From: Agrypnia vestita
Lineage: Eukaryota > Arthropoda > Insecta > Trichoptera > Phryganeidae
Length of the DNA: 64,000 nt
Reading direction: 5' to 3'
Assembly (NCBI GenBank): GCA_016648135.1
Contig: JADDOH010002261.1
Location: 248,001 to 312,000, forward strand
Shown: positions 1-64,000 of the stretch, in pieces
How the letters are laid out: each line of letters opens with the position of its first letter
How positions within the stretch are numbered: position 1 is the stretch's first letter
The notes under the pieces: generated by a model
The model's input: only the letters and a program-made list of their open reading frames with translations
What the model was told of the DNA's origin: nothing
Database searches by the model: none
Made by a program: the position numbers and the translations under genes

Positions 1-880
1 ATTTAGATATTTTTAGATTGATAGATTATTATGTATGTTTTTTATATTGTTTTAGTTAATCAAAAAGTGGAAGACGGCACCAGCACTTTTTGATAACTCA
101 AAAATAAACCCAATTTATCAAACATAATAATTTCCGTCCGTCCGTATTTTTGTCTGTCTGTTCCCGTAACTTCGTGTGACGCCCGTAATTTCGTTCGAAT
201 TCACGGCTAAAAAACGAAATTAAACGGTCGGAGATGGGACTTGAACCTCGGGCCAGCATGCCAGATGTTGCTGTCGCCGAGTTTGCATTACCCATCAAAA
301 TTATATGCACATTGTTGTGGAGTGTTTACTTCTTCTACTATAGAGGTCGCCAGTGTGCAGTATGTACCAATTACATCTTCGGGCTTTTCTGCGACTTCTT
401 CTTCAAGGTTGAATCAAAGTCATGAGAACAGGGCGCCAAATATTGATAGTTTGTAACTGTCGTCTCTATTGAAATTAAGATTTTTGCATATTTTAATCGA
501 CTCCCTCACTAATCTAGGTTTACGAGACAGTTCTGCTGATAAGATTTTTGTCTTGTCAAAACTGATGAAATGACTAGGATTCCCTTTGGATGCATTTTCG
601 GAGATTTCTGATTCATTGGGGTTATTATTTTTAATTTCCCTAATATTTTCCTTCAAACGTGTAGTAATATTTGCGTTTCGTTTGTCTTGTGTAGAATGTT
701 CCACAATCATATGGAAGTCTCTATATACTTGGAAACTCAAAAGGTGTGCTATCCTTCACACTACCTAACATACGTAAGATCGAACTATGGGACTGAAAAT
801 TGTTTTATGTTTAATTTCAGCATTAACTCGTTGCTGAAATTTTTTTCACTGTTTTTTACATATTATCAAAACTTCGTTGC
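1..880. other. AT-rich spacer, no gene recognised
   Basis: No ORF here has coding character; the short open frames overlap each other on both strands. Base composition is more balanced between about 200 and 480, which contains a short piece related to the foldback family at 38.4 kb (see 297-335). Otherwise nothing is recognised. Confidence 0.6.
297..335 (+). repeat. Fragment related to centre of family A foldback
   Basis: About 35 bases, including TTGTTGTGGAGTGTT, match the central part of the foldback element at 38552-38586 with a few substitutions. No flanking similarity to that element was seen, so this is a relic or a shared sub-module. Confidence 0.5.
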
Positions 881-884
881 ACAA

Positions 885-1090
885 TTTACGACCTCGGAAG
901 AAATAATCAATTCGGCTCAAGAGAGCGTCCATCACCTCCGCGGTGATGGACGCTCTCTTGATGACATTGAATAAGACTTCAGCAAAATGTCGAGATTTGC
1001 TTCACAGTTAAATATATGGTTCGTATCAAATATCCATTTTATTTTACACATAAATATGTCCAACGACCGTAATAATAACTCTTAAATAGC
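885..1090 (+). mobile_element. Family A foldback element, decayed copy (A3)
   Basis: A near-perfect hairpin (arms about 911-927 and 940-957, sharing GAGAGCGTCCATCACC) is followed by the family A right-hand module: a degenerate hammerhead-like segment at 953-998, a GGTTCGTAT motif near 1019, and the tail CGACCGTAATAATAAC near 1064. The same tail occurs at 38778 and 42065. In the hammerhead-like segment CUGAUGA has become UUGAUGA and GAAAC has become AAAAU, so it is predicted inactive. Confidence 0.65.
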
Positions 1091-4000
1091 AAAAATGTCA
1101 TTTATAAATATAAACCGATATCGGTTTTTATTGGATATGATATTATTTTGATGAAATCTTAGTGTAATTTTTTAACTTTTCTTCGGAAAAACTCTTTTTT
1201 TCCTCCTTGAAAACTACCGAACCAATTACGGATGTGTGAATGAACCCATTTAATCTCAATGGACTGTATTGCCAATGGATAACACGCTCCTCAAGTCATG
1301 TTTCTAAGTAAAAAAACTAACTAAACAGCGTAAATGCGTAGTTATTTTAGTAAAAAGCACTCGACGCTGTTAGACAGTTCATACTGCCACTGTCAGACTG
1401 CCAGACAGTTCGTCACGCGACCCGAGCACGTAAAAAGGTTCGCCATCACTAATATAGGTAATTATTTAACAAAATGCAACTTCGTAATAAAATGTATTTT
1501 TATTTAAAAATAATTTTACAAAGGTGAGTTCTGTCGAGACTTTTTATAAAATGTTCTCATGAACATGACCGGATTAGCAGTATCATTACGAGCCCGGGCG
1601 AATATTCGCTATTGTCAATTCGAACAATAGCTTTTTCGAATGTAGCCAGACTGTGGGTACATCCTTTTCCAGAAAAATGTTCGGCCCGATCGCCGCTGCA
1701 GGACAATGGAGTCCCGAATGAATACGCGAAACGGCCGGCCGGGAATATTGCGGTCGGCTATTTGAAACATGCAGGTTGTACATTACGGATTCATTAAAAT
1801 TAAAACAAATATTTTCTGCTGTAAGGAGAGCCGACCTTGGGGTGATGAATTTTGATTTGGATGAAGTGGGAAATGGGATAAGAGAAGGAAGAATTCACTT
1901 ATTTTAATAGAGGACGTCCAGAGTCTCGAAGGTTAGGTGAAGTTATCACCACATGCTAGATTATTGTACAAAATTGCAGATCGTTAGAGTGAAGGTAAAA
2001 TGGAATGCAAATATCAACTCACAATTTTACGTTCATGAATAATTGAATTGAAATTAATTTTAATAATTACAAACTTTAGAATATACTGATTTATTTTAAT
2101 ATATGATTATTATATGCGTTGAAATGGAGTAAATAACAAAATCTATTAATAGGTCCAGAGCCGTAGAGGAAATGTTGAGGAGGAGGAGATCAAATTAAGG
2201 AAGTAATGTAATAGAATAATAAATATAAGCTTAATTGATTTTTCTGTATTTCTTTTCTAATTGATTAATAAAAATTTGTTTAATAATTCATAGAACTTTG
2301 TTATGAAATTGCAACTTCACAATAATAATGTGTTTTCTTTAATATATGGTAGCAATATTTATTATATTATTATTCTTGTAATTATTTTTGTAATTTTGCA
2401 CTTTCGTTGATGCTAAATATTTTATGCAATAGGCGTGACATATCGACCATGTATGGTGATTATAATAAAACTATCCGTAGACATGTAGGTTTTATAAAGT
2501 ATCTTCATGAAATAACTTGTACGTAAATTTTGAGATAATATTAATAAAAATGATATAAAGTTTGGACCGTCTCGGGTATTAGAAATATTTATTAAGTAAA
2601 TATTAAGTAAGTGGTATTACTTTTAAAAATAATTTAAAATATAAATAATATAATAAAAATTAAAGTTAAATAATATTTTGCAGTGTAAAACTATGAATTA
2701 TTAGTAGGTATCCACTGGCATATGAACAGCATTATTAAGAAGAATAACATCAACACAGAAATAATATTTTTCATCTTTACCTATATTCTCGACAATTTTG
2801 TAATTTGTAAGGGTTGTTTATTTTATCTATGGCTTGCCGCTATATCAGTTGGTTCAATATTGTTCTTTTTATAAAATTATTTTATTTATAAAAAAACTTT
2901 TTTTAAATGTTTACACCCTCTTCGAATTTCTTTTTTTTTGGAATGAAATAGATATGCGTACATTTCTGCCTTTTTTAATCTGTGCTAAATGCTTGTGCTT
3001 TGGCACTAAATTATGTTTCAGACATGTATTTTAACTGCTACATCAAAAAGCCACTCTTCATGAAGATATCGGGCAAAAGAAAATTGAAAAAACGTATATT
3101 AACCACAATTAGTTTTTGTGATAGGAAATAAATAAATTTTTAAATTAGGCTGTATTGAACTAAGAAATTAATAATTTCGTATATCCCAGAATAGGTGGCA
3201 GTAGATAGGCTTACTAAAATAAATAACTTTCATATAGGTATGTATGTTATTGATGGATTTGGCGTTTAAATTGTAGAGATTAGGTATTCATGATGATTAT
3301 TTAAATAATATTAACCTTGTTACCTCTACGTGAGTTCAATAATATTGTTATATTTTTTCACTAGCTTGGAAATTAAAAGAAATTTGAACTCGGGTATTAA
3401 TTTACTTAACATTATTTATTCTCATTAACTCTGCTCCTCTTCTCTCAATATTCCCCTTACGACCACCCTTACACCATTAATTTCGGCTTATTTTATTTTT
3501 ATTTCAACTTAATTATTTATATTTGAACAGAATCAATGTAAAAATTCTATATTTAAAAGTCAGTTTGATACTTAACCTGTCGATGAGAGATTATGTATTT
3601 CTCGAAATTTAAGTAGGTAGTAAAAAAATATTATTAAACTCACATAGACGAATAATATAAGAGGGTCATATTATTAAATGATCTTCATATAGTCATGTGA
3701 GGAAAAAAAAGGCACTGAACTGAGTTTTTCAGATTATTCTGTTGTGCGTCTCCGACATCTATGATTGAACTTTTTAATTCTATTGCAGGGCCATTATAAT
3801 ATTATAATCTGACGATACACACAATATCAAAAAGCTATTTCAATTTAAATTGCGTTGCATGAAAATCATTTAAAAAACAAATAATAACTTAAATAGAAAA
3901 AAAAAATTAATAAAAACAAATTTTATTTCAAGTCAATATATAAATGGATTGTTTTTCAGTTTTGAATTAATTAAGATAATATTATCATTATTAAGGTGCC

Positions 4001-4474
4001 TACATTCAAATTTATCATCTTTTTCTAAGTTATTTGAATGGTTTACTAGGTAAGTGACCCTTATACGGCTGTCGAATAAACACACAAAATAAGTTTTATA
4101 TTTTTCTGGTATGGTTATATTGATCTCCTTGCTAGTCCAGACAGTTGGTCCTTATTTATTCATAATCGTTCAAAAACTCGCCGCAAATGGGCTATTGGTT
4201 GATGGAAGTATCGTGTATTATAAATCATGCGGCACTTCGCCGCTGCAATAGCACTTTGGGAACCATTTGGGTCCGCTAGGTCTTGTTTTTTTAGCCTAAA
4301 TTATGAGGAAAGTTCGTTGTATATGATTTGAACAAACCATTAACTTTTATTTAATCCTCTTGTGCTGGCATGTTATATTTTTAATAAAATTAATATACGT
4401 ACAGAGAATATTTTGAGTATGTTCTAATTTTTCAAGAACACAATAAATGATTTTATCCACACAGGGAGCATTAT
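1091..4474. other. AT-rich spacer with a GC-richer patch at 1560-1790
   Basis: No gene is recognised. The patch at about 1560-1790 is clearly less AT-rich than its surroundings (it contains CGGCCGGCCGGG) and is open on both strands for about 60 codons, but has no recognisable domain. It could be a conserved noncoding element, an exon, or an old repeat; sequence alone does not decide. Confidence 0.5.
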
Positions 4475-4830
4475 AAATCAATATATTATATTAAGGATGT
4501 CTCATAGAGACGATGCTATTTGTATGTGAAAGGGGGTATGGAAGTCTATTGATGGTTTATACAGATTACGATATATCATAAGGATGGCTTAAGTGATCAC
4601 TTTATACAATCTAATGTTCACTTATTCCACAACAGATGGCGGTAGTAATACAAGTCACATACGGAACGAATTTTCCATGTCTATCATAGGTGGAAGTGGT
4701 GGACGTTACACTATGTAAAGCCATAAGATAGGTCCGTCATAAGCCCTATAAACACCAAATACACTTCCAAACCTACTCTCCCATATAAATAGCTTTGTCT
4801 CTATGAGACATCTAAAATATATCTTGATTA
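4475..4830. mobile_element. MITE with long terminal inverted repeats (copy 1)
   Basis: The left end (4475-4555) and the reverse complement of the right end (about 4760-4830) align over roughly 70 bases. They share the core GATGTCTCATAGAGAC followed by an imperfect GCTATTTRTATG segment. The interior of about 200 bp has no ORF. This is the layout of a miniature inverted-repeat transposable element. It is the most diverged of three family members here; the others are at 13290-13365 (one end only) and 24711-24883. The target duplication could not be fixed in the AT-rich flanks. Confidence 0.7.
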
Positions 4831-7800
4831 AAAATATATGATTTATATGTTTACATTTTCGTCAAAAATCCATCTCGAGTAAACTTAGAATGGGGGATGG
4901 AATAAAAAATAGAAATTTAATAAACAAAAAGCCATAAAAATTATACAATATTTCGCATTTGGTCAAAATTTTTCATTTTCAGTTGCCTGTGAATGTAAAG
5001 GGAGGAAAAATTTAATTCAATTATTCATAGTATTTAAGTGAATTTCGTGGACGTTTTTATTTTAGCATTTAAATAAATCAAACTTTTGACAAAACATTGT
5101 AATCGAATCAGAATAATAATACCTACCAAACACGTTTGTGATTCTATCAAGAAGTTTAAATAAAAAAAATACATGTAAACATCGAAAAATGCTGAAAGGA
5201 ATTAAAATATATATATTTTTAAATTAACAAATTTATCTACAACTACTAGAACAAAACATAATAAAAAATATAACGTTTATATAGTAAAATTTAAAAAACT
5301 TATGTTTTCGTGTTGCAACACAATTTATGTCAATTGATTTTATTCGCGATTATCTTAAACAGAGAGTTAATTTAAATAATATAAATTTCACTAGACGGTA
5401 ACTGTTACTTTATAAAAATTAATAAAGGCCCAAAATAAGACAAAATCAATTTCTAATTACAGCATCAACTAAGAATATATACGTTAAAAAGGTTTCAATA
5501 CTGACTTTATAAAATAGCGGTAAAGTTTTTCTAGCTAATCCGATATTTAATTCTCGGAGAGTGCAAACTGATTTTTTTTAAATAAAAAAATCGATTACAT
5601 TCGGTCAGGGTTTGTGATTATTTTTGTTTAAAAGTTTATAAAAGGCTCGCATAAAGAAACCAGCAAGACCGTCAACAACAATAAAACAAATTAAATTATT
5701 ATTTTAATACATTACATTAAAAAGAAACTCTATTTTTAAGACTTATTTTGAGTAATAATTACTGCAGAGTAAGCATGATTATTAAAATATTTGAAAAATT
5801 ACAGTTTTACATTAAATTTATTTTTCAACCTAATTTCGCTCATTAAAAATACATTTAAAATAATTATAAAACACTCATACTTACATTTTGTATATTTTTT
5901 ATTGTAAATATATAATAATTATTTGTTTGAATAAGATTTGTAATAAATTTAAAACAACCATTAGCGTTTTTTCCACAGAACTAATCATTCTGGTTTTGAT
6001 AATCTTAATATAAAAAATTGGACATTTTTTATAATTACGTATTTGAAAAATTGTGCAAAATTTACACATCAGAAACAAAGAGCAATCAAAATCATTCAAT
6101 GATCATGTTTTTTAAAGAAATTTTATAAATTTATTATCATATTAACATAAATAAATAAAGGTATTTTAAAATAATCAAAATACCGTAAACCATGAATCAA
6201 GTTTTAACGACAGTCCCTTTCCTAAAATATTTCCACGTGTGCAGTTAAGTATCTAAAAAAATGATTGATTCTTTAATCAGAATATTTGTTTTCTTAATAT
6301 TCGTTTTTTTATCACTCTGATATAGGAAATAATAGTTAACAAAACCGTATGAAAATCAAGTGGCAACATAAACAAAGTTTACTATAATTGTAATTAAAAA
6401 AAATTTACGAAAACGAAACAAGCGCAAATATTTTAAATTATGGTTATCATAACGTACAGTACATATTTATTCATAATTAAAATGATCTAAATTACCAAAT
6501 TATTATTGCAGATTCTACGATCTTCAAATAAAAAATTACTTAATGTAAAATATTCTAATTCGTTTACTTTTGATTGCAAAAAGTAAAGGTTAAACTAATT
6601 ATTTCAAAGAGTGAGCTGAGCGGAGCGCAGAAAGCAGCTTTGACGAGAAATGTTACTGAGAGGAAATTAATTTTCCCGACCACAGATGCCGCCCACAGCG
6701 CTTAATACACGCCCACAGACTTAGTGATGGAAAATGAAGAACAAAATGGATGCGGTTCCATGTCTTACCTTTTAATTTTGCTAAGTATTTAAAATCAGGG
6801 CAACCAGAGTTGCTCAGAAATAATAAGAATTGGTGTGTTTGACGTCTAATGGACAGTTACGCGCGTGATCCAAAAAATATCGATTTTGTATTGTATTTTT
6901 TGCTCAGAATTGACATTTAATATTCATCAATTTATTTGCATTTTATTTATTTGTGATCTCGTTATTATTAAATTAACAAGTTCATTAAATAATATTTTAT
7001 ATGACAGGTGTATAACTATAGGTAATATAAAAATAATGTTAATTTTGATAAATTATATTACAATTAACATAATATTTAATAAATAAATATTATACCATAC
7101 ATTTGATATAAGATTGTAACATAAACAAAGATTTAAATTCTATAAAGTATTTTTTTTATTGTTCACAGAAATTATTTACAGCAAAAAATTCTGCCGATTT
7201 CTAGGCTAGACCTGTTCCAGAGAAAACAGCCCCTCATTTTAAAGTATTTTCTTCGTGTTAAAGAAAAGTACTATAAACAATATAACAAAAACACAAGTGA
7301 CACCAGCAGTATAAAAAACACAAGTAATATGAATAGTATAAAAATACACGATAAACTAACTCGATTAGAAGTCTAAATAAGAAAAAAATACCTAGTATTC
7401 ACAAACAAAAGACAGAAAAATATTATCGACAAATATTTTCTACACAATATGATTTTAAAACCCATCTTAACGTTCATGTTCGAATAAAGTTTAATAACAT
7501 CAAAGGTCTGGTAATTAATTACACAGACTGAACATTGAATCCAATAATAAATATTTTATTTTTGAACTCGTTCAATGATAAATTTTTACAAAGTAACATG
7601 TGATCGAATACTTTATTTGAATTATCTTTTCACAGAAAAAAATTAACCAGCTACTTTTCAAGAAACATAAATATTATTTTATTAGATTAGGTATACATAC
7701 TTAACCCTTACATATCGGCGTGCACTCAATATTTTGATCTGAGCTGTACATAACTTGAATTTCTACGAAATAAAGTATGTATCTAGTAAAATCACAATTT

Positions 7801-8283
7801 GTATCATATCATTCAGATTTTAATATATCGTAATATTCTGCCAGATAAATATTTAATTATGCTTTTTTTAATATTATATACTATCCAGGTAAAACTCATC
7901 AAGTACAAAAAAATCTTTTATTTAATATAAAATATACATTTTTACTTTTATTTATTATGTTATGCACTCTTAAATTATTTACAACACAGAAAAAAAAATA
8001 CTTGTATTTTTTTTAATATCATGTTTTGAATGTTTAAACCTAATTGTTTCAAAAGTACTCTAATGTCACTTAGTGAGTTTTACCTCTAAATTATGTTAAT
8101 GTAAATATGTTAATGTATAATTCATACTTCAAAATATTATCTGCGTGCGCCTGATATTTCAAGATTAAATGTATATATTTCAAAATACGATGAAATAAAG
8201 ATAATGAACATGACAGGCAAAGCAATAAAGTTTGATGGAAATTATTCGGTTCTTATTATTTACCTTAAGGTCAAACCTGATAG
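4831..8283. other. Very AT-rich spacer with a GC-richer patch at 6600-6740
   Basis: Long A/T runs with only chance ORFs. A patch at about 6605-6725 (containing GAGCGGAGCGCAG and GCCGCCCACAGCG) stands out in composition. No coding frame or repeat copy elsewhere in the window was found for it. Confidence 0.5.
8018..8090 (+). repeat. Dispersed repeat, pair with 29128-29195
   Basis: About 70 bases align in the same orientation with 29128-29195, ending in the shared block CACTTAGTGAGTTTTACCT. Intervening positions show scattered substitutions. Family unknown. Confidence 0.6.
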
Positions 8284-8576
8284 TTGAATTTGAAGAGTCT
8301 CGCGCCAAACGATGTTAACTCGAAACGTCTTCTCCACCGGAAGGCCCTATTGGCAGGTATCAATAGGACTCTTAACCAAATAGATTGGGAGACAACAGAC
8401 GTTCTGGCGGGAGGGGGATGGGACTATCGAGCCGGCCGGGGAACCCGTGGGATAGACAGGGACGCAGAGAGGTTCATCGACCCCGCCAGACGCAATCTAT
8501 TAGTCGAAATTGGAAAAAAATCAGTTGGCGATACAAGACGTAATAATGTCACGGACAGATACCTGGACCCGTAGTA
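8284..8576 (+). CDS. Candidate terminal coding exon, 96 codons, unknown protein
   Basis: A GC-rich open frame of 96 codons ends at TAG 8572-8576 region and sits in DNA that is otherwise extremely AT-rich on both sides. The frame opens directly after an in-frame TAG at 8281-8283, which also supplies an AG usable as a splice acceptor behind a modest pyrimidine-rich tract. There is no ATG at the start, so a last exon is more likely than a complete gene. The peptide is hydrophilic and charged, with dibasic sites (SKR, ARR, GKK, TRR). The ARR-NLLVEI-GKK arrangement resembles the cleavage and amidation signals of a neuropeptide precursor, but that is weak inference. I do not recognise the family. 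It could also be a fragment of an old mobile element. Confidence 0.4.
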
Positions 8577-8585
8577 AGCTGATTT

Positions 8586-8723
8586 GACAGATTTTAGAAG
8601 GAAATGTATTATGGTTCATTCCTTAGTATTATTTTAAGAGTTTTTGTAAATGAAGACAGATTTTAGAAGGAAATGTATTATGGTTCATTTCTTAGTATTA
8701 TTTTAAGAGTTTTTGTAGATGAA
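8586..8723 (+). repeat. Direct tandem duplication, 2 x 69 bp
   Basis: The 69-base unit starting GACAGATTTTAGAAGG at 8586 is repeated at 8655 with only about three differences. It begins about 10 bases after the stop codon of the candidate exon. The high identity implies a recent duplication. Confidence 0.9.
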
Positions 8724-11700
8724 GAGTTTAGAACCAAAAAAGCCACTTTGAGATAGACGGAATTTAGATAAATATTTTTGTTACTGATTTTAAAATGATT
8801 TCAAAATTATTCAAATCATAAATTGTGAAAGTGGCACTCTGCCAGATAATCAAATTCGAACACGTTTGATACTTTTGCTTCTTATCTCCTTAAATGTCCT
8901 CTTACAAAATAGGTACATAAAATTTCACATATCTAATCGAAGGTTACGATTTTATTTATAAATCTTGTGATAGATTTGAGAAGAATTTTTTTTATGGTTT
9001 TTGAACTATTCTGTTGTAAGAATTGTTTTGAGTATAAGAAGAAAAAGTATTTTGGTGCACGTCTAAACATTATTTAGAGAGTTTTTAAAAATTTTCTCTT
9101 ATATAAAAAACACAATTTCACGTCCCTACGTACATTTATAAAAATATACAAATCAAAGCTTCCGTTTTCGCTAGTCTTGTTATAATTTTAATGAGAAAAA
9201 GATTTTTTTTTTGGATTCTGAACGTTTCCGTTTGTAAGTCCTGTATAGTGTATCTTAAAATTAACCGTAACCAGAAACATATTTAATAAAATGATGCATA
9301 CTCATACATAGTATTTCAAAGGCATGTCTGCTCATTACATTTTTTCATCTTGCTGATAGACAATTAGTTATTAAAGTAATAATTGTATCTGTATGCAAGT
9401 TAAATATTGTAATAAATGTATGTAGTACCTACCTATTAAATATTCTAAATTTTGCATCTATGTTCTTGGGAATAAAATGTTAAAAGTTTTTTTTTTATTA
9501 ATACATTTTTACATTGCTATACACAATTGGGTATATAATGATAGTCTCAAGCTACGCTGAGGAGAATAAAGTCACGAAATGCTAGAAATAATTGTAACTG
9601 CACAAAATTAAGGATTTTCGGATGGTTTGAGTCAAAAACCTTGGAAGTCTGTCGAATGCACGTGAATTTACGGGAACGAGGAGAACTTTCCAGTAATCAA
9701 GGACCTCATAAAAACAAGCGATACCTTTGTGATGGATCAGTCTAATTTTAACAACTAAACAAGCGGGGATCAAAGCGAATTATATTCTGCCAGTTATAAA
9801 AAATCTGAGTACCTCCTAGCGTGCGGAATATTCACAATTTTGATTATTGCGATAGATATGTATAATATAGTAAAATAAAGTATTCTACAAAAGATTCTCG
9901 AGAGACGATTAGTGCGAATCACAAAATAGTGTTATAGTAAAGTTTGCGTTCAGTGACTTCGTATCCAAAAATATTAATTTTTCACCACCTCCCACCTCCA
10001 TGATCCGTGACAATACTTTAAATCTTTTATATAAAAATGCCAGTGCATAAATGATTAAAAAATATTATTCAAATTACTCGTGAAATTAATGAATATAATT
10101 TTCTACATAATAAAAAATATAAATTTATATAAATACATTAGACTTTAGAATAAAGTATTACACTAAATATATACAAAAATATTTAAATTGAAGAGAATTT
10201 TATAAGCCTGACTTATTAAAAATACAAACAAATAAATGGTGTTAGAATTACATTCCAGAACATTATAAACTCAGGTTAACTACTGTCACTTGAAAACTGT
10301 GATTTCTGCAGTATCTGCACTCGCTTACATTTCTCACCACATCATTACTTTCACTCTATCGTATCTCTTTCATATCTATCTAATCACTCTTTCATATATA
10401 CCTAACTAAAGACATAGGTAATTGCTCGATTAGAGTTTTTTAACATGAGCGTGCTAGAAATTGCCATATACCGTAGATATACATCATGAGAATTGCTTAT
10501 TTTCCCTCTTATAAATTACCACCGATTTTATAGATTAAATTCAATATCTCTTTATTTGAAACTTATTTAGTTTATAGGATTTAATATTTCAAAGGAATTT
10601 GGAAGCATATTGTAACGAGATGCTAAAAAGAATTACGCACCGTCCGAACACCTGGTAATATGTTACTTGCAACAACACTACATAGGATCGAGAAAGGTTT
10701 CTCATTATCTACAATCTTTGTTAAACGTCTACAAACTTCTATAAATCTATGGAAAAAGCAAGAAGCGATGAGAATCTTCTCCTAAACACTAGAATAATCT
10801 AGAAAGTACAAAAATACTAGCATTTGTCGTACGCCGCGGCGAAAGTTCAGTTTTCAGTGTCGTGTTTGCAAAATTGACCATAAGCCGCAAGGCCAGGGTG
10901 GCCAGCTGTGAGATAATAAAAGCGATAAATAAGGCGAAATAATCGAGCGAAGTACCTAATTGGTGAAATAAATCAGAGCGACTTCTATATGCGTGAATTG
11001 AATATTCTCCGAGCGATAAATACGTGTTACCCACCGTTAATAACGAGTTCATATACGGGTGATGTATTGCGAAATAGTGTAAATTAAAGAATAGCGTTAC
11101 GTTTAATTCGTATGTACACTGAATAATTATTTAATCATAAATTAATAAATAGATAATTAATTTCCAGCGCTAAATAATTCGTTCTCCCGTAGCTACTACC
11201 CATGACAATATAAATAAAATGAGATTAATTAATTATCGAGATGTTTTTATATCCAAATACTATGGCTCCTAAATGCAGGGATGGTGCGAGAAAATAATGG
11301 AGATAATAGGCTCCGTAGGTACCAGAGTACCTTTTAAAATGAAAAGTCTACGATCTAAGGAAAAATGATAAAAATAAAGATTTCATTCTCTTTTACGGGA
11401 CGAAAGATTCTCCATTTATTCAAGTCCTTTACTCTTTCGGTCAATTTGTTATTAATAATTTTGATGCAAGTGGTATTATAATGTGATATTCATGAATATA
11501 AACAATAAATCATAAAATTTTGCTTCGCACTGCAAAAATTCGTCACGAAACATTCTGATAATAAATAAACAACCATAAATAACAACCAACCAACCAAATT
11601 TCTGCAGGATCTATGACATTTCACAAAATTTAATCGAATCATTTCTAAAAATTTAATGTACGAGTATTTTGACACTGGATAAAAATGACACATACTTACA

Positions 11701-13289
11701 CCACCGTGTGCTATACATGCTTACTTTGAAATATTTTAGGGATTAGGTACCTCATAATGCATGTTTTTTTATATTATTAATGAATTGAAAATCGCCTCTT
11801 TAACCCCTATCATTCAGTTCATTTTGGATACGCATCCTAAAGCAAAAAACAGTAAAAACTTTGCCTTTCAGAGAAATTATGTGCATTCATTAAAATAAAA
11901 AGTGAGGAGATTATTTTTTTCATAATAACCATTTTCGAATATCTTCATGTCAAAAAATTACGGAAATCTTCATCATAATTTCTTACCCATATCTTAGTAG
12001 GGTCGGGTCCCAAAGATTCATGTCTTTCTATGATGTTCTTCTATGAAGGATATAATACTAAAAATTTCGTGGGGTTGGATGACAATCTCTATGTCTCTGA
12101 TCCACTTTATTCTTATTTTTCGATGAAATTTTATATCCAGATATATTTTACAAAATGATGAATAATGAGTAATATTGTAAAAAATGGAGGTGATTTAGTT
12201 GGGGAATTCTCAAACGAAAAGTGCAAAGCCTTTCTTCCTATTTTGGTGATGCTCCGTTATATCGATTCAAATTTATACAGGTAACGATAAAAAGCTACCA
12301 CATAATATGTGAATATATATGGCTGCCATGTTGAGAAGGCAACAAGAAAACACTGAAAACACAGCTAGAATACGTGACAGAGGCCACTTAAAAATATTGA
12401 TTGTTATTAATTAATTACACAGTTTTTTAGAAATTCTAATTAATTATTTGACACGGTAAAAGCTAGCACAGATAGTTTGTACTTATTTTTACCGTGCTAT
12501 ATCAACGAGATAATCGTAATGTCTTTTTAATCAAAAAATTGTTTTTTGATTAAATTAGGAATAATTTAAGAACCAAAATTAATTATTAATAAATTTAGAA
12601 CAATAATTATATGGTGAATATTAAATTAAAATCCGTTTATTTTACCCTCGGGTACCCATCAGAACAAACACATTTAATTTATTTACGAGTTCTCATTCTT
12701 GGAAAAACAATACGTACGTTCTTAATTCTACCATAAAGCTTATTTTATCCATTACTTTAAGTGATCTAGGAGTAACATAATTAAGGATTACTCGCGACAT
12801 TTATCTCCGTTCCTACGTTTTATAAACGAAAATTAAGACCCTTCTTTATTAAAATGTTTTAAATTATATCGCGCATCCAATTGGCCATTACAGGTTTTTT
12901 AATAAAGTCTACAACATAACCGTAACAGTTAACATAACAAAATATGTAAATAGATTCTAGCTCCAGGAATAAATTTACAAAAGGGGCAAATTGTTTTTCC
13001 ATAAGCGGGGATTTTAATACTGACCAAAATATATTTTCGTAATAAGATTTTTAACGTGAACATATAACATTTTCTTCTCATAAATATGAAAAATAATTAA
13101 TTTTGTCCTCTCAATTTATTATTAATTTTCATTTCAAATTATTACAATGAGTCTAAAATATAATATACGAGTAAAATAATATTAGATATCATTTTCATTT
13201 AAACATGTATAATAAATACTATGTTGGATTTAAAATATGTTTTATTTAAACTTTGTAAAACACACAAAATATGAGTTATTAACTACTAC
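8724..13289. other. AT-rich spacer; GC-richer patch 10800-11060
   Basis: No gene is recognised. The patch at 10800-11060 contains GCCGCAAGGCCAGGGTGGCC and several ATAAA/GATAAA-type motifs next to GCG; it has a minus-strand open frame but no recognisable protein. It could be a regulatory or conserved noncoding block. At 11998-12040 a short GC-rich string (TAGGGTCGGGTCCCAAAGA) resembles the 3' end of the retrotransposon relic at 22710-22735. Confidence 0.45.
12526..12554. repeat. Perfect 13-bp inverted repeat, 3-nt loop
   Basis: Arms at 12526-12538 (TTTAATCAAAAAA) and 12542-12554 are exact reverse complements around the loop TTG. Made almost entirely of A/T, so it may be chance in this composition. 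Confidence 0.6.
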
Positions 13290-13365
13290 AAGTGAATAAT
13301 ACGTATTCACTTTTCTCATATAAAAATAGCTTCGTCTCTGTGAGACTTCAATAATTTATCCTTAA
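13290..13365 (-). mobile_element. Solitary terminal segment of the MITE family
   Basis: This segment matches the right terminus of the MITE at 24711-24883, including TAGCTTCGTCTCTGTGA and the terminal AATTTATCCTTAATTA. It is preceded by an AGTGAATA/TATTCACT palindrome. No matching left terminus was seen upstream, so it is a truncated or deleted copy. Confidence 0.65.
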
Positions 13366-13960
13366 TTAAAATAAAAACATATGTTGCACCTCAAAGAAAC
13401 TGTCAAATTTATCAATAATATTTATATAGGATGTTTATTATATTCATTTGTTGGGGCTTACAAATAAAAAGTTTTTATTTAATACTTCACAATTTTTACA
13501 TATTATATAAACAAACTTACTGAGAGAAACTGTAATATTAAACATAATAAATTTTGCAAATTGCTATGATTTTTTACAGAAAAATATGCCATCTTTTCAA
13601 GACGTGCTCCTATTTTTACGGTTGTAAAATAAATACCAATTCATTATTATATTATACGTATAGTGAGCATATTCATTTAAAAAAAATAACATATACGTAA
13701 AATGTAAAATGTTTCCAATCAGCAAAGCCCAATATTATTTTATTGTGATATATTTTATTATTTTCAAATGCAACTGTCATACCATTATATGGCCGCGTCA
13801 TATTGTTTTCCGTAGGGATTATTAGTAACATCTATCGGCGAAAACTAATTTCTTTCTGCTTATATTATACTATGAACAAAAGTGAGTAAAGAAAATTCGC
13901 AGTAATTTAGACTTCACACAATTATCACGGATGTAATGAATCAGATTTCTTTTAAACTTT

Positions 13961-14147
13961 AATAAATCAATAATCAAAATTAAACGTTAGTAAATCAATA
14001 ATCAAAATTAAACGTTAATAAATCAATAATCAAAATTAAACGTTAATAAATCAATAATCAAAATTAAACGTTAATAAATCAATAATCAAAATTAAACGTT
14101 AACAAATGAATAATCAAAATTAAACGTTAATAAATCAATAATCAAAA
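13961..14147 (+). repeat. 28-bp minisatellite, about 6.7 units
   Basis: Units begin at 13961, 13989, 14017, 14045, 14073, 14101 and 14129, each built on AATAAATCAATAATCAAAAT followed by TAAACGTT. Units two and six carry single substitutions; the rest are identical. The array is bounded by non-repetitive AT-rich sequence. Confidence 0.95.
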
Positions 14148-14669
14148 ATGCCTACAGATAGAAAAGTTAATTGTTTTTTTTTTGTTTTAACCTTTTAATC
14201 AACAAGTTGTAAAAAATATAAGTATATTTAAATTATTCACCAGTCTTGGCTGCATTTTAACAAACTATTCAAAAAGTGTATCGATAAGTAATCAAAAAGT
14301 TGGTTTCACTTTTCAGGTTTGCAGCGAGAGCAGATAAAAGCACCTAATGGCGGAGCAAAGTGAAATCAATGGTGCATGAAATAAACAGCCTTGTGAAACC
14401 CACCCAATGGAAATACCATAAAAAGCTACGATTATTGCGACAAGTGGGGTCTTATAGTCCGTTAGAGCGCCGACACATTCTTACATTGTGGGATGGAATT
14501 ATTTTTATTCAACCGTATCCCATTTGCGTCCATTCTCACGAGACGTAGAACTCATCGATTGATTGTGCACGTGAAGTGCAAGATTTTAACCTCCAGTGTA
14601 CCGACAAAATTGAAAAATGTGCTAATTTATTATTTTTATTAATTACAAAAAAAAAAACATTTGTATTTG

Positions 14670-16139
14670 GCCACAGAACAGGTTTTTACCTAGTGTGGCA
14701 GTTATTGGTATCTTGTATCAACTAATCTTAATGTAAATAAACAAATTCAATGCGGAGAGGGAAGTGTTACAAATTTTCAAAGTTTTTTACGATGTCTGTG
14801 ATATAAGTTTTTTTAAATGCAACCTGACGCTGAAACTTAATATAATTTGCATATGTGAGAAAACAGATTTTGCATAAAACAGGGCTTAGATTTTTCTCTT
14901 ATTAATTATCATAATTTCGAATGTCTGTCTGTAACCCGCTGGAATTAGGCTGAAATTACATAAACAACACTGATGATGTCTAGCCGATACTGAGGCCCGG
15001 GCGCGTTATATTATGTTCCGTTATTTTTCACGGGTTTAAGGCTAGTTATTAATATTATCAGTATTGTTTACGAACAATGTTATTTAAATTGCTTGATTTA
15101 AATGAGTGAATGACTTATCATTTTTAGAGAATGTGTACATGGATGAAATTTAAATGATCAATCAGTCTCAATGATAATGCCCTCACAAGGCGAAACGCGT
15201 CTCTGAAAATTAAAAAGGTAGAACTAAAAAACAATTGTTTTTATTTTCATATGTGTAACTAGATTGTAAGTGCAAGACCTGGTCCACCACATAAATGTTT
15301 AACTTTAATAATTCGTTAATGACAACATTTTTGATCAATGTGCAAATGTTCTCGGAAAATGCACTTTGATATAGAGAATTCAACATATTTTTCGGCCGTA
15401 AGTTACGATTGTGAGAACAGCGTGACGTTTGGCTGACGGACATCGTGAAATAGATAATGATGTATTTATTTATTTATTTTGACACAAATATTACACGTTT
15501 TGCTGTCTAATGGTCACACCCAAACATGTTGTATTGGAGGAATTATAAAAAATAATATTTTAATGTATTGCAGTTTAATTGAAAGGTACCCGAAACGACC
15601 AAGAATTGTGACCTTTGCCCGTAAAAACTTATGAATTGACGTCTCATTTCAAGGAAAGCGCCATAAATACACGGGTAAAGTAATTCAATACATACATCAC
15701 TTTTATTCGGCTCCGAGATATTATTCCGAGGCGTGAAAGCGCCGTTAAAGAAAAGTGTTGGCTGCGAGGACCCGACAGCCATCTAAAGGCCATCCAATGG
15801 CGGCAAATGCATCGGAAAATTTTATGTCTGGATCTGATATGATAGCTGATGAATTTAACTGACTTCGTGTGAAAGTGAAATAACGCTGTGTATCAGCATC
15901 ACCATCTTAATATTAGAAAACTTGGAACGCTTTGATTTTCTGCGAAATTTTACAACGCGTTATTTCTCAACCTCTTTGTCGAAATGTTGGAATTATTTTT
16001 AGAAAAATATCTGACAAAAGTGTTGAAAATTGAAAACAATTTTTTTATTTTTTTTTATTTGTTTATTTTATTGTTTATTTACATTTGTTAATACAAGTTA
16101 CTAATAACTGCCACACTAGGTAAAAACCTGTTCTGTGGC
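14670..16139. mobile_element. 1.47-kb unit with about 70-bp terminal inverted repeats
   Basis: The block at 14670-14745 reappears in reverse complement at 16072-16139. The first 40 bases are nearly identical (CCACAGAACAGGTTTTTACC, then TAGTGTGGCAGTTATT) and the inner 30 are more diverged. This is the shape of a non-autonomous DNA transposon. No convincing target duplication flanks the ends (8-base flanks differ), and the two minus-strand ORFs inside (15210-15443 and 15543-15782) match no transposase I recognise. Two independent repeat insertions in opposite orientation remain possible. Confidence 0.5.
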
Positions 16140-16463
16140 AATTATTCTCATATGATATTTATGTAATATTAACAAATTTTCCGCTTAGTTTTCTTACATT
16201 TTAAAATAAGAGATTATTTAAGGCGATCGTCTGGCAATGTGAACTAAATTCAACATTTATGTGATTTTCACGAACACATTCAAAAATGAAATGAAATAAA
16301 AATGAATTAAAACGGTTAATTCTGGAGTCCCCTAGCAGCAATTACACAAAGTAATTTGTGCCTACCGTACCAGAAAAAGTGGATTGCTCTAAAAATGGAT
16401 AATATATGTTATTCAATTAATAAATGAGACTTACAGATAAGGTCGCTTCACCGAAATTTAAGA

Positions 16464-16539
16464 GGCCGCTGTAGCATAATTGGATAACGCGCCTGCCCCG
16501 GATAGGAGGAGATCCGTGGTTCGAATTCCGGCAGCAGCC
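16464..16539 (+). pseudogene. tRNA-Arg-like relic or tRNA-derived SINE head
   Basis: This 76-base segment has an acceptor stem with 6 of 7 pairs (GGCCGCT with AGCAGCC), an A-box-like TAGCATAATTGGATAA and a B-box-like GGTTCGAATTCC carrying one extra T. The layout resembles eukaryotic tRNA-Arg (CCG or TCG anticodon). The anticodon stem pairs poorly, the base at the position of U33 is C, and the T-stem has two mismatches. It is therefore a degenerate tRNA or a SINE head rather than a working tRNA gene. Confidence 0.5.
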
Positions 16540-16749
16540 AAATATTTTTTCAGGGATTTGATTTTCCTGTGTGTCTTTCTAACTGATTAATTAATTTGGT
16601 TTTAAATTCAACACTTTTTCTCTCATAGCTTCTCCTGCATTTTGTATCAAAAGGTTTCAAATTAAAATTTGTTCATCAGATTCTATATATTTTAAATAAA
16701 TATATTATAAACTTAAAATGGTGGTAACAAAATTATTGAATCAATCAAG

Positions 16750-16928
16750 TGTAGCTTGTTGGTGCAGCAGTCATGACGCTCGCCTAGTGATCTGATCTGG
16801 TCGGTGGTTCTAGCCCCATTCCGAGAAACCAGCAAGTTAGTCTTATTTTCATAACACAGGTACTTCGCTTAGTTTGAAAATAGCAAGAAGATTGATGGGA
16901 CATGTCTATTTTTTTAAAGAAAAAAAAA
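16750..16928 (+). mobile_element. tRNA-derived SINE, copy 1 (diverged)
   Basis: Shares with 49784-49957 and 52337-52524 the start GTAGCTTGTTGG, a GCTCGCCT segment, CAGCAAGTTAGTC, TTTTCATA, TTAGTTTGAAAATAG and an A-rich end. This copy is the most mutated: both internal promoter boxes are degenerate and about 15 bases of the 3' part are missing. Confidence 0.75.
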
Positions 16929-19509
16929 TTACCAAACCAACGATGTTTTAGAAAACTGCACCAACGTGGACCTATATAGACTTGTGAGATCTACTTTTTT
17001 CAATAATATTACAACCTAAGCAATCATCTTTATGTATAAAAAATATTTTAAAATCAGTGAATTATCTTACAATTTATGTTTTACATGCGACTGTTTTTTT
17101 TAAATATTTTATTCATTTTAATCCTTTTTACATAGTTGACACCTTTTTAACATCAATAAATGATATAGAGCGGATTTTTTTTTCGTAAAATTAAGCCCGA
17201 ACCTAACCTTCAGTACAAAATAACACTTTTAAGGCGTATCTTAACCTTTAAATTATCTAAGAATTGACTCTGAATTCGGAACTTAGCCTCTATTAATTTG
17301 TGAATATATTTCAGTTTACATATTTTTAAAATAAGTCTTCTGCTGAGCTGAATCAAAACAGTATTATTATCGCAGGGTCACAATTTTCTTGAAGTAATAA
17401 TACAGTAATATTATTATTACAGTAGTATTATTGTATTATTATTATTGAGCTTAAGAAGATGGAATAATTTAATTAAAAAAAATAATTTGTATATTTTTTA
17501 ATGATACCCTAACAGTAAACTGGGATCAAAATACAATAAAAACTATTTATAGGTTTTTCTAATTTCAAACACTACTCACTATTCCAATTACAAGTATCTT
17601 CGGCCTGCTCTAGCAATATGCAATTAAGTGTATGTACCTAATTCAGTACGAATATGCAAATAAAGAATTTATTTTATTTGTACTATGGGTTCAGCTTCAA
17701 GAAAAGGGATTTTGTGTAGGGGTGACTTTTTTAAATGATGATAGGGTATTTGCAAGAATATCAGCATCAATGTTAGGATCAGCACAATAGTTATTACATA
17801 TATGTACCTATGGCACATTCTTGTGATGGGAGAAATATAACCAATATTATAAAGATGCTGACTTATCATAAAGAACTCCGGGGGTTAAACATGCAAATTG
17901 TTACATGTTAGATAAAAAATGAGAATCATAGCTCCACCGAGTATCTTGTCTAGTACTGCTAGGTCGGATATTTTCAATCGGGACTCCATTTTGTGCATTT
18001 TGATATATTTTGTGTACAGTCCTCATTGATTTTTCAAAGTCAATCAGTTTCGATACCGCAATATCTTCCTACCGGACGTTGGGTATTGATATAGACCAAT
18101 AAAATGTATAGCCATAAATTTATTGGTACACAACTTGTTTAATTTCAAAACAATTATGAAAAGGCCAAACTAAAAGTACTTATTTAATAAGTCACACATT
18201 ATTACAAGAAAATATTTTTGCCTAAGTGACTCGGTTTGAAAAGAAAATAAAGGCTCTTGTTTAAAATATACATTTTTAATAAGGGATATAATTATGCAAG
18301 AATAAATATTTTGACTATGTTATACATGTATCTTAAACATACGCGAGGGGGATATTCTTCCGTTGTAAACCAACCTCCTTTTCTAAAGAACGGGTGTAGT
18401 TCATCTCTGTAAATTTTTGTACTCTTTGGGTGTTAAAAAAGATACAGTGGTATTGAAACTGATTCATTTTAAAAATAACCAATGTGGTTTATTTAGATTT
18501 TGTCAAGGTTTTGAAATTAATACTTATGTTTGTCCAACCACATAAATTATTGCTATAGACGTAAAAAAAAGGAATCAGATGTAATCAGCATTTAAATTAT
18601 GTAGTCACTAATATTTCTGGAACAATAGATTGTAAAAATATTCTATCAAGTGGCAAGCGACTCACTCTGTTACTTTAAATGAGATTTAAATCAGTTCTCT
18701 TTTAAGAACTCACCACAAAGGATTAGCAAGTTTTGTGGCTGAAATAATGAACTATTGTTTTTTCTTTCTTCATTCGTGTCAGATTTAACATTTGTTTAAT
18801 TTTTATTTATTTATTAAGAATCAAAACAGTTGCAATTATTTTAATATGTTGATGAACACACTGTACATCGCATAAACTAATTACGTACATTCACATATGT
18901 TTTAGTTATAATAAGTTAAACAAAAATTTGATTAAGAGGCTATTTTTCTGTCAATTTATAATAGGCAACAGACAATATGAAAAATAAACTAATGGTAAGC
19001 GGCTGAATATGAAAAGAATAAAAAGAGTTTTAATAGTAATATATGGGAATAGAGATGGGGGGGAGGCGGGGGAGAGAAACAGTGCGGAGGTTTTTAGTAA
19101 GGATTTTGGGTAGTTGAAGAGGAAGGAAATGATATGCAGTGATAGATTGACCAAAATCGATTTAGTGATGGTGATTTAATTCCGTAATTTGAGTAGGGGT
19201 AAGATGAAATAGTTGAATGGTAATAGACTGAAGAATTATTTTCAGTGCGATAAGAAAATTAATATTGAAGATGTCAGTATCGTTTACAATTATCATTGAA
19301 TGCCTTGCATGTGTGGAACATATCAAAGTATTTTGAGTAAAGGATGTTTTAATTCTCCATGAAGAAGTACGTTCTGTAGGGTTCACGTACATGGAAAGTA
19401 AAAGAGATTAAGTCTATTTAATTAGGACAGTCGAGATATCCTTGCAGTAGTTTAAATAAGACAATTAAAGTGACATAATACAGAAACATGATGATGCATT
19501 TGTATGTAA
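16929..19509. other. AT-rich spacer with one short dispersed repeat
   Basis: No gene is recognised. At 17576-17625 a block containing CCAATTACAAGT and TCTTCGGCCTGCTCTAG matches 25157-25215 in the same orientation. A purine-rich run occurs at about 19040-19085. Confidence 0.5.
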
Positions 19510-19780
19510 TGCATCTCTGCAAGTGTTGTGTCCTGAGTCTCTCGTAGACGATTGTTCTAGGACTTCTCCATCCAAAAGCTGTTCCCCCGGGATATTTTCC
19601 CTTACAAGACTATCATTTAGATGCATATTTGACCAAAAAAATTGCCGTGGGTGGATTTGTAGCAGGATTGGGACTTTCGAGCGTCGTGCCCTCTATGTGA
19701 TACGTGACATTCTTCGCCAGAAGTACGTTTCAAAAGCACGGATTTTACGCTTGTCGTTATCTGCTGCTAAGTGAATAATT
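19510..19780 (-). pseudogene. Non-LTR retrotransposon RT C-terminal fragment
   Basis: On the minus strand, translation beginning near 19765 reads DKRKIRAFETYFWRRMSRIT, followed by a stop and then weakly similar sequence. This matches the region after the reverse transcriptase palm of jockey/CR1-like and RTE-like LINEs, where R-I-x-A-F-E-x-W-x-x-R-R-M is typical. Internal stops show it is dead. The plus-strand open frame through the same bases is an antisense reading. Confidence 0.5.
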
Positions 19781-19977
19781 GGTAACAATAGAGTTTTGTT
19801 TCCTTGTTTGATGTTTCTCATTTTCCATATTCACGTATGTTCGTTCATAGAAAAATTATCGTTCATTTTATCAAGTTGGATTCACCTTCGAATTTCTTGC
19901 CCATAGTCTTAGCTAATGTTTATATTTATATAGCGAAATCACTTCATCGAACATTTAAAAAAATCCTACATAGTCGA

Positions 19978-20015
19978 GAAGGATCCAGAACCATCTAGAA
20001 TACTCCGGAATGTTG
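19978..20015. other. GAA motifs at 10-bp spacing
   Basis: GAA recurs four times at exactly 10-bp steps (19978, 19988, 19998 and 20008 within a base or so), with ATC, ATC, CTC and TTG where a heat-shock element would have TTC. The block CCAGAACCATCTAGAA and later CCGGAA also resemble parts of the repeat at 47060-47096. It could be a decayed third copy of that repeat. Confidence 0.3.
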
Positions 20016-21654
20016 CCTTTCAATCTAGCATTATTGGGAAGATTATGAGAACGCCCATAAGGTTCGAGACGGCTCGTGTATTTTTAAGAGTATCCTAGAC
20101 ATGTAGGTGCGTATATAGAATACGAATAAGTATACAGGACGTGGCTGGCGGCTGAGCTAACAGTTTTATGTTTTGCAGGACGCAATGTCTGCACGCATTA
20201 TCTAGCGACATAAGCGAATGATCTATCAAATGATTCTTTCGATTTGAAATCTAGTGAGTTCTTGCGTATATCTAGTTATGCTAATTATGAAACTTAAAGT
20301 AAGTTATATATTTAATAAGGAATTTCATTCATCCTGCATCTCCGCAAATATGTGAAAATATTAATATGTGGACTGAACAATATTGATTCGCTGTAACTAT
20401 AAAAAATAATTAATCATTTTCAAGGTATACAAACATTTGTTTGTGCGGAACAGCGTATAAATAGCAGATCCGCTATAGTGAATTTAATATCCACATTAAT
20501 ACCTCTCAAGATGATATGAATGTAGAATTACGCTTTCCCTCTCAGAAAAAAATAGATGAGAAATTCAAAATGCATCAAAACATGATCACCGACCTGAGTA
20601 TCGCTATTTTTTCAGCTCCGACAGTCGAGATCCTTGTTCCGGCCTTTCAAAGCAGATATCTTAAGATGGTCCAAGCTTCCCTCTCGTTACAAATCACATG
20701 CGAAAGAATGTAACTTTTGAACTCCCGGAATCAAATCATCACAAAATTTACTGATACAGTTATTATTTCCGTTCATTCAATACGAAAAATGTGCATAAGC
20801 GAGAAGAAGCCACCAGCGATTTAACTGAATACGGGCTGCTAGCAGAACATAATTACAACAATATTTTTTCCATCGTACGTAGTGCCATCTAGGGCTCAGA
20901 TTTCGCATCAAATCAGCAATGGAGGTGCCTCTGGGAGAGGTTATTAATTTTTAATATTTATTTATCATCTTGAGAGATATAGGTATACAATTAACTATTA
21001 TATCCCTTTATCAACATCTGAAAAAAATTATGCTAGTTGTATAAATTTAAAAACTTTTGTGTACCTACATTTTTTACCTCCCTTCAATTCTCAAAACAAA
21101 AATATTTTTAAAAGTTAATTTTTCCTCAATAATATTAATAAATATTTGTACGTTTTTGCAGTTACTCTGAATGGATACTAAGCAGTCGATATGAGAGTTG
21201 TGATTACAATCGATATGCTCCTTATGCGTCAAGGGTAAATAATTAATAAATAATAAGGGTTGTAATTTTATTGTTTTGATACTCTAATCCGGTACTCTAA
21301 ACAACCCTATCAGTAGCGTAGTTAAGAGTATACTTATTTGAAGGATTCTTTTTATATCGATGATATGGGACCCACATGATAATATTTGTTGGAGAGGGTT
21401 GGAGAACATTTTCCTAAGGTACATTTATCTGAGAGTAAAATTGTTTTCTGTAGGGCTATCTTAACTGCTTAATCTTGGGTACACTTAGGTAGCAGAAAAG
21501 AAGACTACCTTGCTATAAATGTTCTTCAATTCATACGGGTACAGCCGTTAATTTCACCATTATGGCGAACATAAATATTTTGGGAAAAATTGGCATATAT
21601 GCTCCTTCTCCTCAGGAACTTTCGTCCGTTGATATAACATTGAAGACGCTCCAT
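20016..21654. other. Spacer, no gene recognised
   Basis: Mixed composition with only short chance ORFs. A TATA-like TATATAGAA lies near 20115 but no initiator or transcribed frame follows. Confidence 0.5.
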
Positions 21655-21780
21655 AAAAGTTCAGCTGTTTCGTCAGAGAAGAGGGGCTCATCGCATACCC
21701 AGGGCCGTTTTATTAGCAATAGCTCTCATGCAGACCCTGCACTTTAGCCACCCAGTTCGGTATTATTTTAATGCTAAAGT
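21655..21780 (+). repeat. Dispersed coding-like repeat, inverted pair with 37905-38045
   Basis: Aligns with the reverse complement of 37905-38045 over about 125 bases. In the same frame the two read SEKRGSSHTQGRFISNSSH here and SEKRDPPHTQDRYMSNSSR there, which suggests descent from a coding mobile element. Stops follow in this copy. The family is not recognised. Confidence 0.55.
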
Positions 21781-21904
21781 GGTTTTGTCATTGGTGATTG
21801 GGTAATTGCTATTTGGTCATCTTATTCACATGGCCCAACTGCCAAAGTGACTAAAGTCTCCATATTTTAAAAAACCTTATTCGTTCTGGAATTGTCAAAA
21901 AAGG

Positions 21905-22335
21905 AAACGAAGTAGACTGAATGCAGTGGAAATGCGGTTACTAAGGCGCTTGTGTGGAAAATCTTTGGTCAATAGAGTGAGGAATGAACAAATTAAAAGT
22001 GAATATAATACTGGCGGTAATGGGGAAGACAGAATAGGTGTGCTGAGATGGTTTAGTCATGTAGAACGTATGAGCGAGGAAAGGATGGTTCAGAAAATAT
22101 ATGGGCGAGCGTTGAAGGTAACAGGAATAGAGGGCGTCCGCGAAAGACCTGGCATAATCAAATACTACAAATATTGGAGGATGGCCCGGTCAAATGCCTC
22201 AACAACCGTAGAGCTTGCATGAGAAGATGTATGAATGTAGCCGAAGCAAAAGTGGTGTGACAAGATAGAAGAATATGGTGTTATATCCTCTCTGCCTACC
22301 CCTGCAAAAACGGCGTGATGATTAGTTAGTTTGTT
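21905..22335 (+). pseudogene. Non-LTR retrotransposon 3' end, RT C-terminus (best copy)
   Basis: The first frame reads EMRLLRRLCGKSLVNRVRNE and then VLRWFSHVERMSEERMV, the hallmark tail of LINE reverse transcriptases (L-R-W-x-x-H-V-x-R-M). A frameshift near 22130 moves the reading to RGRPRKTW and then RRACMRRCMNVAEAKVV, followed by a stop and SAYPCKNGVM. After the coding remnant comes a short TTAG-rich tail. Related fragments occur at 26985-27212, 34835-34985 and 53665-53835. Confidence 0.75.
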
Positions 22336-22689
22336 CGGCTAAATTTAAAAAATAAAAACCTCCGATTCCAATTAGAATTTTTTCAGGGTTTTTATCATTT
22401 TATTTAACTTGTATTGAAAGGAATGAATTGTTTGTAATCGATATGAGTTACTGTAATGATAGTCTAACGTTTTACAAAAAAAAGTCAGAAATATTGAAAA
22501 AAATATGCAAAGTTTGATGTCGCATATCTCCATAACTATTGATATTAAAGTCATGATAGCTTGAACATTTTCGACTCATAATCAAGACAGGAATATAGTC
22601 CTGCGAAGTTATTAATGTTTTCCAAATAACCCTCTATATACCCGTCAAAATTTTACTTTAAGAACATCCTCAGTTAGTATCCATGTCGG

Positions 22690-23075
22690 TGCTAAAAATG
22701 TAGTCATCTTCTTCCCCTAGGGTCGGGGGCCCAAAGACTCAACAAGGTGCTTCCATGATCCCCTGTCTTGCGCTACTTCTGCTCGAGTCAACCAGTCCAG
22801 ACCCATTCTGTTTTCAAATACATTTTTTTGTTGTCTCTCCCAGCTTAATCTGGGTCGACCCATCGGCCTCCAGGGTTGCAACCCTCCAGGGTTGAATCCT
22901 CTTGGCAACCCTCCGGGGTTGCCAAGAGGATTCTTCTGTTAATGGTTCCTCTGGCATTCTGAGCACATGTCCATATTTAAAATTCTTAAGATAATGTAAC
23001 AAGAATAATTCATTGTAATTAATCCCCATAAACCCATTATTTCTCTCCAGGACGGTCAGAACCGCCATTAGCACA
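22690..23075 (-). pseudogene. Second-lineage LINE RT C-terminal fragment
   Basis: On the minus strand two overlapping frames read FKYGHVLRMPEEPLTEES and, after a frameshift, GRPRLSWERQQKNVFENRMG then AQDRGSWKHLVESLG. G-H-V-L-R-M-x-E and the terminal Q-D-R-x-x-W are characteristic of LINE reverse transcriptase C-termini. The sequence differs from the fragment at 21.9 kb, so this is another element lineage. Frameshifts and stops make it non-functional. Confidence 0.65.
22894..22933. repeat. Perfect 18-bp palindrome with 4-nt loop
   Basis: GAATCCTCTTGGCAACCC at 22894-22911 is exactly complementary to 22916-22933 around TCCG. A smaller nested palindrome (AGGGTTGCAACCCT) lies just upstream. It sits inside the LINE remnant at the point where its reading frames change, so it probably arose by an inverted duplication in the dead element. 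Confidence 0.9.
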
Positions 23076-24710
23076 CCACTGTTTTTTCAATGACAAATGT
23101 CATATAGTGCGTTTTTACTCATCCAAAAATATATCTGGTCAACATTATTCACAATAATATGAAGAAGTTTGCAGTAATTGCGCAAATTATCTTAGAAATA
23201 TTTTACCCATTAAATCTGTTGTTCTATACAAATATAAAAAAAATATTACTGACCCAAAATTCATGTACGACGTAAAAGTTGTCTTAATACTTAAAAGAGT
23301 CTTACATAGAAATAAAAAAAAAATCAATAAAAACTGCTTTATTACGGAAAAATGTCATTACACAATAAAAGGTATTTTTCCGTACAAATTGGAAATATAA
23401 AATTAATAGAAATAACACGCAAAAATTCCAGTGTGAATGAATTTTATGTTCATAAACGAAACAAATGCGAAAATGAACGAAAATGATCAAAAAACATACA
23501 TACTCGTATATGTTTGATGTATTGTTCAGTACCAACTACCAACCCTCCTGCTATTGAATGCCGATAGGCGTTTTCAGCATACGGCGAATGTTTGCGAGGA
23601 CGCCTATAGACGTTTTCAGCACTGGGCGTCTTAAAAACATAAACTATGTTTATTTTATTATTCTTACGTGAGCTTAATAGTAATTTTAATTTTATTACTC
23701 GAAATTTAAGACTCTCAGAATCTTTAATCGATAGGGAAAGTATTAAGGGGGAATTTACCTACTTACGAAATGCGACAAAAGGCAATTTTTGTGAATTTAA
23801 AAAAAACCTTTATGAACTATGGTATTGATATTATTTTTATATTAAAGTACCCACATACTTTTATGAATTTGTTAAATTTTTTTTATTAAAAAATTTTCAA
23901 CATTGGCGGAAAATTTTTGGGTTCTGTCGACTGCCGAAAAAAAAGGTCCTCCGCAGTGACCACTTCCATTTTATGTGTAATCATCAGGATAAAAAAAAAA
24001 CAAAAAGGATTTTTTGAAATTATCGATTATTGACAAAATGGCGGGCATTTGATTTTAAAATAGCCTTTTTTGGGGAAAAATTCGGGTTTATTATACCAAA
24101 AAAAAAAGTCACTTAAAGTCCTACGACAAAGAATAGATAATTATGTATAGAATAACCACTAGAAATTTCAAGTTAATCGGTTCAGTGTTTGCCAAGATAT
24201 TTTAGTCACCGATGTTTGTTACATAAAATCATCGATTCCAGGTCCATAATATAAGTCTTCCACCTTGCTTTGAATTCCCGTATCATCGAGCACTCTTCAG
24301 AAACATAATAAAAATATGTCTAAAGTTTCTATTATGAAAGAGCCCGACTGGCAGCTACCTGCATGTAGCACGGCGCGTAATCAACAATCAAATGCCACTA
24401 TTATCAGCTATAATTTTATTTTTTTTAATTTTTGCTTGAAATTTACTAATATTAATAACCAGACATTCTTAAGATCTCAAGCTTTAAGAAAATGCATAAA
24501 TTTTAAAAATGATTTTTCCGAAATGTCTAGTAGGTATTGTCCCCTTAAAGCAACAACATTTTTTAACACAGTTTAGGTAGAAATAAAATTTATTTATTTA
24601 TTAGGTAGTGACAAAATGAGCCAGAATTAATGATTGAAAGGAAGATGTAGGTACTACATGGATGGAAATACTATAGAGGAGAGGAGAAAAGTTAGCGAAA
24701 GTAATATTGA
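23076..24710. other. AT-rich spacer, no gene recognised
   Basis: Long A runs and only chance ORFs; no domain or repeat copy identified. Confidence 0.55.
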
Positions 24711-24883
24711 TTATGGATAAATTATGGAAGTTTCACAGAGACGAAGCTATTATTTATATATGAGAAAAGTGGATGGAAGTCATATAGGTTGTTAGCCCTG
24801 AGTCATCGTATAAGGGACTTCCATCCACTTTTATCATATACAAATAGCTTCGTCTCTGTGAATCTTCTATAATTTATCCTTAA
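24711..24883. mobile_element. MITE, near-perfect hairpin (copy 3, best preserved)
   Basis: The left arm (24711-24781) and right arm (about 24815-24883) are inverted copies with about 65 bases of high identity. They share TTCACAGAGACGAAGCTATT and AAAAGTGGATGGAAGTC. The loop is only about 35 bp. There is no ORF. The same ends occur at 4475-4830 and 13290-13365. Confidence 0.85.
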
Positions 24884-26889
24884 TTAATTAATCATCCCTC
24901 TGGAGACCAAATGAAGTAGTTGTGTCCTTAGAGCATACTTTCATAAATTAACATTGTTAAACAAATTAATTTCGTCAGTTTCTAATAAATTAATTATTTG
25001 TATTTTCACGTAATCCGTGTAAAAAATAATTTTTTTTAAATTTTTTTTTTTTTATTTATTTTTTTACTTTTTATTTTTTTATTTTTTTTTATTTATTAGA
25101 GACACTAACAGGATAATGGGTACATGACACTCAGATAATAAACATTATAGTGAAGACTATGCCCATTATCCCAATTACAAGTGTCTTCGGCACGCTCTAG
25201 TAACATGTATTTTTGTAATTAATTTATTTCACATGTACATTTATGTATATTATATATTTGTGTTTGAGTGTAGTGCGATTAGTATTTAATGGATCTATAG
25301 GTTCATGTCGTCGTTTAGAAAATGGTTTGAATTAAGTAAGTTTAATATTTCACCAGTAGATGAGAGATTTTCATAATCACGCAATATGAGTAGTAAAATA
25401 TAAAATTATAACAAAACCAACGTACCTAGGGAAAATACGGTTTATAATTTTTCCAATTTAATGATTATCGCGTATAAACTCTACTACGTTAACGCTACTA
25501 AGTTCTTCAATAATATAATAAAATTAATTATTTTTCTCTGAACAGCATCGCAGTGCGCTATCATTTTCATCAACACTCGTTTAGGACTAACAATATAAAA
25601 ATTCCCCAGGCATTCCTGCTTCAAGCCGACCAGGTCAAATTATAGCGTATACAAATAAAAAAATTAAAAAGTGCCTGTCAGTTTTAAAAACTAATAGTTA
25701 ATAGAAAGTAGATTATTAATTCTGCCACGGGCAGGCTCTGAATATTTTCTCTATAAAAGCAAAATTTTAAAGTTTTGACAGTTTAACAAATACTTTTAAT
25801 TAAACGGGTAAACGTCATAAAAACTGTTTGTTTGAAAAATTATGAGCTACGTTAAAACAGTAATTAACTAGTTGAGATAAAATTTTATTTGCGTACAATT
25901 TTCTAAATATAATTTTGTGATATATAAAACAAAATTTTAAACACTTACTCCTTCTCCTCCTGCATTATCTATACAATTGATATTGTCTACCGCGTTAGAT
26001 ATCATCACTTTGTTGACTGCGGCAAAAAAAAAAACAAAGAAGAAGACTCCTCCAAAGTTTTTGCTATCACTAGATGGTAGAAGTGGAAGGAATCGCACTT
26101 AATGGAGGATTTTATAGCACCCTATGTAAATTGGAAATTACTACAAAGGTTTGGGATAATTTACAAGATTCTGGAAGCATCGCGAAAATCGGGTCTTATA
26201 AATACGCAGTGGAATCGTGCTGAAAATACTGTTGTTTTGACAAGTAAGACGAGTCTATAGAGTGGTGAACCCATAACGTCGCTAGTGGGGTACTTAGTGT
26301 GGAGTTTTCTAGTGCGAACGTGAGCGAATTAAGCAGCGTGCATCAGTAGGTATACTAGACAAAAAAATTTCAGGAGTGACAATTATTGCGAACAATGAAA
26401 TTGGTGTGAATTTAAGAACAGTGTTCCGATTAAAATTGTATCTACTGACTTTGGTGAATAAATAAAAAATTTTAACTGAAATGAATGGGTGTGTTCAATG
26501 ACTAGATAAATACGCCCATTCGTAAAATATTTATGTGTTTGCAGTATATAAGTGTGTGCGTGTATGTGTGTGTGTTTGTGTGTGACAAAAGCAAATGCAG
26601 GATCGATGGACAGAGATACAGGATGGCAAGTAATACTCAAGATTTTACAAGCGTTGGTTTCTTACTTTTATTTATTTTTATTTAAAATATGACAGCGATC
26701 TGAAAGGTCTACGGATAACATTTAACATACATCAATATAAAAATATTATTTATTTATATATTTATTTATTTAACGCCCTTATGGGCTTTTACAATATACA
26801 GAATATTTAAAAAAAAAATAACATAAGACAGTTAAAATAATAATAATAATAAATAATACAATTAAAAGTTACAATAATAATAGTTAAAA

Positions 26890-26920
<31 letters not shown>

Positions 26921-26984
26921 CAGAAAAACATAAGAAAAACATAAAAACATAAGATAATATAATAAATAAATGATAATATAATAA
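24884..26984. other. AT-rich spacer with simple repeats
   Basis: Contains poly-T/A tracts at 25021-25095, the dispersed repeat at 25157-25215 (see 17576-17625), TG-rich microsatellite at 26555-26583 and (TAA)n runs at about 26837-26920. An ATTTATTTATTTAACGCCC-type string near 26760 looks like the A/T-rich end of a retroposon. No gene is recognised. Confidence 0.55.
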
Positions 26985-27212
26985 ACTAACTAACTAACTT
27001 ACCATCACGCCATTTCCCCGCAGGGGTAGGCAGAGTGGATTGAACACTCTTCTATCCTGGCACACTACTATTACATCGGCCACATTTCTCTTCTCTTCAT
27101 ACATCTTCTCATACTTGTTCTACGGATGTTGCGGCTTTTAACGGGGCCATCCTCAAACACTTGTTGTATCTGATCGCGCCAGGTCTTTCGCGGATGCCCT
27201 CCATTCCTGTTT
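26985..27212 (-). pseudogene. Non-LTR retrotransposon 3' end (same family as 21905-22335)
   Basis: The reverse complement aligns with 22125-22335 over its whole length, beginning in the GRPRKTW region and passing the RCM and TLPTP segments. It ends in a GTTAGTTAGTTAGTT tail, preserved at 26985-27001 on the plus strand as AACTAACTAACTAACTT. Substitutions and stops make it non-coding. Truncation at the 5' side is typical of LINE insertions. Confidence 0.75.
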
Positions 27213-27264
27213 GATAATATAATAACGACACAAAATAAATTTATTAAAGAGAAAGAAACAACTG

Positions 27265-27380
27265 TTCGACGCGGAAAATAATGCTTAGAGCGTTGGCGGC
27301 GGTCGGCAGAAGAATGGTTGAGAGTGCCGGTTCACGCCGCGACATCGTCGCCCTCGTCTGGCCTCCTATTGGCCAGTGAT
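27265..27380. promoter_or_regulatory. GC-rich patch with an inverted CCAAT box
   Basis: A GC-rich stretch (GGCGGCGGTCGGC, CGCCGCGACATCGTCGCC) ends with ATTGG at 27368-27372. It is isolated in AT-rich DNA. No TATA box or gene was seen. A promoter, an exon or a conserved noncoding block are all possible. Confidence 0.25.
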
Positions 27381-27502
27381 GGTATTATTCTGTGACACAC
27401 TAAACATTCTTTCAGATTTGTATCTCATTGCGTCGATGATTAGCAACTGTTTTTTTGCAATTCGACCGGTAACCATCGGTACTAGACAAAAAAAATATTT
27501 TT

Positions 27503-27780
27503 AATGTTTATAGCGTTAAATTTGGGGCAAGACATAATTATTATTAATTATGTCTAAACACAAAGTAAATTAAAAACTTTGTTTTAACCACTTGGAGTAG
27601 TAACTATATGTCTACCGTTTCCTGCACCTTCGTAAGGACGGATGTATACTAACTATCCATTACTTATTTTAGTATACAAATTAATTTTTGCAACCGTTAG
27701 ACCCAAGTTACCCCAAGTGGTTAATTTAATACAAAGTTTTTAATTAATTAGAATTAAGCATTTATATCTTAGTTATTAAT
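27503..27780 (-). mobile_element. Family B inverted-repeat element, decayed copy (B3)
   Basis: Outer inverted repeats (a 27574-27598 block with AACTTTG and AACCACTTGG, and its complement at 27712-27750) flank a module that aligns with 30941-31030 and 32084-32140. The hammerhead-like core at 27610-27641 on the minus strand is mutated: CUGAUGA reads CUUACGA, although GAAAC is kept. A 10-bp palindrome (GACATAATTA) lies at 27531-27554. Confidence 0.65.
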
Positions 27781-27839
27781 TATCTACACAATCTGATACA
27801 AATTCCAATTAACTGTACTGAAAATAAACGGTTAAAAGA

Positions 27840-27972
27840 ACGGTTTAACCATCACTACTATTGGCTGATTCGATGGCGATCGATCGCATCTCGAGCTCCG
27901 ATTGGTGGATTTGTTGCGCACGGCTTGACGGCGTCCGGCAGGGATCCTCCGCGACTTTAATTAATTGTAAGT
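27840..27972. promoter_or_regulatory. GC-rich patch with two CCAAT boxes and a splice-donor-like site
   Basis: ATTGG occurs at 27860-27864 and 27901-27905 within GC-rich sequence (GATGGCGATCGATCGCATC). The sequence GTAAGT at 27967-27972 would fit a 5' splice donor. A first noncoding exon of a host gene is possible, but no TATA or initiator was identified. Confidence 0.25.
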
Positions 27973-28154
27973 GTTTCATTTGCCTCCCACAGCCACAACC
28001 CCGCGATAATATATATGTTTTTTAATATAAAAATATTAATATATAATAAATGGTTTAGTTTTAGAGAAGCACTGTTTTGTGGTAAAACCGACTCTGCCGT
28101 GATATATATGAATTTGAATACGCGACACCGTGGAGCCGGTAACTTGTGTAATAT

Positions 28155-28349
28155 TTGACAGCCAACTACCAGACGAAGAGTCGAGAGTGTGAGAAAGCAT
28201 TTCCAAATGAAATTCATAATAAAATCTGCTCCCGCTGCATGACAGGTTACGCGGCGCGCTGCCGGGACAGACGGGAGAACTTTCGGGAACGCGGATCCGG
28301 TGGCTGCCTTCTACTTACACGGGGTCCAGCGGAAAAATGGTCAATTTGA
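28155..28349 (+). other. GC-richer open frame of 64 codons, unassigned
   Basis: The frame contains CEKAFPNEIHNKICSRCMTG and an arginine-rich run, in a patch of higher GC than its flanks. An almost equally long frame is open on the other strand, so coding status is doubtful. No family recognised. Confidence 0.2.
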
Positions 28350-28773
28350 AAATGTTTTTTTTTTGTAACATCTTTACGCTCGGTTTGTGGGACAAATTTC
28401 GTGGATGCGACGGAGACATGTAGTAGAAGGTAGGAATGAAAAAATGTTCCAATTTCGAATTCATTAATTTTATTCAGCAGATTCAACTTTAGTCAAAATT
28501 AGTTTTCTTATATCTCAGCATATTAAAAAAAATTGTTTGACAAAAATAATGTACAACAAACATATCGTCCCTTTGAAGGTTAAACTGACTGCAGTATTGA
28601 CCAAAATGAGTTAGAAAATACAAACATTCATATTTTTCCACCTCTTTTCCAGGTGAAAAACTAACCCATAAAAGCCAAGTTTTTAGTATAGGTACTCCCT
28701 TTCTCATTTATTTTGTTTCCAATTTGATATTTTATCAACATATAGCCGACTAATCGGTCCCATGGCTCGAGTC

Positions 28774-29056
28774 AGACTAGTTGAAACAGGCGCCTTCTCC
28801 ACGCGTCGGGCTTCTTTCTCATTTGTATGCAAATTTCGAAAAATCCAAAATTATACTATAATAATTAAATTTTCTTAAACGAAAAAAAATTGTTAGATCA
28901 TTTTTATCGTTGCCACGAGTCTACCTGCAAAGTTTTAGCTCGATTGGATCACGGGAAAGGGGTTAAACATTGATTCAAAGTTTTTTCGGCAGACAAGCAG
29001 ACAAACCGACAAGCAGAGGCTACGAGTTAACAGAAAGGGAGTAAAAATCAGTAAAC
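28774..29056 (+). repeat. 280-bp dispersed repeat, inverted pair with 50718-51005
   Basis: Aligns along its length with the reverse complement of 50718-51005. Shared blocks include CACGCGTCGGGCT, TTTCGAAAAATCCAAAATTAT, AGATCATTTTTATC, CGCCACGAGTCT or its variant, and TTTTTTCGGCAGACAAG. Neither copy has an ORF. The CAGACAAGCAGACAAAC-type end resembles terminal sequences of many insect retroposons. Family unassigned. Confidence 0.8.
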
Positions 29057-29127
29057 GAATAATCCGTGTCTATTTATTGTTATTTAATGGTAAAATTCAA
29101 AATTTTAACATCTTCAATGAATTGAAT

Positions 29128-29195
29128 ATCGCATGTTGAATGCTTAAACCTTATTATCTCAAAACTATTTCAACATCACTTAGTGAGTTTTACCT
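29128..29195 (+). repeat. Dispersed repeat, pair with 8018-8090
   Basis: Ends in the same CACTTAGTGAGTTTTACCT block as 8072-8090. It lies about 70 bp after the 28774-29056 repeat; that adjacency is not repeated at the 50.7-kb copy. Confidence 0.6.
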
Positions 29196-29199
29196 TGTG

Positions 29200-30894
29200 A
29201 AATAATTTTATTCTAAATGAAGCGATTATATAATACCTATTAAGGAAAAATATAAATAAAATCAGTTGTTCATTTGTCATACACTTTTCAAATACCTATA
29301 AGGCTGTTTTATGCGATATATGTATTCACACGTATGTACACCTACCTATCTTTTTAGTTCGAAGCCATTTTTGGGTTTTCTCATGCGATTTAAAGGTTTT
29401 TTCTGAGAGTATGGATAAATTTATTATTTTGCAAATTATGATGTGTAACATCTTTATGTTCGGTTCGTGGGAAGCCGTAGACTTCTTTACCAACCGACAG
29501 CGAAACGAACGAAGCTTTACTGAGAAAAGATTTTCCACATCGTCTGCGTTTACTTTAAGACTCGCTCAATTTTGTTTACTTACTTTATTGTGGTGTAATA
29601 CCTAATAATAATAATAATTTAGAATGTCCATCGTAACTTTAACTAAAATTCAATAGCTTATCTCATTATTTAATAAAATGACAACAATCCGTTTTCGAAA
29701 ATAGTACGATTTGAAAAATGAAAAATAAAACGAAAACATTTATTTTATGCATTTCTAATAAAATATTAGGTAAATCAAAAAAAAAAGATTTATTTATTTA
29801 TTACAGTTTAATGAAAATTACAACTAATAAGTGCATCCATTACTACATCGCATATGTCGTTGGTATTAATCGTTAACTAAAATATATAATTTTCTCTGTA
29901 ACAATGTCCGTCACTAACGCTACCAAATTGCACAAATGATGATGAGGTATACAAAATGAGGCACAAAAAAGTATAATTCTCTACGTTACAATATCCTTCA
30001 AATAATAATGAGGTGTAATGAGGTATAAGAAGCATAAAAAGCATAATTCTTCATTTAAAATTATCCATCATCTACGTTATCAAGATGCTACGCTACTCTA
30101 GATAGCGCTGTTCTCACAGTTTTAACTGGCGGACGAAATATATAATAAAAGTACGTCATTATTGACGTGTTAAATATAGATAGTTATAATTATATTTTAT
30201 TACCATTGAATAAGCTGAAGCTGGAAAATGAATAGCAATAAAGTACCTACTTAATATGAAAATAAATTTAAAAGATAACTACATATTTGTAAAACGGACC
30301 TAGTTATTTATAATATTCAATTTACTATTAACACTTTTTCTTCTTTCCAAAATTTCTAATTTATCTACAAAACTAAAAAATAAACTATAAAAATTAGTTA
30401 TGTGATTCTGTATAATTTGTATGTAAAATTTATATACTCTTATTAATATCAAAATAATGATCCATAGCCAAAAGATGGTAAGAAAGTTCAGAATTATTAT
30501 TGCTATTTAAACATCTTTAAATAGCAATAATTTGCTAATAATGCTATTTAAACACCATAACCTTAACTCTAACTTCAAAATTTCAACATTTTTTTCCTAT
30601 ATAAAAATAATCACAATCATTACAAATCAATTTATAAACATCAGATTTTTTTTAAATGATCCTTATCATAATCATTTAATATGCATTTTTTAAATTTATT
30701 ATTAGCAAAGAAAGCTGGTTGAATGACATTTGGGATTCTTAAACTATTTAATTAGAAATTTCATTATTTATAAATACAAATTTTCTGACAAAGGGGCTAT
30801 GTGCTATGAAACATGTTGATATTTTTCAATACACAAGTGGTAAAAACTAAGTATATTTTTATTAATTATATAAATAATGTCACCAAAAAATATT
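29200..30894. other. AT-rich spacer
   Basis: No gene is recognised. A block at 29440-29478 (TGTAACATCTTTATGTTCGG) resembles 28360-28392. Imperfect internal duplications with AATGAGG and GCATAATTCTTC lie at about 29935-30065. Confidence 0.5.
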
Positions 30895-31045
30895 ATTAAT
30901 TTTAATTAAAAAAACTTTAACCACTTCACTAGTTACTCTACGTCTTCCGGTTTCGACACCACTGTATCTTCATCAGGACGGACGCAAACTAACTATCCAT
31001 TACTTATTCTAGCAAACAAATTAATTTTTAAACAGGAGTTTCTTG
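30895..31045 (-). mobile_element. Family B element, copy B1
   Basis: Aligns with 27575-27690 and 32048-32140: AACTTT, TTAACCACTT, the hammerhead-like module, then ACTAACTATCCATTACTTAT, which is also present in B3. Only the left inverted repeat was seen. Confidence 0.7.
30941..30980 (-). ncRNA. Hammerhead-ribozyme-like motif (family B, copy B1)
   Basis: Read 5'-3' on the minus strand: CGUC (stem I), CUGAUGA (30976-30970), one A, stem II GAUAC with GUGUC around AGUG (5 pairs including a G-U), GAAAC (30954-30950), CGGAA, then GACG, which pairs with the initial CGUC. All conserved core bases are present except that position 16.1, normally U, is A. Cleavage is therefore doubtful for this copy. 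The sister copy B2 has the U. Confidence 0.5.
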
Positions 31046-31974
31046 CTTCGAAATGGCAGATTTTCAAAAGCTTAAAACATCAAAATTCAGTATGGAATCT
31101 AGAGAATAAGAAAAAAAAATTCTTACAATCTGTCGAAATTTACCTTAATCCTTTGAAAGGAATCATTTTATTTATTTATTTTATTTGAGTTTCGTTCATA
31201 CCCAATTCATCTGCGATTATTGTTACTTTTTTATCAATAATTATGTTAATTTTTTATGCTTGTACAAGAAAAATTATCACATTTTTTTAAATGTTAATAA
31301 CACATTACTTTCATGTGTGTCCATAGAACAAATAACATTAAAAACATTGTCGGTCGCTTTTAAAAAGGGACTATATTAGTCCCAACCTTCGCAATTTCTA
31401 CAATCTTACAGACGACTGTATATTGTCTGGTGCATTTGGATGCTGCGGCAAGTAGAAGATGATGCGGGGAGATGAAGAAAGGAAATGTGCGGTGTAACGT
31501 GTGGAATGGGGTGTGTAATACGCCCCCTTACCTGCGAATTGCACCACTAGCTAGTCTGGTAATGAGATATTCCATTCTGCAACTCACTTGCTTAGAGCAA
31601 CGATGTCAAAAATATTTTTGGGGTAATTTTATTTAATACTACCTAGTTCTATCCCGTTTCTCGCATGATTTAGATGTATATTAATCTCATAGAATATTTT
31701 ACTAAAAATGCTGACCTTTTAAAAATTTAAATTAAAAAAAGATTGTTTCTTATTTATAATAACATATTAATTAAAAAATATGGAACAAACAATATGGCAT
31801 TTAAACATATTTTTGACAGTTGAATGGATATTTAAAAGTACCTTGCTCACGATGTAATTTTTTTTGTGAAGTGAAAGTAATCCCATCGACCTAGAAATTC
31901 CCGACAAAATAAGTTGTAGTATATATAAGGACACCGACCATACTTCTTAGGTATTGTTAATGTGCCTATAGATA

Positions 31975-32195
31975 ACATTTGTAATGTTTATAGTGTTAAC
32001 TTTGGATATAATTATTCGTATTTTAAATAAAAAAAAATAAAAAATTTAACAACTTTGTATTAACCACTTAACTAGTAACTGTACGTCTACCGGTTTTGAT
32101 ACCACTGTATCTTCATCAGGACGGACACATCCTGTTCTAGCTAAGTGGTTAATACAAAGTTGTTTAGTTAAAATTAATACCTATAGACATTAATA
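31975..32195 (-). mobile_element. Family B element, best-preserved copy (B2)
   Basis: A perfect 23-bp inverted repeat (32048-32070 and 32142-32164, containing ACTTTGTATTAACCACTTA) brackets a hammerhead-like module. The left flank GTTTATAG-GTTAA also occurs in B3 at 27505. There is no ORF. Confidence 0.75.
32084..32123 (-). ncRNA. Hammerhead-ribozyme-like motif (family B, copy B2)
   Basis: Minus strand, 5'-3': CGUC, CUGAUGA (32119-32113), one A, stem II GAUAC/GUAUC around AGUG (5 perfect pairs), then AAAA where GAAA is expected, a palindromic ACCGGU, A as the cleavage-site base (triplet GUA), and GACG pairing with CGUC. The only core defect is G12 to A. Combining B1 and B2 gives a complete consensus core. 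Confidence 0.5.
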
Positions 32196-34435
32196 TTAAA
32201 GAGCGCTTTGAATGCTGTAAATTCTTCAGTTTACCAGCTTCTCCGGGTTGTCTCTGCAGGCGATGTATCCAAAAATCATAGAATGCATCTCAGACAATAG
32301 AGTAAAAAATAACAAATTAAAGCTACAGTAACAAATCAAAAAACAAAGTAAAAAATCAACAAAAAGTAAAAAAAAAACACATTAGAAGTGAGTGCAATTA
32401 ATATTTATCTTAGTAAAAAGAATTTTAAAAAAATTGTGTAGATCGTTTGATAGTGAGGAACGAACCGAATGAAGAAAGATTGGTATGATGTGATTAGTGT
32501 AGATGTGTTAGAGATAAAGGACATCTGTAAAACTAATCCTTGCATCTTATCATCAGTAACTAATCCGCAAAAAATGATGTCATGGAATGCGATATAAGCA
32601 AATAATACGTAAAGGTAGTTAATTACATTAAAGTTTTGTTTTATGAGCTGAACGTCTTCTTTAAGTGCTGTTTTGTAGGTGGTGGAACTATCGATAAACA
32701 CAATAAAAAAATATTACGATATTATTTTTTGTAAGCACGTTTGAGTGTGAAATTGTAATTTAAAAAAAAATATTATTTCCTTTTTTAAATCAAATTTATT
32801 AATTGAAATCATACATTTCTTAGTTTCCGTTTATCGCCAGTTGATTGATATAAGACTTTTTGAGTATCGTGAAACCAATAGGCAGTGATTTTGTTATCTC
32901 CCGATTGTTATTTTTTTATGAATAAGTAATTTTATGAATAAAATTATTTTTTCATGCATGGCGTTTAATGGAGAATTTTAACAATAAAAACAAAATAAGA
33001 TTCGTTTTGTTAAAAAAATAAAATATTTCTAAAGTAACTAAAATTTCCGGTTATCAGTTAATAATGATAACATATTGTAAAAATTAAAGTACATTAGAGA
33101 AAGAATATTTGATTCGATTATCAATCTGCTTTGAGTTATACAAATCTGGATAAGTCGTATGTGTACGAGACTTTTTGCTGCACTGCATTTCGTTACATGG
33201 TTAAAACCTTCGAGTATATACAAACTATATACTCGAAGGTTTAAACGGTCAGATAAACGAACAGGTGAATACAAGAATTACCAGATCAGAAAATCCTTTT
33301 TTGTTTTTTTTGGTACACAAACACAAAATATACACTAGTAATTAAATTGAAAAAAAAAACAATGAATTTTTATTGGAGATATATTTGTGGGGTATAAAAG
33401 CAAAGACTTAGAAGATTACAAATTTATAATGTACTGAATTCCATATGTCATAGGATACACACTATACACAGCCTATAAAATTTGATTTTGGAAAGGATAG
33501 ATACATAAAATTCAGAATTCAGTACATTTTAAATTGCTAATCCTTGGTGATTTTTATAAATTGCTGTCATTATTTTCAAATCCCACATAATTCTCCAAAA
33601 TCCGTATTTTTGTTTTTATTTAGTGAGAAAAAAACTAGTATTTTTTGGTATTTTGGATAACGTGTCATGTGGTGTTAAGTCACATAAGAAAGTGTTTAAA
33701 AATATTCATATTGTAGAAACACCGAAAAATTAAGATGTTAATAATATGAACAAGATCATCATTTAATTTATTAATAGTTTTGGAATATTTATTACAAGCC
33801 TTGTGACAAAAAATTATATCATTTAATAGATAGAAAGTAGGCCAAAGTAGGTACATAGAAAAAAAAAAGATGTAAATAATGTGAACAAATTTTACCATTT
33901 ATAAGCTGTAATAAAAAATTATATGATTTAATCAAATTAAATTCATTTCAAAAAGGGAATCATTATTCCCTCCTCCGCTCCTGGTAATTTTCCCAGACGC
34001 CAGTGAATTCGTGTTCCCGTATCAATGTTTCCTTCGGTCTATTTCACAAGTCGTTGTATACATCTTCGCTCTGTACCTGTTCCAGACGTATCCTGTTTCC
34101 CCGGCACCATCAGACCATTTTAAATAAGCTCTGCATATGGAGTGCATTTGCATGTCAAGCGAGAATGAATTTTCAAAAAAAAAACTTCATAAAAAGTAAC
34201 ACAGAGGCAAAATTATTGAAATAATAAAGGATTCGGGTAGAGCCTAGTTTTATAAGTAAGAATTTACATAGTATATAAAAACTTAATATGTGTAATATGA
34301 AAATAAAACTGAAATGTTTAATTTTTGTAAATAATGCAAATAAATAACATTGAAATTGCATTATTTCAAGATGATAAGATAAAAAAATATTGGACCATAG
34401 CCTTGTTAACCTTTCATCAAAAAAATGATTTTATT
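32196..34435. other. AT-rich spacer
   Basis: No gene is recognised; contains the hairpin at 33204-33242 and chance ORFs only. Confidence 0.55.
33204..33242. repeat. Perfect 17-bp inverted repeat, 5-nt loop
   Basis: AAACCTTCGAGTATATA at 33204-33220 is exactly complementary to 33226-33242 around CAAAC. No similar sequence was noticed elsewhere in the window. Confidence 0.9.
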
Positions 34436-34550
34436 ATTTATTTTGCTGAAGTTCTTGATTAATTTGATTGATTATGTGTAATCAAATGTCATTTTTTTTA
34501 AAATGACAATCTACAAAGTTGCTCAACCAATGGAAAAAATATTATAAATT
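34436..34550 (+). repeat. Fragment related to the family C region
   Basis: TTGCTGAAGTTCTTGA and a later AATGTCA...CAAAGTTGCTCAACCAATGGA-like portion resemble 39643-39660 and 39856-39890 near the family C element. It is diverged and has no hammerhead core. Confidence 0.4.
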
Positions 34551-34834
34551 ATTGTGTAAAAGTGCTAAAAATTTAAAAATCATTAATCATCACGCATGAC
34601 AGCATAAAGACGTGTAAGATGCGTGACTGCGCGGCCGCTACTAAAGAGCGAATCTCCAAGCAGCCGATGCTAGCGCCTTGCGCAGTACTCCCTGCGCACC
34701 ACGCACAGAACTCCCCGTATCACCCCTTCTGACACCTATTGAAAAATTAATGTCAGCTTCTTCGATAAAACATTTTATTTTCTTGTTTCACAAAATTAGA
34801 CGAAATATCAAGTCAATTTACAGTACCGGACAGG

Positions 34835-34985
34835 AAAGGTTAAGAGCTTCAATAGTCAAAGAGCGTGCAAAAGAAGATATATGAAAATGGACGAGGCAAG
34901 AGTGGAGCCCTAGGAAAGAGCGTTCTATCCGCTTTTCTAATAGTCACGGAAAATTAGCGTGATGTTATGTTAGTAAGTTAGTTTT
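34835..34985 (+). pseudogene. Non-LTR retrotransposon 3' end (same family as 21905-22335)
   Basis: Reads RACKRRYMKMDEARVEP, matching RACMRRCMNVAEAKVV of the 22.2-kb copy, then decays through GCGTGATG and ends in a TTAGTAAGTTAG tail. A more GC-rich stretch (34600-34720) precedes it; whether that is part of the element is unclear. Confidence 0.6.
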
Positions 34986-34989
34986 TCTT

Positions 34990-37904
34990 CTTCTCCAGAT
35001 TGATTCAACGCCCGGGTTGCGATTTGTGATGTTCTTAAAAATTCACCTCCACCTTTTACCGGGTAGCTATTGTAATTTGACAGCTACTAGCAGCTTTAGA
35101 TGGTCTATCGAATCCACCTTTCCATCCACTATAACCTTCTCTTGCATCTCCAGCAGTCTAGCATCATTTGCCAAAATTTACATTATATGCAAAAATAAAA
35201 TGTAAAATGAAAATGGGATTGAAATGTTTAATTTTTGAAACTATTGTGTAAATAATGCAAAGAAACAAGATTTCAACATTAATAATGCACGATTTTCGAA
35301 GCTAAATTTGCCATTACAGTATTACAATGAAACTCTGCCGTCTTGAATATTATATTGAATAAAGCCTTTTCAATTCATGATTTTTTAATACCACCATTCT
35401 CTTTGACAGACAAAGCGCTACTTGAACAGATTTATATTATACACGTTCAAGATTCGGCGAAGGTTCGTCACGAGGGTGAATTAAAAATGGAATTTAAAAA
35501 AAAATCATAAGACGATCAGAAAGGGGGCATTGTTCCGTGCGAGGGGAGGGGGTGTAATGTTTACATGCTATTGTCGGGGAAAATTGAGATTTTTCTGGAT
35601 TAAAGTTCTTTATATTGTTAGCTGGGGGGTATGTATGAATTCATTCACTCAACTTTTCCTTTCACGAATACAAATTTAATTTTTTCCTCCCTCGCTGTGA
35701 ATGGTCCGTGTATGCTCGCCATGGAAACGTGCTCTTTGTGATATTCTTCTGCTATTGTCCAATTTGTGTAAGCCGCGGTCCTGCCTCAAAAAAATCTTTT
35801 GGCTCTGTACACACCTTTATAATTACGGTCCACGTTCTTTTAACCTACTATGTACACAGGTGAGTCGATAACCTCAATTTATAAAGTAAACTTAATTTAA
35901 TCTCTTAAATAAATGTGACTCTAAGGTGTCATTTTCATTTTCATGTATTCATGTATTGTTTTCAATAAAAGAGTAGAAAGGGGCATATTAAAAATAAAAG
36001 CTTTGATATATTACGATTATTTATCTACAATTCCTTAATGTTGCGAAAATAATTTCTGACTTTAAGCATGAAATTCAACTGAACGAAATTTTATTTTTAG
36101 TGTTATTCAAACTAGGAACTATTTGATTATATGTATTTTTGCCAAATTAGAAGCGTACAAAATTTATCCTTGTACAATAAAATTCAGGTAGTTTAGATTT
36201 CTTTAAAAGCATTTTCTGCTATTACGTAATGTTTTTCGATCATCTCAATTTTATAGAATTTTCGTAGACTAGAAGGACCAACATACCTGGATGTTTTCCG
36301 AACTTTAACATTTATCTCCGAGATTTAAGGGTAACAGTAAGCACACGCATCTTAAGACAAAATATAATATTACTAGCGTGAGAGCTAATTTGTCGATAGA
36401 AGTTTAAATATTTAAGTTTTTCAATATATAACTCAAAGTCTGAAAGCTTCTGGATTACCAATTACCAACCTTTGTGTTTTGAACATAATAAGTATAAAAA
36501 CAAAAAATCTTGATGAATTTGTTTTATTTTCGGAATTAATTTATTATTCTAAAATGAATAATTTCTTTCTGGAAAAAATCAGTAAGCAGAATGATGAGAT
36601 GAATATTTAACTCTTTGAATGACAATCATATTACACCTTGATAATAATATTGTAACTATTCATGCTAAGTCATAATGCCACTATAAATCTCAAACGGTTA
36701 CCTGGATATATTATTTTCGCAATAAATTGAGATAAACCTTAATGGCATGAGTCGCATATTTTCTTGATATCTATTGCATGACATGGCAAAAACAAAAACG
36801 CAATTCTAAACACAGCCAAGAATTTGGCCATTTAATCGAAAGTAATAAACAATTGTTTGATACTCTCGATTTTCTCTTGATCGGATCGAAACACCCATTT
36901 ATGTCTATATGTATATGATATGTATATAATTATAGATTGTATATAATATGTTATGTATGTATATAATAAAAGATTATATATTATATGTTAACACTAAATA
37001 AAGCATATATAACGACCTAATAGGACCTGAGATAAATTGAACCAAAATAATGATGATTGGCGATGGAATTGGACTACTGGCCAAGCAAAAATAGCGTGCA
37101 GCATGGCAAAGAGATCATCTTCTTTTTCTTTTTCTTTTAGTAGATCTGTTGATATAGATTGATACAGATTTGATACAAAAAACTACGCCTCCTGGGATGA
37201 CGAGGTCCAGCTATCCCTCCATTTTTTTCGGTGGACCCGGTTGTGTCATCCGAAGGGGATTTCATTCGCTGTATGCACGTGTCTGCCACTGTAGATTCTG
37301 GCTTCATCATGCTATGTCCTCTATTTTGTAGGTTTTTTCCTTATGTCTGCATTTCGGACACAATCACGTAGAGTTTTTCTAGTTCACCTTCATTTTTAGG
37401 ACAGAGAGATCATGAATAATTATTTTTTTTGGATCCTGTATAAATGATAACTAACGTGTTGCTATAATTAAGATAAGAAATTGTATGGGAGATGGAAGAA
37501 ATTCTAGAGTTTGATTATCAAAACCAACTGGCCTTAATTAAATTAAATTTTAATAAAGAAAATTATATATCTTTTTAAAAATGTTTAGTTTTTGCAATTA
37601 TTATTAAAAATATAAATATTTTCATCAATAACCTGAAATAAATCATTGTTAATATTTGAGACATTATTGCTACAGCTTCACTCTGAAAACTAAAAATATA
37701 TATTAGGTATCTTGGCATTACCTTCACCTTATTTTATTACGATTCATAGACCCGAATACTTTAATGAGAGACAATAATTTAATGATTTTAAGGTATGTAC
37801 AAGGTATTTTTTAAATTATTTAAGTATTAATTCTATATTCGGGCCATATTCGTTAGTTTTATTTTTACTTTCTCACATATATTATGAATATCATGTCTCA
37901 TTCT
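34990..37904. other. Spacer with moderate-GC patches at 35500-35880 and 37130-37400
   Basis: No gene is recognised. Both patches lack an ORF of convincing length and have no copy elsewhere in the window. An AT-only microsatellite-like tract runs 36900-37000. Confidence 0.45.
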
Positions 37905-38045
37905 GTTTCTTGTATTGTTTTCTATTGTTGACTTTGGCATAAAAAATGCTGAATTGGGTGGCGAAAGTGTACGGCCGATACGGGAGCTATTGCTCATATA
38001 ACGGTCCTGGGTGTGTGGTGGGTCCCTCTTCACTGTCTAACTGAT
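37905..38045 (-). repeat. Dispersed coding-like repeat, inverted pair with 21655-21780
   Basis: On the minus strand it reads SEKRDPPHTQDRYMSNSSR and continues open through PPNSAFFMPKSTIENN, further than the 21.7-kb copy. In-frame similarity between two dead copies argues for a coding ancestor. Identity unknown. Confidence 0.55.
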
Positions 38046-38075
38046 GCGCAGTAAATGGAAAAGTGGTCCCTCTAC

Positions 38076-38143
38076 AATAATTTCTACAATGTTAACGCCA
38101 AATCGATATTATCGATGGATATATTAACATTGTAGAAATTATT
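38076..38143. repeat. Perfect 20-bp inverted repeat, 28-nt spacer
   Basis: AATAATTTCTACAATGTTAA at 38076-38095 is exactly complementary to 38124-38143. The spacer contains two ATCGAT motifs. It lies 250 bp before the family A foldback and might be a tiny MITE. Confidence 0.9.
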
Positions 38144-38188
38144 CATGATGACAGTTTAGGTGTATGGAAGACAAACTATGTTATGTTA

Positions 38189-38264
38189 TTCGAGTTTAAT
38201 TATATTTTATATTTTAACCAAACATCTTCGAGTTTAATTATATTTTATATTTTAACCAAAAATC
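38189..38264 (+). repeat. Tandem duplication, 2 x 38 bp
   Basis: The unit starting TTCGAGTTTAATTATATTTT at 38189 recurs at 38227 with one or two differences. Confidence 0.95.
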
Positions 38265-38448
38265 TCACTTCACTTGTTCATGAAATATGCCGATATTGAG
38301 TAGAGATAATATACGTTTTCCATCGATTTTCCATCAATTTCCATGAAAAAGCGGTAGAACAATAGACCTTCGTCTTAAAAAAATGATATTGTTCAACTTT
38401 AAATAGTTACGGATATTTTATACGAACCGTATGTTTTTCCGAGAGACA

Positions 38449-38494
38449 GTTCTCGACGTTTCGTTGAAGTCGTATTCAACATCATCAGGAGAAC
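38449..38494 (-). ncRNA. Hammerhead-ribozyme-like motif, intact core (A1 left arm)
   Basis: Minus strand, 5'-3': GUUCUC (stem I), CUGAUGA (38488-38482), one U, stem II GUUGAA/UUCAAC closing UACGAC (6 perfect pairs), GAAAC (38462-38458), GUC (38457-38455), then GAGAAC, which pairs with GUUCUC over 6 of 6 positions. Stem III would be the palindrome ACGU, too short for a monomer loop but suited to a paired (dimeric) hammerhead. Predicted cleavage is after C at 38455. The one departure from the textbook core is the unpaired U between A9 and stem II. In vitro activity is not shown by sequence. Confidence 0.65.
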
Positions 38495-38684
38495 GACCTG
38501 TACCCGCGGAGGTACAGGGCGGACTGACTAATGTTTCGTGAACGGGAACGTAAATTATATGCTCTTTGTTGTGGAGTGTTCACTTTTTATATCGCACAAG
38601 TGAACACTCCGAAACAAAGTGCATATAATTCACGGAAACATTAATCAGTCCGCCCTATGCCTCCCCGGGTCGTACCTACAGGTC

Positions 38685-38730
38685 GTACTCCTGATGACGT
38701 TGAATACGACTTCGACGAAACGTCGAGAAT
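38685..38730 (+). ncRNA. Hammerhead-ribozyme-like motif (A1 right arm)
   Basis: Plus strand: stem I GUACUC, CUGAUGA (38691-38697), one C, stem II GUUGAA/UUCGAC (6 pairs, one G-U) around UACGAC, GAAAC (38717-38721), GUC (38722-38724), GAGAAU. Stem I has three outermost core-proximal pairs, one A-A mismatch, then two more. Core bases are complete. Compensating G-U rather than random mismatch in stem II fits selection or recent common origin with the left arm. Confidence 0.6.
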
Positions 38731-39532
38731 TGTCTCTCGGAAAAATATCCGTAGCCATTTACAGTTCAGTATGTCTAACGACCGTAATAATAACCTTAAC
38801 TCTTTAAAAAATTATATTGTTTATGAGACGACAATGATTAAGTCACAAATAAAAAGAATATGATTTCTTCGTGTCGTGAAAAATATTCGTTTTGTCATTC
38901 AGACTATGTGCTTCAGCGCGAGTTTCGTTAGCTTGACGCCTCGAATTACCTGAGAAGTTTTACCCAATTTGGCGGGTTTATCCAGACCTGGCACCTCCCG
39001 AGATGCAGGTGGATCGTTGCACTTCATGTCAAGTCTCATTACATTCACTTGTGTTGTAAGAAGACTTCTCCGTTCTTTCATTTTGTTCTCCGGGTCCATC
39101 TGCGTCGCTTTTTACAATACGGGACCTATACTAAAACAGAATTAAGTAAATTCAATTCTTTCAGCCTTGTATGCAATCCTTTTCAAATCGAAGTTTTCAG
39201 AATTTTGAGTGATGGTGAAGGAATAGAAAGTTGACATTTATTTTTAAATATTCATGGCTTATCTTTTGTAAAACAATAGACCGTCATAAAAGTAATTTAT
39301 ATCAAATATTAAAAATTAAATCGCTTTGATATGTCACATAAAATGATTAAAACCTTGTGAAAATTTGAAAAATATTTTTTGTAAAATTGTTGTAATTTTG
39401 TCATATGTTACTGTAGATACCGTAAATTTTTAAATTACTATGCCTGTGATAAAATGCTTCATAAATACAAAAATATTTAAAAAAAAATTATGATGTGTTT
39501 TTATCCACTTATTATTAATTATTCATTAATTT

Positions 39533-39574
39533 ACACCTAGATGTTTCGGAAAAACCTTTCCATCGTCAGAGTGT
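39533..39574 (-). ncRNA. Hammerhead-ribozyme-like motif (family C left arm)
   Basis: Minus strand, 5'-3': ACACU (stem I), CUGACGA (39569-39563, allowed N7 = C), one U, stem II GGAAA/UUUCC around GGUU (5 perfect pairs), GAAAC (39547-39543), AUCU with cleavage-site A (triplet CUA), then GGUGU pairing with ACACU (4 Watson-Crick pairs plus G-U). The stem III palindrome seen intact in the right arm (ACAUGU) is one base off here. Confidence 0.5.
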
Positions 39575-39767
39575 TTTATAAATGTTAAAATATCAAAATT
39601 AATTATTTTTTGTTTTTGTTTTTGAAATTATTTTTAAAAATTATTGCTGAAGTTCTTGAATTCACAAAATTATTGGATTTTTTTAGAATAATTGTGTGTA
39701 ATAAAGAACTCCAGCAAAAATAATAGTTAAAAATAAATTTTCATTTTGATATATTGACATTTACAAA

Positions 39768-39804
39768 TCACCCCGACGATGGAAAGGTTTTTCCGAAACA
39801 TGTA
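39768..39804 (+). ncRNA. Degenerate hammerhead-like motif (family C right arm)
   Basis: CUGACGA has become CCGACGA, stem II GGAAA/UUUCC and GAAAC are kept, the palindrome ACAUGU followed by A is intact, but no stem I pairing remains. Predicted inactive. Confidence 0.45.
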
Positions 39805-39833
39805 ATAAAAAAATGATAATAAGTAGATACAAA

Positions 39834-41854
39834 CAAATAGTACAATCAATTGTTTTAAATGTCAATTCACAAAGTTCCCCAACTAATTGAAAAAACAAAA
39901 ATATGATTCCAAAATCACTCACCATTTTCTAAATTGACTCCATTATTTGCAAAGCGGCGGTTTTAATTATTCTAATCCTCTAATGTATAAGATTTATTTA
40001 AATTGCATATTCGGTATCCGATCGCCCTCCGCGCTTCACGCGTGAGGGTTACAGGTTAAGAGGCACAAATTATCACGCCCAGTCATCTTCAGGACGCCGT
40101 AAGATCGATCGGAATAACACGTTTATGATTTCTTATTAAGGAAGGACTTCTTTTAAAGGCAATATGGTAAAAAAGTACAGAGACAAAATGATAAATAATG
40201 TACGTGAGGCTTGAGTGAAAAGTTGTGGAAAAAATTTTCATGTGGCCAATAAGTACAAGCAGGAATCGATAAAAGTTGTGTCTGTGGATAGATTTCGATA
40301 TCCCATCTACCGCGGGAGGACTAGGGATTACAGACAAAGGATTTTTTGAAAAATTAATTCGTTGTAGTAAGAATAGAGCCTTGTTTACGAGTTGAATAAT
40401 TTATGCAAAAAAACTCTGAAAAGAGTGCACAATTAGTACTTGCACTTTTATTACTTTCATAAAAAGATAATACGTATTAAACGGCTGCCGGTTTCGCGAA
40501 TAAAATATGTCCAAATTAAATTTACTTTCCCTAACTTCGTCACAAAAGGTTGTTTGCAAATTAGAATGTGAAGGACTGCTTACCTTAATTGAAAGAAAAG
40601 TAATAAAAAAAAACAAAAGTTTTTATTTCTCCGCTTGAAAGTACGGTGTTGGCACTTGTGTTAAGGGGTTGGCTATTTCTTTTAATTAATTTTTGTCTCT
40701 GGCGAGGAATTTTTCCAGTTGTGAAATGAATTTTCTTCTCGGCACATAAAATTTGCAATAAATTATGCACTTAATGTGTATTTGGAAGCGGGTGACGACA
40801 TCGATCTATATTCAAATGAGGGAAAAGCGTTGGCTCAATTTTTAAATGATATTCTTATACAGGCAATACTCTTCGATAAAAATAGCCGACCTTAAAGAAA
40901 ATAGAGGGTCGCATTTAAATTTTCTTCAAAAACATCACTGAATGAATACCCGAGAAAATAATGATAATAACGTGTAGATTCAACGGTTTAAATAAAATGC
41001 ATTATGTATTAAACTTTTTTCGTAGATACACTTTACATATAGTCATGAATATTTCATATTGAATGGTGACTATGAAAATTGGTGATACCATTCCACAGAA
41101 TCTGTCTGTCATTCATACAAAAAAATTTCGTACCAATAGAAGTATTATTTAAAAATACTGTTAAATATTTTTTATTAGATGGTTTCAAATATCTATGTTA
41201 TTTTAAATTTCATATATGTGGAAATTCAAGGAGGTATAACCTTTCCAAATATTTCTACAAATGTTAAAATATATGGCCACAGTAACAGATCATAATGTTT
41301 TCTAGTGCGGCAAATACAAGAAAGAATTTTCTAAAAAAATTTGAGATTAATGTGTTCTGTCATCGTTCTTCCAATATTTGTTAGTACTGTTTTTATTAAG
41401 TTTACTTTCTTTATGATACAGTTATTTATATTTGTAAATTATTTTAAAAAATTACACTCTAGTTTCAATGCACACCCCTTTTAAGACATACCTTAATATT
41501 ATTATGTAAAAAAGAGGGTCTTGTCATCAAAGCATTAAAATACTTTATTTCGTAAGTGAGTTGTTGAAATCTATAGTGGACTATGGGACAAAATATTTTT
41601 TAGAGTTTTATATTCTCTTCAAATACGATAAATTTGTATTGTCTCTGAAAATAGGACATGAATACAGTTTTTACAGATTGGATGAAAAAATACATTGATC
41701 TTTATAGCCTAAAATGCACGAATTTATGCAAAAGCTGGATTATGTAACACATAGTCCACTTATTCTTCATGACGAGCGCAGCTGGTGGAGATAACCATGA
41801 TGTCAAGGTTTGAATGAAATCAAATAGTCAATTGTTATTTTATTTAAGTGTTAA
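39834..41854. other. Spacer, GC-richer at 40010-40330
   Basis: No gene is recognised. The 10-bp palindrome TCACGCGTGA lies near 40036 in a GC-richer patch. Remaining ORFs are chance. Confidence 0.5.
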
Positions 41855-42085
41855 ATAAACCGTATATTTTAAACGAACCGTATATATTACAGAGAAGCAA
41901 GTCTTGACGTTTCACTGAAGTCTTCTTCAGAAGAGCGTCCTATCACGGCGGAGGTATAAATCGAACTGCACTTCCGCCGTGATAGGACGCTCTCCTGATG
42001 AAGCTGAATAAGACTTCAGTGAAACGTCGAGATTTTGTTTATTTATTTTATTTTATTTATTTTATCGACCGTAATAATAACCTTC
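41855..42085. mobile_element. Family A foldback element, shorter copy (A2)
   Basis: Arms 41901-41955 and 41968-42032 fold back, sharing TGACGTTTCACTGAAGTCTT and AGAGCGTCCTATCACGGCGG. Flanking ACGAACCGTATA at 41872 and tail CGACCGTAATAATAACC at 42065 match the other family A copies. The left-arm ribozyme module lost about 10 bases, removing the 5' strand of stem II. The right-arm module is complete. Confidence 0.8.
41991..42032 (+). ncRNA. Hammerhead-ribozyme-like motif (A2 right arm)
   Basis: Plus strand: UCUC (stem I), CUGAUGA (41995-42001), one A, stem II GCUGAA/UUCAGU around UAAGAC (6 pairs, closing G-U), GAAAC (42021-42025), GUC (42026-42028), GAGA pairing with UCUC. All core bases are present. 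Stem II differs from A1 at paired positions (C-G here, U-A or U-G there), which is a covariation within the family. Confidence 0.55.
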
Positions 42086-44395
42086 ACTATTTTGTAATTG
42101 TTACCTATCTTATTCAATTAGGTAATGGTTATGACTTAGTGTATCGAAAAAAAGATTTTTTCGTGTAAATGAAATCAATTTGAAAATAATTTAAAAAAAA
42201 TCCTATTTAAAAGGTTAAAAATTAATAACAAGAAAATTACGCATTTTTATCAAAAAGAATCGTTAGATAATGTTATTAGTAAGATGAGTGCAAAATTTGA
42301 ACAAAATCGGCTACATATTTTTTGAGATACCTCCACCATTCTAAAAAAGTGAGTTTCGAGAAAAAAGCAAAAGAATAATGTAATTCGTTTAAAATTCACC
42401 TGCCACTCTAGCTTTAAATGAGTGATGACTCAAATTATTTTAATAACTTCAAACTATAAACGTAAGTTTTTGAAAAAAAAAGTTTTTTTTTCAAAATGTC
42501 AAGGTGGTGAAATCTCTTAAAACTGTTAATAAATTACCTGATAAATTGTATATTATACTTACTCTCTTAGATATGGGAATAAATTAATGAATATTGCAAT
42601 CAGAAAAAAGGGCAGAAGTACGGAATAATGGGTTTTCATTATCACGTTATCGTTATACGTTTTCAGGATAATCAAAGAATTCGCCAACCATCATTCTCGT
42701 TAACGTTTCGTTTCTTGCGATACCAAATAAATATTTTCATAATCATTAATGCGTGCAATTATAACATTAATTGAGAGCTGTATTTTTTATAATCTAAACC
42801 TAAAACTTTTTAAAGGAAATATTAAATATTGTCTAATGCTCGTCGATTATTGAATCTTCTAAATACGTGATCACGCCGGGTTTTTCGTGGACAAACTCTG
42901 TTTTGTCATTTCTTTCATACTATTAATCGGAAGACATGATTATCAATTTAATGAATTATATTAGATTATAAAATGTAAGGGCAGTCGTTTGTTAATATCA
43001 TCCATATGAAGATAGATTAGTACTGACAAAAAAATTGTAAATAAACTTTATTTGAGCTTTTTAAATAATCTTTTATTGAAGGAAAACGTAATTTATGCCC
43101 TTTTTCTCATCCAATATAATACACACATATTAGTCGAACCAGATCGAATGGGTTTCCAATTTCATCAGTAATTTAAAAAAAATTCGACCATAATCACATT
43201 TTTGTGGCGAAGTCTAAATATTTTCTTATAAGTATCAATACTTAATATGAGTAGTATCGACTTGGACATTAAATTCGTCGTAGAAAAATATGTATATACA
43301 TGGTTACAAACCAATCTTCATGCATTAATATTAAATTATTCTTTCTATTGTCTAAATAACAATAGCGGATGAGTGTTTTAATTTTAAACAACGAAGAGCA
43401 GTATTGCAGAATTTTATGCAGCAAATGTAGAAATTGCTGAATTGGAGACGGTTTGGTGAGCCGCATTGTTTCCAGAACTCATTAGAATCGGACCGCCACA
43501 ACCCTGCTGCAGGATGGGGGTGGATTTTCCGGTCTCGATTAAAAAATATTCTGACGCCGAAAATCGTCTTTATATTCGCTTAAAAAATTTTGTTTCAAAA
43601 TTTTTATTGTGAATTTGTAAAATAATCTATAATCCTTCATCCATTTCAGCAGCATTTTTAACTCAGGGAATATCCATAAATCAATGAAGCCGTGATTGGA
43701 GAGTTGGCTTGTCAAACCAGGGAAATGCTGTATTTAGCCAAGAAAGCTTGGATCGGATGCGTAGAACGGGCTGGTGTATTATCGCAATAGAGCTGCCAAT
43801 GTTAGCTGCTTCGACACGAAGTTTGCAGACACTTACTAACTTTTATTTATAAACAAGAATACTGGAAACAAACTTAAGCTGGAATACTATTCTTTATTTC
43901 GCACTAGTCGCTCGAGAATATTCCACTTTTCTCTGATACACTTTATTCGCGCCGTTTCTATTGCATAGACTTCACGGTTCGCTTGTCTATTTTCTTCGCT
44001 TCTATGGTCAATCTCAGCTATTACAACAAAAACTGTCAGAGGTAGCGAAGGCGTTCTTTTTGAATCTTCTAGCATATTTTTATGTGTTCGGTAGATTTCT
44101 AGATTATGGTAAAATCTTTAAGATTGTTCGAAAAACTTCGGTTGCCTGCAGTTCTTCACGATTTCAGAATGTCGTTTTGTTGTAGGAGTACGCGTAAAAC
44201 TTAGAACGCTAAGAGTGGGGTACTAAAGACTCAAACATACCTACAAGATAAAATATTATGATTAAACAACAAGTTTTGACTCAATATCATGGTTTAATGC
44301 ATTGCGAACGACTATGGATATGTTTTTCACGATAACGATAAAAAATCTACGATATGTGAATACATAAATGTAAAATGGTATTTGCCCCCTATGTG
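42086..44395. other. AT-rich spacer; GC-richer patches 43440-43570 and 43690-43830
   Basis: No gene is recognised. The two patches contain no frame of convincing length and no repeat partner in this window. Confidence 0.5.
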
Positions 44396-44758
44396 GGGGC
44401 ATAGCGGGGAAAATGTATTGTTACTTTAACAACAAAACATAAACTGACAAAATCTTACCTTTTTCACATTTCTTGTACTTTTAATTATGAAATCCAGAAG
44501 GTAGGTACTGCTTCAAAACAAAAAAATTAACACCACAATATACAATTGAGTTCGAGAAAGAATTGCAGTTAATTTCACGTATTTTTTTAAACAAAAACAC
44601 TGTTTTTTAGTTTTTTTTTGTATAACATAAACGGCTGTCGAAATGACATGGATCGCACGTGAAGGTCACGTGCCGACTGACGACCGATTAAAGCGAGCCC
44701 TTTGAAACATTGCACGACGTTTCGTTCGAGCTGTCATAGGGATTCCCCGCTATGCCCC
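44396..44758. repeat. Segment bounded by a 16-bp G/C-rich inverted repeat
   Basis: GGGGCATAGCGGGGAA at 44396-44411 is exactly complementary to 44743-44758. Further CCCC-rich copies of the motif follow up to about 44785. The interior has no ORF. It may be a small MITE; target duplications were not found. Confidence 0.6.
44655..44673. promoter_or_regulatory. Perfect palindrome with two E-boxes and a nuclear-receptor half-site
   Basis: GCACGTGA, AGG, TCACGTGC: two CACGTG E-boxes (bHLH sites) sit symmetrically, and the junction creates AAGGTCA, a nuclear-receptor half-site. Binding is a motif-level inference only. It lies inside the 44396-44758 segment. Confidence 0.3.
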
Positions 44759-44829
44759 GCTACCCCACTATGCCCCCCCTCCTCCCCTACATACTTCTGA
44801 TGTGACAACTTTTGCCTCTCTCTTCTCAC

Positions 44830-45012
44830 TCATGCTTGCCTATCGTTGTGGCTATTATCTAGATCATCGTCAGAAAACACAGACCCTAACAAGCTCAAAT
44901 CCTTGATTAAAATAGAATATACTGGTCCAATGCTTACTGCCGCTTTGTTCGCAAGTTCTTGGAATGTGATACGACGATCCTGCATAGCCAAAGTCCGCAC
45001 CTGGTCAATCAC
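44830..45012 (-). pseudogene. mariner-like transposase N-terminal helix-turn-helix relic
   Basis: The minus frame reads IDQVRTLAMQDRRITFQELA and then SIGPVYSILIKDLSL. The pattern V-R-x-L-x-x-x-D-R-R-x-T-x-x-E-x-A followed by S-I-x-x-x-Y-S-I-L-x-x-D-L-x-L is the second helix-turn-helix of mariner/Tc1-type transposases. No DDE motifs or termini were found nearby, so only about 60 codons remain. It is a different lineage from the mariner at 54.5 kb. Confidence 0.55.
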
Positions 45013-45919
45013 AGTGCTGTTTAGTGATGGTCAAATCGTTATTTTAACTAGTTACACATGGTACAGCTATTTGATATTTTGTAACTGGTACTATCGATAC
45101 TGGGTAATTTTGATAAAATTGGTGTCTAGGACCGATGGTTGCCTGTCGAATTGCGAAAAATCAGCTACCAATCATTGATCCAATCAGACACAAATCTCGA
45201 ATAACGATAAGTGTGTCACCGGTTATATTAATATAAAAACAAAATACCTACCATCATTAGTGCTGTTTTCACTTGTTGAGGACCAACCGGGAAGCGGTTC
45301 GCTATACTCTGATGAGCAGTCATCTTTGAATCGGCTGTATCACTTATTTATCCATGAGATGCACATACCATCGTCCCCGAAAGCCTGCTGAATCTTGCGG
45401 ATTGCTTCCTCTGGGCAAAGCTTTTGGCAAAATTAAATGTAAGTAGTTCCGTCATTTAGAAACAATTGACAATATGACAGGCACATATTGTACTTCTTTA
45501 CTCAGAAGCTGACTACCAGTAACTGATGCTTTCTGCAGTGGGAAAAAAATCAGTCATACAAATTCCCACCAATATACAACTCCCGTGTTTCATTTGTTTT
45601 GGCGGAAAAATTAAAAGTTCGACATTATTTGAACAGACTAGGTTTATTATTTTCTTATAAAATAATACATCTTATTTTAATATGAATGCGCTACAAATGG
45701 TGTAAGTATTGTACGTGTGTCTATTGCCGGCTTAAAAAAAAACAAATTCCAAAATCGCATAAAGTAACAAGAAGTTACCTACCTACAGATTGTTTTAAAA
45801 TAAATGCAAATAATATTATTTAATGTGTAGAAATATTATACACATACAATATAATCTGCAGGTCATTTATAAAAACAATTAATTTAATATTAAAACTTTC
45901 TCTTCTTCTTTTATTAGAT
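45013..45919. other. Spacer, no gene recognised
   Basis: Chance ORFs only. No repeat copy was identified. Confidence 0.5.
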
Positions 45920-46090
45920 TCATGATCTGTATTGACAAGTCAGTCCTCTCTCCATCTCTTTGGTGGTCTCTCTGGAATCCCATGCATCACGGCTCTGGGA
46001 AGTCTTGTCTGGTCCATCTCTCGAAATGGTACCACCAGGAACGCCTTCTCCGCCTGCTTCATCGCACAATGTCTTGTAAATTTCAATTTT
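45920..46090 (-). pseudogene. LINE-like RT C-terminal fragment
   Basis: Minus frames read MKQAEKAFLVVPFREMDQTR, LPRAVMHGIPE and PPKRWRED. Short basic R-P-P-K-R-W motifs of this kind follow the palm domain in LINE reverse transcriptases. It is too short to place in a clade and could be chance in part. Confidence 0.4.
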
Positions 46091-46845
46091 AAAAAATTTA
46101 CAGGTATTCCAGTTTGAATTAAGTCGCATAATATTACCGAAAAGCCTACAATATATGCAATATACATTGTCTACGATGTATTGGTTATCTGTCATATTCA
46201 TGTCATTCAGGACGTCGCATTCCGAATTTCGTTTTTCGGACATTATCTTTATTTTTATTTTATATTTTCCAGAGTATTAATAATTTTTGGACACGGTATA
46301 AAGAATAAATGTGTCATTTTAGGAAACTTGTCCCCAAAATTTGAACCAGCAACATATGCAAAAAACGTATATGTAAATGGAATTCACTTTTTTTTTAGAG
46401 ATTGGTATATCAAAATTAAAATTAATAGATCTTAGTGCACCGGTCGGGATAGATGACGAAAAACCGCTTTTTGTACGCGTTAAAACGTATTTTAAGTAGT
46501 ACAATTAAACAAAATACATATAAACGATTACGTATATAAGACATTGATATTTTTGTATCAATAAAATAATATTAATTGTGATAGGAATATTGCGATATAG
46601 TATACCTATCTTTTATTTCGATTTTTTTTTCAAAATATATGCTTACGTAGTGTCATGTTTCAGTATTTTCACCGCGTGCGCCGTCTCCCCTCTTTCCTAT
46701 TTCTCGAATGTGATCATGACTGTCTTTTAATCAAGAAATCAATACAAATTACAAATCTATTTTTTTTTTAAAATTATTAATTAATACAATAATTTCTTTC
46801 AATTCTTTATTACGCACATTTTATTATTTAAGTGTTATATACCCT
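46091..46845. other. AT-rich spacer
   Basis: No gene is recognised. Confidence 0.5.
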
Positions 46846-47306
46846 ACTAGCTGTGCCTGCGCGACTTCGCACTCGCATTCGTAGATTTTTAGAACACTGT
46901 TTGGATCGTCACAGAACTTTCACGAATCTTCTAGAACATTCTCCTTCCAGAACTTTCAAGAAATTCGAATGTACAGGAACCTTCTAGACACACCGATACA
47001 TTCCGCCACCCAGTTTAGAACCTTATAGAACTTTCGGGAATTTTCTAGAACCTTCTCCTTCCAGAACTTTCTAGAGCAGGTTTTTCCGGAACCTTCTGTA
47101 CACACCGACACAGTCAGCGCACCTATTTTGAAACAATCTGAAGCATTTGCGGCCTTCCCATAGCAAAACAATGTGCTAGAAAGCACATTTTCGTCACCCA
47201 CTCCCACCAAACTCGCATATTTTCGATGTGACACCAAGGGCTATCCACCACCATAACCACCGGTGGGTGGTTGTGGCTGGTTGTGGAGAAAGCTTGGCGG
47301 ATAGGG
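46846..47306 (+). repeat. Interspersed repeat with heat-shock-element-like arrays, copy 1
   Basis: Begins ACTAGCTGTGCCTGCGCGAC, a start shared by many arthropod interspersed repeats, and aligns with 52739-53211 almost end to end, finishing in TTGGCGGATAGGG followed by a (TA)n run at 47321-47370. No ORF is conserved between the copies. Family (SINE-like, LINE 5' end or Helitron-like) is undetermined. Confidence 0.85.
46914..47096. promoter_or_regulatory. Arrays of heat-shock-element pentamers
   Basis: GAA and TTC alternate with exact 2-nt gaps. The first run has six units from 46914 to 46941. A second, shorter run lies at 46945-46962. The third has eight units from 47018 to 47055, one degenerate (TTA). 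Shorter runs follow at 47059-47071 and 47084-47096. Three alternating units suffice for heat-shock factor binding in animals, so this is a very strong motif match. Whether it is bound or drives transcription is unknown. Confidence 0.55.
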
Positions 47307-47320
47307 AAACGCGGGTTTCT

Positions 47321-47321
47321 T

Positions 47322-47370
<49 letters not shown>
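47321..47370. repeat. (TA)n microsatellite
   Basis: Nearly pure TA dinucleotides, interrupted once by TG. Directly follows the repeat ending at 47306, as at the 53.2-kb copy, so the microsatellite is part of that element's 3' end. Confidence 0.95.
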
Positions 47371-47372
<2 letters not shown>

Positions 47373-49783
47373 CTTCCTATTATATTCCTTTTCTATTTTA
47401 TTCGTATTTATTTTAGTCTTCTTTTCTTTTAGCCTTTCTACAATTTTTTTTTATAAACTTTGTGTAAGCTTCGATTTCAATTGATTCTACCCTTTTTAAT
47501 TTGCAGATTAATTTGAATAATTATAAATATTCTCTTTCTTTACTGTTCGTCCTATTTAAGAAATCAACACCGGGGGTAGTCTAGGGTTGCGGGACGGGCG
47601 GCATAGGAGCAGAGAGGGTTGCAAGTACCTACCCGCCACACAGAACGAATAATTTGATGGCTCTTTTATGCGAAATGAATGAAGCAATTAAATGTTCTGA
47701 TAAGTTGGAACTGGACGGTGAGCTTTGGTGATGATTGTTCTGAAAATTTGCCATGTGATGGAAACTTCTCTTTAAGTCGTTAGGGGTTAATTTATAACAC
47801 TATTCAATATTTTTTCTTAATTTAAAAGTTTTCAGAAATAAAATCAATAATTTAAATGAAATAAATCGATAAAAGTTTTTTATATATTATAATGAAAATA
47901 CTTTTTATTGTTTTTTGCAATTTTGGAACTACGAAATATAAAATAAATTAGATTAATAATTTGGTGAGATATATCCACCCGCTAAAAAATCTATCAATTG
48001 AAATAATATTCATTTTTTTATAAATATATTTGGTGTTTAGATTAGATAAAATTATTACAAGGGAAATTTCAATTCTTAATTATTAATTTATAATAGTAAT
48101 TTATAGTCACATCTCTATTTAAAAAAAAATCGTTATTTATTATCTAGTATCAATTTCGAGGTACTTTCAACAAATAGATGGCATGATATACCTAACTACT
48201 CAATTTTTACGGGAACTTGACTAATAAATCATCATTATATGATATTAATATTAATAGAAAGAAATAATCAAATTACAACGCTTAAAATACCTAAGTTGAA
48301 AAATAGTGTAATCGGTAGTCCATGTAACACATATTCAGGAACTTAAGCAACTTATTATTGAACAATTATTTTAATACTTAATGTATTAAGAAGCAAACAT
48401 ACAATTAACTATCTCCTTTATTTTTATTATTAAATTTATACTAAACACATTTAAATTATAAGTAACATGTAAAAGCTGATTCTTCGACAATGGAAAAAAA
48501 TTCTCAGTATGAGACATCGAGAGTTTACTATCATGTAGTCTTCTGTAGCACTCATAAGATCTGTGCTCATGTCAGACACTTGGTCACTGACAAAATACAG
48601 TAAAAGAATCCCAGATAGCTTTGGAAGAAATTTTCGTTGAATTTAAGGCCCTCGTAAATGACAATGGTGTCTGGAGACAAACATTTAACGTGAAATTCTA
48701 GGACGCATATGGAGATTTTAGTGTAAACGAAATAAAAAAACGAAAAAAATTGGAAAACACCACTGACTGGGGTAATACAATGCCCAAAAAAAATTCCAAG
48801 TTCACTACATAAATAGGTTAGTAGAAGCAGAGACAGTGGACTGTTGTATTTTGGAAGTGAAAAGCTGGAAGAGATTAGAGGAAATGGCGATAAATTTGGC
48901 AGTAAAAACTCGCCTTCAGTTCTAGAATTACTGCTGATGATGATGATGGTTGTATCCATTACTAATTTAGGTGTGTGTATACGTGAACATTGATAGCTAA
49001 GTATTAGATTAATGGTGGTCAAATGCAGTTATTCTACAGCTTCTTCATATAAATAATTAATCTATTATTTCTTATATTATGCACTATTACCGCCATTTAT
49101 ATTAACTTTTTTCATCGTTTGCTTGATGCTAAGTATTGTGGTATATTGTTCCGTCTTAATGCACTAATGTACATTTCCAATATTTCCAGTTCCCGAGCTT
49201 TCCTAGTTTCTAACTATATTTATCGCACCGTTTAAAGAGCACATTTTATTTGATTAATCCTTGTCAGTCACTTTTATTCTACTCGTAATTAATAATACAA
49301 CATTAATTTGTGTTTTATTTATTTTATAAAAAATACTATATCTATATTATCTTAATTTTTCAATGTTCTTGAGCGCGTGTTTTAATTGTTTCCGTCATGT
49401 GTAGAAGAATCATTAAAAAACACGGTGCTAAATATAATAAAGAGGTGTCTTCTTTTTGTGTTCATGTATGAATTAATTAATACTAAGCCGAGACAAGCGT
49501 TTTAATTAACCCTTAAATTTATGCGGCAACTTAACACTAACCACTCAATTTATGTAGCACAGTTAAAATTTAACAAAGCACCGACCTTAAGAATGACACG
49601 AAAATTTTGTTATTATGTTTATATTTTTTTCCTAGTTACAAAATGAGTTTTGAAAATTTGAAGTATTTTCATTTTTTGTTTTTGTGTACCAGGAAGATTT
49701 TAAAATAATAAAGTATTTTATTGTTTTTTAATAAAGGATTTCAAAATAATAAATATGATTAGTTTTTAAATGTACTGATTAAC
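47371..49783. other. AT-rich spacer with an unassigned stretch at 48480-48960
   Basis: A GC patch at 47575-47645 and the 48480-48960 stretch are less AT-rich. The latter is open on the minus strand for 151 codons, but that peptide is low-complexity and hydrophobic. The plus strand reads as broken fragments such as VNEIKKRKKLENTTDWGN, suggesting a dead coding element on the plus strand. Not identified. Confidence 0.4.
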
Positions 49784-49957
49784 TGTTGGTCTTGTGGTTA
49801 GGACTCTCGCCTTGTGATTCAATGGTTGCGGGTACGAACCTCACTCCAGATCAGCAATAGTCCTATTTTCATAGCACAAGCGTTTAGCTTAGTTTGAAAA
49901 TAGTAAGAATATTGATGTGACAAGTATTCCGTGTTCGCATCTCTATTTAAAAAAAAT
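49784..49957 (+). mobile_element. tRNA-derived SINE, copy 2
   Basis: Closely matches 52343-52517, starting at TGTTGGTCTTGTGG. The A-box region TTGTGGTTAGGACTC is intact and resembles the tRNA-Glu head; the B box is altered (GGGTACGAACCTC). The tRNA-unrelated body contains CTATTTTCA and TGAAAATAG, which can pair as a 9-bp hairpin. It ends in a short A-run. The first six bases of the family are missing. Confidence 0.85.
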
Positions 49958-50717
49958 TAGTACACACTTTGATTTATAGAGTTACCAGTATCTAAATCAG
50001 AAATTAAATGTCGAACCTTTATTTATCATAATCATAGGAATACAAGCTGAAAAGTTAAGCATAGTTTTCAGGACCGTTACAATAATAATATTAAAATTTT
50101 TAATATGTGGTTGTACTGACTATTTTTCTTCCAGCTGGAAATATATTATAATAGAAATTTTCAAGCACTATAAATTATTTATTTTGATATATGAATAGGT
50201 CAAAATTTTAGAAAAATCAAACAAAATCCGTGAATTTATCCATTTATCGAAAAAAAAATGACTACCACCGGGATGCGAAACAGCAACTTTGCCTTGCTGG
50301 GATTCACTATATCAACAATTTAATATCACGAAAAATTGAAACGAAAGAAAATTGACTTCATTAGAAAATATTTTCTTAAATATTGTTCTCAGCTTTAAAT
50401 GGAAAATTACTAAAAAAAATCACGATTATATATTTTTTTAAATTATAAAATATAGTAACGTCTTTATATATAATATATTATATATATATAAATATATAAA
50501 TATATATATATATATATATATCTATGTATTTGATACATACCTATTAATTAAAAATTAAATAGTTGTATTAACCTTAATAATTAATCAATTTCAAAAGGAT
50601 GGACCTTTTTCCTTGCACTGCCCCAGCTTATTGCCTCAGTAGGCAAGTGTTGGGGTCGGTTCTTCTCGTTCTTGGGCTGTGTCTTCTTCGGTTCTGGGTA
50701 TCGCTATAATCCGGCTG
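49958..50717. other. AT-rich spacer with (TA)n at 50470-50520
   Basis: No gene is recognised. A GC-richer stretch at 50600-50710 has no identified partner. Confidence 0.5.
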
Positions 50718-51005
50718 TTTTTACTCCTTTTCTTTTAGCGTAGCGTCTGCTTGTCTGCTTGTCGGCTTGTTTACTTGTCTGCCGAAAAAACTTTGGATCA
50801 ATTTTTAACCCCTTTTCCGTGATCAAATCTAGCTGAAACTTCGCAGGCAGACTCGTGGCGATGATAAAAATGATCTAACAAATTTTTGTTTGAAAAAATC
50901 TAATAATTATAGAATAATTTTGGATTTTTCGAAATTTTAACGATTTATATATTGTTTAATTTTCGAGCCCGACGCGTGGAGTAGGCAAGAAACCTGTTTC
51001 AATGA
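50718..51005 (-). repeat. 280-bp dispersed repeat, inverted relative to 28774-29056
   Basis: Reverse-complement alignment with 28774-29056 is continuous. Differences are spread evenly as substitutions with a few small indels, consistent with two old insertions of one element. Confidence 0.8.
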
Positions 51006-51311
51006 GAAAGGGAGTATAATAAAAACTTGGTTTTTATGGTTTTATGTTTTTATTTTATTTTCTGGAATATTTTGGAGCATTGAGTCATCCAGCAGTTCTT
51101 TGGTCTTCTTCTGGATGACCGCCGATGTTACGATATAAGATTATATATAACAATAGGTTTTTCTCGCGGCCGTGCGCCTTTATGAGCCAGTGTAATCTCG
51201 AATGGCGCGCGTCACATACACAAGTACACTTACATAAGCGCCCGCGTACACACAAACATATATGTACATCAAGATTCATAAAATTTTTAATAAATTGATT
51301 GTATTATTTGT

Positions 51312-51475
51312 ACGAGATCTTGCATCTCATAATGCAGGGAAAGATTGCCGGAAGTCGGGGCCCTGGAAGAAGGAGGACTTCATTGCTGAAAAACTTGAGA
51401 CAGTGGTTTGGCCAGTCTACTGTGGAGCTGCTTCGGGCCGCAGTAAACAAAGTCCACATAGCCAACGTCCGTTAA
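51312..51475 (+). pseudogene. LINE RT C-terminal fragment (third lineage)
   Basis: The frame through ATG 51332 reads LIMQGKIAGSRGPGRRRTS, then LLKNLRQWFG and VELLRAAVNK, ending at TAA 51473-51475. I-M-Q-G-K-I-x-G-x-R-G-x-G-R-R-x-x-S-x-L-x-N-L-R-Q-W is the conserved C-terminus of a widespread insect non-LTR lineage. The end is probably the natural stop; the 5' side is lost. Confidence 0.7.
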
Positions 51476-52241
51476 ACGGACAGGGCACGAGAAGAAGAAG
51501 ATAAAGAAGAAGATTTGTACAAGTCTACTTATATTATTTCATCGTCAGTATATAATACAATCAATTTAAAAATGTCAATCTACATGTTTCCGAATCATAA
51601 TACAATATCGATACATAAAAAATAGAAAAAAAATTAAAAATGGTTTGGTTTCTGACGAAATCAAATGTATAAATATTATGCAAGAGCGCGAAAGTCCTAC
51701 TACGCTCAGTACCTTAAATAATAATTTCACCTTATAATAATATTATATTTTCTATAACAATGCATTGATTCTGGAAATGTACTCATAACAGCATTCAAAC
51801 GTGATGGAGTAATTGATTTGGCTTATTCTCAGAGCAGATGTAATTAGCAAATTCAATTATAGCCCAAAATTGTGAGAAATGTAATTTGCTGTTTGTCAAA
51901 GTAAAACACATTCGGTTATGATGCCGATGGCTCGCATGAGCCTTGTACAGTTTGTAACAATTTCTAAAGAACCCAATTATTACCAAAATGAGGTCTTTTG
52001 TTCGGAGGGTACACATTTACTCCCCTGCCAGGTTTAGAAACGTAATTAATTACGTGACGTTATAAAAAAGTTTCAAATTTCTGCAGCACGAAAAAACGTC
52101 AAATTTAATGAAGATATTATGTTTCTCCTTTTCTATTTAGGGTTTTGAATAGAAAAATATATTTTTTCAACAAATACCATCCAATTATTTGGATATTTAA
52201 AAATATGAATACGAAATCTTTTAACGTAATTATATAAATTA
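51476..52241. other. AT-rich spacer
   Basis: Chance ORFs only; an AAGAAGAAG-type run at 51490-51515 follows the LINE stop. Confidence 0.5.
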
Positions 52242-52330
52242 TTAGCTATGCCCGCAGCTTCGCCCGCGTAGAATTCAGTTTGAGACTATAAGAGTATCAG
52301 TGAAAAATGAATATAATAACTACTAGTCCA
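52242..52330 (+). repeat. Start of an older interspersed repeat interrupted by later insertions
   Basis: TTAGCTATGCCCGCAGCTTC, followed by GCCCGCGTAG, is the same type of element start as at 46846 and 52739. It is followed directly by SINE copy 3. A matching 3' end (TTTATATATTAGTATAGAC) occurs at 53600-53622. Confidence 0.55.
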
Positions 52331-52336
52331 AATCGA

Positions 52337-52524
52337 GTAGCTTGTTGGTCTTGTGGTTAGGACTCTCGCCTCGTGATCCAAACGTCACTGGTTCGAAACT
52401 CACTCCAGATCAGCAAGTTAGTCCTATTTTCATAGCACAAGCGTTTAGCTTAGTTTGAAAATAGTAAGAATATTGATGTGACACGTATTCCGTGTTCACA
52501 TCTCTATTTAAAAAAAAAAAAAAA
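52337..52524 (+). mobile_element. tRNA-derived SINE, copy 3 (most complete)
   Basis: About 187 bp: tRNA-Glu-like head with GTGGTTAGGACTC (A box) and GGTTCGAAACTC (B box, 52390-52401), a unique body with the CTATTTTCA/TGAAAATAG hairpin, and a pure A tail of about 15 at 52509-52524. The intact promoter boxes and long A tail mark it as the youngest of three copies. Target duplications were not resolved. Confidence 0.9.
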
Positions 52525-52738
52525 TTATGTTTTTTAAAATACATTTTTTGTTTGTTTTTATATTTAAATTTAATTTTTTATTTTCATTATGTTAATTTTA
52601 ATTTTATTTATTTTAATTTTAATATTAAATTAATTTAAAATTAAAATAAAAAACATTATATTTAAAATTTACTAAAATAATAATATCACATTATCTGCTT
52701 AAATTACCCCCGACAGATTAAAATTAATTTTAAATAAT

Positions 52739-53211
52739 ACTAGCTGTGCCCGCGCGGCTTCGCATGCATAGATTTTCAGTACACTATTTGGATCGTCATA
52801 GAACTTTCGCGAACCTTCTAGAACACGCTCCTTCCAGAACTTTCAAGAAAGTTATTGAATGTACAGGAACCTTTTAGACTCACCGACACATTCCGCCACT
52901 CAGTTTAGAACTTTATAGAACTTTCGGGAATTTTCTAGAACCTTCTCCTTCCAGAACTTTCTAGAGCAGGTTTTTCCGGAACATCTAGACTCACCGACAG
53001 AGTCGTCGCGCCTATTTTGAAACAATCTGAATCATTTGCGGCCTTCCCATAACAAAACAATGAGCTAGAAAGAATATTTTCGCCACCCACTCCCACCTAC
53101 GCTCAGCCACCCCCACCAAACTCCCACATTTTAAATGGGACACTAAGGGCTATCCACCACTGTAACCACCAGGGGTAGTATCTGGTTGTGAAGAAAACTT
53201 GGCGGATAGGG
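52739..53211 (+). repeat. Interspersed repeat with heat-shock-element-like arrays, copy 2
   Basis: Aligns with 46846-47306. Alternating GAA/TTC runs are at 52801-52823 (five units, sixth lost) and 52908-52945 (eight units, the same TTA variant), then 52949-52961. It ends in GGCGGATAGGG and (TA)n to 53236. An extra proline-codon-like CCACCCCCACC segment near 53110 is absent from copy 1. Confidence 0.85.
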
Positions 53212-53439
53212 TATATATATATATATATATATATTATATTTGATTTTAGTTATATTTTATCAATTAGTGAATTAATCTTAATATATAGATACTTAGATAG
53301 ATGTTGTTGCAGACTTTTTTACAGGCCTTTTAAAGTTCTACAACTTTATTTATAGAAAGCATTCATATATCTCTTACCGTTAAGGCAGAATTTGTAAGAA
53401 ATGCATTCGCTACGTTTTTTCGTCGACTTCCGTTACAAA

Positions 53440-53625
53440 ATTAGTCTCCTTAAACAGCCCTTTTATTCTAAAGGGATAATATGTATATAATCTATGCCCA
53501 TTCTAAAGGACTATTCTAAATATTAGTGAAAGAATTTTTGAAATCGGATGAGCAGTTTCGGAGACTACCTCCAACATCCAAACTTACAAAATTTACTACT
53601 TTATATATTAGTATAGACTAAAAGG
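53440..53625 (+). repeat. 3' end of an interspersed repeat
   Basis: Reads GAAATCGGATGAGCAGTTTC and ends TTTATATATTAGTATAGAC, the style of 3' end that accompanies AGCTGTGCCCGCG starts in many insect genomes. Probably the far end of the element starting at 52242 (inference). Confidence 0.5.
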
Positions 53626-53664
53626 TAATTTTCAAACATATTCGATCGTGTATTATAACTAACT

Positions 53665-53835
53665 TAATATCTAGAGGTAGGCAGAGCCAAATGTCACAGT
53701 CTTCCTTGCCACACAACAATCGCCTGGTCCACTTTCATACATCTTCTTGTGCAAGCTTTTTGGTTGGTGAAGCCTCTAACAGGGTCGTCCTCCAATCTTT
53801 AACTGATCACGTCAGGCCTTTCATGGTTGACTTCT
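53665..53835 (-). pseudogene. Non-LTR retrotransposon 3' end (same family as 21905-22335)
   Basis: On the minus strand the sequence reads through GGACGACCCTGTTAGAGG, a variant of the GGATGGCCCGGT segment at 22180, then ACTRRCMKVDQAIVV and CTGCCTACC. It is short, frame-shifted and lacks the TTAG tail. Confidence 0.6.
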
Positions 53836-53839
53836 CTTC

Positions 53840-54468
53840 TTGTTGGCTTCAGTATTAAATTTTCAATATTCAAAAGACCAGGTAACTAATTTTTCTGCAA
53901 AATTTTTCATAGAAAATTTAGATATACTTCAGATGGCTATTGCGCCCATAGCGTTCTTATTCGATAAACAAACATACCAAATGGGATAATTATTTTTGAT
54001 TCAAACGATGCGTGTAGGTGTATTCGTTTTTGTTTTTTTTCATTGTAATAATAATATATCCGGATCAATTTAAGGTTATAGAAAAGTACCTCGAAGTGCC
54101 CATAAAAACCGAGATATAAGACGCGGCGGGCGGTCGAGCGAGGAGTTTTCAGTTTCAGTAAAACGCGATCTCCGATCACAACATTTTTGAGCGATAAAAA
54201 TGAACGATTTATCAAGTGATTATTGGAGCGAGTTCTGACGAAGCGATTTCTTGTGTGTTATTTGTCTTAATTATTTTTGATAAATTTATTTATTTAACGA
54301 AGAATTTAATTCGGACCCCATATTTAATTGTTAATATATGTGTTGAAATAAGTTTACTACCTGAATTTAAATTTTAAAGATAAATATAAGAAAACAAAGA
54401 GTTTGCTTCATCTTTTGTTTTTATTTATTGAGTTTAAATTTGATTTCTTTAATATCATCATTTTTTAA
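53840..54468. other. Spacer, slightly GC-rich at 54080-54180
   Basis: No gene is recognised. The GC-richer part contains ACGCGGCGGGCGGTCGAGCG and has no coding frame of note. Confidence 0.5.
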
Positions 54469-54470
54469 TA

Positions 54471-54499
54471 TTAGGTCCTTACATATGAAATTGGCGTTT
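54471..54499 (+). repeat. mariner left terminal inverted repeat
   Basis: 29 bases identical to the reverse complement of 55676-55704; the transposase binding and cleavage site. Confidence 0.95.
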
Positions 54500-54548
54500 A
54501 ATATGGGAGAAACATAAAGCCGATTTTTTTTTATTACAATATATTTAT

Positions 54549-55550
54549 TTAATCAAAGTATGTACCATTGCTATCTATGCATCTCATAGGTAGTTCATCG
54601 ATCCCTTTACTAAAAAAACCATTCGGACGGGAATCAATAAAATCTTTGAAGGTGGTTTGGACTGCCCCATCGGAGTTGAATTTTTTCCTTTGCAAGAAGT
54701 TATCCAAATTTCGAAAAAATAGTAATCTGTTGGGGCAAGGTACGGAGAGTACGGTGGATGTCTTAGATATTCCAATTGAAGCTCCTCTTATTTGGTAGCC
54801 GTCTGTTGTGCAGTGTGTGGTCTAGCGTTATCATGAAGCAGCAGTGGCCTAGAGCAATTAACCAGCCTCGGTTGTTTAGCAGCTAGCTTTTCCATCATGG
54901 TTTGCAGTTGCTGACAATAGACATCTGCCGTAATCGTCTGGCCAGATTTCTGTAGTGAACGACACCAGCACTAGTCCACCAAACGCTCACAAGTAACTTT
55001 TTTGGAGTCAATTTTCGCTTGGGGCATGGTTTGGCTGGTTCGGCAGGGTTCAGCCATTGCGATGAGCACTTCCGATTATCGTACAGGATCCACTTTTCAT
55101 CACAGGTAATGATTCGATTTAAAATCCCTTCATTATTGTCCCGTTTGAGTAATGCAACGCAGCAGTCAAGGCGCGATTGTTGATTTGCTTCACTCAATTC
55201 GTGAGGTACCCACCTTTTAAGCTTTTTCACCTTACCAATTTGCTTCAAGTGGATTAAAACAGTTTTATCACAAAACCGCAGTCTGCAGCTAACTCGGATG
55301 TGGTTTGCGATGGATCCGCTTCCGCAATAGCCTTCAATTCTTCATTATCAACTTTGGTCTCCGGCCGTCCATGGGGCTTGTTCTGCAGGTCGAAATTTCC
55401 AGAAAGAAAACGTTGGAACCAAAAACGCACTGTGTTTTCTTTTGCGGCACCGTCGCCATACACATCATTAATCCTTCGAGCCATTTCTGCAGCACTGGTG
55501 CCACGGTGGAACTCGTACTCGTAAATAACGCGATATTTCAAGTTTTTCAT
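54549..55550 (-). pseudogene. mariner transposase, broken by three frameshifts and a stop
   Basis: Starts at ATG 55548-55550 (MKNLKYRVIYEYEF) and ends at TAA 54549-54551 after NGTYFD, about 334 codons as expected. Seen in order: the paired-type helix-turn-helix DNA-binding domain, the WVPHEL linker motif, catalytic Asp 1 in ITCDEKW (55099-55101), Asp 2 in HDNARPH (54830-54832) and Asp 3 in LAPTDYYFF (54725-54727), giving the DD34D spacing. Damage: single-base frameshifts near 55265, 54955 and 54716, an in-frame TAA at 54788-54790, Asp to Tyr in the conserved YSPDL motif (54740-54742, not a catalytic residue), and loss of three codons near the C-terminus. It cannot make active enzyme. Confidence 0.95.
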
Positions 55551-55675
55551 TTTGTAAACTGAGTGACGCAAAGAAAAAAACAATTGAGGAAAAAACAAAT
55601 GAATTATAATTTTCAAAACACAAATACATGAGTAAATAGCTGTATAAAAATGAGATCAAATTTGCCAGTACGGCA

Positions 55676-55704
55676 AAACGCCAATTTCATATGTAAGGAC
55701 CTAA
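55676..55704 (-). repeat. mariner right terminal inverted repeat
   Basis: Exact partner of 54471-54499, adjacent to the transposase 5' side, followed by the TA duplication. Confidence 0.95.
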
Positions 55705-55706
55705 TA

Positions 55707-57795
55707 TTTTGTTTTTCTATTGTATGATTTTAATTATTGTTATTATTAGTATTATACATATCTTCTGTTTTTATATCATCAGTTTTTGTTTTAATTTGTT
55801 AACTAAGACATAATGTTTAAAATTTGAATTATTTTTATATATGTCTCATTAAATGTATTGTTTTTCATCTCATTTTTTTTTCAGCGGTACTTTACATCGT
55901 ATAAAATCTGAACAATAAATAAAATATTTTTTTAAGTGTATCACGAAATCTAATCTCATCTCTAAATATAGCAAAAAAATATTATGAGCAGTTTTCCCAA
56001 TAAACATTAAACATTTGATTTGATATTCATAAATTCTATTAAAGTTTCCTGCCAACTTTTAAAATATAATGTGAGATAGAATAACGAACTTATATTTCAT
56101 GTACAAAATTTATACATGTTTTTATTTTAATATGTTGCTTGATAATATTTACGTAACGAGAATGGAATTTCCGTAGGGTTACAGATTGCGCTATGAAATC
56201 TTATTGCATAGGTTTGATACTGTCGTTGAATTTACGTAATACTTGATGTTAAGCTCTGCAATGTTGCGCATGTGACCGCAGTGCTGCCATGGTGCCGCCG
56301 CCAGATTATGGCCCATTTCCAGGCTAGAGAGTGAGGTACTCATGGGGATTGATGTGCAAGCACATGAGCTCTTCTCAGGAATTCGAGGAAACAGAAAAAT
56401 AATGAGGAGCATCAATGCTATTTGAAACAGCTGATCTCGTCGATATGTCTGGTGTTGTAGTGTGCGTGAGGCGGTGCGCAGTGTGGGTGTTAATGCTTCA
56501 CACACGCATACACGCAGGCACGCCCGTGGGACTTACGCCTGACGGCCTGACGCTCAATTTTACACTTACAAAGAGCAAAGGGACATCCAGAATAAATATA
56601 TTTTGAATAGAGTTTAGAAGTACGTGCAAGTAAGAAAATAAACTCTATATATTTCTCAGACACATAGGTACACGAGTACACCATATCACTCCTACATAGA
56701 AAATATTTTTCGGGATGATCCCGCCTCACATAACGTCGTTATATTTTTTTTTTGATCTCTTCAAACATCGTATAAATTTATTAACTATACTAACTGTAAC
56801 CCGTCAAAAATGACGGTAATTTTACATGTCGGTTCCTAAGGAATATATATATATAAGTATATATTTATTTTATTTAAAAAAAAGCAATTCAAGGAACACA
56901 TTTGTACGAATTAAATATTGATATAAAAAATGTAATATTTACTATATTTTGCTCTTGCTCCCTCAAGGCATAACTTTTATGAGCAGTCGCTAACCTGTGA
57001 ATAAGCATTCTTTTAAATGAAATTTTTGTGCGACCGAGCTCCTACCCTTCTTGTTCAGTCAGGATAATGAATGAAAATGACAACAGGTAGAAACAGCAAA
57101 CATCCGTTGGGGAAATTCTCCGAGTAGACGAAACAACGACTGCAAAGTGAGCAGATAGAATAGACAGTTGAAACACGTGTTTATTTTATAAAACGTATCG
57201 TGGAAATAGAATTCATCGGATAAAAGAATTGCTTTCACAGTATCCGGTGTATGTAATGTTTTACCGTATTTAGCTTGTGGCTGGTAGATGGCAAATTTGG
57301 TCGGAGTAATCCATACAGGATTCACCGTCGACTACTATAGACAGATTCTTCTAAGATAAATGATTGATCAGTAATGAGGAAGACATTCGTACTTAAAATT
57401 ATCGCACTGTTTATTCACATACTATTACATTATTCTAATTAATTTAACATCCATTCAATAATTTCGGTTACAATACTAATACTTAAAAGAGTAACAAAAG
57501 AGTGGTTGACTAGATCGAGGCAACGGAAAGGTTGGTTTGTGATGGTCGACATAGAGATAGATTTAATAAATTTAGAAAATCTTAAAATAATAATATTCAA
57601 AAAAAGTCAAGTATGGACATCAAAAATATATTTCTTCTGTTTGGAATCGTTTAAAAGTAAAAGCCTGATATATTTCTTCTCAAGATTCCATGTATTACAA
57701 GAGGCTAACAAAATATTGAATATTCAGCTATACAAGTAATATTTCTTAGGTCTTTATTATACCTTAGATATAATTCTGTGTTAAATTAATATTGT
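55707..57795. other. AT-rich spacer; moderate-GC patch 56200-56540
   Basis: No gene is recognised. The patch at 56200-56540 is open for 60-100 codons on both strands without a recognisable protein. Confidence 0.5.
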
Positions 57796-57910
57796 TTGCC
57801 AATCCTAATAGACTCGACCTTGTGAGTAGGTGCGAACGAGCCTTTATTATTTATGAATCGGAACAGCAAGTCTCGCGTGTAGCGGGTGCTTTACTGTTAT
57901 TTTAACGAAA

Positions 57911-58110
57911 CGGACCAATCACAGGCGCGCTTTGCCTTCGACGGGTTGAGCCGGAGGCGACCGTCCTGATGACTGAATCCGGCCAATGGCGAGCGCCGGC
58001 GGTGAGGTCATCGCGCATAGGATGAGTCACTGCACTAGCGTGGATTTCAGAGGTATGGTGAAATCGTTGCTATAAAAGGAGCGAACACGATATACTCAGC
58101 CCCTTCAGTT
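57911..58110 (+). promoter_or_regulatory. Candidate RNA polymerase II promoter
   Basis: CCAAT boxes at 57915-57919 and 57983-57987, an AP-1 site TGAGTCA at 58023-58029, TATAAAAG at 58071-58078, and initiator-like TCAGC (58096-58100) and TCAGT (58105-58109) about 27-36 bases after the TATA box. The order and spacing match a TATA-type insect promoter. Similar arrangements occur in retroviral-type LTRs, so the source may be a solo LTR. Confidence 0.45.
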
Positions 58111-58398
58111 CGAGACCAGACTTGCGAGCGGGAGCGCTGCCCGACAGACTACCGACGGAGCCCTGAGTTCCAGAACAGCATTTGCGGACGGAGTTGCTGC
58201 CCGGACGTATGGAGGAATCTACCATTCATCAGTACCAGAGAGGATCATACCGCCACTGTGTAACAGCTAAGGAACACATTTATATTATCTATCGATTAAT
58301 TATTTTCACTATTGAAATGTATTTATTTTGGGAAGATTTAAAATCGGAGCAATAATGTATAATTAATATCACGATTTCTTGTGTGATCTTGGCTCAAT

Positions 58399-58718
58399 TC
58401 GTACGGGAATATCTCCCAAACGAATATATTTTGATGCATGGGGATTTTCATACCATTTGTATTAACAATTGATTTTACGGAGCTCTATAAGCAGTGCTTA
58501 ATAGATTCATAATAATTGTCGACGCGTTATGTATTGCATAACCAGATATCAATCCAAATCGTACGAGAAATTCTTCCGAACGAATATATTTTAAAGTATG
58601 GGGATTTTCATACTATTTTTACTAATAATTGAATACATGTAATTCTATAAGAAACGCTTAGTAGCCTTATAATAATTGTGTTGCATAAGTATTGCGCAAT
58701 CCGGTCTTCAGCTAACTC
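58399..58718 (+). repeat. Imperfect tandem duplication, 2 x 160 bp
   Basis: The unit starting TCGTACGGGAATATCTCCCA at 58399 recurs at 58559 as TCGTACGAGAAATTCTTCCG. Shared blocks include ACGAATATATTTT, ATGGGGATTTTCATAC and AATAATTGT. Divergence is substantial, so it is old. No frame stays open through both units. Confidence 0.85.
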
Positions 58719-59556
58719 TTTATGGTTTGAGTACCTCTCGGTATATCCGGCTTAACAAGTAGCTTCAGAACGACGAGTAAAGGACAGAATGGGGAGATCT
58801 AACTGAAATTGGAGTTTTCTGGTTTATGAACGTTGAGCTAGGTGAGGTTGTGGATGACGCTCGTGTCATAAGCCTGGAATCCGCGCAAGCCCCTGTGAGG
58901 TACTCTTAAAAGCGGGACCTCCCTTGTTGATCGGAGTGGCCACTAGACTCGACCTTCGCGCCTCATCCTGCTCAAAAACAGCGTGAACCAACGTCGTGAA
59001 TTCTCTGACTTTGGAAGGATTTTCATGCCTGAATGCTATGAAATCTCAATAGAAAACGTTAACTTCTATTTCATCCTCTGTAAAAAGACAGAGCTAGAAT
59101 CAGTATAAAAATCATTCACTCATATGGAATAGCTGGGATATTATAAATATGTTACTAACACTCTAACATTTGTCCAAAGTAAATGTTGCAAGATGCAGAA
59201 TCGTGGGACGCCATTCTGAAAAGGCATAATGAGATTGCACAATAATTTGTAACATCGCTGACTATGCCCGCAAAGGAGGCTAATGTCGTCATCAATTCGT
59301 ACCAAAAGAGTACATGATTCTTCAAACACCGGCCTAAAAGAAAGGCGCCTCAAGACAACACACATCATCAGAAACTCGTACCAAAAGAGTACGGCCTTCT
59401 CAATTATAAGCCTAAAAGAAGGGCGTCACAGGATCACATCTCGTAAAGAAGAGATAGAGTCTCGGGATGCAGTAAGTTCCGGAGGAACAAGGGGGGTCGT
59501 TTAGTCACTTAGGAAGTCGGCCACCGGGTTTAGGCGTGCGCGGAGCCTCAACCCCT

Positions 59557-59574
59557 CTCAGCAGAGATGCTGAG
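59557..59574. other. Short stem-loop, CTCAGCA/TGCTGAG
   Basis: Seven perfect pairs around GAGA, extendable by AACCC/GGGTT across a 2-nt bulge. It lies at the end of the GC-rich island, where AT-rich DNA resumes. Confidence 0.5.
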
Positions 59575-59600
59575 GGTTTAAAAAACCAAAATTTAGCATT

Positions 59601-62600
59601 CAAAGAATCTATTATTTCATATAAACTCACGGGCTGTTGTAGAATCCTTTCGAACAAACCATCCCCGAGACCTTATCTACTTATTTATAAAGAAGTTTCG
59701 CTTCAAAAATGTCTTATTTCGTAGGTAGAAAATATATGTTTTATTTTCTCATGGAATTAATATGAACAGGTTCATGCACGCCTAGAACGAAGCCATTCAA
59801 GGTAAGAATTTGCTAATACAAAGTGTTTATAATTATTAATTCCAGTGTTATTTAATATGTGTGAATTTTTCCCTTTGCGCCGTTCGAACGATTTTACTGG
59901 TTTGTCTCAAATCGAAAATGTTTTATTTCTAATACACGAATTCTTTCTAGTGTAACGTATTTTATTGTAACATAAATGTATCGATTATTAGGTTCGTTAG
60001 ATGTTTTTATTACGTAATATTATGCAATTGTTTCCACACTGCTCCTATAAAAGAATTTGAAGTTATTACGATACACAACGGGGTCCTTCATCCATTAGAC
60101 GAATCATGTGCCAATTCAACGACGTATTACGAATAGTATATATTGTATTTATCGAGATTTAGTCGCATTTATTATTTCTAGTGAGGTTTTTAGTATTGGT
60201 TCCAGGCGCCATTATGAGGCGGAAATAGTTCATATTCATAGCCCGACTGCAATAGGTATTTTTGTCGCGTAAGAGGTAGCACTTTTAGGAATATAACTGT
60301 GTTTTATGTTTCGTCCCTGACGGACAGGATGGTATAGCTGTGGCTATTTAGGTAATATACTTAGTAAATGCAAAGGGCATTAGGTATTATCAATTTCGTA
60401 TGCGAACACAGCAAATTAGAAATATTTTAGTTAATATTTTTAGTTAATATTGCATTCAAAAGCGCAATTTTCACAGAATAATTATTTTCAGTTAATAATT
60501 ATTTTCAGTAAATGTATAGTTAGCACTGGCAGAGCATTAATATTGTATAGAATACATTATTTTTAATATTTCATAGAAGGTATAATATTTTATTCCGCGA
60601 TCCTTTTATAGTTACAGCGTATCTGTCGACTTCAGCCGTTGCCACCCGCGCCATACAACTATTTTCGCTAACATCATACGGCAAATGACTTTATTCATTG
60701 CAATGAAATTTATATTATTTAATATTATTTTCCACGACGTATTTTTGACGGGTCACACCATAGGATTCATCACATTGTTAGCCGCGGCCAGGAGTTGGCA
60801 AATCAATGGAACATATTAGCTAAAATTAAATTTGAACTCGCGACGAGTAAGCATTGATATTTTAAATAAATTATTAATACAGAATTCATCGTTAATACGT
60901 GAAGGAAGACCCATCTATCTACATAGGTTCGTCACAGTGCTTACCGTGACCAGGAGAACGATTTATATTGAAATACAATAAAATGCTTTACAATATTAAT
61001 TGAACATCATTTCGACATTAAATACAGTCTGCTCGATTTGATTAGGACCCACTATCTAGCTGGCAGACTCATCTCAGGTTCACTTTCCGCTCTCTATGTT
61101 GCCATGACAGATTTTTTTAAAATTAAAAGTCAAATAATTCATTATTTCATACAATTAAATAGCAACCTAAAATATGACAATTTCAGGATTCAAATAGACA
61201 AGAGAAATGTACTCAAATTGTATTTATTGGATTCATTTATATTCAACATCACTTTTTATACGAGTGACTACTCTTCATATAATATGTTCATTATTCATCA
61301 CATTATTCATTATTTCCGCAGCTTGGGATGTTTATCATTAATTATTCATGGTAATAGGCAATTCAATATTAATATTGTACAAATGAATGTGAATAAATAA
61401 CAAAATGTTAATAAATTACGATTTTTTTTACAATTTTGCGTTGTCATTATCTTTAATTCGTTAATAATGATACAGACAGATATTAAAATATGTAACAATA
61501 AGTATAAATAATTAGAGCAGTTAAATAAAATACACATTGAATTTCATCACCAGGAAATTTTTTCACGACAAAAATTGTTAAATTTCCAGTAATTTGACAT
61601 ATTATTATTATTTGTTCGCTCTCAGAAAATTGATTCTACGTAATACATTTTACGTCTTGAATAATCCATCATAAAATAAATCATTTCTGTAGGTACCTGT
61701 TACCTGTACATTACTAAACAATGGTTAAATTCATACGAACATTGAATTTGCGAGCAGAGAATGGGAAATGAGGTTTTACCTGGAAATGTGGAAATCTAAT
61801 TAGAGCTATGAAAACCCTGACGTGTCTAGCAGAACAGCTTTCAAAATATTTTAGTTTTCATTACCACCTGTGTAATTTCCCGGGTCATGCGATTATCCAA
61901 AACGAAAGAATTTCATTACATTTCGTTCCACGTTTCCACGTAAATGCGGTAGGCACATTTTTTAAAAGATTTACTTCGTTCTTAAGCACACTTTATAATA
62001 TGATAAAATATCTCTACATTATTTTTATTAATTATAAAAAAATATTAATGATTATCTAAGGGACTTAGGGCTCGGGCTCTTCGATAAAAAAAGATTTCCA
62101 ATTACTTATTGCTTTACGAATATAATACGTGAACAACAATTTTGGTTGAAATCCTACTGAGATTTATATTTTTTTATAAAAATAAATTGTTTGATTACAT
62201 CACGTTATATTTTCTGTATCAAATATCATTGATCTATTTTTTATTGTTATAATTTTTATATTCCCCATTTCATTTTTATTTTACTAAGATTTTGATTAAA
62301 TTTCATTTTGCATAAAGTTAAAAAAAATTAATTGTCAAGTTTCACTAATCTTTTGCATTTTTTTCTTTTATCTTATTTAATTCCAAGTGCATTAATTTGA
62401 AAGTATGTCTATATTCAGTTCCAAATGTTGTATAGTTACTTTTTAGATCCCTGAGCATAACATGCGTAGTCTCATTTCTCCCGCCATCATCACTCCTTCG
62501 TGACATAATTTGATATATTTTTTTTCCTCTTTCTCCGGATAAATCATCCGCGTCTGGACCAAATTTAAAGTACCTTAATTGCAATTTTTTTGGACCTGCG

Positions 62601-64000
62601 TAAAACAAAAGCATTGATATTTCTTCCTACATCTTCCAACGATTTTCTTAAATCCCAGGCAAAGCAGATCTTTTAAAAATATATATATATTAAATCTATT
62701 AAAAATATTTATATATTATCTAATAACTATCTATTACAAAAGTTTTAAATAGTTACCTTTGTCAAATTTTGAATACGAATAATGAATTATGTTTGCGAAA
62801 TTAATGGAATTGTAGTAATTGAATGCTTTTCTCTTGTATAGGATAGTGATCGCTTATTTCGCCACTACCTCAAATATTTAATAACGTAAATAGTGGTTTC
62901 TCCCAGACATGGCTTTGGGATATTCATTATTGTTATGATTGGAAATTCAAGCCCTTACCTCATCCTGTGCTCCTGGTATTTGAAGGCTCTTGTATGTTCT
63001 TACGGGAGGTACCTACACGATATGATGAACTCCAGCGGTACACAACCCGTAGTTCGATGAATTAGCTATTGTCTACAAAATTAATTAATTATTATTATCT
63101 TTAATTTTCTGAAAAAAGATAATGTGTTTATTTCAAATCTGCAGTGTTTAATATCCAGAATATTATTAAAACTTGAAAATGTAATGACTGTTTTTCTCAG
63201 AAAAATAATCTTATTTAAAAATGAATACTAGTCCACTAAATACTACTACTACTACTACTTCTACTGTTAGATTGATAAACCACCAAATACGACTACCGGT
63301 ACAAGTCTACCATCTATATAATACTTTTTCCCAACCAGTAAAGTTGCCACTTCTTTATAAAAGTTTTATTATTAATTGTACATTATATGTAGTGTTCAAA
63401 TGTGAGTTAGACGTTACATGACGGAAATACACCACAGCTTTATATTTTTATTGACATATTTATATTACATTTGTAGGTATTATATTATACACTTTTGGAG
63501 GCCACACGCCCTGACCCATCCGAACTAGGTCGGTAACTTGCTGGAATTACAATAACTACACTGATGATCAGAAACGAATATTTAACAGAAATTTCGTCTT
63601 TTAAGAGTTGCTGCTGTAAATATAGTTTTGGACGATGAAATGAGTTTGTAAGTAAATCTGAAATTAGTTTTATGTTTAAGCGAATAGTCACTAAAATAAA
63701 CAAATGGATTTCTATACGTTAATTTTCAGTTTCAAAATCCTTTAATTATTAAGTCCCATGATTTTTTACCTCTTTACGACTAATTTGTAAGAAATTTGAT
63801 AATTATTTAGTGTAACATTTAATAATGTACCTGCGTTTTATCTTTTCAATGTTAGAATAACATTAATATAATTTAAATCCGATATTTTTTTCTAACTATA
63901 CGGATATTTTCTACTCAGTATCCTTATTCTCATTCAAAATATTTATTACGAAATTAAAATTAACATTATTTTTTATATATATTCTGAGATAACAATGACT
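59601..64000. other. AT-rich spacer to the window end
   Basis: No gene is recognised. Contains an (ACT)n microsatellite at about 63240-63260. A block at 63536-63575 (GCTGGAATTAC, ACACTGATGAT) resembles 14937-14978 loosely. Confidence 0.5.

What the first reader, a model, noticed from the sequence alone, without database searches (positions are those of the whole stretch)
38449..38494. Intact hammerhead-ribozyme-like core on a foldback element
Every conserved hammerhead core base is present on the minus strand (CUGAUGA, GAAA, GUC). Stem I pairs 6 of 6 and stem II 6 of 6, although nothing in a random AT-rich region would favour this. Stem III is the palindrome ACGU, as in dimeric hammerheads of Penelope-like elements and retrozymes. 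One extra U between A9 and stem II is non-canonical.
Basis: partly seen in the sequence, partly recalled or inferred. Interest (0 to 1): 0.85.

Follow-up and report, generated by a model that had tools for sequence, protein, structure and literature searches.

The report
Penelope retrotransposon hammerhead in inverted repeat
The sequence is a real small self-cleaving-RNA motif of a known kind, carried by the end repeats of an old Penelope-type jumping element that landed as a mirror-image pair, so it adds another example rather than something new.

Summary
On the minus strand at 38449-38494 every hammerhead core base, a 6-bp stem I, a 6-bp stem II and a loop-less ACGU stem III are present. A descriptor of this shape finds 3 sites in the window against a mean of 0.0075 in 400 shuffles. 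Rfam's type I model lands on exactly these coordinates but below its cut-off (17.5 bits against 34); a textbook phage hammerhead scores only 20.2, so that cut-off is not decisive.

The motif is most likely the ribozyme of a Penelope-like element (PLE). It sits in both arms of a head-to-head inverted repeat flanked by a probable 21-bp target duplication, with a 'tail' on one side only: the anatomy reported for inverted Penelope pLTRs. A second such pair lies at 41841-42092. A third, decayed copy (917-1085) adjoins a broken Penelope endonuclease fragment (profile E 8e-13). The 'extra U' is one base that all four copies with a readable core have. A review describes thousands of such minimal hammerheads in animal genomes, so this is a new member of a known kind. 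Whether this copy cleaves is untested; read-through RNA would fold into a long hairpin. The host genome could not be searched.

The parts
38449..38494 (-). Hammerhead 1L: all core bases, stem I 6/6, stem II 6/6, loop-less ACGU stem III, one inserted U (38481); predicted cleavage after C17 at 38455, between 38455 and 38454
   Evidence: (RF00163 17.5 bits)
38685..38730 (+). Hammerhead 1R in the other arm: core intact, one inserted C, stem II 6 bp with one G-U, stem I 5 of 6
38394..38800 (.). Element 1: head-to-head inverted pair of pLTR-like arms, about 198 and 209 bp (38428-38751 is self-complementary at 79% over 342 alignment columns; best ungapped arm stretch 75 nt at 92%)
38373..38393 (+). 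Left copy of probable target-site duplication (TCTTAAAAAAATGATATTGTT)
   Evidence: matches 38801-38821 at 19 of 21; 0 of 2000 random pairs of 46-base segments and 2 of 2000 of 66-base segments score as high. The repeat was first noticed (E 0.064), so the test was made after seeing it
38801..38821 (+). Right copy of probable target-site duplication (TCTTTAAAAAATTATATTGTT)
38776..38800 (+). 3' 'tail' with the 16-mer CGACCGTAATAATAAC, on the right side only; the 16-mer is shared exactly with 42066-42081 and 1064-1079
38498..38517 (-). Small hairpin CTGTACC-TCCGCG-GGTACAG just upstream of the ribozyme; its TCCGC lies at the palindrome centre of element 3
   Evidence: sequence
41841..42092 (.). Element 2: second head-to-head pair of the same family (arms 41899-41955 and 41970-42035) with the same tail on the right
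41989..42034 (+). Hammerhead 2R: core intact, one inserted A, stem II 6 bp with a U-A to C-G double change and a G-U; stem I 5 of 6
41900..41936 (-). Hammerhead 2L: core destroyed by an internal deletion (9 alignment columns)
   Evidence: R1 model 27.1 bits, E 1.7e-5 (not in the model)
917..1085 (+). Element 3: palindromic junction 917-961, decayed hammerhead 952-997 (C3 to U, first G of GAAA to A, ACGU to AUGU), tail to about 1085
423..755 (-). C-terminal part of a broken Penelope GIY-YIG endonuclease; its YIG-like stretch lies in another frame at 643-720
   Evidence: profile of 120 database proteins, E 8.2e-13 and 0.16 (first and second of 2097 six-frame segments)
298..337 (-). Start of the downstream pLTR of element 3, 87.5% identical over 40 nt to the centre of element 1

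Best explanation
38394-38800 is an old insertion made by a Penelope-like element. It consists of two end repeats (pLTRs) joined head to head with no coding part left. Each pLTR carries the element's minimal type I hammerhead, and the left arm (38449-38494, minus) still has an intact core. In a working element the ribozyme would lie at the pLTR-ORF junction of RNAs running outward from the pLTR. Two copies would pair through the self-complementary ACGU of stem III, or a Penelope protein would help folding, and the RNA would be cut after C17 (38455). Shown: the motif, its relatives, the inverted anatomy, the probable target duplication and the Penelope endonuclease remnant next to one relative. 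Inferred: self-priming as the origin of the inversion, dimeric or protein-assisted cleavage, and the idea that A9-U-G10.1 doubles as the ORF start codon. This locus is probably a non-coding relic, and its ribozyme would be masked in read-through RNA.
For: Motif beyond chance; RF00163 fit at the exact coordinates. A second homologous foldback, and a decayed copy with an endonuclease remnant, profile E 8.2e-13. Probable 21-bp AT-rich target duplication. Passages of PMC3846280: inverted pLTRs, most often head to head, with palindromes at the junction; optional 31-bp tail on one inverted pLTR; pLTRs of 181-218 bp (arms here about 198 and 209); pLTR holding the first 12 codons; AT-rich targets. [quoted passage not shown] Passages of PMC11167929: the Anolis PLE ribozyme spans the pLTR-ORF junction, with C3 and G8 before the start codon and the cut 26 bp downstream of it; in 1L an ATG begins at A9 and the cut lies 28 nt from its first base.
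Against: No Rfam match at gathering threshold. In all three intact copies the predicted monomer fold is not the hammerhead (1L -15.6 against -11.8 kcal/mol, 1R -11.5 against -4.9, 2R -11.6 against -7.3), and two 1L strands are predicted to form a plain duplex (the double hammerhead itself was not scored). The whole element folds as one long hairpin (-240.9 kcal/mol). Covariation among the 4 copies does not exceed shuffles (109 to 323 of 500 reach the observed values). No reverse transcriptase was seen among the 13 ORFs scanned with Pfam, and the only ORF of at least 150 aa has 151. The endonuclease profile was fished with a recalled consensus. The ATG at A9 is present only in 1L of family A (1R ACG, 2R AAG). 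Only element 1 has a convincing target duplication. In Anolis, ribozyme cleavage was not needed for insertion in vitro and no RNA ends at the cut site were found (PMC11167929 passages).
Confidence: 0.87

Rival explanations
1. The foldbacks are a non-autonomous mobile family in their own right (a miniature inverted-repeat element that captured a Penelope hammerhead), amplified as units rather than made one at a time by Penelope.
For: Elements 1 and 2 share the same overall layout, with a tail on the right only. Other hammerhead-like foldbacks occur at 39493-39838 and 32048-32164.
Against: The junction points differ: element 1 turns at the pLTR start, element 2 much nearer the ribozyme with a 14-nt spacer, element 3 there without that spacer. 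Element 3 lies beside endonuclease sequence.
Confidence: 0.12
2. Retrozyme or satellite-type hammerhead, working through circular RNAs.
For: Same catalytic core; animal retrozymes have low GC content and carry type I hammerheads (passages of PMC7229834).
Against: Copies are inverted and no direct tandem of the motif was found in 37800-39200 or 41300-42900; stem III has no loop; a Penelope endonuclease remnant is present.
Confidence: 0.02
3. Chance: an inverted-repeat element whose stems happen to resemble a hammerhead.
For: Foldbacks are rich in complementary words; Rfam gives no threshold hit; covariation is inconclusive.
Against: Core, both stems and a palindromic stem III recur in three copies; strict descriptor mean 0.0075 in 400 shuffles. 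Stem II pairs within one arm, which the foldback itself does not require.
Confidence: 0.03
4. Not exclusive of the above: today the sequence matters as a long hairpin (source of small RNAs) and not as a ribozyme.
For: Whole element folds at -240.9 kcal/mol, z -24; sub-threshold microRNA-precursor matches to the centre.
Against: Does not explain the hammerhead core; no expression data.
Confidence: 0.2

Closest known systems
Minimal type I hammerheads of Penelope-like elements (Cervera and De la Pena 2014; Lunse, Weinberg and Breaker 2017: not held, known here from reference lists and reviews)
   Same: CUGAUGA / GAAA core, loop-less stem III, in Penelope pLTRs and dispersed in non-coding DNA of animals (PMC7761336, PMC6155905 passages)
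   Different: Nothing firm. The one-base insertion after A9 could not be compared with the published alignments; [quoted passage not shown]
PAc, the Penelope-like element of Anolis (PMC11167929, passages)
   Same: Ribozyme across the pLTR-ORF junction, start codon after G8, cut 26 bp downstream of it (28 nt from the first base of the ATG in 1L)
   Different: PAc has a complete ORF and tandem repeats; here only relics in inverted pairs
Inverted pLTR structures of Penelope families of Adineta vaga (PMC3846280, passages)
   Same: Head-to-head pLTRs of similar length (181-218 bp there), palindromic junctions, one-sided tail, TSD, AT-rich target, 5'-truncated copies with inverted pLTRs
   Different: Its TSDs in the passages seen are 8-10 bp, here 21; its main text does not use the word hammerhead (0 occurrences)
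Rfam RF00163 Hammerhead_1
   Same: Matches at the exact coordinates, model positions 1-45 of 45
   Different: 17.5 bits against a gathering score of 34; stem III loop absent

Membership tests
Hammerhead ribozyme (type I, minimal) | CUGANGA ... GAAA ... UH core in order | tested here: met
Hammerhead ribozyme (type I, minimal) | Stems I and II pair | tested here: met
   6/6 and 6/6 in 1L; stem I 5 of 6 in 1R and 2R
Hammerhead ribozyme (type I, minimal) | Stem III formed, or palindromic so that a dimer can form it | tested here: met
   ACGU in 1L, 1R and 2R; dimer formation itself not shown
Hammerhead ribozyme (type I, minimal) | Rfam score at or above gathering | tested here: not met
   17.5 against 34 bits. 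Weak criterion: one textbook phage hammerhead scores 20.2 and 0 of 7 viral loci holding such motifs give a hammerhead match at gathering
Hammerhead ribozyme (type I, minimal) | Covariation of stems | tested here: inconclusive
   4 sequences, one double change, not above shuffles; pairing (91.5% of cells) does exceed all six slid versions (30 to 46%)
Hammerhead ribozyme (type I, minimal) | Self-cleavage | not testable with these tools
   needs in vitro transcription
Penelope-like element pLTR | Linked GIY-YIG endonuclease | tested here: met
   broken fragment at 423-755 (-) beside element 3, E 8.2e-13; not beside element 1 itself. Pfam scans gave no GIY-YIG match
Penelope-like element pLTR | Penelope-type reverse transcriptase | not tested
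   no profile run for it; none named among 13 ORFs scanned with Pfam
Penelope-like element pLTR | Inverted or direct pLTRs, one-sided tail, TSD | tested here: met
   TSD convincing only for element 1
Retrozyme | Direct tandem or LTR-flanked monomers with one hammerhead each | tested here: not met
   copies are inverted; no direct tandem of the motif in the two regions scanned

The most novel reading that the evidence does not exclude
Head-to-head hammerhead pairs are a Penelope counterpart of retrozymes. Small non-autonomous foldbacks would be moved in trans by Penelope proteins, with two outward-facing ribozymes trimming divergent transcripts. The base inserted after A9 would be kept because it places a start codon inside the ribozyme, so that cleavage removes the start and acts as a translation switch. 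Three different hammerhead-like families of this form in one 64-kb window would fit.
Probability: 0.12. Interest if true: 0.6.

Novelty: new member of a known kind. Interest (0 to 1): 0.33.

Why it matters
Why Penelope-like elements keep a weak hammerhead is an open question; [quoted passage not shown] This locus gives a TSD-flanked inverted pair with one intact and one slightly damaged ribozyme, plus two further copies. Together they could test dimer versus protein-assisted cleavage and how inverted pLTR pairs arise.

Tried and rejected
Rfam at gathering threshold on the whole window: nothing. Viral-contig scan for the motif: 13 loci. By eye 10 of the 13 are type I hammerheads closed by an ACGUC-GAGA-GACGU stem III, so unrelated to this one; the other 3 (L006, L010, L013) lack that closure and look like chance. 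A family-specific pattern found 0. The tail 16-mer found 11 loci, not examined. CTCCTGATGATG...GAAACGTC found 2; I read both and saw no convincing stem II. The endonuclease fragment as query: 8 candidate stretches in viral contigs, none confirmed; 4 and then 61 candidates in the protein database, none at E 0.01 (alone; with a longer read-through reference). Pfam gave only weak unrelated matches below cut-off, the PDB nothing significant (best E 0.44). A search with an alignment of 19 of the 120 listed endonuclease proteins: viral contigs 20 candidate stretches, none confirmed; genome contigs 37 candidates, 1 locus, L027, from a Treponema MAG contig whose end looks Penelope-like, probably a chimera, with no hammerhead by my scan.

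Considered and rejected: retrozyme (inverted copies); chance palindrome (shuffles).

Full report
WHAT IS THERE. The minus strand at 38449-38494 reads GTTCTC-CTGATGA-T-GTTGAA-TACGAC-TTCAAC-GAAA-CGTC-GAGAAC: a type I hammerhead in which stem III is only the self-complementary ACGU. The strict descriptor (core, stem II of at least 5 bp, palindromic stem III, at least 4 of 6 stem I pairs) finds 3 sites in the window and a mean of 0.0075, largest 1, in 400 dinucleotide shuffles. All 3 sites are copies of one repeat: 38488 (-), 38691 (+) and 41995 (+).

RFAM. No family passes its gathering score anywhere in the window, and on 601 bases no hammerhead is among the 14 matches listed. Given only 76 bases, RF00163 fits 38449-38494 with 17.5 bits (E 0.038 for that short stretch, so not significant for 64 kb). 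As a yardstick, a textbook phage hammerhead (L002, the one locus tested this way) gets 20.2 bits, and none of 7 viral loci holding such motifs gives a hammerhead at the gathering score.

THE ELEMENT. The ribozyme lies in the left arm of a foldback. Arms 38428-38502 and 38677-38751 are 92% complementary, and further arm pairs run to the centre at about 38592; over 342 alignment columns the element is 79% self-complementary. Both ribozymes point outward, that is, the arms are head to head. The insertion is bounded by a direct 21-mer, 38373-38393 and 38801-38821, 19 of 21 identical. I noticed it in a self-comparison (E 0.064) and then tested it: among random pairs from the window, 0 of 2000 (46-base segments) and 2 of 2000 (66-base segments) match as well. 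The right arm alone ends in a tail with CGACCGTAATAATAAC.

RELATIVES IN THE WINDOW. Element 2 (about 41841-42092) is a second head-to-head pair with the same tail on the right. Its right ribozyme is intact; its left one has lost part of the core. No convincing target duplication was found for it (247 and 32 of 2000 random pairs do as well) or for element 3 (1819 and 1988 of 2000). Element 3 (917-1085) has a palindromic junction, a ribozyme with three changes in core and stem III, and the tail. Beside it, on the minus strand at 423-755, lies the C-terminal part of a Penelope endonuclease: E 8.2e-13 in a profile of 120 database proteins, the best of 2097 six-frame segments. The second best (E 0.16, not significant alone) is the matching YIG-like stretch in another frame just upstream. 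Pfam, the PDB and two protein-database searches had not recognised the fragment; the profile came from proteins fished with a recalled consensus. Beyond the endonuclease, 298-337 matches the centre of element 1, as a downstream pLTR should.

FIT TO KNOWN PENELOPE ANATOMY. Passages of PMC3846280 describe pLTRs of 181-218 bp in inverted pairs, most often head to head, palindromes at the junction, an optional tail on one inverted pLTR, the first 12 codons of the ORF inside the pLTR, target duplications (8 to 10 bp in the passages seen), AT-rich targets and 5'-truncated copies. The authors propose self-priming. The arms here are about 198 and 209 bp; the 21-bp duplication is longer than theirs. 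Passages of PMC7761336 and PMC6155905 say that minimal type I hammerheads lacking helix III occur in Penelope pLTRs and (PMC7761336) by the thousand, mostly dispersed in non-coding animal DNA. The original papers (Cervera 2014, Lunse 2017) were not held.

THE EXTRA BASE. One base stands between A9 and stem II in 1L (U), 1R (C), 2R (A) and 3 (C). PMC10085705 notes that known alignments have no more than one or two bases there (passage). By eye the viral hammerhead in L005 has one too. In the Anolis element PAc the start codon comes after G8 and the cut is 26 bp downstream of it (PMC11167929 passages). In 1L an ATG begins at A9, and the cut lies 28 nt from its first base. Counted from the ATG inside CTGATGA, the frame is open for 28 codons in 1L, 37 in 1R and 56 in 2R, with shared residues M-x-LN-x-TS-x-KRR; in copy 3 it closes after 16 (read by hand). 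That the extra base belongs to the start codon is inference: 1R and 2R lack the second ATG.

WOULD IT CUT? Unknown. For a 1L monomer the best fold pairs GAUG of the core with CGUC (-15.6 kcal/mol; hammerhead fold -11.8); 1R and 2R are worse off. Two 1L strands are predicted to form a plain duplex; a double hammerhead was not scored. An RNA reading through the element forms one hairpin of -240.9 kcal/mol (element 2 -99.2), which would bury both ribozymes. I infer that only outward RNAs starting near the centre could expose them. Stem covariation over 4 copies is not above shuffles, though pairing exceeds the slid controls.

MORE OF THE SAME. Two further hammerhead-like families with the same inserted base appear in foldbacks. 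One is at 39493-39838, where 27 nt around the core are identical between arms that are 68% alike overall. The other is at 32048-32164, with a relative at 30939-30982 (R1 model 14.1 bits, E 0.13, and 11.1 bits, E 0.99). Their stem III palindromes would be ACAUGU and ACCGGU. The evidence is weaker: no copy meets the strict descriptor, and the relaxed one, which adds only 32119 (-) to the three sites, has a mean of 0.155, largest 3, per shuffle. The R1 model also lists 530-580 (+), 16.7 bits, E 0.022, inside the endonuclease fragment; I did not follow it.

VERDICT. A genuine, ordinary member of the Penelope hammerhead family in an inverted pLTR pair. Papers were searched. I saw no paper on hammerheads in head-to-head Penelope pairs in those listings, but the two key papers could not be read, so no claim of novelty rests on this.

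Noticed in passing
39493-39838: A different foldback with a hammerhead-like core in each arm: 39569 (-) ACACT-CTGACGA-T-GGAAA..TTTCC-GAAACATCTA-GGTGT, and 39773 (+) with U4 to C and GAAACATGTA; 27 nt around the core are identical between arms 68% alike overall.
   Followed up: partly
30939-30982 and 32082-32125 (-): Third hammerhead-like family, CTGATGA-A-GATAC-AGTG-GTRTC-GAAA or AAAA-CCGG; the second copy is framed by inverted repeats (32048-32164).
   Followed up: partly
530-580 (+): Sub-threshold match to the family-A model (16.7 bits, E 0.022), inside the endonuclease fragment; perhaps chance.
   Followed up: no
54895-55655 (-): Broken mariner-type transposase (Pfam HTH_48 and Transposase_1); suggests an animal, probably insect, genome (inference).
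   Followed up: no
38554-38628: Centre of element 1 gives sub-threshold Rfam microRNA-precursor matches (mir-9416 38.3 bits against a cut-off of 100).
   Followed up: no
L007:277-802: A GOLLD RNA (277-751) is followed closely by a type I hammerhead (766-802) in a viral contig with tRNAs.
   Followed up: no
L001, L002, L003, L004, L005, L007, L008, L009, L011, L012: Viral contigs with hammerheads closed by the same ACGUC-GAGA-GACGU stem III, some identical between contigs; of the 7 scanned none passes Rfam's gathering score. L005 has one extra base after A9.
   Followed up: partly
24706-24888 and 4470-4835: Other inverted-repeat elements sharing similar words (AGAGACGAAGCTATT / AGAGACGATGCTATT) in both places; no hammerhead descriptor match there.
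   Followed up: no
L027:5001-5113: Penelope-like endonuclease tail at the edge of a locus from a Treponema MAG contig, probably an assembly chimera with animal DNA.
   Followed up: partly
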